Below, piece by piece: positions 1-35,003 of a stretch of 35,003 bases of DNA (positions within the stretch are counted from its first letter, which is position 1; the number at the start of each line of letters is the position of its first letter). The notes below the pieces were generated by a model that was given only the letters and a program-made list of their open reading frames with translations, did no database searches and was not told where the DNA came from. The DNA lies in NCBI GenBank assembly GCA_913057165.1, contig CAJXNS010000014.1:1-35003 (forward strand), given 5' to 3'. Origin of the DNA: an uncultured Trueperaceae bacterium. Lineage in GTDB: Bacteria > Deinococcota > Deinococci > Deinococcales > Trueperaceae. Both the position numbers and the translations under genes were made by a program.

Positions 1-2
1 GC

Positions 3-455
3 GCCCGCTTGAACCGTCCAGTACCTGCGTTTGAGTTACCTCTCTACGAGCGGTACCACGCCTCGTTCGGCCCGACGTTGGACGTGGGTTCGTACCTTGG
101 TGAGGTCCCCATGATCGTGAACTTCTGGGCGTCGTGGTGTGGTCCTTGTTACGAGGAAGCGCCCGACCTGCAGGCCGCTTGGGAGGATTTTGGCGGGCAG
201 GTGTTGTTCGTTGGGGTGCAAACCCAGGACCGCGGCCGGCAGCAAGAAGGTCGTGACTTTATCGACCAGTTCAATTTGGGTTTCGCCAACGTCATTGACG
301 ACGACAGCAGCCTGTCGATTGAGTACGGGCTGTTCGGTGTGCCGGAAACGTTTTTCATTCGGGCGGACGGCACGCTGGCGTACAAGCATGCCGGGCCGGT
401 CACGTACGAGCTGCTTGAAGAGCAGGTGCTCGCCTTGACGGGAGGCACGCCGTGA
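3..455 (+). CDS. ccmG: Thiol:disulfide oxidoreductase CcmG/DsbE (TlpA/ResA family), 5' end outside window
   Basis: Thioredoxin-fold protein expected to act outside the cytoplasmic membrane, reducing apocytochrome c thiols before heme attachment. The sequence shows the family opening 'PVPAFELP', the redox site FWASWCGPC (CGPC), a 'GVPETFFI' segment carrying the cis-proline of CcmG-like proteins, and a C-terminal helix. The reading frame is open to the left edge and the usual N-terminal membrane anchor is absent, so the gene very probably begins before base 1. A TTG at base 9 is in frame but would give an unanchored protein. The stop overlaps the GTG of ccmH by four bases, and the next two genes belong to the same cytochrome c maturation pathway, which favours CcmG over a generic TlpA. 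Confidence 0.9.
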   Translation, partial: ARLNRPVPAFELPLYERYHASFGPTLDVGSYLGEVPMIVNFWASWCGPCYEEAPDLQAAWEDFGGQVLFVGVQTQDRGRQQEGRDFIDQFNLGFANVIDDDSSLSIEYGLFGVPETFFIRADGTLAYKHAGPVTYELLEEQVLALTGGTP

Positions 456-925
456 AGCGCGCCGTTTTCGGTTGGCTGGCGATCGTCCTGCTGGCGGTAC
501 CGGCGGCGGCATGGGCGCAGGGCGACAGCGGTGGGGTCGTTGAGCTTGAAAGCCGCGTGTTTGAACTTGGCCGCCAATTGCGCTGTCCAACGTGTACGTC
601 CGAATCGGTGGGCGACTCAAGCTCAGCGATCAGCATCGAAATGCGCAACGAGATCCGGGATCAGATTGCGCTTGGCAAGTCCGACGATGAAATCCTGGCG
701 TTCTTTCAGGAACGTTACGGCGATTGGGTCCTGCTAGAACCGCCACGGGAAGGCATTCACCTGTTCGTGTGGATCCTGCCGGTCGTGGGCGTGGTGGCGG
801 GTGCTGCTGGGTTGGCGCTGCTGATGACGCGCTGGCTCGCGAAAGCGCGGGCGCCCTTGGATGACGTCAACGATGAGGACTTAGCGCGGGTCCAGGCGGC
901 CATGAAGTCGGGGCCGGACGCATGA
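452..925 (+). CDS. ccmH: Cytochrome c-type biogenesis protein CcmH (CycL type)
   Basis: A 157-residue membrane-anchored thiol oxidoreductase of System I cytochrome c maturation, which works with CcmG and CcmI to hold apocytochrome c reduced for heme ligation. Residues 1-23 form a signal sequence ending 'AAAWAQ'. The family motif LRCPTC is at about residue 48 and is followed by the conserved helical segment ending 'FFQERYGDWVLLEPP'. One membrane helix lies near residues 105-127. The start is a GTG overlapping the ccmG stop, and the end overlaps the following ATG, both by four bases, so translation is probably coupled. This is the short CcmH form without the CcmI part, which is a separate downstream gene. 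Confidence 0.95.
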   Translation: MKRAVFGWLAIVLLAVPAAAWAQGDSGGVVELESRVFELGRQLRCPTCTSESVGDSSSAISIEMRNEIRDQIALGKSDDEILAFFQERYGDWVLLEPPREGIHLFVWILPVVGVVAGAAGLALLMTRWLAKARAPLDDVNDEDLARVQAAMKSGPDA

Positions 926-2493
926 CGGTCATCATTATCGTCGCGGTGCTGCTGACCGGCCTTTTGGGGTGGTTGGTGCTTCAGCCACTGCTGGACGCCC
1001 GTCAGTTGGACGAACTTCCTGACGAACGCGATCCGGACCTGCTTGATTTAGAAGAGGAGCGCGATGCGCTCTTAAACGCGCTTCGTGAGCTTGATATTCG
1101 CACCGACCTAGCGCACGAACGGCGTGAGGAGTTGCGGGCGCGTTACGAACGCAAGGCCGCGGTGGTGCTGCGCGCCTTAGAGGCACGGCAAGCTGAACTG
1201 GCGGGACGTGAACCGACCGTCAAGCGATCAACCGGTCGCATCCCATGGGGCGCCGTGACGCTCGTGTCGGGTGCGGTGTTGATTGCGGGCACCTTAGGCG
1301 GGTTCGTGCTGCCCCGCGTGGGGCTGGACAGCACGGTCGTCACGGCCTTCGAGGAAGACTTAGCGGCCAGCGAGGCGTTGCGTGATTTGCTGCGTGAGGC
1401 GGAACGTAACCCGAGTGGTGAGGTGTACGCCCAGATCGGCGATATTCACTGGAACGCTGAGGATGGCGGTTCTGCCATGGAGGCGTACGGGACGGCGGTG
1501 AATGAGTACGAGGACGCACCCGCGCGGGCGTACCAGCGCCTGGCCTTACTGACGTTTGAGGATGATCCTGGCCGGGCGCGGGTGCTTTTGGAGCAGGCAC
1601 GCTTGCGTGAGCCGAACAACCCAGCGACGCTTGGCACGCTCGGCGAAATTTACCTTTCTAACGTTGAAGTCTTGGCGGCGCTTGACGCGTACGAAGATTT
1701 GGCGACCGTGATCGATCCAGCGGTCGATCCCGAACTGCGGGGGCGTCTGACGCTGCTTCGGGATCTGGCGCCGTTCGCTCGGTCGCTTGAAGCGGACCCG
1801 AACGCGGACGATCTTGGGGCGGTGGCGTCCCGCCTGTGGGATGCCGAACTGCTCGGGCCTGCCGGTCAGGCGTACTTTCGGCTGTTGAGCGAGTTTGATG
1901 CCAACGACCCAGTGGCGCTCGCGCGGGTGGGCGAGTTGCTGTTCTTAAACGAACGCCTTGACGACGCCGTGGCTTTCCTTGAGCGGTCGCTGCAACAAGC
2001 CGAAGCGCGCGGGGTGACCGCCCCGCAGAACGCGTCGCTGTTTCTGGGTAACGCCCGCTTCTCGGTGGGCGACTACGAGGGTGCCATCACAGCCTGGCAG
2101 GCCCATCTTGACGGTGGCGGGGACACCGGCCGGGTCCCTGAGTTCATTGACGCTGCACGCGGTGTGATGGCGGGTGAGCTAACCCCCAGCGAGGTGGCCC
2201 TGTCCTTCTCGCAACCTGCGGCCTCGGGCGGACCGCCTGGTGTGGCGAGTGAAGCGCAGGTGGTGTCGCAAGGCGAACAGATTTATCAGGCACGTTGCGC
2301 CAGCTGTCACGGTCCGAACGGTGGGGGCGGCGCCGGTAACGTCCTGGCGGGTAACCCATCGGTGGCGCGCGCGGCTTATGTCGAAAACATTATTCGGTAC
2401 GGCCGCGGCACCATGCCTGGCTACCAGGCGTTGCTGGATGACGACGAGATTGCGGCATTGACGTCATGGGTGGTGGACACCTTCGCGCCATGA
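922..2493 (+). CDS. CcmI-like TPR protein with a C-terminal cytochrome c domain
   Basis: A 523-residue membrane protein. It opens with a membrane helix (about 2-22), an acidic coiled segment of CcmI type (about 42-95, 'EEERDALLNALRELD') and a second membrane helix (about 107-131). Repeated helical TPR-like units follow, roughly 150-400. After a short linker a class I cytochrome c domain carries CASCH at 459-463 for covalent heme and a probable axial methionine at 498 in 'GTMPGY'. The first half fits the apocytochrome chaperone CcmI/CycH, and its position after ccmG and ccmH supports that. The fused heme domain is unusual for the family: the protein may be its own substrate or may pass electrons to the Rieske protein encoded next. 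The whole frame is continuous and overlaps both neighbours, so the fusion does not look like an error. Confidence 0.85.
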   Translation: MTVIIIVAVLLTGLLGWLVLQPLLDARQLDELPDERDPDLLDLEEERDALLNALRELDIRTDLAHERREELRARYERKAAVVLRALEARQAELAGREPTVKRSTGRIPWGAVTLVSGAVLIAGTLGGFVLPRVGLDSTVVTAFEEDLAASEALRDLLREAERNPSGEVYAQIGDIHWNAEDGGSAMEAYGTAVNEYEDAPARAYQRLALLTFEDDPGRARVLLEQARLREPNNPATLGTLGEIYLSNVEVLAALDAYEDLATVIDPAVDPELRGRLTLLRDLAPFARSLEADPNADDLGAVASRLWDAELLGPAGQAYFRLLSEFDANDPVALARVGELLFLNERLDDAVAFLERSLQQAEARGVTAPQNASLFLGNARFSVGDYEGAITAWQAHLDGGGDTGRVPEFIDAARGVMAGELTPSEVALSFSQPAASGGPPGVASEAQVVSQGEQIYQARCASCHGPNGGGGAGNVLAGNPSVARAAYVENIIRYGRGTMPGYQALLDDDEIAALTSWVVDTFAP

Positions 2494-3107
2494 GCGGTGA
2501 TGACCCCAACCCTCGCGAGGCTGACCTCAAGGGCAAGCTTGAGGAGGAGGTCCAGCGGAGGGATGTGGTCCGGTGGATTTGGCGTGTGCCTGTCCTACTG
2601 GCGGCGGGCGTTGGCAGCTGGGGAATGTACCAAGCCATCCACACGCACTTTTTTAAGCGCCGGCCGGACCCTACGCCGTCGTTCGTGCCTCATACGCCCG
2701 TGGACGTGGCGCCCGTGTCGAGCTTTGCGTCCGATTGGACGGAACAGCTTTTTGCGTTTGCGGCACAACCCGCCATTGCCATGCGTTTACCTGGGCCGAT
2801 TCCAGGCTCGCTGGACGTTAATGGCGTCCACCTAGCGGCCTTTAGTCGGATTTGCACGCATTTAGGTTGTGCGGTGCAACTCAACCGCGATACCGAAGCG
2901 ATCGCGTTTGCCTTCAACCACCGCACCGACGGTCCGCAGCTGGTGTGTCGCTGCCACCTGAGTGTGTTTGACCCGCAGCAGGCGGGACGTGCGGTGGCAG
3001 GTCCTGCGGTGTACCCACTACAGCGTGTCGAGCTGGCGGTCACGCCGGAGGGGCAGGTGCAAGCCGTGGGTCTTGAAGAGGCGCGTGGGGGTTACGGCGC
3101 GCGTTGA
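2490..3107 (+). CDS. Rieske [2Fe-2S] protein, membrane anchored
   Basis: A 205-residue iron-sulfur protein. Cluster ligands are clear: C122-T-H124 in CTHLGC and C153-R-C155-H156 in CRCH, with C127 and C155 placed to form the disulfide of cytochrome bc/b6f-type Rieske proteins. The usual CPCHGS is CRCHLS here, a modest departure. An uncleaved N-terminal helix (about 31-47) would anchor the domain outside the membrane. The ATG at 2490 was chosen because it overlaps the preceding stop; an in-frame ATG at 2466 lies inside the upstream gene. No cytochrome b gene follows, so the partner is either elsewhere or the cytochrome domain of the gene before. The 3' end overlaps the convergent gene by 16 bases. 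Confidence 0.92.
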   Translation: MSGDDPNPREADLKGKLEEEVQRRDVVRWIWRVPVLLAAGVGSWGMYQAIHTHFFKRRPDPTPSFVPHTPVDVAPVSSFASDWTEQLFAFAAQPAIAMRLPGPIPGSLDVNGVHLAAFSRICTHLGCAVQLNRDTEAIAFAFNHRTDGPQLVCRCHLSVFDPQQAGRAVAGPAVYPLQRVELAVTPEGQVQAVGLEEARGGYGAR

Positions 3108-3775
3108 ACCTTGCGTGGGTCGAACCGGCCGAACGTACGGACGCTGGCCTGCATGAAGGGGCCGATGAGGACAGCGAAGAGCAAGGTTCCGACGCCGGCG
3201 GTACCACCCAAAAGCCAACCCAGGATGAGCACGGTGATCTCCAGTCCGGTCCGTGCCACCCGAATCGAACGGCCGAACACCCGCGCTAAACCAAGCACGA
3301 ACGTGTCACGTGGACCGGCACCAAAGCGGGCGCTGATGTACAGGCCAGCACCGAGTCCTGCGAGTGCCGTGCCCACGACCATCTGGATGGCGCCAAGCCA
3401 CCAACTCTCCGGGCTGGGCACCAAGCCGCTCCGTAGGTAGAGGTCAACGCTCGGCCCGACCAGGATCATGTTGATGAACGTGCCGGGTCCGGGCCGCTCA
3501 CGGGTGGTCAGCCAAGCGACCGCCAGAATGGCGAAGCCAACCCCGACGAGCACCTGCCCAAAGGTGAGCCCGAGGGTGCGGGCGAGGCCTTGGTGGAACA
3601 CGTCCCATGGGCCGAGGCCGATCCCGGCGGACAACATCACGGCGATGGCCAGTCCGAGCGAGGCGATACCCAACAAATAGCGCAGGAGGCGCCAACGAAA
3701 GTTCACCGGTTTGCGTAGGCCACGGTTTCGCAGGTAGGCAGGCAAGGTGCGGCTGGTGGTGGCGCTTGCGGGCAT
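3092..3775 (-). CDS. YczE/YitT-type integral membrane protein
   Basis: A polytopic membrane protein of about 227 residues with five or so hydrophobic segments. It carries the pattern of the YczE family: 'GIGLGPWDVFHQGL' near the first helix and 'GTFINMILVGPSVDL' further on, then a second copy of the glycine-proline pattern ('FGAGPRDTFVLGL'), indicating an internal duplication. The biochemical role of this family is not established. The ATG at 3775 is preferred over the longer starts at 3793 and 3820 because TACAAT lies exactly six bases before it and no ribosome binding site precedes any candidate. It is divergent from the BTAD regulator, so it is a candidate target of it. It converges on and overlaps the Rieske gene. 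Confidence 0.85.
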   Translation of the reverse strand: MPASATTSRTLPAYLRNRGLRKPVNFRWRLLRYLLGIASLGLAIAVMLSAGIGLGPWDVFHQGLARTLGLTFGQVLVGVGFAILAVAWLTTRERPGPGTFINMILVGPSVDLYLRSGLVPSPESWWLGAIQMVVGTALAGLGAGLYISARFGAGPRDTFVLGLARVFGRSIRVARTGLEITVLILGWLLGGTAGVGTLLFAVLIGPFMQASVRTFGRFDPRKVQRAP

Positions 3776-3781
3776 CCGGAA

Positions 3782-3787
3782 ATTGTA
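3782..3787 (-). promoter_or_regulatory. -10 box of a probable leaderless promoter for the YczE-type gene
   Basis: On the minus strand TACAAT is followed by TTCCGG and then the ATG at 3775. This places the expected transcription start at or next to the start codon. No ribosome binding site is visible and no convincing -35 box is seen at 17-18 bases. Confidence 0.5.
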
Positions 3788-3824
3788 CGCCATCAGGACG
3801 CTGCGCGAGTGCCAACCCATATTT

Positions 3825-3865
3825 CATTAGCAAATGAGTATGCTTGCGGAGCATTTTTGCTAATG
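3825..3865. promoter_or_regulatory. Nested inverted repeat, candidate operator between divergent genes
   Basis: CATTAGCAAA (3825-3834) is repeated exactly as its reverse complement TTTGCTAATG (3856-3865). Inside lies a second pair, ATGCT (3840-3844) and AGCAT (3850-3854). A third half-site-like TTAGCA is at 3885-3890 and overlaps the presumed -10 box of the regulator gene. The placement between two divergent promoters suggests a protein binding site. The regulator itself is an obvious candidate to bind there, but that is inference. Confidence 0.6.
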
Positions 3866-3885
3866 CAATGATTCGCTGTTTTCGT

Positions 3886-3891
3886 TAGCAT
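3886..3891 (+). promoter_or_regulatory. -10 box of a probable leaderless promoter for the BTAD regulator
   Basis: TAGCAT is followed by six bases (CGCGCA) and then the ATG at 3898. No Shine-Dalgarno sequence is present in the preceding 30 bases. The box overlaps the third TTAGCA motif of the intergenic repeat family, which would suit autoregulation. Confidence 0.5.
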
Positions 3892-3897
3892 CGCGCA

Positions 3898-6564
3898 ATG
3901 CCGCATACGTCGTCCAACACGCCGTCTACCCCGCCACAATTTAGGGCGATCGGCCCAGCGCAACTCTGGGGGCCAGACGGCCCAATCGAGAAGTTGCGGT
4001 ACGCCAAAGCCATCCCCTTACTGCTACTCCTGACGGTTGAAGAACCACCCCTGTCACGTGAACGCGCCATGACGCTGCTCTGGCCCGAGAAAGAACTCAG
4101 CGCCCAACGCAACAACCTGCGCGTGCTCCTATCCCACCTCAGGAACACCCTGCACATCCCCATCGAAAGCGACCGCACCCATTTATGGCTCGCTGACCGC
4201 TACCTTCAACAGACCGACTTTGCACGGCACCGCGATTGGAGCCAAACCGACCCACCGATCGGTCGGCCCCCCATCGCCCCCCACGAGTCATGGACGCTTG
4301 CCGACGGGCTTGCACTGAACGACGCGGCGGACTTCAACACCTGGCTCGAACAAGAACGTGAACGCTTCGGCGAACAGGTCGTCCGCGCGCACAAACGTGC
4401 TTCTGAGGGCGCCCTCAACGATCGGCAGCCAGAGGTGGCCATCGACCTGCTCGCCGGCGTCGTCAGCGCTGCCCCATGGGACCTTGAGACCCACGAGCGC
4501 CTCATCGACCTGTTGGTGGCCCTCAACCGCCACCAGGACGCCCGCATGGCCTACGAGCGCTACGCCGCCGACGCCAAACGTTTCGTTGACGAACCCCCAT
4601 CCGAACGCGTCACACGCCTCATTGAACGCCTGGCCAACGTTGAGCAGCAAGACACCACGCTTGGGCAAACGCAAGCGTTGCCTTTGTTCGGACGCGAGCA
4701 GGAACTTTGGCGTGCCACCAACGCCCTCGAAGACACCGCAACGCGCTTGGTATCGATTTCTGGCCCGCCCGGCGCTGGGTCATCGCGCGTGGCGATGGAG
4801 GCCTACCAATCGACCGTGACACGCCTTGGCGTCCTGTCCGCCAGAGCCTCGCTGCGCGGTATTGGTGACCCTGAGACGGCCTGGTCGATCGTGGAACGCG
4901 AACTCAACCGGGGAGCAGCGACCCAGGCGGCAACCACGCTCGATGAACAGCATCCCCTTGAACGCATTTCGGCCAGCCTTGCAGGCGGCGCAACGCTGCT
5001 GTGGCTGGACGACGTCGAGCCCGCCTTGCAGCAAGACCTTGAACGCGGTGTGGCCCGCCTCCTGAAAGAGCAGCCCGAATTGACTGTCCTCGCAAGCGGC
5101 ACCGCCCCGTGGCGGCATCCAAGCGGCATTCACGTGCGCTTGGGGGGCCTGCAGACCGCGGACGATGGAGACCACGTCACACCGCCCGCACTCGCGTTGC
5201 TGCAAGCCTCCATCGAACGGCACGGCGGCAACGCCACCTCGGGCGTCAAACGCCTACGCACGCTGGCGGATCGACTCGAAGGCAACCCCGCCGCCTTGGC
5301 ACTGGCCGGCTTTCAAATTGCCGAGTTTGGCCTTGATGGTTTGGAACGGTTTGGTGACAACCTAGCGGCCGGCCTGACGGCGAACAGCCGCTTTTTGGAT
5401 GCGCACCACCAGTCCTTTGAAGCGATCGTGCGGCCGCGTCTGGAAGGGCTTGATCCGGTCCACAACGACCTGATGGCGGTCATGGCTTCAGCGCAAGGCG
5501 ACATCACCGCTGAGGACTTGAGGGCCATCTTGAACGTCACCTACGAGGAATGTTTGACGCGACTGAAGTGGCTTGAGGACCGCAACCTTGTGGCCTCAAG
5601 CCTGGATGCGCGTGAACGCACGCGGTACCACGCCGCGTCCGGGGTGCGCTGGTGGATTCTGCAGCGGTTGCATGCAAACGGCCAGCGCGACGAGGTGGAC
5701 GAACGCATGCTGTCCTGGGTGAGCCAGAAGATTCACCCGTTGGCGCGGGCGCACGGTACCGAGGAGCGTGGCCGCCTCAAGGAGTGGGTGCGCGACCGGC
5801 AGCGTTTCCTCTCGGGTTTGATCGACCGAACCATGCAGACGCATCCGACCGCCAGCCTGACGTTGGCTGCGGACTTGTGGCGCCCACGCGCCCAGCTGGG
5901 CGATGTGGAGGGTGCTTTAGACCAACTTGAGCGCGGTTTGGCGTCGGCAGCGGAGAACCTGAGCGCCACGGTGCGCTCAGACGTGCTCAACGCGATCGGG
6001 GCGTGCCGACTGATGCTCGGACAACCGGAGTTGGCCGAACCACCGTTCGCCGAGTCGTTGGAGTTGCGCTTAGCGCTTGAGGACACCGAACGTATCGCGG
6101 CAGCGCAACTCAACCTGGCCACCATTGAGGCACAAACCGACCGTGTCGATGACGCGGTCGCGCGACTGCATGAAGCCCAAGATCTTGCGGCTGTGGACGA
6201 CCACCGTTGGCTTGAAGGGGCAGCCACGCTCCATCTCGCCAACCTCGCGTCCCATGAGCATGTCGACGAAAAACGTGCGTACCAACAAAAAGCGGCCCGG
6301 CTGCTTCGCGAAACCGGCGACCTGGATGGCGAGATTGGCGCGATGCTGGGATGGTTGACGGTGGCCACGGAAACGGAAAGCACCCAGGCGTGGGAGTACG
6401 TCACCCGCATCGGTTCGCTCGTGGGCGGTCACGGCAGTTTGCTGGACGCCCGCGGTCTGCAAACACCCATCTTCGCCACCGCCGATGCGCTGCGGTTGGC
6501 GGGGCTTGAACCGTTGGCTGACCGCCTCGAATCGTCCCTCGAGGCATTGCAAGAGCCGCTCTAA
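3898..6564 (+). CDS. BTAD/SARP-type transcriptional regulator with NTPase-like and TPR regions
   Basis: An 888-residue regulator. Residues about 15-105 resemble an OmpR-like winged helix of SARP proteins ('MTLLWPEKELSAQRNNLRVL'), and 130-248 form the bacterial transcriptional activation domain ending 'AYERYAADAKRFVDEPPSE'. Next is an NTPase-like region with GPPGAGSS at 289-296 and a Walker B-like 'TLLWLDDVE' at about 366-374. The remainder, from about 640, is helical repeats of TPR type. The P-loop lacks the canonical lysine (GxxGxGKS reads GPPGAGSS), so nucleotide binding may be lost or altered. Regulators of this architecture usually act as large signal-integrating activators. Target genes cannot be read from the sequence; the divergent YczE-type gene is the nearest candidate. 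The ATG fits a leaderless start. Confidence 0.88.
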   Translation: MPHTSSNTPSTPPQFRAIGPAQLWGPDGPIEKLRYAKAIPLLLLLTVEEPPLSRERAMTLLWPEKELSAQRNNLRVLLSHLRNTLHIPIESDRTHLWLADRYLQQTDFARHRDWSQTDPPIGRPPIAPHESWTLADGLALNDAADFNTWLEQERERFGEQVVRAHKRASEGALNDRQPEVAIDLLAGVVSAAPWDLETHERLIDLLVALNRHQDARMAYERYAADAKRFVDEPPSERVTRLIERLANVEQQDTTLGQTQALPLFGREQELWRATNALEDTATRLVSISGPPGAGSSRVAMEAYQSTVTRLGVLSARASLRGIGDPETAWSIVERELNRGAATQAATTLDEQHPLERISASLAGGATLLWLDDVEPALQQDLERGVARLLKEQPELTVLASGTAPWRHPSGIHVRLGGLQTADDGDHVTPPALALLQASIERHGGNATSGVKRLRTLADRLEGNPAALALAGFQIAEFGLDGLERFGDNLAAGLTANSRFLDAHHQSFEAIVRPRLEGLDPVHNDLMAVMASAQGDITAEDLRAILNVTYEECLTRLKWLEDRNLVASSLDARERTRYHAASGVRWWILQRLHANGQRDEVDERMLSWVSQKIHPLARAHGTEERGRLKEWVRDRQRFLSGLIDRTMQTHPTASLTLAADLWRPRAQLGDVEGALDQLERGLASAAENLSATVRSDVLNAIGACRLMLGQPELAEPPFAESLELRLALEDTERIAAAQLNLATIEAQTDRVDDAVARLHEAQDLAAVDDHRWLEGAATLHLANLASHEHVDEKRAYQQKAARLLRETGDLDGEIGAMLGWLTVATETESTQAWEYVTRIGSLVGGHGSLLDARGLQTPIFATADALRLAGLEPLADRLESSLEALQEPL

Positions 6565-6578
6565 ATCCGCGCGAGCGT

Positions 6579-6584
6579 TATTCT
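6579..6584 (+). promoter_or_regulatory. -10 box of a probable leaderless promoter for the RusA-like gene
   Basis: TATTCT is followed by CCCGGC and the ATG at 6591. No ribosome binding site is visible between the preceding stop codon (6562-6564) and this start. No good -35 box is seen. Confidence 0.5.
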
Positions 6585-6590
6585 CCCGGC

Positions 6591-7034
6591 ATGGCCGAGG
6601 GCGTTTGGACGCTGCAATTTGACGACATGCTGCTCCCTGGGCCGAATCAGCTCATGCGGATGCATGCGCAGCGGTACCGGATGCTGCGTGATGAACTGCG
6701 CATGATCGGCCTGGCGAAACTCACGCCCAAAGCCCCACCTGAGCCGATCGAACGCTGCCGCATTGAGGTGGACATGTGGCGACCGAAACGAAACCTGCTG
6801 GACGCTGACGCGAAGTTTGGGGCGGTCAAGCCACTCCTCGACGTCCTACAACCCGACCGGACCTACACGCGCAAAATGGGCACACGGTCGCTACCGGACG
6901 TCACGCCTGGCTTGGGGCTCATTCGCGACGACCGTGATGGCGAAGGGGACCTGACAGGCTGCATTACGACCCTGACCGTACGGCAGCATTTAGGGGCCGC
7001 ACGCGTCGACGTGACGGTGACAGCCCTCTCATGA
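6591..7034 (+). CDS. RusA-like Holliday junction resolvase/endodeoxyribonuclease candidate
   Basis: A 147-residue protein with the general order of RusA: an N-terminal 'LLPGPNQLMRMHAQRYR' resembling the 'PPSNNRYYR' region, a strand 'RCRIEVDMWRP', then acidic residues in 'LLDADAKFGAVKPLLDVL' and a later 'LGLIRDD'. In RusA the equivalent aspartates (DLDN...K...D and DD) bind the catalytic metal, and D-x-D, K and DD are all present here. Overall similarity judged by eye is low and the insert between the two acidic regions is longer than in E. coli RusA. RusA-family genes are often phage derived, but no other phage gene is present. The stop overlaps the next ATG by four bases. Confidence 0.55.
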   Translation: MAEGVWTLQFDDMLLPGPNQLMRMHAQRYRMLRDELRMIGLAKLTPKAPPEPIERCRIEVDMWRPKRNLLDADAKFGAVKPLLDVLQPDRTYTRKMGTRSLPDVTPGLGLIRDDRDGEGDLTGCITTLTVRQHLGAARVDVTVTALS

Positions 7035-7486
7035 AGACCATGCGCTGGCGCCCGCTGCACTCTCCTGCACTGCGCTTCGTGTTCGGTGCCGCAGGGTCTT
7101 GGATCGCCACCGATTTTGTGCTCTACCAGTTCGGTTGGGCCGCCGCTTGGCTGCCGCTGCTTGTGGGCGCGGCTGCGACCGTCCGGATGACCGGCGAGGC
7201 GGTGATGGCCCGCCGCAAGGGTCGCCTGGCGGCTGAGCGCCAGGAGATGCTGCGGGCAGAAGAGCGACGCTTGCGGCCTCTGGACCGTCCCACCGGCGTG
7301 GATGTCGTCCGGTTGCACACCCGCTCGGCCCCAAAACCCGCATCGCCTGTCCGCCCCACGTTGGGCGACCAGCGCGGCAAACCGGTAGGCTACGCGGGTG
7401 CCGTCAAGGGGCGTCAGAGCCCCGTGAGCCCTAAGCCTGACCTTGAAAAGGAGTTCTCGAATGAACCCACTCGCACGTCTTCCTGA
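7031..7486 (+). CDS. Small membrane protein of unknown function
   Basis: A 151-residue protein not recognised as a named family. Two hydrophobic stretches (about 15-33 and 37-54) are separated by a short turn, followed by a basic, arginine- and glutamate-rich helix (about 57-85) and a proline-rich, probably disordered tail. The topology suggests a hairpin in the membrane with a cytoplasmic tail. Its ATG overlaps the stop of the RusA-like gene, so the two are probably translated together. Its 3' end runs 26 bases into the transaldolase gene and its tail spans the presumed transaldolase promoter and leader, so the true functional C-terminus is uncertain. Confidence 0.6.
   Translation: MKTMRWRPLHSPALRFVFGAAGSWIATDFVLYQFGWAAAWLPLLVGAAATVRMTGEAVMARRKGRLAAERQEMLRAEERRLRPLDRPTGVDVVRLHTRSAPKPASPVRPTLGDQRGKPVGYAGAVKGRQSPVSPKPDLEKEFSNEPTRTSS
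7361..7391 (+). promoter_or_regulatory. Possible promoter for transaldolase
   Basis: TTGGGC (7361-7366) and TAGGCT (7386-7391) are separated by 19 bases. They would start a transcript near 7398 with a leader of about 60 bases containing a small hairpin, GGGGC (7408-7412) with GCCCC (7419-7423). The boxes are imperfect and lie inside the preceding gene. Confidence 0.25.
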
Positions 7487-8576
7487 GCTCGGCCAATCGG
7501 TCTACGTGGATGAAATCCGTCGTTCCTGGTTGGAGGACGGCACGCTTGAACGGTTCGTGTCCGAAGATGCGGTTCGCGGCGTCACAAGCAACCCTGCCAT
7601 TTTTGAGAAGTCCATCGCCCAAACGGCGGACTACCAAAGCGCGATTGCCGCACTGGCAGCCGCTGGGCACACGGTGGACGAAATTTATGAAACGTTGGTG
7701 GTGGAGGACATCGCACGCGCTGCGGATGTCTTCCGGCCGCAGTTTGATGCGTCGGACGGTCGCTACGGCTGGGTGTCCCTCGAGGTCAGCCCTAAGCTCG
7801 CGCACGATACAGACGGCACAGTTGAGGAAGCCCGGCGCCTGTTCGCAAAGGTTGACCGGCCCAACGTGTTCATCAAGGTGCCCGGGACCGCTGCTGGCGT
7901 GCCAGCCATCGCGCAGTTGATTGAACTTGGCATTCCGGTGAACGTGACGTTGTTGTTCGGCTTAGGCCGTTATATCGAGGTGCACCAGGCGTACATGGAG
8001 GCCCTTAAGCGCCGCGTGGATGCGGGCAAGGACGCCAACGTCGCCTCGGTCGCGTCGTTTTTCTTAAGCCGCATTGACGTGGCGATCGACCCGCAACTGG
8101 ACGCCATCGCGGCTGCGGGTGGCGCTGAGGCGAACGATGCCAACGCCCTTAAAGGTCGGATTGCGGTGGATAACGCCAAGGTTGCCTACGCGGACTACCT
8201 TGAGCGGATCGCCACCCCTGAATGGCAGGCGCTGACGGCGCAAGGGGCAAGGCCGCAACGCCTTCTTTGGGCGTCAACCGGCACGAAAAACCCTGATTAC
8301 GTCGACACCATGTACGTCGAGCCGCTCATCGGCCCTGACACGGTCAACACGATGCCTGTGGGGACGCTGGAGGCGTACCGGGATCATGGTGAACCGGCGG
8401 ACCGCATTACCGCTGGGCTGAGCGACGCCCGTGAGCGGCTGGCAAAGCTGGCAGCCCTCGGGATTGATCTGGACGCCGTGACGGCGCAACTGGAGGCCGA
8501 AGGGGTCGACAAGTTCGTCACCCCCTTTGAGTCGTTGATGGAGACGCTACAAAAGGCGGTCGCCGAGGCGCGTTAA
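7461..8576 (+). CDS. tal: Transaldolase
   Basis: Enzyme of the non-oxidative pentose phosphate pathway that moves a dihydroxyacetone unit from sedoheptulose 7-phosphate to glyceraldehyde 3-phosphate. The 371-residue length and the N-terminus ('GVTSNPAIFEKSI') fit the longer bacterial class found in actinobacteria and relatives. The Schiff-base lysine is K139 in 'NVFIKVPGT', and 'LWASTGTKNP' supplies the phosphate-binding end. The ATG at 7461 follows AAGGAG at a proper distance; an upstream in-frame TTG at 7443 would place this ribosome binding site inside the protein and was rejected. The stop shares bases with the stop of the convergent SURF1 gene in TTAA. Confidence 0.97.
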   Translation: MNPLARLPELGQSVYVDEIRRSWLEDGTLERFVSEDAVRGVTSNPAIFEKSIAQTADYQSAIAALAAAGHTVDEIYETLVVEDIARAADVFRPQFDASDGRYGWVSLEVSPKLAHDTDGTVEEARRLFAKVDRPNVFIKVPGTAAGVPAIAQLIELGIPVNVTLLFGLGRYIEVHQAYMEALKRRVDAGKDANVASVASFFLSRIDVAIDPQLDAIAAAGGAEANDANALKGRIAVDNAKVAYADYLERIATPEWQALTAQGARPQRLLWASTGTKNPDYVDTMYVEPLIGPDTVNTMPVGTLEAYRDHGEPADRITAGLSDARERLAKLAALGIDLDAVTAQLEAEGVDKFVTPFESLMETLQKAVAEAR

Positions 8577-9358
8577 CGGTCTGCTTGTCGCTGCTTGAGT
8601 CTGGACTTCAGCAACAGCACGTAGCCCACCAGGCCGATGATCGCGAAACTGAACCACTGAAAGGCGTACCCGAGGTGCGGCCCAGGGTCGGGTTCGGGTG
8701 CGTCACGCACGATGGGTAGCCGGCCGGTGCTGGCAGCCTCCCCGCTAAGGCGCTCAATGGCGCTTACCTGCACGTAAAACGGTTCGAGGGGCTGCGGGTA
8801 CTGGGGTTGCAGGCGGTCGACGTCCACGCGCGCGATGGTCTCAAGCGGTCCTGTGGGAGGGTCGCGTGGTGCGAATACCGCCAGCGGCCCGACCGGCGTG
8901 TCGCGTTCGGGCATGAGGCGCCCTTCAATCCGTACTGGGCCACTGGGGGGTGACCAGTCGGTGACGATGTCGGCTTGGAGGTCGTACGGCACCCAACCGC
9001 GATCAACAAGGATCCATTGGTCACTGCCGTCGGGCTTAAAGGGGGTGATGGCGTGGTAGCCCGGTCGATCGAGGTAACTCTGGGACCGAAGCAGTAGCCC
9101 ACCGTCCGCCGCGAACTGGCCTGTGAACACGACCGGCCGGTGGGTCGCGGCATTCGCGGCCTCGTCAGGCGCGTCGGGATCGTAGCGCCCCAAGGCTGCC
9201 AGTAGCGGCTCTGGTTCTGCGGCGAGCCGCTCCAGGAGTAACGCGTTGGCGGCGGCCTTTTGGCCGTGACGGTCCAGCTGCCAAAAGCCGAACTGGGTGA
9301 ATGTGATCACCACAGCCAAGACGACCAGGTGCCAAGGCCACAGGCGCGGCTTGAGCAT
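8573..9358 (-). CDS. SURF1 family cytochrome oxidase assembly protein
   Basis: A two-helix membrane protein that assists insertion of heme A into the cytochrome c oxidase subunit I. An N-terminal helix (about 8-25, ending 'FGFWQLDRH') and a C-terminal helix ('FAIIGLVGYVLLL') flank the extracytoplasmic beta domain. Typical SURF1 segments are 'DRPGYHAITPF', 'ILVDRGWVP' and 'HLGYAFQWFSFA'. The ATG at 9358 was chosen; a TTG four codons upstream (9370) is possible and neither has a strong ribosome binding site. The gene lies just downstream of ctaB and ctaA, the heme A synthesis genes, which fits its role. It ends on the transaldolase stop codon. Confidence 0.93.
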   Translation of the reverse strand: MLKPRLWPWHLVVLAVVITFTQFGFWQLDRHGQKAAANALLLERLAAEPEPLLAALGRYDPDAPDEAANAATHRPVVFTGQFAADGGLLLRSQSYLDRPGYHAITPFKPDGSDQWILVDRGWVPYDLQADIVTDWSPPSGPVRIEGRLMPERDTPVGPLAVFAPRDPPTGPLETIARVDVDRLQPQYPQPLEPFYVQVSAIERLSGEAASTGRLPIVRDAPEPDPGPHLGYAFQWFSFAIIGLVGYVLLLKSRLKQRQADR

Positions 9359-9386
9359 GGCGGCGATCAACGGTGCACGTCCACGG

Positions 9387-10292
9387 TCACGCGAAGAAGG
9401 TGCGGTCGACGGCCATGCTGACGAAAATCAGCGCCAGGTAGAGCATGGAGTAGAGGTACAGCGGAAGCGCGGTGGCCTTGTCGACGCCTCCACCTGCCTG
9501 CACGGCCCGCCACAGCGACGCAACCCGAAACGCCAGGAATAGGTTGAGGGCCAACGCAGCGAGCAGGTACATCACGCTGAATTCATTCAGGGCGAACGGA
9601 ATGAACGTCAGCATGGCCGTCAGTACGGTGTACATGACGATTTGCAGCATGGTGGCCTTTTCGCCGATCACGCTTGGTGCCATGGGTACCCCCACGGCCT
9701 CGTAGTCTTTTTTGATCATGAGTGCAAGCGCCCAAAAGTGCATGGGGGTCCACATGAACACCAGCGTGAATAACAACCACGCCAGCAGACTTAGGTCTCC
9801 GGTCACGGCAGCCCAACCCACCAACGGCGGGATGGCGCCGGCCGCACCGCCGATGACGATGTTATGCCACGTGCTTCGCTTCAACCACATGGTGTAGATC
9901 AGCACGTAAAAGGCGATGCCCGCCCAGGCGAGCAGGGCCGCCAGAAGATTGGCGGTGATGATGAGCACTAAGGCTGAGCCGACGGTGAGAGCCACCGCGA
10001 AAAGCACGGCGTTCGTGAGCGGAATGCGGTCTTCGGCGATCGGTCGGCTGGCCGTGCGGCGCATCCGCTTGTCGATATCGCGGTCGTACACCATATTGAA
10101 CACGCCTGCCGCACCGGCGGCCATGTAGCCCCCTGCCAGGACGCCAAGGAGCGGTACCAAACCTGGCCAACCGTCGGCCGCGACGAACATGGGCGTCACC
10201 GCAATCACCAGCAGAAGGCTGATGACCTTGGGCTTGGTGAGCACCAAGTAGTCACGCCAGGTGGCCCGCGTGGCGACCGCCTCGGTGGTCAT
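9387..10292 (-). CDS. ctaB: Protoheme IX farnesyltransferase (heme O synthase)
   Basis: Polytopic UbiA-family prenyltransferase of 301 residues that attaches a farnesyl chain to heme B, giving heme O. The first acidic motif is 'NMVYDRDIDKRMRRT' with the family asparagine and aspartates. The N-terminal 'YLVLTKPKVISLLL' is typical for CtaB/COX10, and the second prenyl-diphosphate region falls in 'LMIKKDYEAVGVPM'. Eight to nine membrane helices are apparent. The ATG overlaps the ctaA stop by four bases. With ctaA and SURF1 it forms a heme A/oxidase assembly operon on the minus strand. Confidence 0.96.
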   Translation of the reverse strand: MTTEAVATRATWRDYLVLTKPKVISLLLVIAVTPMFVAADGWPGLVPLLGVLAGGYMAAGAAGVFNMVYDRDIDKRMRRTASRPIAEDRIPLTNAVLFAVALTVGSALVLIITANLLAALLAWAGIAFYVLIYTMWLKRSTWHNIVIGGAAGAIPPLVGWAAVTGDLSLLAWLLFTLVFMWTPMHFWALALMIKKDYEAVGVPMAPSVIGEKATMLQIVMYTVLTAMLTFIPFALNEFSVMYLLAALALNLFLAFRVASLWRAVQAGGGVDKATALPLYLYSMLYLALIFVSMAVDRTFFA

Positions 10293-11269
10293 CCAGCCCT
10301 CCCCAGCGGTTGCCGGACAGCCAACCGCGCGGTGCGCAGCGGTGCGTCTGAACCAAGCATGACGAGCGACATGGCCGACAGCAGCACGAACGCCACGACG
10401 GCCATACCGAGGTGAATCAGCTGCAACGCGGCGGGCGCGAGCAACGCCCAGTTGACCGTGCCGATCGCGAGTTGGGCGATGTACACGCCAAACAGCGCCT
10501 GCGCGAGTGGCCGGGCTTCACGGACGGGCTTAAGCCACCAGCCAAACCCCAGGCTGATGAACAGATAGATGCCTACCCCAACCGCAATGATGGGATGAAG
10601 AATACGGATGCGGATCATCCAATGCGACTCAGGATTGAAGTCCGCTGCCAGTCCCGCTGCCAGGCTTTCACTCGCCTCCGGGAAAATGGTGTTGCCCATG
10701 GCGGCAATCTTGCCGAAGAACATGACCACCAGCATGCCCACAAACGCCAGGGCAAGCGTCCCGGTGAGCAGCCTTTGGGCCCGCAGCCTTACCGGCCACT
10801 GGGCCGCACCACGCGCGTACACGACCGCACCCACGAGTGTGCTCATGAGCAGCATGGCGTTCACCATGTGTGCCGCATTGACGACGGCACGAAGCACCGA
10901 GTCGTTGTCACCCGTGAGGGCAAACACAACCAGGGCCGCCCCGAAGAGGGATTCGATGATCAAGAACACGAAGGCGGCCACACTGAAGACGTAAACCCCG
11001 CGATTTTCGTCGCGGACACGCCGGGCCTTCCGCCACATCCAAACGCCAATAATGAGGACGCCCAAGGAAAGAAGCCGGTGCGAAAACTCAATCATGGTTT
11101 CCGTCGCAGCACCCACAGGAATGATGTCGCCGTAACACAGCGGCCAACTACGGCCGCAACCGTCGCCGGAGTGCGTGATGCGCACCACAGCGCCTTGCAA
11201 GATCACAATAAAGTTGGCGGCAAGGGCGATCCACGTCAGGGTTGGCAGCGACGGATTCAGACGTTTCAT
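10289..11269 (-). CDS. ctaA: Heme A synthase (COX15/CtaA)
   Basis: Eight-helix membrane enzyme that oxidises the C8 methyl of heme O to the formyl group of heme A. Visible marks are 'GAVVRITHSGDGCGRSWPLC' with the paired cysteines of the first loop, 'IEFSHRLLS' with a heme-ligand histidine, and further histidines in 'AAHMVNAMLLM' and 'LIHLGMAVVAF'. The ATG at 11269 gives a normal N-terminus. A GGAGG lies 14 bases before it, and that GGAGG would fall within the coding sequence if the ATG at 11290 were used. Upstream, an intergenic space is shared with the divergent TPR gene. Confidence 0.95.
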   Translation of the reverse strand: MKRLNPSLPTLTWIALAANFIVILQGAVVRITHSGDGCGRSWPLCYGDIIPVGAATETMIEFSHRLLSLGVLIIGVWMWRKARRVRDENRGVYVFSVAAFVFLIIESLFGAALVVFALTGDNDSVLRAVVNAAHMVNAMLLMSTLVGAVVYARGAAQWPVRLRAQRLLTGTLALAFVGMLVVMFFGKIAAMGNTIFPEASESLAAGLAADFNPESHWMIRIRILHPIIAVGVGIYLFISLGFGWWLKPVREARPLAQALFGVYIAQLAIGTVNWALLAPAALQLIHLGMAVVAFVLLSAMSLVMLGSDAPLRTARLAVRQPLGRAG

Positions 11270-11290
11270 GGCAGCGCAGGCAGCCTCCAT

Positions 11291-11308
11291 GGCGCGAAAA
11301 AGCGCGCC
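11291..11308 (-). other. Hairpin in the probable 5' leader of ctaA
   Basis: GGCGCG (11291-11296) and CGCGCC (11303-11308) form a perfect six-base stem with a six-base loop. It lies just upstream of GGAGG and the ctaA start on the minus strand. It has no T-tract, so it is not an ordinary terminator; an effect on ribosome access is possible but unproven. Confidence 0.35.
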
Positions 11309-11438
11309 GAAATTCGGACGCTAACGTAGCACTTTAGCGGGCCATGCGGCCGTATGAGGCGACAATTTACGTCCGTCAGACCGGCACGCCAAGGGCGCTG
11401 CATCCGGTAAGGTGCGCACAAGAGAAAGGAAGGTTGCG

Positions 11439-12536
11439 GTGATTCGGTTGCATTCACGTTTGTTCGCCTGGACGGTCGCGCTCGCCACGCTCGCGTGGCT
11501 GGGCTTGGCATTCGCCCAGGACACCACGAACCCCGTTGACGAGGGAGCGTTTTACCTCGGTCGTGGGGAGTGCAACCTTGCCGAGTTCGCGTACCAAGAC
11601 GCGCTCGAGGAGAACCCAGGAGACGTGACGGCCTTGGTTGGCCTAGGCCGGGCGCAGCGATGCTTGGGGGACACGCAAGGCGCGGTCACCACCCACCGGC
11701 AGGCCGTGTTGGCGTCAGGCCAAGCCTTAGAACCACTCGTGGAGCTTGCCCTTTCGTACCGGGCAGATGCGACGCGCAACGGGCTTGACCAGACAGCCCT
11801 TAACGACGCACTGGAAACCGCCGACGTCGCCAAACAACTCAATCCAGACGACCCACGCCCGCACGCAGTCGAAGGGTTCGTGTTGCTCGATGTCGGCAGC
11901 ACCGCCGCTGCCGCCGAGGCGCTTCAGACGGCGATCGACCGGATGCGCGACGAAGGTGCGGTCATGGACGATGCAGAGAAGGCCCGGGTGTACTTGAATT
12001 TAGGTCGCGCGCAACGTGACCTCAATGACCTCGATGCAGCACGCTCGGCACTCGAGGCCGCAGCAACACGCGATCCAAGTAACGCCCAAGCGTTTGCGTT
12101 GCTTGGGGATGTCGAGTTTTTGCGCGGAAGCTGCGAAGCGGCATTGATCGCCATGGAGCGCGCCACGGAACTTTCACCCGATGCGCCACTCCTGCTTGGT
12201 CGCCTTGGCATCACCCGCATCCAGTGCGGTGAGCCCGAGCAGGCCGTGGCTGCGTTGCAGCAAGCCACACGGGACGATGCCGCATTGTTCGCGCCGGCCC
12301 TGTTTACCTACCTCGCAGAGGCGTACCTTGCGGTAGGCCAGTCGGCCGCAGCGGTGGAGCCTGCCCGCAAGGGGTCGCTGCTGCCACCCGAGCGTGCTGA
12401 CGCGTGGGTCGTTCTCGCCCGCGCCTTGCTGGAGCGAGGCTATCCAGGGGACGTTGAGCAGGCCCGCAATGCCGTGCAACGAGCGGCAGAGTTGGATCCC
12501 AGCCTGACGAACCTTGCTGACGACCTCGGCCTGTAA
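11439..12536 (+). CDS. Exported TPR-repeat protein of unknown function
   Basis: A 365-residue protein with a signal peptide ('LFAWTVALATLAWLGLAFA') cleaved probably after AFA. The rest is TPR-like repeats rich in alanine and aspartate, e.g. 'YLNLGRAQRDLNDLDAARSA' and 'AFALLGDVEFLRGSCEAAL'. Three cysteines recur in repeat positions (ECN, RCLGD, SCEA). TPR arrays in the periplasm usually hold protein complexes together; no partner can be named. The GTG at 11439 was chosen because GAAAGGAAGG lies just before it; an earlier in-frame GTG at 11412 lacks such a site. Divergent from ctaA and upstream of the ribosomal protein block. Confidence 0.85.
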   Translation: MIRLHSRLFAWTVALATLAWLGLAFAQDTTNPVDEGAFYLGRGECNLAEFAYQDALEENPGDVTALVGLGRAQRCLGDTQGAVTTHRQAVLASGQALEPLVELALSYRADATRNGLDQTALNDALETADVAKQLNPDDPRPHAVEGFVLLDVGSTAAAAEALQTAIDRMRDEGAVMDDAEKARVYLNLGRAQRDLNDLDAARSALEAAATRDPSNAQAFALLGDVEFLRGSCEAALIAMERATELSPDAPLLLGRLGITRIQCGEPEQAVAALQQATRDDAALFAPALFTYLAEAYLAVGQSAAAVEPARKGSLLPPERADAWVVLARALLERGYPGDVEQARNAVQRAAELDPSLTNLADDLGL

Positions 12537-12571
12537 CCCGTAACTGCGCGACGCGCGACAGCATCATCTGG

Positions 12572-12577
12572 TACACT
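12572..12577 (+). promoter_or_regulatory. Possible -10 box of the rpsB promoter
   Basis: TGGTACACT contains an extended -10-like TACACT. Initiation a few bases later would give a leader of about 110 bases before rpsB. No good -35 box is evident. Confidence 0.3.
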
Positions 12578-12604
12578 CGTCCGGCTTGAACGGAGGCGCG
12601 GCAG

Positions 12605-12690
12605 CGGGACGTCCGCCGCCATCCGCAAGCCACGGCCCCCACGAACCTCGCGGGTGGCGAATCCTAGCCCAACGTCCCGTCTCAGGAGGC
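12605..12690 (+). promoter_or_regulatory. Structured rpsB leader, candidate autoregulatory RNA
   Basis: CGGGACGT (12605-12612) can pair with ACGTCCCG (12672-12679), closing a long domain just before the ribosome binding site AGGAGG (12684-12689). Inside it GCCAC (12629-12633) can pair with GTGGC (12654-12658). Ribosomal protein S2 leaders that repress their own mRNA are known in other bacteria. Whether this one does so is inferred from position and foldability only. Confidence 0.4.
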
Positions 12691-12693
12691 CCC

Positions 12694-13521
12694 ATGCCCT
12701 ACCTTGGAATGAAACAACTGCTTGAAGCCGGCGTGCACTTCGGACACGAAACGAAACGCTGGAACCCGAAGATGAAGCGTTACATCTTCGCCGAGCGCAA
12801 CGGCATTTTCATTATCGACCTGCAAAAGACGTTGGTGGAAAGCGAAAAGGCGCTGGACTACCTCAAGGACGTGGCCGCCCGCGGTGGCACCATCCTGTTC
12901 GTCGGCACCAAAAAGCAAGCGCAAGAAATCCTTGCTGCCGAGGCGAAACGCTGCGGCATGCCGTACGTCAACGAGCGTTGGTTGGGTGGTTTGCTGACCA
13001 ACTTCAAGACGATTCGCAAACGCGTTGAGCGCCTGAAGCAGCTCGAAGAGATGTTCGAAGACGGCTCGGTACGGCGCTACAACAAAAAAGAACAAATCGA
13101 CCTTGGCAAGGAACTGCAGCGCCTGCAGCGTTACTTGGGCGGCATCCGTGAGATGACGCGCCTACCGGACGCCATCTTCATCATCGACCCGGCGAAGGAA
13201 GCAATCGCAGCCGATGAAGCCAACAAGCTCGGTATCCCGGCTGTGGCACTGGCTGACACCGACTCAGATCCGGACGTGCTGGATTACATCGTCCCGGGTA
13301 ACGACGACGCGATTCGCTCCATCCAGCTTGTTGCCGGCGCGCTCGCCGACGCCATCGTGGAGGTCAAAGGTGGCGTGGACGCGCCAACCGATGAGCCTGC
13401 TGCAGCAAGCGAGGCAACCGAAGCCAGCGCACCAGAGGGCGACGCTCCAGTTGAAGCGGACGCTGAAACCAGTGAGCCCGATAGCAGCAGCGACGAAGAA
13501 GCCAAACCCGCCGAGGCGTAA
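12694..13521 (+). CDS. rpsB: 30S ribosomal protein S2
   Basis: Small-subunit ribosomal protein of 275 residues. The N-terminus '[20 protein letters not shown]' and later '[16 protein letters not shown]', '[15 protein letters not shown]' and '[13 protein letters not shown]' are diagnostic of S2. The last 40 residues are an alanine, glutamate and proline-rich acidic tail, probably disordered. The ATG at 12694 follows TCAGGAGG; the frame is open further upstream but that part is leader. Followed by tsf, pyrH and frr in the order seen in many bacteria. Confidence 0.98.
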
Positions 13522-13548
13522 ACCCAACCCACACGGAGGCAACGACCA

Positions 13549-14869
<1,321 letters not shown>

Positions 14870-14962
14870 GGCGTTACCTCGCGTCTCGGCGCGTGTCACA
14901 GACGCGGTAAACTGCGTCCGCAAACACCGAAACCACCCGCTTACCCCACGAGGAGGTCCGCC

Positions 14963-15517
14963 ATGGACGACGTACTCAAAGACGCCAAGCAACGCATGGA
15001 CAAGTCGTACGAATCGTTCGAAAGCCACATTGCGACGGTGCGTACTGGACGGGCCAACCCGGCCGTGCTGGACCGCGTGTCCGTGGATTACTACGGTGCC
15101 AGCATGCCGCTCAACCAGATCGCGAGCATCAGCAGCCCCGACCCTCGCACGCTGGTGATTACGCCGTTCGACAAGAGCGCCATCGGTGAAATTGAGCGTG
15201 CCATCCGCGAGTCGGACTTGGGTTTCAACCCGAACGACCAGGGGGATGCTGTGTTCATCACCGTACCGCCACTCAACGATGAACGCCGGCGTGAGCTCGT
15301 CAAGACCGTCAAGGCCATGGGTGAAGAGGCCAAGGTCGCCGTGCGCAACATTCGGCGCGACGCCAACCACGAGCTGACGGCGTTACAGAAAGACCACGAG
15401 ATTACCGAAGATGACCTGCGTCGCGGCGAAGCCGACGTCCAAAAAATGACGGATGACGTGGCGGCCCATATCGACGAGCGGATTAAACGTAAAGAAGCCG
15501 AAATCTTGGAGGTCTAA
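14963..15517 (+). CDS. frr: Ribosome recycling factor
   Basis: A 184-residue two-domain protein that, with EF-G, splits ribosomes after termination. 'VRTGRANPAVLDRVSVDYYG' marks domain I, 'PFDKSAIGEIERAI' and 'VPPLNDERRRELVKTVK' the rest. The start has CGAGGAGG eight bases before the ATG. A TAAACT at 14908-14913 in the 93-base gap after pyrH could be a -10 box for a separate promoter, but no matching -35 is seen. The last codons overlap the possible start of cdsA. Confidence 0.98.
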   Translation: MDDVLKDAKQRMDKSYESFESHIATVRTGRANPAVLDRVSVDYYGASMPLNQIASISSPDPRTLVITPFDKSAIGEIERAIRESDLGFNPNDQGDAVFITVPPLNDERRRELVKTVKAMGEEAKVAVRNIRRDANHELTALQKDHEITEDDLRRGEADVQKMTDDVAAHIDERIKRKEAEILEV

Positions 15518-16412
15518 CGTCCCCAAGGTCACCACAAACACCCAAAAGCACACGAACCCGCCTGCCACGCGGGTTCGTGCTGCATGGGCGTTCATCGCCT
15601 TTGTGGTGACGATCGCAGCGGGACTTTTGGGGCCTTATGCCCTCATTCCCCTCTATCTCTACCTGGCCATCTTCGGTGTCCTCGAGTACGCCTCCATGCT
15701 GCGCCTACGCGGTGTCGGCGTCCACCGCGACGGCCTGCTGGCCATGGTCATCTTGCTGGTACCTGCGTCCCTGCCGGACGACGATCCGCTGGGGCTCACC
15801 ACCGCATGGTTTGCGTACCCTGACCGTTCCCAATTGACGCTCGCGTTCGTGATCATGATGATGGTCATCAGTCTCGGCCGTCGCATTCGCGACCCGTTCC
15901 CCACCATCGTCTACTCGCTCCTTGGGTACTTGTGGATCCCCACCTTTTTGAGTTTCATGCTGACACTGCGCTCAAGCCCCGACCCGAGTGCTGGCTTGGT
16001 CAACGTGCTGCTTCCCGCGCTAGCGGTCATCGCGAGTGACGTCGGGGCGTTTCTCGCCGGGAAGTTCTTCGGCCGGACGCCGTTCATGCGGCATTTAAGC
16101 CCTTCAAAAACCATCGAAGGGGCTGCGGGTGGGCTGCTCCTCGCCACCATCGCACTACCGGTATCCCACGCGGTGTTCGCGGCCTTCTCACTGCCCAGCC
16201 CCGAGCCGGCGGTCCTGCTCGCCTTCGGGCTCATTGTCGCGGCCTTCTCGCAGGCAGGCGACCTGTTCGAAAGCCTCATCAAACGTTGGGCGGGCGTGAA
16301 AGACACGGGCCTGTTCCTACCAGGCCAAGGCGGCGTGCTCGACCGCATCGACTCGCACCTGATCGGCCTGCCGGTCGGCTTCTTCTTGCTCAGCCTGATG
16401 GGGCGCCTCTAA
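15453..16412 (+). CDS. cdsA: Phosphatidate cytidylyltransferase (CDP-diglyceride synthase), start uncertain
   Basis: Polytopic membrane enzyme that makes CDP-diacylglycerol from phosphatidate and CTP, the precursor of phospholipids. The C-terminal signature is clear: 'SLIKRWAGVKDTGLFLPGQG' then 'GVLDRIDS'. The usual histidine of PGHGG is glutamine here (PGQGG). The family N-terminus seems to begin around 'ATRVRAAWAFIAFV' (from about 15564), so the start should be near or before 15564. Yet no ATG, GTG, TTG or CTG is in frame between the frr stop and 15602. The ATG at 15453, inside frr, is the only conventional start that keeps this segment; it has no ribosome binding site and adds a basic 37-residue extension. 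The next GTG (15603) would cut into the first helix. Confidence 0.9.
   Translation: MTWRPISTSGLNVKKPKSWRSNVPKVTTNTQKHTNPPATRVRAAWAFIAFVVTIAAGLLGPYALIPLYLYLAIFGVLEYASMLRLRGVGVHRDGLLAMVILLVPASLPDDDPLGLTTAWFAYPDRSQLTLAFVIMMMVISLGRRIRDPFPTIVYSLLGYLWIPTFLSFMLTLRSSPDPSAGLVNVLLPALAVIASDVGAFLAGKFFGRTPFMRHLSPSKTIEGAAGGLLLATIALPVSHAVFAAFSLPSPEPAVLLAFGLIVAAFSQAGDLFESLIKRWAGVKDTGLFLPGQGGVLDRIDSHLIGLPVGFFLLSLMGRL
15508..15512 (+). promoter_or_regulatory. Ribosome binding site-like GGAGG at the end of frr
   Basis: GGAGG is followed after six bases by GTC at 15519, in frame with cdsA and directly after the frr stop. Its position suits a cdsA start, but GTC is not a normal initiator. It may signal an unusual start or a base difference at this codon. 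Confidence 0.35.
15551..15579 (+). repeat. Perfect 11-bp inverted repeat between frr and the cdsA core
   Basis: CACGAACCCGC (15551-15561) and GCGGGTTCGTG (15569-15579) are exact reverse complements with a seven-base loop. The stem is GC-rich and would be stable in RNA. There is no T-tract after it. It lies within the possible N-terminal extension of CdsA, so it could be coding, an attenuator-like hairpin or an RNA processing site. Confidence 0.6.
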
Positions 16413-16423
16413 GCTGTCGGCGT

Positions 16424-16429
16424 TAGACT
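16424..16429 (+). promoter_or_regulatory. -10 box of a probable leaderless promoter for glnS
   Basis: TAGACT is followed by eight bases (GACACGCC) and the ATG at 16438. There is no Shine-Dalgarno sequence in the 27-base gap after cdsA. A transcript from here would begin at or next to the start codon. Confidence 0.45.
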
Positions 16430-16437
16430 GACACGCC

Positions 16438-18714
16438 ATGGCGACCGACCCGAACGCCGACCGCGAGGTCGCACCCAACTTCATTACCCAACACATCGAC
16501 CAGGACCTCAAAGCCGGACGGTTTGACACCGTTGTGACGCGCTTCCCACCGGAACCCAACGGCTACCTGCACATCGGTCACGCCACAGCGATCTGCCTTG
16601 ACTTTGGTGTCGCGAACGACTACCAGGGCGAAACCAACCTTCGTTTTGACGACACGAACCCCACCACCGAAGACCCTCGTTTCGTCGATGCGATCGAGCA
16701 AGATGTTGCCTGGCTGGGTTTTTCGTGGAAACGTAAGCGCTTCGCCAGCGACTACTTTGAAACGTTGTTTGGGTTGGCGGTGCGTTTGATTGAGATGGGC
16801 GACGCGTACGTAGACGACCGTAGCCTGGAAGAGATTCGCGAAACCCGCGGGACGGTCACCACGCCCGGCGTGGCCAGCGCCGCTCGCGACCGGTCGGTTG
16901 AAGAAAACCTGACGCTTTTCCACAAAATGCGTGCCGGTGAGTTTCCTGACGGTTCGCACGTGCTGCGCGCGAAGATCGACTTGGCGAGCCCGAACATGAT
17001 CATGCGCGACCCGGTGCTCTACCGCATTCGGCGGGCGCACCACTACCGCACCGGGGACGCCTGGCCCATCTACCCGCTGTACGACTTTGCCCACCCCCTT
17101 TCAGACGCCCTAGAGGGCGTGACGCATAGTCTGTGCACCCTCGAGTTTGAGAACAACCGCGAGATTTACGACTGGTTGGTCGCGCGCCTGTTCGACCCAC
17201 CACGACCGAGGCAAATCGAATTCGCGCGCTTGAACCTGGCGCACACGGTGGTGAGCAAACGCCAGTTACTGCGGCTGGTGGAGGATGGTCACGTGCGTGG
17301 CTGGGACGACCCGCGCATGCCGACGCTCGCGGCGTTACGGCGGCGTGGCATTCGACCCTCGGCCGTGCGAGAGTTCGCCCGCCGGGTCGGAATCACCAAA
17401 ACCAACGCCAGCACGCCGGTCGAGTTGCTTGATTCAGCCGTACGTGACGACCTCAACGAGGTCGCCCCTCGCACCATGGCGGTCTTAGATCCGATCCCGC
17501 TGCGGTTTGAGGGGCCCGCCCCAGCGGCCACCCTTGAAGCGTCGCTGTGGCCTCACGACGTGCCGATGGAGGGCTCCCGGTCACTGAGCATGGGCGATCG
17601 GTTATGGGTGGAACGCGACGACGTGGCGGTTGACGCCCCGAAGGGTTGGAAACGCCTCGCGCCCGGCGCGGTCGTGCGGTTACGTCACGGGCCGCTGGTG
17701 CGCTGCACCGACGTTGAGGTGCGCGATGACCGTGTGGAGGGCGTGACTGTCGAGGTTGTGCCCGAAGCCGAAGGCAAGCCGCAAGGCGTCATCCACTGGG
17801 TGGACCACGCAACCGGCATTCCAGCGGTCTTCCACCTGGTCAACCCCCTATTTCAGGATGCCCAGCCGGACTTAAGCCAGCCGCTTGGTGAGCTAATCAA
17901 CCCAGACTCCCTGCAGGTCCGTAGCGGCTTTGTAGAGCCTTACGCTGCCGTACAAGATGCTGACGTGCGCTTTCAGTTTGAGCGGCAAGGGTACTTCTGG
18001 AAGGATCCAGGCGCACCCGAGGGTGACTTGGTGTTCGTGCGGATTGTGACCCTTAAGGACGGTTGGCAGAAACGCACACGCCAGGTGGAGCCGGTACGAA
18101 CGCAGCCTAAACCGAAGAAAACACCACAAGCTTCAGACTTTGTTGACCGAACCCCGGACATGGTGGCGTCGCTTACGCCCGAAGCACGCAAGCGCTTTGA
18201 GGCGTTGCAGGCCGAGGGGTTGGATGATGCCGACGCCGTCCGTTTGGCAGGCGACGACCAACTTGCCGGCTGGGTGCAGGATGCGGTGGCGGCTGGCTTA
18301 CCGGCGGCCCTTGCAGCGAACTGGCTGCTAAACGAGCTTCCGCGCGTGCAGCAGGGCCGCCCACTTGGCGAGCTGGCTTGGGATTCGGGGACGTTTACGA
18401 ACCTGCTGAAACTGCTCCATGAAGACCGGGTGACCGCGGCGGCGGCACGCCAGATGCTTGGCGTGCTGGTGGACGACCCGCAAGATCCCGCCGTACTCAT
18501 GCAAGACCTAGGCCTTGAAAAGCTTGGGGATGACGCGGCACTGAAGGCGTGGGTCACCGAAGTGCTGGCCGAACATCCTGACCGGGTGGAGGCGTTTAAG
18601 GGCGGTAAGACCGGCTTGCGTGGGTTTTTTGTGGGCCAGGTGATGCAGCGATCGCAGGGGCGTGCGGACGCCAAACGCGTCGGCGAACTTGTCGACGAAG
18701 CCCTTGCGTCATAA
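16438..18714 (+). CDS. glnS: Glutaminyl-tRNA synthetase with YqeY/GatB-type C-terminal tail
   Basis: Class I aminoacyl-tRNA synthetase of 758 residues that charges tRNA-Gln. The ATP-binding HIGH motif is at 45-48 in 'PPEPNGYLHIGH', and the KMSKS equivalent is VSKRQ at 272-276. The beta-barrel anticodon-binding region ends near residue 555. Residues about 570-758 ('LTPEARKRFEALQAEGLDD' to the end) are a helical YqeY/GatB-type tail resembling the tRNA-binding tail of GatB. The same fusion is known from Deinococcus radiodurans, where the tail helps bind tRNA-Gln, and it is the main taxonomic marker in this window. The gene follows cdsA by 25 bases and appears to have its own leaderless promoter. 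Confidence 0.98.
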   Translation: MATDPNADREVAPNFITQHIDQDLKAGRFDTVVTRFPPEPNGYLHIGHATAICLDFGVANDYQGETNLRFDDTNPTTEDPRFVDAIEQDVAWLGFSWKRKRFASDYFETLFGLAVRLIEMGDAYVDDRSLEEIRETRGTVTTPGVASAARDRSVEENLTLFHKMRAGEFPDGSHVLRAKIDLASPNMIMRDPVLYRIRRAHHYRTGDAWPIYPLYDFAHPLSDALEGVTHSLCTLEFENNREIYDWLVARLFDPPRPRQIEFARLNLAHTVVSKRQLLRLVEDGHVRGWDDPRMPTLAALRRRGIRPSAVREFARRVGITKTNASTPVELLDSAVRDDLNEVAPRTMAVLDPIPLRFEGPAPAATLEASLWPHDVPMEGSRSLSMGDRLWVERDDVAVDAPKGWKRLAPGAVVRLRHGPLVRCTDVEVRDDRVEGVTVEVVPEAEGKPQGVIHWVDHATGIPAVFHLVNPLFQDAQPDLSQPLGELINPDSLQVRSGFVEPYAAVQDADVRFQFERQGYFWKDPGAPEGDLVFVRIVTLKDGWQKRTRQVEPVRTQPKPKKTPQASDFVDRTPDMVASLTPEARKRFEALQAEGLDDADAVRLAGDDQLAGWVQDAVAAGLPAALAANWLLNELPRVQQGRPLGELAWDSGTFTNLLKLLHEDRVTAAAARQMLGVLVDDPQDPAVLMQDLGLEKLGDDAALKAWVTEVLAEHPDRVEAFKGGKTGLRGFFVGQVMQRSQGRADAKRVGELVDEALAS

Positions 18715-18748
18715 ATTCGCTAACAAAAAGAATCGGACGCGTCCAGGT

Positions 18749-18809
18749 CAAATGTCGTGTGAAATTCGTCCATGACGTTAGATGACCAATGTTGTCAAAA
18801 TGACATTTG
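18749..18809. promoter_or_regulatory. Inverted repeats upstream of the doxX-like gene, candidate operator
   Basis: TGTCA-AAA-TGACA (18793-18805) is a perfect 13-base palindrome 17 bases before the start codon. A longer pair, TCAAATGTC (18748-18756) and GACATTTGA (18802-18810), also matches exactly. A weak -10-like TTAGAT lies at 18778-18783, so a bound repressor would sit just downstream of the transcription start. No regulator gene is adjacent. Confidence 0.45.
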
Positions 18810-18822
18810 AAGGGAGCAGCTT

Positions 18823-19351
18823 ATGACCGGCACCATGCATTATCCCGAACCGCAAGTGAGCAAGGCCATTTTTGCCTCCAAGGCATCGGCCCCGTTCTGG
18901 ACGATCGTCCGTATCTACCTCGGTTGGCAGTGGCTCATGGGTCGGTCCTGAAGCCGGAGGGGCTGTTCGCGGTTACCTCGGCGGCGCCTTAAGCCGCGCT
19001 GGTGACGATCAGCCCAGCGTGACGGGCTGGTACGCCTGGATGATCGAGAACCTGTTCCTGCCGAACGCTTGGCTGATGAGCCACCTGGTCGCGTTCGGTG
19101 AGGTCTTGGTGGGCATCGCCCTGATCGTGGGCTTCCTTACGGGCGTCAGCGCCTTCTTGGGCGGGCTCATGAACGCCGCATTCCTGCTGGCTGGCACCCT
19201 GTCGAGCAACCCCGTCATGCTCATTCTGGCGACCTGGATTGTGCTGGCTTGGCGCGTCGCGGGTTACTACGGCCTGGACTACTGGATCCTGCCTAAACTC
19301 GGCACCACCCGCGCGTGGACCGGTGAACGTAAGGACGCAAGTTCTGCCTAA
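18823..19351 (+). pseudogene. DoxX-family membrane protein, disrupted by a deletion and frame change
   Basis: The ATG at 18823 has AAGGGAG before it and encodes 'FWTIVRIYLGWQWLMGRS', then stops at about 18951. The family continues in another frame from about 18940: 'VGPEAGGAVRGYLGGAL', then 'LMSHLVAFGEVLVGIALIVG' and 'LILATWIVLAWRVAGYYGLD', ending at 19351. Intact relatives have about ten more residues (a lysine/proline/tryptophan segment like 'AGWxKLxxPAW') between 'GWQWL' and the glycine-rich part, so roughly 30 bases, not a multiple of three, seem to be missing. DoxX proteins are four-helix membrane proteins linked to quinone or thiol redox. The rest of the gene is well preserved, so the damage is recent or is a sequence error. 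Confidence 0.8.
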
Positions 19352-19374
19352 ACCCGTCATCGTCGCATCCTTGA

Positions 19375-19411
19375 AGCGCCCCTACAGGTGTGGGGGCGCT
19401 TTTTATTTCTT
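19375..19411 (+). terminator. Intrinsic terminator after the doxX-like gene
   Basis: AGCGCCCC (19375-19382) pairs with GGGGCGCT (19393-19400) across a ten-base loop, followed directly by TTTTTATTTCTTT. The T-rich run is on the plus strand only. The minus-strand sugar transferase gene ends inside the T-tract at 19403. Confidence 0.9.
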
Positions 19412-20017
19412 TCCCGCCGCCGGTCCGATTAGGCGCACCGCGGTCTGCCACAACACCCGAACGTCCCGCCAAGGCGTCCTTGTTTTCAGGTAGGCCATGC
19501 TCGCCTCAAGCTTGTGTGGCATCAACGTCTCCACGTAGTACGTTTCAACGTCATCCTGGCTCGCCAAGGATGCTTCCTCGTTGGCCCAGGCGACACTCGT
19601 TGGGTCCGTGATGCCTGGCCGCACGGTCAGCAGCGGTGCGGCCCAACCAGGCCACCGTTCGACAAACTTGGGGACTTCAGGCCGTGGTCCGACAAACGCC
19701 ATCTCGCCGCGCATCACATTGACCAGCTGCGGCAGTTCGTCAAGCTTGCTGCGCCGCAAAAACCGGCCCACGGCTGTGATGCGGGCGTCCCCACCGGCGG
19801 TTACCGACGGCCCACCTGAGCCTTCACGCATCGTCCGAAACTTAAGCAGTACGAACGGCACGCCGCCAAGACCAACGCGCACTTGACGATAGAACACCGG
19901 CCCGCGCGACGTCGTCGCCACCGCCAGACCAACCGGCAGCAGGACCGGCACCAGCAGAAGCGTCAGCGCCACAGCGGCGGCGGGGCGTTCAACCCAGGCC
20001 GGCAGGCCGTTAGGCAC
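19403..20017 (-). CDS. Bacterial sugar transferase (polyprenyl-phosphate phosphoglycosyl transferase)
   Basis: A 204-residue monotopic phosphoglycosyl transferase that moves a sugar phosphate from a UDP-sugar to undecaprenyl phosphate, the first membrane step of polysaccharide repeat-unit assembly. A single N-terminal membrane segment (about 11-34) is followed by 'GPVFYRQVRVGLGGVPFVLL', 'KFRTMR', the catalytic Asp-Glu pair in 'SKLDELPQLVNVMRGEMAFV', then 'GPRPE' and 'RPGITDPTS'. The size matches the PglC/WcaJ C-terminal catalytic domain without the extra N-terminal helices of WbaP. It overlaps the end of the upstream aminotransferase gene by eight bases. It is the last gene of the minus-strand cluster. 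Confidence 0.92.
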   Translation of the reverse strand: MPNGLPAWVERPAAAVALTLLLVPVLLPVGLAVATTSRGPVFYRQVRVGLGGVPFVLLKFRTMREGSGGPSVTAGGDARITAVGRFLRRSKLDELPQLVNVMRGEMAFVGPRPEVPKFVERWPGWAAPLLTVRPGITDPTSVAWANEEASLASQDDVETYYVETLMPHKLEASMAYLKTRTPWRDVRVLWQTAVRLIGPAAGKK

Positions 20018-21236
20018 GCCGCGCCTCCACGGTACTGAGTACCGCGTCGATCACGTCATCGACGTCCGTGTCTGTTAACCCAGGATGCAGCGGAAGCGAC
20101 AGCATGGACGCAAACGCCGCGTCGGCTTCTGGGAAGGCGTCCGTTGGGCTTTTCAGGCGCTCTCTGTAGAACGTCATCTGGTGCAGCGGCCGGTAGTGCA
20201 CGCTCACCCCGATCATTTTTTGGGTCAGCGTTTCAATGAAAGCGTTGCGGTCGATGGTGAGCTGCGGCAGGTTCAAACGCAGCACGTACAGGTGCCATGC
20301 GCTGCGGACATCCACCCGCTCGGTCGGGGTCCGCACGGCCGGCTCATCACGAAACGCTTCGTTGTAACGGCGCACGATCGAGCGCCGTTTCGCGTCGTTC
20401 CCGTCGAGTTTGTCAAGCTGACGCAAACCCAACGCGGACTGCATGTCGGTCATGTTGTATTTAAAGCCGGGCTTGAGGATGTCGTACGACCAGGGGCCGC
20501 CCCCTTTGTCGTAACGCCGCCAAGCATCGCGCGACATGCCGTGCAGCGAGAGGGCGCGCGCCTCCTCGAGCAGTTCCGGGTCGCCTGTGAGGGCGCCCCC
20601 TTCTGCTGTCGTGAGGTTCTTGGTGGCGTAAAAGCTGAAGGCGGCTAGGTTGCGGCGGCTGCCCACACGCCGCTTGCGGTATTCGGCTGGAAGTGCGTGC
20701 GCGGCATCTTCGACCACCTTTAAACCGAACCGTTCCGCCAAGGCATCCACGCCATCCATGTCGGCTGGATGGCCTGCGTAATGCACCACGATCACCGCTT
20801 TGGTTCGTGGGCCGATCGCGCGCTCTGCATCCGACAAGTCCATCGTCAGCGTGTCGGGTTCAACGTCGACCAGGACCGGGATGGCGCCGACGTGCATCAC
20901 GACGTTGGCTGTGGCCGCAAACGTCAAGGTTGGCACGAGCACTTCGTCGCCAGGCCCAATACCGAGCGTCACGAGGGCCAAGTGCAGACCCGCGGTACAC
21001 GAGTTCAGCATGAGCGACGTGCCGCCCGGTGCGTCCACCGTCCGTCCGAACGCCTCTTGAAAACGGTTGGTTTTCGGCCCGGTGGTGATCCAATGCGACC
21101 GCAGGGTGTCGACCACCTCGTCAATTTCATCGGGCGCAATGGCGGGCGGCGAAAAATCTAAAAAGGTCGACCTTGGCGGCCGCCACGTGCGGCGGGGCGG
21201 GGGCGCGTAAGAGCGAAGCGGGTGGGGTTGGGTCAT
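20010..21236 (-). CDS. DegT/DnrJ/EryC1/StrS family sugar aminotransferase
   Basis: PLP-dependent enzyme of 408 residues that aminates a nucleotide keto-sugar. The PLP-lysine is K206 in 'AFSFYATKNLTTAEGG'. Other family marks are 'DEVLVPTLTFAATANVV', 'VEDAAHALPAEYRKRRVG', 'YNMTDMQSALGLRQLDKL' and the 'SVHYRPLHQMTFY' region near the end. The ATG at 21236 is preceded by AAGGAGCC; the frame remains open well upstream to 21959 but that part has no family similarity and is antisense to the deacetylase. The product sugar cannot be determined. It probably works with the epimerase encoded upstream and feeds the sugar transferase downstream. Confidence 0.93.
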   Translation of the reverse strand: MTQPHPLRSYAPPPRRTWRPPRSTFLDFSPPAIAPDEIDEVVDTLRSHWITTGPKTNRFQEAFGRTVDAPGGTSLMLNSCTAGLHLALVTLGIGPGDEVLVPTLTFAATANVVMHVGAIPVLVDVEPDTLTMDLSDAERAIGPRTKAVIVVHYAGHPADMDGVDALAERFGLKVVEDAAHALPAEYRKRRVGSRRNLAAFSFYATKNLTTAEGGALTGDPELLEEARALSLHGMSRDAWRRYDKGGGPWSYDILKPGFKYNMTDMQSALGLRQLDKLDGNDAKRRSIVRRYNEAFRDEPAVRTPTERVDVRSAWHLYVLRLNLPQLTIDRNAFIETLTQKMIGVSVHYRPLHQMTFYRERLKSPTDAFPEADAAFASMLSLPLHPGLTDTDVDDVIDAVLSTVEARRA

Positions 21237-21260
21237 CGTGGGCTCCTTGCTGGGGCGCTT

Positions 21261-21293
21261 GCACCTTGGGCGGTGCGGAGCCTCCAGTACACT
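21261..21293 (+). promoter_or_regulatory. Possible promoter for the deacetylase gene
   Basis: TTGGGC (21266-21271) and TACACT (21288-21293) are separated by 16 bases. The first box lies in a small hairpin, GCACC (21261-21265) with GGTGC (21272-21276). The gap is shared with the divergent aminotransferase gene. Confidence 0.3.
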
Positions 21294-21356
21294 CCGGTTT
21301 CGTCGTGCCGTCGGTGAGGACTGACCCTCCTGTCGGGCGCGGGCTGGGAGGATGCC

Positions 21357-22379
21357 GTGGCCGGATCGCTGGTGATCTCGTTGGATTTTGAGTTGGCCTG
21401 GGGCATGCTTGGCGTTGAAGACCCAAACGGTCGTTACCGGCAGCATCTTCAGGGTGTCTGGGAGGTGGTTCCAGGCACCCTGGAGCGGTTTGCAGCGCAT
21501 GGCATTCACGCCACGTGGGCAACCGTCGGCATGCTCACGTTTGATGGCGCGGACGCGTGGCGTGAGGCTTGGCCTGACGTACGCCCAGACGGCATCCACC
21601 CCACCGCTGACGCCTACCGGGTGACTCCGGATGCGCACGCGTCGTTTGGTTCGGTGTGGTTCGCACCTGACTTGGTTGACGCCATCGTCAGCACGCCGCA
21701 CCAGGAGTTGGCATCGCACGGTTTTGCGCACCTGCCGTGCCTTGAGGGGGTCGACCGGTCGTCTTTTAAGGCAGACCTGGCTGCTGCGTCCCGTGCGTTT
21801 AAGCGTTGGGACGTAACGCCACGCAGTTTTGTTTGGCCGAAACACCAACAGCGTTGCGACTGGCTTGGCGACCTGGCTGACGCAGGTTTTGTAGCGCACC
21901 GCGGACCCGCGCCGCACCTTCTCTACAAGCCGAGACCCGGACGGGCGGGTGGGATGCACGTGCGTGCCGGCCGCCTGGCGGATGCCCTGCTGCCCATTTC
22001 AGGTGACGGGGCGCATGCCTGGCCACCACCCGGCGGCACCCAGCGTCCGCTTGATGTGCCGGAATCGCACTTCCTTCGGCCACTGCCCAAACCGTTGGCC
22101 GTGACGGCGCACGGCCTGCAGACGGGCCGCTTGCAGCGCGCCATGACGCATGCCGCGCAGGCCGGCCGGCTTCTGCACCTATGGTGGCACCCGCACAATT
22201 TCGGGGGCGACCCTGCAGGCCACCTACGCCATTTGGACGGCTTGCTGCAGCACTTTCAGGCGCTTCATCAGGAGTGGGACTTTCCGTCCCGCACGATGCT
22301 TGAGGCGGCGAACGACGTGGGGATCGTGGGTGCAGCAGACCGCGCCCGCGCGAGCGCAGCGGCGTACACCGCGTCGTAG
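21357..22379 (+). CDS. Polysaccharide deacetylase family protein
   Basis: A 340-residue NodB-fold protein. The metal-binding/catalytic start 'VISLDFELAWGM' holds the Asp and Glu of the first motif, 'HGIHATWATVGML' and 'LASHGFAHLPCL' follow (His motif), and 'LLHLWWHPHNFGG' lies near the end. Such proteins remove acetyl groups from N-acetyl sugars in surface polysaccharides; members like this are common in polysaccharide clusters. No signal peptide is visible, so it would act in the cytoplasm. The GTG at 21357 has GGGAGG seven bases before it. It is the only complete gene in the cluster on the plus strand, and its last 112 bases overlap the convergent glycosyltransferase gene. Confidence 0.82.
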   Translation: MAGSLVISLDFELAWGMLGVEDPNGRYRQHLQGVWEVVPGTLERFAAHGIHATWATVGMLTFDGADAWREAWPDVRPDGIHPTADAYRVTPDAHASFGSVWFAPDLVDAIVSTPHQELASHGFAHLPCLEGVDRSSFKADLAAASRAFKRWDVTPRSFVWPKHQQRCDWLGDLADAGFVAHRGPAPHLLYKPRPGRAGGMHVRAGRLADALLPISGDGAHAWPPPGGTQRPLDVPESHFLRPLPKPLAVTAHGLQTGRLQRAMTHAAQAGRLLHLWWHPHNFGGDPAGHLRHLDGLLQHFQALHQEWDFPSRTMLEAANDVGIVGAADRARASAAAYTAS

Positions 22380-23482
22380 CGATCCAGCACCTCGGGTAGT
22401 CCGTAAGCTTTGACGGCCTGTTTGGCGCGTGCGCCTTTGCGTGCGGCAGCGGCTGGGTCTGAAGCGGCGGCCTCCATGGCGGCCGCCAATCCGGCATGGT
22501 CGCCCACCTCATGCAACCAACCACGGTCAGGCTGGATGAGCTCGTGGCTACCGCGAACGTCGGCCACGATCGCTGGAACGCCCATCGCCATCCCTTCCAT
22601 AATGGATCTCGGCAGGCCTTCGCGTTCGCTTGGCAGCAGCAAGGCGGTTGCTGCTTGAAGCAGCACGGGCACGTCGTTGCGGAACCCAAGGAATGAGACA
22701 CGCGAGGCCACCCCAAGTTGGCGTGCGAGTACTTCGAGGGCTGTTTGCTCAGGTCCCACGCCAGCGAACGCGACCTTCACGCCTGGTTGCTTCACGCGCG
22801 TGAGGGCGTGCAGCACGTCCCTATGGCGCTTTTCGGGGTTGAGTTCAGCGAGCATCACGAATAGCGGTTCGCCTGGCGTCAACCCGAGTGACGCCCGTAA
22901 CGTCTGCACGTCTGCAGCCCGCTGCATGAACGGTCCGTACTGGCGCAAGTCCACCCCGATGCCGGGCATGCGGTGCACGCCGTGACGCACCGGCCATGCG
23001 GACGCGCGCGTGAAGTCTTCATCGTTGATGAGTATCAGGTCGTCCGTCCAGCGTGACGCGAACCGCTCAGCCGCCGCGAAGGCGAGGTTCGTATGTGGTT
23101 TTCCTCGCGGGTGGGCGTGCAGACCGTGGGCGGTGTAGAGCACCTGAGGGCGTCCACCCGCCGAGCGCAGGGCGACCCGCGTCACGAACGCAGCGATTGG
23201 GTCATGCGCATGCACCAGGTCGGGATCGCACGCAGCAACGCATGCCTGCACCGCACGCACGGCCGCCGACCAGTTGACCAGGTCTTGCGGCTTGCGGGTC
23301 CAAGGGATATGCATGGCCCGCTGCAGCGTCTCAGCGGCAGGGTCGTCTGGCAGGCCGTGCGCTGCCCCATCGACCCGCCATCCGGCCTGCTGCAGGTGCC
23401 TGACGTGCGGAAGCAGAAAGTGCCTGAAGGTCGACGGCACGGAAGCCAGGAAGAGCATGCTCGGTTTTCGGTCACGCGTCAT
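22268..23482 (-). CDS. Glycosyltransferase, GT4-like (fourth of the cluster)
   Basis: A 404-residue GT-B fold enzyme that adds a sugar to the lipid-linked repeat unit in the cytoplasm. 'HAHDPIAAFVTRVAL' and 'YTAHGLHAHPRGKP' fit the N-terminal acceptor domain. The donor-binding E-x7-E motif is in 'LPSEREGLPRSIMEGMA'. It resembles the group typically next to epimerases in capsule clusters. The ATG at 23482 overlaps the upstream stop by four bases. The last 35 or so residues extend past the family fold ('AAPTIPTSFAASSIVRDGKS') and are encoded antisense to the deacetylase C-terminus. Confidence 0.88.
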   Translation of the reverse strand: MTRDRKPSMLFLASVPSTFRHFLLPHVRHLQQAGWRVDGAAHGLPDDPAAETLQRAMHIPWTRKPQDLVNWSAAVRAVQACVAACDPDLVHAHDPIAAFVTRVALRSAGGRPQVLYTAHGLHAHPRGKPHTNLAFAAAERFASRWTDDLILINDEDFTRASAWPVRHGVHRMPGIGVDLRQYGPFMQRAADVQTLRASLGLTPGEPLFVMLAELNPEKRHRDVLHALTRVKQPGVKVAFAGVGPEQTALEVLARQLGVASRVSFLGFRNDVPVLLQAATALLLPSEREGLPRSIMEGMAMGVPAIVADVRGSHELIQPDRGWLHEVGDHAGLAAAMEAAASDPAAAARKGARAKQAVKAYGLPEVLDRYDAVYAAALARARSAAPTIPTSFAASSIVRDGKSHS

Positions 23483-24588
23483 GGTGTCGCGGCGGAAGGT
23501 TGCGTGAACGAGGTTTTGCCGTTTGGGGGGACCGCCTGAGCCTTGAACCATGCGAGCGTGTCGGCGACCGCCTCCTCTAAGCCCACCACGGGGTGGTAAC
23601 CAAAGGCGTCCCGGGCGGAGCGCACGTCGGCACTGGCGTGGCGCACGTCACCATCGCGAAACGGCAGGAACTTCGGTGTCACCGGCTGAGGGCTCATGGC
23701 GGCTGCATGCCAAGCGTTGGTGAGGTAGCCGTGCAACTCAAGCAGGGTGGTCGCATGCCCGCTACCGATGTTGAACACCCGCCCGAAGGCTGCATCGTTA
23801 CGTGTCGTGGCCGCCAAGACCGTGGCGGCTACGGCGTTGCCGACGTGCACAAAATCGCGGGTGCTCCGCCCGTCGCCGTACACCTCACACGGTTGACCCT
23901 GACGGGCGCGTTGCATCCAACGCGCGAGGACACCAACCGCGTCGCCATGCAACGGGGCACGCGGCCCAATGACATTGAAGTGACGCAAGCCGATCACGCG
24001 CACGCCGTAAGCCCGCCGGTACGCCGCGGCGTAAAGGTCGTTGGCGGCCTTCTGTGCCGCGTACGGAGACAACGGTACGCCCTCTTCGTCTTCCCTGTTC
24101 AAAAGCCCAGAGGCGGTGCCGTAACTGACGCTAGAGGCGGCGTACAGCAGGCGGACGTCATGCACCTTGACGGAGTCGAGGAGCGTTTGAAAGCCGTTGA
24201 CGTGCACGTCGTGCGTGCCGTCGGGATCGAGCATGGACCGCCGCACGCCGGGACGTCCGGCGTGGTGGGCGACCACGTCGCTGCGGCGCACGAGACCGTC
24301 CAGCGTTTCGCGGTCGCGAACGTCGCCGTGCACCACCTCAAGGCGGCTGGCTGCGGCCAGCGGGAGAGGTTCTAAGGCTTCAGCGAGATTGGAACGCTGT
24401 CCGGTGGAAAAATCGTCCAGGACGATTACCTCCTGCTCGGCTGCAAGCAGCACCTCAGTCAGATAGGAACCGATGAAACCAGCACCGCCTGTCACAAGCC
24501 AGCGTCGTGGCCGCCGGCGTAACGCCTGCAACGCACTTGCCACGTGCGGGGCGTCACTCAACCGGTTGTGCAACGGACGCGCTGTCAT
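23479..24588 (-). CDS. NAD-dependent epimerase/dehydratase (UDP-GlcNAc 4-epimerase-like)
   Basis: Extended short-chain dehydrogenase of 369 residues that acts on a nucleotide sugar. The NAD-binding 'VTGGAGFIGSYL' is at 32-43, the serine region 'YAASSVSYG' at 149-157, and the catalytic tyrosine and lysine are Y176 and K180 in 'SPYAAQK'. A 30-residue leader before the NAD motif ('ALQALRRRPRRWLVTG') resembles the WbpP/TviC type of UDP-N-acetylglucosamine 4-epimerase. Substrate assignment is inference. The ATG at 24588 overlaps the upstream stop; an earlier in-frame ATG is within that gene. Confidence 0.9.
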   Translation of the reverse strand: MTARPLHNRLSDAPHVASALQALRRRPRRWLVTGGAGFIGSYLTEVLLAAEQEVIVLDDFSTGQRSNLAEALEPLPLAAASRLEVVHGDVRDRETLDGLVRRSDVVAHHAGRPGVRRSMLDPDGTHDVHVNGFQTLLDSVKVHDVRLLYAASSVSYGTASGLLNREDEEGVPLSPYAAQKAANDLYAAAYRRAYGVRVIGLRHFNVIGPRAPLHGDAVGVLARWMQRARQGQPCEVYGDGRSTRDFVHVGNAVAATVLAATTRNDAAFGRVFNIGSGHATTLLELHGYLTNAWHAAAMSPQPVTPKFLPFRDGDVRHASADVRSARDAFGYHPVVGLEEAVADTLAWFKAQAVPPNGKTSFTQPSAATP

Positions 24589-25718
24589 GCGGCCACCTCG
24601 TGGCGGAACGCCGAAGGGGCGGGCGTGAGGTACCACTGCTGCCAGCGACGGGCGATTTGGGGCACATCGAAGCGGTCGCGAACGAACCGAACGGCCGCTG
24701 CGCCCATCGTCGCCCGCGCCTCGGGCGTTGCATGCCGAATCGGTTTCATGGCCTCAACCATGGCGGCCACATCACGGTCAGGCACGGCGCGCCCAGCCGG
24801 TTGCGGGGGTAGGGCTTCGCGCACCCCACCGACGTCGCTGGCAAGGCACGGGAGCCCCACGGCGGAGGCTTCAAGTAGCGTCATGGGGAGGGCCTCTTGG
24901 TGGCTTGAAAGCACGAACGCGTCGGCTGCCCACATGAGGTCGGCCACATCATCGCGGTGCCCCAAAAAGCGGACGCGGGAAGGGTCACGCACTTGCGTCT
25001 GAACCGCCCGCTCGTGACGGGCGCGCTCAAAGCCGTCACCCACGACCCATAACTCGTCATCGCCAGGAAGCCGAGCGAACGCCCGCAGGAGCGTGGCTAG
25101 GTCCTTGGGTGGCTCGAGCCGCGTGACGGTCAACCACACGAACCGGTGGTGTGGGTTGAGCGCCCGCCTTAAAGCCTGCCCGGAGGCACGGTGGGACCGT
25201 AGCTCGGTGACGTCCACGGCGTTAGGCACGACGGCGGCGCGGGCGGAGGGGCACAGGCCGTCATGCATCATCCGCCTCAGGCCTTGGCTGCAGACGTGCG
25301 TGGTGAGGTCGGAGAAACGGTCGGTCGCGCGGTAGGCCGCATCGAGGATGCGGCCACCTTCGTAAATGGCGTGCGCCGTGGTGATCACGCGTGGTGTGCG
25401 GTGCAGGGGACGCGTGGCGCGAACGAGAATGTTGGCGTGCACCATGTGGGCGTGGGCCACGTCGGTCTGGAAGGCCCGCAAGGCACGCGTCAGGCGGATC
25501 GGGGCCAGCGCTCGCTGGCTTGCATGTTCCATCTTGAGGCTGATGACGGGCACGCCCGCGCGGCGCAAGCGGGAGGTGTGCGCGGTCGGCGTGCGCAGGC
25601 TGATGACTTGGGTGGGTAGGCCGTCGTGGCTCATGCGCTCGGCAAGCAATGCGACTTGGTTCTCCGCGCCGCCCAGCATGAGCGAGGTGGTGACGAACGC
25701 AATGCGTGGGGTCGTCAT
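24585..25718 (-). CDS. Glycosyltransferase, GT4-like (third of the cluster)
   Basis: A 377-residue GT-B enzyme. The glycine loop 'TTSLMLGGAENQV' near the N-terminus binds the acceptor side, 'WLTVTRLEPPKDLATLL' begins the donor domain and 'SSHQEALPMTLLEASAVGLP' holds the E-x7-E motif for the sugar nucleotide. It is one of three consecutive related glycosyltransferases, which probably arose by duplication and transfer successive sugars. The ATG at 25718 overlaps the upstream stop by four bases, so it is coupled. Donor and acceptor cannot be named. Confidence 0.9.
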   Translation of the reverse strand: MTTPRIAFVTTSLMLGGAENQVALLAERMSHDGLPTQVISLRTPTAHTSRLRRAGVPVISLKMEHASQRALAPIRLTRALRAFQTDVAHAHMVHANILVRATRPLHRTPRVITTAHAIYEGGRILDAAYRATDRFSDLTTHVCSQGLRRMMHDGLCPSARAAVVPNAVDVTELRSHRASGQALRRALNPHHRFVWLTVTRLEPPKDLATLLRAFARLPGDDELWVVGDGFERARHERAVQTQVRDPSRVRFLGHRDDVADLMWAADAFVLSSHQEALPMTLLEASAVGLPCLASDVGGVREALPPQPAGRAVPDRDVAAMVEAMKPIRHATPEARATMGAAAVRFVRDRFDVPQIARRWQQWYLTPAPSAFRHEVAA

Positions 25719-26818
25719 GCGTCCATCCCAAGCGTACGTGCATAGCGGCGGGCTGCGCTTTCCAGACGAAAACGGTCGATCCAAGCAGGATCGGGGCGCT
25801 GGTGGGGGTTGCCCATCTGCTGCTGTAACGCTGCCGCCAGCTCGTCTGGGTCGGCGCTTGCAACCCGCGCAGCGTCAGTACCGTCCAGGACGTTGCATAC
25901 CCCCTCAGCGGCCGTGCGTGCCACGACCGGCACGCCCAGCGCGCGGGCTTGAATAAGGGCGTTTGGCATGCCTTCAAAATCGCTTGTCAACGCGAAAACG
26001 GCCGCATGGCGCATGTACGCAAACGGGTTGTCGGTAAAGCCGTTCAACCGGACGTCGTCTGCCACGCCAAGCTGTTGCGCTTGCGCCTCAAGGGCGGTGC
26101 GTTCGGGGCCTTCACCCAAGATCAGCAGCCGTGCTGGGTCACGTTGCCTCAGGCGGGCGAACGCCTCAAGCAGCAAATCGAAACGCTTCTGTTTTGCGAG
26201 CCGGCCAACACCGAGGATGACGGGGGGTTCGCCAGGACCAAACCACGGGTCTTCGAGTGCTTCGGCGGCACCGGCCCACAGGCGTGGGGTGACGGCTGGG
26301 TTGTCGATGACCACCACCCGGGATGGCGGGACGCCTAAGTCCAACTCCAACGATTTACCCACCGCAGCGGAGACGGCCACGACGCGGTGGGCGTGCAGGT
26401 AACTGCTACGCATGGCCCAGCGCATGGCGCGTCCGCTTGGCGATGTGGGAAGTGCTTGCCGGCTGTCGTTCGCTTCGCGGGCGACCACGCGCACGTGGGG
26501 TGCAAGGCGTCCGACGTTCAACGCCACGACGTTGCTGTGTTCAAGGGTGGAAAGCAGCGCCCGCGGGCGTCTCTGATGCAGGTAGTGCAGCAGCGGCAGT
26601 CCCGCACCGGCCATACGGCGGGCGTCAAGCCGGACGTGCCGGACGTCAGCGTCAACGCCGTCCAATTCGGCGAGGTCCCTGGCGCCATCGAGCGTGACGA
26701 GGTCCGCCGTATGACCCCAGCGCGCAAACGTCGCCGCGAGGTCCACCATGACCCGTTCGGCTCCACCCCCATGCAGGGTCGGCACGAACAGGCTCACGTC
26801 GGCGGTTTCGTAAGTCAT
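25715..26818 (-). CDS. Glycosyltransferase, GT4-like (second of the cluster)
   Basis: A 367-residue GT-B enzyme of the same group. 'FVPTLHGGGAERVMVDLA' is the N-terminal glycine loop and 'VILGVGRLAKQKRFDLLLEA' begins the donor domain. The donor motif reads 'EGMPNALIQARALGVP': the second glutamate of E-x7-E is glutamine, which may change donor use or activity. The ATG at 26818 overlaps the upstream stop by four bases. A cytoplasmic role in repeat-unit assembly is expected. Confidence 0.9.
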   Translation of the reverse strand: MTYETADVSLFVPTLHGGGAERVMVDLAATFARWGHTADLVTLDGARDLAELDGVDADVRHVRLDARRMAGAGLPLLHYLHQRRPRALLSTLEHSNVVALNVGRLAPHVRVVAREANDSRQALPTSPSGRAMRWAMRSSYLHAHRVVAVSAAVGKSLELDLGVPPSRVVVIDNPAVTPRLWAGAAEALEDPWFGPGEPPVILGVGRLAKQKRFDLLLEAFARLRQRDPARLLILGEGPERTALEAQAQQLGVADDVRLNGFTDNPFAYMRHAAVFALTSDFEGMPNALIQARALGVPVVARTAAEGVCNVLDGTDAARVASADPDELAAALQQQMGNPHQRPDPAWIDRFRLESAARRYARTLGMDA

Positions 26819-27954
26819 GATGGCTCCTTGATCGATGCGAAGTGCACGTCCCAGAAGCGTTGCGCGGATTTTTCTAAATCGTGGTGCGTTTGTACGTACG
26901 CGCGGGCGGCGTGCGCTTGCGTTCGGGCGGCCTCGGCTGGCATGGCAAGCGTTTGCCTCATGGCGTGGCTTAATGCACCTAGATCGTGCGGCCTAACACA
27001 CCTCCCCCGCCCGCGAAGGAGCGCGCCTAAGTCGCTGACCTCGCTGGCGACGACCGGCGTGCCGACCGCCATGGCTTCAAGGACGACGTTCGGTAGGCCT
27101 TCGGTGCGGCTGGGTAGGACCAGCATGTCGGCCGCAGCCAGCGCGGCTGCCACGTCGTCAACCGCGTCGAACTGAACGGCATGTCGGCGCAACCAACCAT
27201 CCGCTTGGATGCGCTCCCGTACGGAGTCACGCTCGGGACCGCTGCCCATCAAGACCACCCGTGCCGGCCGTTGCGCCTCGGGCGTGGCAAGCACGGCGTC
27301 AAGCAGCCGGTGGGGTCGTTTGGTGGCGTCTAAACGGCCGAGGAATAACGCCACGCGGTCGTCTGGTCCAGCCTGCCAAGCGTGCCGCCAGTGCGCGATC
27401 GCGTCGGCAGGGATGTGGCGCATGTTGAACGTGTGGGTATCAACACCGTTTCTGACCACGTGCACGCGGGCAGGATCGGCACCTTCGGCAAGCAACCGCT
27501 GGGCGATAGCGTCTGCGTTCGGTAGGAACGCGTCGGTCACGCGGTGTAACAGCGGACCCATCCGCCTCTGCATGGGCGTCAAGTGCGGCGCAAGCGATAG
27601 GTCGGAGTACAGCACGGCCTGCGCGCCGCCCAAACGGCCGGCAAGCCGCCCCCATGTGGCAGGCGTGCCCGCCAGGAACGCGTGCACAATGTGCGGTCGT
27701 TCCTGCCGAACCAAACCGGTGAGTTGGCGCATGAAGGCGGGTAGGGCGTGGCGGCTGCGGTCCACCACCACGGTGTTCACCGCAAGCGACCTGAGCCCGT
27801 CCACGACGGGCGTGTCGGCGGCCGGACCAAGCGCCACGACCTTGAGATGGACGCGGTCAAGCGTGGCTCGCGAAGCCTGCAAGATCCGCACCAACTGGCG
27901 TTCGGCGCCGCCAACACCGAGGCCTGGCAGCACAAACAGCATCCGCGGTTTCAT
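26815..27954 (-). CDS. Glycosyltransferase, GT4-like (first of the cluster)
   Basis: A 379-residue GT-B enzyme. 'FVLPGLGVGGAERQLVRIL' is the N-terminal glycine loop, 'VALFLGRLDATKRPHRLLDA' starts the donor domain, and 'LPSRTEGLPNVVLEAMAVGT' contains the E-x7-E motif. It is followed by two related enzymes in the same operon. The ATG at 27954 overlaps the upstream stop by four bases; an earlier ATG at 28017 lies within the upstream gene and was rejected. Confidence 0.9.
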   Translation of the reverse strand: MKPRMLFVLPGLGVGGAERQLVRILQASRATLDRVHLKVVALGPAADTPVVDGLRSLAVNTVVVDRSRHALPAFMRQLTGLVRQERPHIVHAFLAGTPATWGRLAGRLGGAQAVLYSDLSLAPHLTPMQRRMGPLLHRVTDAFLPNADAIAQRLLAEGADPARVHVVRNGVDTHTFNMRHIPADAIAHWRHAWQAGPDDRVALFLGRLDATKRPHRLLDAVLATPEAQRPARVVLMGSGPERDSVRERIQADGWLRRHAVQFDAVDDVAAALAAADMLVLPSRTEGLPNVVLEAMAVGTPVVASEVSDLGALLRGRGRCVRPHDLGALSHAMRQTLAMPAEAARTQAHAARAYVQTHHDLEKSAQRFWDVHFASIKEPS

Positions 27955-29114
27955 GAACGCATCCCGTCGCTCGCATGCAACCAAACCGCCGCATTGGCCA
28001 CACCCAACGCCACCCAAAACAAAAACGTTTCGCTGGTGTTGAGGGTCATCGCGGCCGCCGCGAGGGCGGCAACCAAACCCACCGCAAGCAACGCGTCACC
28101 CGTGGGTAACCGGCCGGCCCGACTGAGTGGCAGGAGGAGCAACGCCGTCATGACGACCACCCCCACGAAGCCGTACTCGACCAAGACGTGCAGAAAGGCG
28201 TTATGGGTCGACGTCAGCGTCGCGAATGCGCCCGCTACCATGGCGCGGCTCTCCAGCATGCCGCGACCGATGAAGGCGTCCCAAAAACCCCCTTGGGTGT
28301 GCGCCGCGAGGGTCGCCTCCCAAATGAGGGTGCGTAAGCCTCCGCTGGCGACCCGTTCGGTGGTGAACCGCTCAGCGAGCACGTTCACGCCTGGCAGCCA
28401 CGGCAGCGCCACCGCGGGCAGCGAGACCCACCACAGCGCAGCGGGTGGTCGCCGGTACCGAACCAAGAGCAGCACGCCCATGGCCGCGAGCGTGACCGCG
28501 GCCGCGAGCAGCAAGCCGCGTGACGCTTGCAGCACCACGGCGTACACCACGGCCACGATCAGCAGGACCGCCAGGGCCACTTTCAGGCGGCGCCCTCGGT
28601 CCCTGGATACGGCTTGGTCGTGGCCCCACGACGCCACCGCCGGCAGGGTCAACACCAGGTAGAACGCGGCGACATTCGGGTCCGACGCCACCGCGGCGCG
28701 ACCGGTGAACCCTTGCTGCCAGGCGGCCTGCAGCGTCCAGGCCACCAGCGGCACGGCCGATAAGGTCAGCGCGGCACGCACGGCCCGCAAGCCGCCGCGG
28801 TCCTGAATTTGGATCAACGCCAACGGACCCAAAAGCACCACCACCAACTGTTGAACAACATCAAAGTTGGGGGGGTGTTGCGCCCGCACAACCCCACCGG
28901 CCACCACCGCGACAAACACCAAAAACAGCGCCAGGGGTACGACCTGAAGCCGCACGCCGGTCGTGACCAAGAGCGCCACGGGAACCATCACGAACGCCAG
29001 GTAGAACGGATAGAACAACCCGCTGACCAGCCAGCCAACAAGCACCGTGTCGTACATAAGGAATGCGGCCATGTAGATGGCAAGCACGCCGGCTGAGAGC
29101 GCCTCGAGTCGCAT
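27951..29114 (-). CDS. O-antigen polymerase/ligase-like membrane protein (Wzy/WaaL type)
   Basis: A 387-residue polytopic membrane protein with ten or more helices and a long extracytoplasmic loop in the second half. The family signature near 'LTSTHNAFLHVLVEYGFVGV' (HN...E.G..G) is clear. Such proteins polymerise the flipped repeat units (Wzy) or ligate polymer to an acceptor (WaaL); sequence alone does not separate the two, and the neighbouring flippase favours Wzy. The ATG at 29114 shares its first base with the last base of the upstream stop (TGATG). Earlier starts up to 29399 lie within the upstream gene. Confidence 0.86.
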   Translation of the reverse strand: MRLEALSAGVLAIYMAAFLMYDTVLVGWLVSGLFYPFYLAFVMVPVALLVTTGVRLQVVPLALFLVFVAVVAGGVVRAQHPPNFDVVQQLVVVLLGPLALIQIQDRGGLRAVRAALTLSAVPLVAWTLQAAWQQGFTGRAAVASDPNVAAFYLVLTLPAVASWGHDQAVSRDRGRRLKVALAVLLIVAVVYAVVLQASRGLLLAAAVTLAAMGVLLLVRYRRPPAALWWVSLPAVALPWLPGVNVLAERFTTERVASGGLRTLIWEATLAAHTQGGFWDAFIGRGMLESRAMVAGAFATLTSTHNAFLHVLVEYGFVGVVVMTALLLLPLSRAGRLPTGDALLAVGLVAALAAAAMTLNTSETFLFWVALGVANAAVWLHASDGMRS

Positions 29115-30580
29115 CAGGCACCCCTCGCGAACGTTTTCTGGCGAACGCTGGTCCACGTCCGGTGAAGCCCACCGCTTTGGTAGGACGATGCGAACGCAAA
29201 GGTAAGCGGTACAGCCCATGCAGCCCAAGCCGCCCAAGCGTGCGTCTGCGCGAGCGGTAGCTGCGCGGCAGCCACCACGGCGGCGGACCCGATGAGCACC
29301 GATACCGCTTGCGTGACGGGTATGCGCAACCAACCACGCCACGCCACGTACGCCGCCAACAGCAGCGCATGCGTTGCGGCTGCCGCGGTGTACGCCCATC
29401 CCACACCGGCCAGGCCGGCGATCTCCAAGAGGATTAGCCCCGCCGTCAAGCGCGTACCTGAGGCCGCCAGTTCAAACGTCAACCACGCACGCGTCGCGTG
29501 CTCAGCGAGGACCGGACCCGCGAGCGCCCAGGCGGCGACCGTCAGAAACTCACCCGCCAGCAGCCCTGGCAGAAGCACCGCAGCAGGCGCAAACGCATCG
29601 CTATAAAGCAGCGTCAATAGCGGCCGTCCGAACGCCGCGAGCGTGCCGAACGCCACGGCTGCCGCCGGCACGGCAGCGTCCATCAACCGTTTGAAGGTGG
29701 CTTGACGCTCACCCACCCCGCGTGCGCCCGTAAAACCCACAATACTTAAGAGCCCTACGCTGCCAAGGACCGCCTCCCGCAACTGCAAGGTCAGCGCCAT
29801 GCCCGCCTGATAATGACCCCCTGCCGCAACCGAAAGCGTCCCAATAATGGCGGTCCGCAAGATCACGTCGGCGCCAGCAACGGCAAAGCCAGCCGCGAGC
29901 GACGCGACCCCTAAGCGAACAAGACCGCGTTCCGGATGGGTGTTCGTGCGGACGCGCCACGGATCAAAGCCAAGCTTGCGCAGCCGCGCGTTGAGCGCGA
30001 AGACGGCGGCCGCTGCGAGGGCGACCGCTTGCAGCCCGGCGGCCAGTAGCCCGTAGTGCCACACGACCGGGATGCCAACCAGCGTGACGGCCACCACCGC
30101 AACGGCCCTGCCTCGGGCCATGCCGCGCACGTCCTTGAGGCCGGCGAGGAAACCCACCCGCTGCATCAGGAGCGCTTGGAGTGGCACGAACGCGATCAGC
30201 ACGGCCGCTGTCCAGCGCGCGGTCACCCCTGGTTCTTCAAGCCCGAGCGGTGCGAGTGGTTGGTGGGCCACCATCAACCACAGCGCAGCGAGGGTGACGA
30301 GCATCCCGCCGGTCTGCAAGGTGGCGCGGTTGGCAAACGCAAGCAACGCCTGTTGGGCGTCGTGACCGGCTGCGCCCGCGGCATGCCGTTTGAGGGCCAT
30401 GCCAAACCCGAACGCCGCGATGGTGGCGGCGAGCGAGGCGACGGCAGCCAGTTGGGCAAACATCCCAAAGCCATCGGCACCCAACCGTTCGGCGAGTACC
30501 TTGTTGCGAACCAAGGCGCTGCTGGCGAGCACCAGTTGGAGCCCGCCAAGCTGCACCAAGGTCGTCAGAAGCGGCGGCAT
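29114..30580 (-). CDS. Polysaccharide flippase (Wzx-like, MOP superfamily)
   Basis: A 488-residue membrane protein with about 12-14 helices, expected to carry lipid-linked repeat units across the membrane. 'VRNKVLAERLGADGFGMFAQ' near the N-terminus is the typical Wzx start, and 'LLPGLLAGEFLTVAAWALAG' is the corresponding repeat in the second half. The ATG at 30580 has TAAGG nearby. It begins the run of tightly overlapping genes and lies 22 bases after the beta-helix lipoprotein gene. Confidence 0.88.
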   Translation of the reverse strand: MPPLLTTLVQLGGLQLVLASSALVRNKVLAERLGADGFGMFAQLAAVASLAATIAAFGFGMALKRHAAGAAGHDAQQALLAFANRATLQTGGMLVTLAALWLMVAHQPLAPLGLEEPGVTARWTAAVLIAFVPLQALLMQRVGFLAGLKDVRGMARGRAVAVVAVTLVGIPVVWHYGLLAAGLQAVALAAAAVFALNARLRKLGFDPWRVRTNTHPERGLVRLGVASLAAGFAVAGADVILRTAIIGTLSVAAGGHYQAGMALTLQLREAVLGSVGLLSIVGFTGARGVGERQATFKRLMDAAVPAAAVAFGTLAAFGRPLLTLLYSDAFAPAAVLLPGLLAGEFLTVAAWALAGPVLAEHATRAWLTFELAASGTRLTAGLILLEIAGLAGVGWAYTAAAATHALLLAAYVAWRGWLRIPVTQAVSVLIGSAAVVAAAQLPLAQTHAWAAWAAWAVPLTFAFASSYQSGGLHRTWTSVRQKTFARGA

Positions 30581-30602
30581 GAGGCCTTAAGCAACCGCGC
30601 GA

Positions 30603-32543
30603 TCATGGGCGCAAGTCGTCTCCAAGTTCAATCCCGAACGCCGACCGGATGGTCTCTTCCGCCTCAAGCGCCCCCACGTCGGGTGCCGATCCGATGTAGG
30701 CAAGGCCCACGTCCACCCCTGCGTCAACCGCGCCACCTGTTCCGCTCGGCCTTAGGAAGTCCGGGTTTGTAGGGTCGGTTGAACGCCAATCCACCGCCGA
30801 CAGGCCCAGGTTCCAACTGTTGGCCTCCTCGACGTTGTTTTCGTTCGCGCCATACCAGACCCCCCTGCCGTTACCCAAAGATGCGTTGTTGCGCAGGGTG
30901 TCCTCAACCGCCACGAACCCGAAACCGTCGTTGGCGAAACTGGTGTTCTGGTCGAACGTGACGTCGATGCCGGTGTTCTCAGTGAAGCCTTGTGAGCGGT
31001 TCTGGAACGCGATGCTGCGGGTCACGACCGTCCCGGAGCGCGCCACGGGACCCCCGGCTTTGATGCCGTTTCCGTCACCTTGTTCGATGCCGTTTCCGTA
31101 GGCAATACAGCGGTCGATGCGGGTGTCCACGGACTGCCACGTGTCAAGCCCGTCGTCTGAGTTGTTGTAGACGACGCACTGCTCAATCGTGTGGTTGGTG
31201 CCGCTGCTGATGCTGATGCCGTCGGCGTCACCGCCGTAGCCGACGTCGTAGTTGTCGTGCGCGAGGATGCGCACGAGGCGGTTGCCGTCCCCGCGAATGT
31301 TGGTGATGCCGCTTAGGTAGTTGTCGTGGACGCGGAGGTTGGTGAGCACCACATTGTCGGCGTCGGCCATCAGGATGCCTTCGGTGGGTGCGCCACGAAT
31401 CACGAGGTTGCGGAGGGTGACGTAAGAGGTTTCAAACACGCCCACGCGGTCGCCAGCGCCGACGCTACTTCCGTCAAGGATGGCGCACTCACCGGGGTAC
31501 GACTCCACCACGATGGGCTCGCTGGCGGTGCCGGCTGTGGTGAACCGCGCGTTGGCGTCGTACACGCCGCCGCGTACCCAAACCACATCGCCGGGCCCTG
31601 CCGCTGCAGCCGCTGCCGATAACGTCCGTAACGGACGGCTTTCCGCGCGTCCATCGGACGCATCCGAGCCTTGTGTGGAGACGAATAACGTCGGCTCGAA
31701 GGCAGGCTCAAGAGGTGAGGTGGGGCACACCCACGGTTGAAGTTCCGCCTGGGGTTGGTCCGGTTCGGTGGTTCCGTCGTCCGTGGGTGGGGTCTCGTCG
31801 CCCCCTTGCGTGTAGATCGGCAGCCGGTCGTATGGGGGGACGAGCGTCCGGCCGTCGCGAAGGCGCACGCGGACGCTGTCGAGGTACGCCGTTGCGAATT
31901 CGTCGCTGTACTCGCTGGCGACGGCAATACCGATCAACGCTTGGGGGTCCAAGGTGATGCGTGACTCGCCTATCGCCCGCCAGTTTCGTCCGTCGGACGA
32001 CACGAACGCGGAGACACTGGAGCCAGTGCGTTGCAGGCGTACCCACAGGCTGGTCCCGAGGTCGTAGGTGCTTTCAACAGCATTCAGGTCGCCTTGCAGG
32101 CTGCGGGAAATGAAATCGACGCGCCCTTCGGGCGTGAAGGCAAGCGTCGTTTGGGGCGCGCCCGGGTCGAGGCTGCGGCGGATCATGACGCCAGCATGCG
32201 CCCAAGGGTCGGTGCGGTCCTCGTTAAGGATGCGTGCTTCAATCTCGACGAACGGGTCGTTGACAGCCACGTAGAAGAAGGTGAACGCGTCGTTGACGTC
32301 CCAGTCGTCGCGACCGGTGGCGGTGACGACCAGTTGCGACTCGCCCTCAAGCTGGTTGACGACCCCGGTTTCAGAGACGGTGCCGACGTCAGCGGTAAAC
32401 CACTCGCCTTGCTCTTGACCGAAGAGGCCGGGTTGGCAGGCGGCTGGCAGGAGCAAGAGCAGCAACGCCATCGACGTCAGGAAGGCAGACCGAAACCGTG
32501 GGCACGTGTGGCAGGTTGGCAGCCGGATTAAGAAACGCAGCAT
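30603..32543 (-). CDS. Lipoprotein with a family 9 pectate lyase-like beta-helix
   Basis: A 646-residue exported lipoprotein. The lipobox is 'LLLPAAC' with C36. Residues about 45-230 look like a DUF1349-type carbohydrate-binding sandwich ('AGVMIRRSLDPGAPQTTLAF'), then an acidic proline/threonine linker (about 240-275) and a right-handed beta-helix to the end. Within it D439, D463, D464 and D467 ('NNSDDGLDTW') match the calcium-binding aspartates of PL9 pectate lyases, with the same spacing as I recall for Pel9A, and K495 in 'GDGNGIKAGG' fits the catalytic lysine. It may cleave the polymer made by this cluster, controlling length or release. Substrate is unknown. The ATG has AAAGGA before it. 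Confidence 0.77.
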   Translation of the reverse strand: MLRFLIRLPTCHTCPRFRSAFLTSMALLLLLLPAACQPGLFGQEQGEWFTADVGTVSETGVVNQLEGESQLVVTATGRDDWDVNDAFTFFYVAVNDPFVEIEARILNEDRTDPWAHAGVMIRRSLDPGAPQTTLAFTPEGRVDFISRSLQGDLNAVESTYDLGTSLWVRLQRTGSSVSAFVSSDGRNWRAIGESRITLDPQALIGIAVASEYSDEFATAYLDSVRVRLRDGRTLVPPYDRLPIYTQGGDETPPTDDGTTEPDQPQAELQPWVCPTSPLEPAFEPTLFVSTQGSDASDGRAESRPLRTLSAAAAAAGPGDVVWVRGGVYDANARFTTAGTASEPIVVESYPGECAILDGSSVGAGDRVGVFETSYVTLRNLVIRGAPTEGILMADADNVVLTNLRVHDNYLSGITNIRGDGNRLVRILAHDNYDVGYGGDADGISISSGTNHTIEQCVVYNNSDDGLDTWQSVDTRIDRCIAYGNGIEQGDGNGIKAGGPVARSGTVVTRSIAFQNRSQGFTENTGIDVTFDQNTSFANDGFGFVAVEDTLRNNASLGNGRGVWYGANENNVEEANSWNLGLSAVDWRSTDPTNPDFLRPSGTGGAVDAGVDVGLAYIGSAPDVGALEAEETIRSAFGIELGDDLRP

Positions 32544-32578
32544 GGGGTGGTCCTTTCGATCGGGGCGGATGGTTTCGG

Positions 32579-34159
32579 TCAGTCGCGGTAGCTGGCGGTC
32601 CAGTACGCGTTCGCTGCCGCACCTGAGGTTGCTTGCGTGGTCAGTCCCAGTGGACTGGGTGGGGTGAGGTCAACGACGAAGCTGTCAAGATCAGGCGCTG
32701 TTGAGCCAATTTGGGTGCCGCCGGTGACAGTGAGTTGCCCGGGTCCGACACCGCTGTTGACCTCGCGGAGCAGGTTGCCGTCGAAGGCGGCTGCGTTGTT
32801 GGCTTGCAGGGTGACGCCATCGAGCGTGGCGCTGGAGGCCGGGCCGAGGTACAGCCCGCCGGCGTACTCACTGGATTCGTTGAGCTCGACGGTGGTGCGA
32901 GCGAGCGTGAGTTCGTCTAGGTTGTAGATCGCGCCGCCGGCCCGGTCGTCGGTGGCGTCCGCTTCTGTGAGGTTGAACGGTGTCATGGTGACCGTTGAAC
33001 CTTCGATGGTGCCGTCACGCCAAATCACGTTGCCGCTGACGTTAAAGATGGCGCCGCGGTATTTGGCTTCATGGTTGCGGATCGTGACGCCCGTCGCATC
33101 GACCGTGCCGCCGAGGACGTTGCAGACGGCGGAACCGTATCCGGTATCGCTCGGGGTGGTCTCGTATGTGGTGCCGCGGAGGGTTTGTGGCACGCCGATG
33201 GTTGCTGCATCCGTGCCGGCGCGATTGCCGTCCAGGACGCCCCCTTGGATGGTGAGGATTCCTGCGTTGTAGAGCGCTCCGCCGCACTGCCAGGCGTGGT
33301 GGTCGGTCAAGTTGACGTTGTTGAGGGTGAGGGTGCCGACGTTGGCGAGCCCTGCGCCGCTGTAAATAAAGCGTCCGCCCACAAGGTCAAGGTTCTCAAG
33401 GGTCACCGTGGCACCCTGCGCGATGTAACCGATGCGGCTTGCGAACGACGCGTCCTCATTGGCGGACAGCAAGCGCACGGTGCGACCGGTGGGGCCTGAA
33501 ACGGTGACGTCACGGTCGAACCATAGGTGGGCGTCGACCTTGTCCAGCGGACCGCCAGGGGTCATCGGTGCGCTGGGGGTGCGCAAGTCCACGCCGGTCA
33601 AGTCAACTTGGGTGACGTTGCCTGCAAAGCCGATGATGGCCCCAGGCTCGGCGCGCATGAGGACGTCCCTGAGGGTGCCAGGCACCGGGTCGCTGGGAGT
33701 TCGCTCCACGTCGTACGGGTCGTAGTCGTCGCCGCGGATGACCACGTGTTCTGTGGCCCACGGCACCGCCTGCGTGATGCTCGAGTCGTCCGCTTCGTGG
33801 TGGGCTTCAAGCTCGAGGTTGAGACGGTCGGCGGATGGGATAGGCACCTGCACGGCACCTTGGGCGCCGGTGAGCACACCCGTGAGGGGATCGCGGTCGC
33901 CCTCGTCGGTGATGGTGTACCAGCGGACCTCTTGGGCGCCGGTGACGCGCCAGCTGAGGGTCAGTTGGCTGCCTGTCGTGATCTCCGCGCTGGCGGCTGT
34001 GATCTCGATCGGTTCGGATTCCACCACCGGTGGTTCTGGAACGACGGCGCCTGGGTTACTGGCATCTTGCGTGCCGGCCGACGCACCGCATGCGGCGAGG
34101 CCTGCCATGACGGCAGCGCCAAGAACAACGAACGAAAGTGAACGGATTGGGTGTTTCAA
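32579..34159 (-). CDS. Lipoprotein with a beta-helix repeat domain, unknown function
   Basis: A 526-residue lipoprotein, lipobox 'MAGLAAC'. Residues about 50-115 form an immunoglobulin-like domain ('ITTGSQLTLSWRVTGAQEVR'). The rest is a repetitive beta-helix with units like 'GGALYNAGILTIQGGVLDGN' and 'GGAIYNLDELTLARTTVELN', resembling polymorphic outer membrane/CSLREA-type repeats. No catalytic site is recognised; adhesion or polysaccharide binding is possible. The start is TTG at 34159, chosen because GAGGAGA lies just upstream and the signal peptide begins there ('KHPIRSLSFVVLGAAVMAG'). It appears to be the first gene of the cluster and lies 35 bases before the next. Confidence 0.72.
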   Translation of the reverse strand: MKHPIRSLSFVVLGAAVMAGLAACGASAGTQDASNPGAVVPEPPVVESEPIEITAASAEITTGSQLTLSWRVTGAQEVRWYTITDEGDRDPLTGVLTGAQGAVQVPIPSADRLNLELEAHHEADDSSITQAVPWATEHVVIRGDDYDPYDVERTPSDPVPGTLRDVLMRAEPGAIIGFAGNVTQVDLTGVDLRTPSAPMTPGGPLDKVDAHLWFDRDVTVSGPTGRTVRLLSANEDASFASRIGYIAQGATVTLENLDLVGGRFIYSGAGLANVGTLTLNNVNLTDHHAWQCGGALYNAGILTIQGGVLDGNRAGTDAATIGVPQTLRGTTYETTPSDTGYGSAVCNVLGGTVDATGVTIRNHEAKYRGAIFNVSGNVIWRDGTIEGSTVTMTPFNLTEADATDDRAGGAIYNLDELTLARTTVELNESSEYAGGLYLGPASSATLDGVTLQANNAAAFDGNLLREVNSGVGPGQLTVTGGTQIGSTAPDLDSFVVDLTPPSPLGLTTQATSGAAANAYWTASYRD

Positions 34160-34355
34160 GGCAGGTCTCCTCGTTTGGGGTGTGGCGTTCTTGCTGGCTG
34201 CCAAGCGTAGGGCGTCCCGCCGCTGGCCCACCTGGCATTGGTCACACCTGCTTCGGGCGTGACGCCCGCACCGGCTGGCACGCCTGGGCTTGCCTACGCT
34301 TGGCGTTCGGCGCTCGCTGTTGGCGCCTAAGCCATCAAGGAGGACGCAACCGTTC
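34160..34355. promoter_or_regulatory. Divergent promoter region with symmetrical repeats
   Basis: GCCAAGCGTAGG (34200-34211) and CCTACGCTTGGC (34293-34304) form a perfect 12-base inverted repeat, each copy containing TACGCT as a possible -10 box reading outward: one to the polysaccharide cluster, the other to the amidotransferase gene. Between them CGGGCGT-G-ACGCCCG (34254-34268) is a 15-base palindrome, a candidate operator. No convincing -35 boxes are seen. Confidence 0.5.
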
Positions 34356-35003
34356 ATGTGTGGAATTGCAGGACGTTTTGAATCGTCGGGCCGTCCCGTT
34401 GACCGAACCCGCTTGCTGCGAGCAGCCGCCCGTCTTGAGCACCGCGGACCGGATGACGTGGGGTTGTATTTGGATGGGCCGTTCGGCATGGTCGCCACAC
34501 GCCTCGCGATTGTTGATGCCGCGGCAGGAAGCATGCCGGTCGGTAATGAGACCGGGGCGTTGTGGGCCGTGCAAAACGGTGAGATTTACAACGCGCCGGA
34601 CCTACGCCGCGAGCTTGAAGCGCTCGGGCATACCTTTGCCAGCCGGTCAGACACGGAGGTACTGGTTCACGGTTACGAGGCGTGGGGCACCGCCCTGCTG
34701 GAGCGCCTTAACGGCGCCTTTGCGTTTGCGCTTTGGGACGAGCGGGAGTCGGCCCTGATGCTGGCGCGCGACCGTTTTGGCATCCGGCCGCTGTTCTACG
34801 CTGGCGAGCCTTCCGGGATGGCGTTCGGTTCTGAGCTGGATGCGTTGCAGGAGCTGAGCGACACGCAGCGTGACGTCGACATTCAAACCGTCGCAGATGT
34901 GTTTTCGGTCTGGGGGCCGCTCGAGCAGCGTTCCTTTTTGGAGGGCGTCAAGGAGCTACCGGCCGGGCATTGGATGCGGTTGACGTCCGGTCGTCTGGAA
35001 CGG
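34356..35003 (+). CDS. asnB: Asparagine synthetase-type amidotransferase, 3' end outside window
   Basis: The first 216 residues of a class II glutamine amidotransferase. The nucleophile is Cys2 in 'MCGIAGRFES'. 'ARLEHRGPDDVGLYLDG', 'ATRLAIVD', 'AVQNGEIYN' (glutamine binding), 'SRSDTEVLVHGYE' and 'LNGAFAFALWDERESALMLA' followed by 'RDRFGIRPLFY' are all typical of AsnB. The ATP-dependent synthetase domain lies beyond the right edge. AAGGAGG lies 12 bases before the ATG. AsnB paralogues are frequent in polysaccharide clusters, where they may amidate uronic acids or other carboxylates, so it need not make asparagine. It is divergent from the lipoprotein gene. Confidence 0.94.
   Translation, partial: MCGIAGRFESSGRPVDRTRLLRAAARLEHRGPDDVGLYLDGPFGMVATRLAIVDAAAGSMPVGNETGALWAVQNGEIYNAPDLRRELEALGHTFASRSDTEVLVHGYEAWGTALLERLNGAFAFALWDERESALMLARDRFGIRPLFYAGEPSGMAFGSELDALQELSDTQRDVDIQTVADVFSVWGPLEQRSFLEGVKELPAGHWMRLTSGRLER

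What the first reader, a model, noticed from the sequence alone, without database searches (positions are those of the whole stretch)
922..2493. CcmI-like chaperone fused to a cytochrome c domain
The N-terminal membrane helices and TPR region look like the cytochrome c maturation factor CcmI, but the protein ends in a complete class I cytochrome c domain (CASCH at 459-463, Met498). A maturation factor that is itself a c-type cytochrome, encoded just before a Rieske protein, suggests self-maturation, heme sensing or an electron path linked to the thiol chemistry of CcmG and CcmH.
Basis: partly seen in the sequence, partly recalled or inferred. Interest (0 to 1): 0.6.

Follow-up and report, generated by a model that had tools for sequence, protein, structure and literature searches.

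The report
CcmI maturation factor fused to cytochrome
The assembly protein CcmI, which helps attach heme to c-type cytochromes, is itself joined to a complete cytochrome c domain in this bacterium and in nearly every Deinococcota genome checked (including relatives that look like Thermus), almost always next to a Rieske iron-sulfur protein gene, which points to an unrecognised electron-transfer part of the heme-attachment machine.

Summary
Window 922-2493 is one open frame (523 aa). It has two N-terminal membrane helices, a charged loop, a TPR superhelix and a C-terminal class I cytochrome c (PF13442, 1.4e-16; CASCH 459-463, Met498; domain model pLDDT 94; the best Foldseek matches are class I cytochromes). 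The operon is ccdA-ccmABCEFGH-ccmI/cyt c-Rieske.

The fusion is not local. It is present in 33 of 35 complete Trueperaceae genes and as one frame in 67 of 68 genes from the four other Deinococcota families searched. C459, C462, H463, M498 and P499 are invariant. Parsimony puts one loss in the two Truepera genomes. Among 279 genomes of other phyla none scored at the strict cut-off used.

A membrane-anchored Rieske protein with intact ligands follows directly in all but two genera. It is kept in 17 Trueperaceae genomes with no cytochrome b (this one uses alternative complex III), so it is not a bc1 subunit. The one genome without CcmF lacks both genes.

Best reading: an ancestral electron-transfer arm of the System I heme-ligation complex, direction unknown. 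Structure, conservation and gene context are shown; electron flow is inferred. I found no description in the open literature searched. New variant of a known kind.

The parts
9..455 (+). CcmG/DsbE-type thioredoxin, 5' end cut by the contig start (true start lies on another contig of the same genome)
   Evidence: dsbE TIGR00385 5.7e-20, WASWCGPC motif; longer copy on G000:C47
452..925 (+). CcmH (thiol-redox subunit, CPTC motif)
   Evidence: PF03918 6.3e-31
922..2493 (+). CcmI-cytochrome c fusion protein, 523 aa
922..999 (+). first membrane helix (residues about 2-24)
   Evidence: hydropathy and model helix 2-24
1000..1245 (+). charged loop with the most conserved CcmI-type segment (LEEERDALLNALRELDxRTDL...RARYERKAA), expected cytoplasmic
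   Evidence: invariant columns in A1; side of the membrane is inferred from CcmI topology in PMC3884852
1240..1314 (+). second membrane helix (residues about 107-131)
   Evidence: hydropathy, helix 109-124 in model
1351..2211 (+). TPR superhelix (residues about 144-430), longer than in other Deinococcota families
2251..2484 (+). class I cytochrome c domain (residues 444-521); CASCH at 2296-2310, axial Met498 at 2413-2415
2490..3107 (+). membrane-anchored Rieske [2Fe-2S] protein, ATG overlapping the fusion's TGA
   Evidence: PF00355; C122, H124, C127, C153, C155, H156 invariant in 28 rows; arsenite-oxidase-type Rieske is nearest in the PDB

Best explanation
The protein is the CcmI subunit of the CcmFHI heme-ligation complex (System I), carrying at its C-terminus, on the periplasmic side, a covalently tethered class I monoheme cytochrome c. 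It is translationally coupled to a membrane-anchored Rieske protein. This architecture was present in the common ancestor of the Deinococcota families sampled. Most likely the Rieske cluster and the tethered heme form a short one-electron relay held next to CcmF/CcmH. The relay would exchange electrons with the CcmF heme, or with the quinol that feeds it, and with the respiratory chain, so as to set the redox state of heme during attachment. The tethered cytochrome must itself be made by the Ccm system. Shown: domain architecture, conserved ligands, operon, phylum-wide distribution, Rieske retained without cytochrome b, absence of both in the one genome without CcmF. Inferred: periplasmic side, heme attachment, contact with CcmF, and electron flow; its direction is not known.
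For: Domains and fold. Invariant heme and axial ligands in 37 cytochrome domains across five families. Fusion in one frame in 67 of 68 non-Trueperaceae genes and 33 of 35 complete Trueperaceae genes. Rieske in 107 of 111 genomes, directly downstream except in genera g24 and g26. The Rieske is kept in 17 of 20 Trueperaceae genomes without cytochrome b, two of them single-contig. The window's genome uses alternative complex III and a caa3 oxidase. G027 lacks CcmF, CcmI and this Rieske together. CcmI and cytochrome trees agree at family level. The reductant of the CcmF transmembrane heme is stated to be unknown, and the crystallised CcmF is from Thermus thermophilus (PMC10663686, PMC10746174).
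Against: The two Truepera genomes (G036, G037) keep the Rieske (and G036 keeps ccmF) but lack the cytochrome domain, so the domain is dispensable for the pathway there. In genera g24 and g26 the Rieske gene is not beside ccmI. The absence of both with CcmF is a single case. Cytochromes with Met ligation and Rieske clusters usually have positive potentials (general knowledge), while the CcmF heme is at -147 mV (PMC10663686), so they are an unlikely electron source for it and would more easily be a sink. No physical contact was tested.
Confidence: 0.42

Rival explanations
1. The fused domain is an ordinary respiratory electron carrier that uses CcmI only as a membrane anchor. Electrons pass from the Rieske protein or alternative complex III through it to the caa3 oxidase, with no role in maturation.
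For: Nearest profiles are electron-transfer cytochromes: CcoP, QcrC, cytochrome c6. The other cytochromes examined in the window's genome belong to alternative complex III and caa3 oxidase loci, with cytochrome domains joined to larger or membrane proteins, so an anchored carrier would fit. Loss in Truepera leaves ccm intact.
Against: Does not explain why this one assembly factor is the anchor in a whole phylum, or why the Rieske and the fusion stay at the end of the ccm operon, including in genomes that have a bc complex with cytochrome b.
Confidence: 0.3
2. The cytochrome domain is a built-in substrate or activity reporter: its apo or holo state occupies or frees the TPR groove and so tunes the heme-ligation complex (heme sensing, self-maturation).
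For: CcmI TPR domains bind the C-terminal helix of apocytochromes (PMC3884852) and here such a helix is tethered in cis.
Against: Does not account for the conserved Rieske partner. Complete conservation of Met498 and the adjacent Pro499 and Gly494 points to a working redox centre, not only to heme attachment. Low inter-domain confidence in the model (pTM 0.60, linker pLDDT below 50) gives no support for docking in the groove.
Confidence: 0.15
3. The cytochrome serves the thiol branch: it takes electrons from, or gives them to, CcmG/CcmH or apocytochrome thiols.
For: Gene neighbours are CcmG and CcmH.
Against: Neighbourhood with CcmG/H is common to CcmI in System I operons (background knowledge). 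The feature specific to this phylum is the Rieske protein, a one-electron carrier unsuited to thiol-disulfide exchange.
Confidence: 0.08
4. Fusion by accident with no selected function (neutral tethering).
For: Absent from two Truepera genomes.
Against: Invariant heme ligands over long divergence (about 21-59% identity to the window's copy in the cytochrome part) and retention in nearly all genera.
Confidence: 0.03

Closest known systems
CcmI (CycH) of Rhodobacter capsulatus / Pseudomonas aeruginosa System I
   Same: Two N-terminal membrane helices with a cytoplasmic loop, TPR domain on the periplasmic side, gene in the ccm operon
   Different: P. aeruginosa CcmI is described as ending in a disordered linker and an alpha/beta region (PMC3884852); here the protein ends in a cytochrome c domain
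E. coli CcmH (CcmH-CcmI fusion)
   Same: A fusion involving CcmI inside the Ccm machine
   Different: Partner is the thiol-redox CcmH, not a cytochrome (PMC3601427); here CcmH is a separate gene
Class I cytochromes c of the c6 / CcoP / QcrC type
   Same: CXXCH, distal Met, fold
   Different: These are oxidase, bc1 or soluble carrier domains; none listed is attached to a maturation factor
Arsenite oxidase small subunit AioB and other single-helix Rieske proteins
   Same: Nearest solved relatives of the downstream Rieske protein (8cgs, E=4.8e-10)
   Different: No AioA-type gene noticed beside it in the ccm loci read here; distant from the Thermus bc-complex Rieske 1nyk (E=0.007)

Membership tests
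CcmI (System I heme-ligation complex subunit) | Gene inside the ccm operon after ccmH | tested here: met
CcmI (System I heme-ligation complex subunit) | Two N-terminal membrane helices with a charged loop, then TPR domain | tested here: met
CcmI (System I heme-ligation complex subunit) | Match to the CcmI TPR family model above its cut-off | tested here: inconclusive
   PF23914 E=1e-5 but 25.9 bits against a cut-off of 42
CcmI (System I heme-ligation complex subunit) | Binds apocytochrome c and associates with CcmF/CcmH | not testable with these tools
   needs protein biochemistry
Class I cytochrome c | CXXCH motif plus distal Met ligand, conserved | tested here: met
   invariant in 37 domains
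Class I cytochrome c | Cytochrome c fold | tested here: met
   pLDDT 94 model, Foldseek TM-score normalised by query about 0.64-0.83 against cytochromes
Class I cytochrome c | Covalent heme | not testable with these tools
   heme stain needed
Rieske protein (downstream gene) | CxH...C and CxCH ligand and disulfide residues | tested here: met
   invariant in 28 rows
Cytochrome bc1 / b6f complex (as the role of the Rieske gene) | Cytochrome b in the same genome | tested here: not met
   no PF00033 match in G000 and 16 other Trueperaceae; Thermus/Meiothermus-like genomes do have it
E. coli-type CcmH-CcmI fusion | CcmH joined to the TPR part | tested here: not met
   ccmH is a separate gene, window 452-925

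The most novel reading that the evidence does not exclude
Deinococcota System I has a dedicated redox arm, a Rieske protein plus a cytochrome c built into CcmI. It works with CcmF as a minimal quinol-to-cytochrome circuit, for instance taking the second electron of menaquinol while the first reduces the CcmF heme, so that heme reduction in cytochrome c assembly is coupled to the respiratory chain. This would answer in part what feeds the CcmF heme.
Probability: 0.17. Interest if true: 0.85.

Novelty: new variant of a known kind. Interest (0 to 1): 0.55.

Why it matters
How heme and apocytochrome are kept reduced during attachment is an open question; a 2023 review states that the reductant of the CcmF heme is unknown (PMC10663686). 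The CcmF crystal structure discussed there is from Thermus thermophilus. Genomes in the Thermaceae-like family examined here carry CcmI as a cytochrome beside a non-bc1-type Rieske protein. If the pair belongs to the machine, models built on T. thermophilus CcmF lack two redox subunits, and the question can be tested directly there by deleting or point-mutating them. Rieske genes counted as bc1 evidence in these genomes may also be misleading.

Tried and rejected
Assembly or frame artefact: rejected, the same single frame occurs in about 100 genomes. The one split copy (G098) breaks at an AAAAAAGGGG run, most likely an indel. Rieske as part of a bc complex: rejected for this genome. Rieske as an arsenite oxidase subunit: nearest PDB relative, but no AioA noticed beside it; not pursued further. 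Genomic context of the unlinked Rieske in genera g24/g26: it sits beside tyrS, as it does downstream of ccm in Thermus-like genomes, so ccm probably moved away; gave no functional hint. Foldseek on the whole model listed only TPR proteins, so the cytochrome domain was modelled alone. Ten literature searches found no description of the fusion; subscription papers were not searchable. Search outside the phylum was coarse: 279 genomes, cut-off 1e-26, three candidates scored per genome.

Full report
What is there. Window 922-2493 on the + strand encodes one 523-residue protein with no internal stop. Its start overlaps the end of ccmH, and its TGA overlaps the ATG of a Rieske gene at 2490. Pfam finds a cytochrome c domain at 448-517 (PF13442, 1.4e-16) and a weak CcmI-type TPR match (PF23914, 1e-5, below its cut-off). 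Hydropathy shows membrane segments near 1-26 and 107-131. AlphaFold2 on 25 family members gives mean pLDDT 88, with a TPR solenoid and a C-terminal cytochrome domain separated by a low-confidence linker at 435-442; the relative position of the parts is uncertain (pTM 0.60). The cytochrome domain alone models at pLDDT 94 and Foldseek returns cytochromes cd1, c6, cL and c553.

The operon. The window's contig begins inside ccmG. The first half of the operon lies on contig C47 of the same genome: ccdA, ccmA, ccmB, ccmC, ccmE, ccmF and the start of ccmG (names other than ccmF, ccmG and ccmH rest on my reading of the sequences). The order ccdA ... ccmF-ccmG-ccmH-ccmI/cyt-Rieske recurs in loci of other families.

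How widespread. One search retrieved named loci, which place the family as Trueperaceae (Deinococcota). In 39 Trueperaceae genomes, 33 of 35 complete ccmI genes carry the cytochrome domain. Three genes are cut by contig ends (two seen directly, one judged from its match) and one genome (G027) has none. With a profile of the CcmI part, the gene was found in the other four families, and every CcmI copy read also carries CXXCH near its end. Phylum-wide, 67 of 68 non-Trueperaceae matches run through the cytochrome part in one frame; the exception, G098, breaks at an A6G4 run. Three more genomes gave only weak cytochrome matches and one gave none; most of these are incomplete. No match at 1e-26 was seen in 279 genomes from other phyla, which is a coarse test.

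Conservation and history. In the phylum alignment many of the invariant columns are in the cytochrome: C459, C462, H463, L475, G494, M498, P499. The CcmI tree places the Truepera pair within or at the base of Trueperaceae, and all other families carry the fusion, so one loss is the simplest account. The cytochrome tree agrees at family level but is weakly resolved. Trueperaceae have a TPR part enlarged by roughly 140 residues.

The Rieske partner. A membrane-anchored Rieske protein with all ligands conserved occurs in 107 of 111 genomes and lies directly downstream wherever contigs allow, except in genera g24 and g26, where it is elsewhere beside tyrS. It is nearest to arsenite oxidase AioB among solved structures and distant from the Thermus bc Rieske 1nyk. 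Cytochrome b (PF00033) is absent from 17 of 20 Trueperaceae genomes, including this one and two single-contig genomes, but present in Thermus- and Meiothermus-like genomes (these genus names are my inference). The window's genome has an alternative complex III operon (ActD PF11821, 7.5e-66) and a caa3-type oxidase. Its only other Rieske is a ferredoxin type beside what I read as a suf gene. So this Rieske is not a bc1 subunit here. G027, the one Trueperaceae genome found without CcmF, also lacks CcmI and this Rieske: a single case.

Mechanism. CcmI forms a complex with CcmF and CcmH and binds apocytochrome (PMC3884852). Heme and thiols must be reduced for attachment, and the reductant of the CcmF heme, at -147 mV, is unknown (PMC10663686, PMC10746174). 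A tethered heme and a Rieske cluster next to CcmF are therefore best read as a one-electron relay of this machine. Their usual potentials suggest that they accept electrons from it, but this is inference. The main rival is that CcmI merely anchors a respiratory cytochrome; the loss in Truepera and the relationship to CcoP/c6 cytochromes keep that open.

Literature. Ten searches of open-access full text found no description of a CcmI-cytochrome c fusion; subscription journals were not covered, so novelty is provisional.

Noticed in passing
L103:6087-7121 (G000 contig C2): A COX4_pro membrane domain fused to a cytochrome c domain in the caa3 oxidase cluster of the same genome, another unusual cytochrome fusion.
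   Followed up: no
Trueperaceae genomes (G000, G021, G036 and others): No cytochrome b of a bc complex in 17 of 20 genomes; G000 has alternative complex III. A Rieske gene alone would mislead annotation into calling a bc1 complex.
   Followed up: partly
window 1-450 and G000:C47 end: The two contigs share ccmG sequence with mismatches, which suggests strain variants in a metagenome-assembled genome.
   Followed up: partly
L128 about 1950-2000 (G098): Thermus-like copy of the fusion split by a frame change at AAAAAAGGGG; probably an indel, though A6G is also a slippery sequence.
   Followed up: partly
G036, G037 (L035, L032): Truepera CcmI keeps a Pro/Ala/Thr-rich tail where the cytochrome domain is in relatives.
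   Followed up: partly
window 3898-6564: 888-aa protein with the look of a large SARP/BTAD-type transcription regulator; no family search was done.
   Followed up: no
window 7443-8576; L008, L011, L024 downstream of the Rieske gene: A transaldolase-like gene lies close downstream of the Rieske gene in several Trueperaceae.
   Followed up: no
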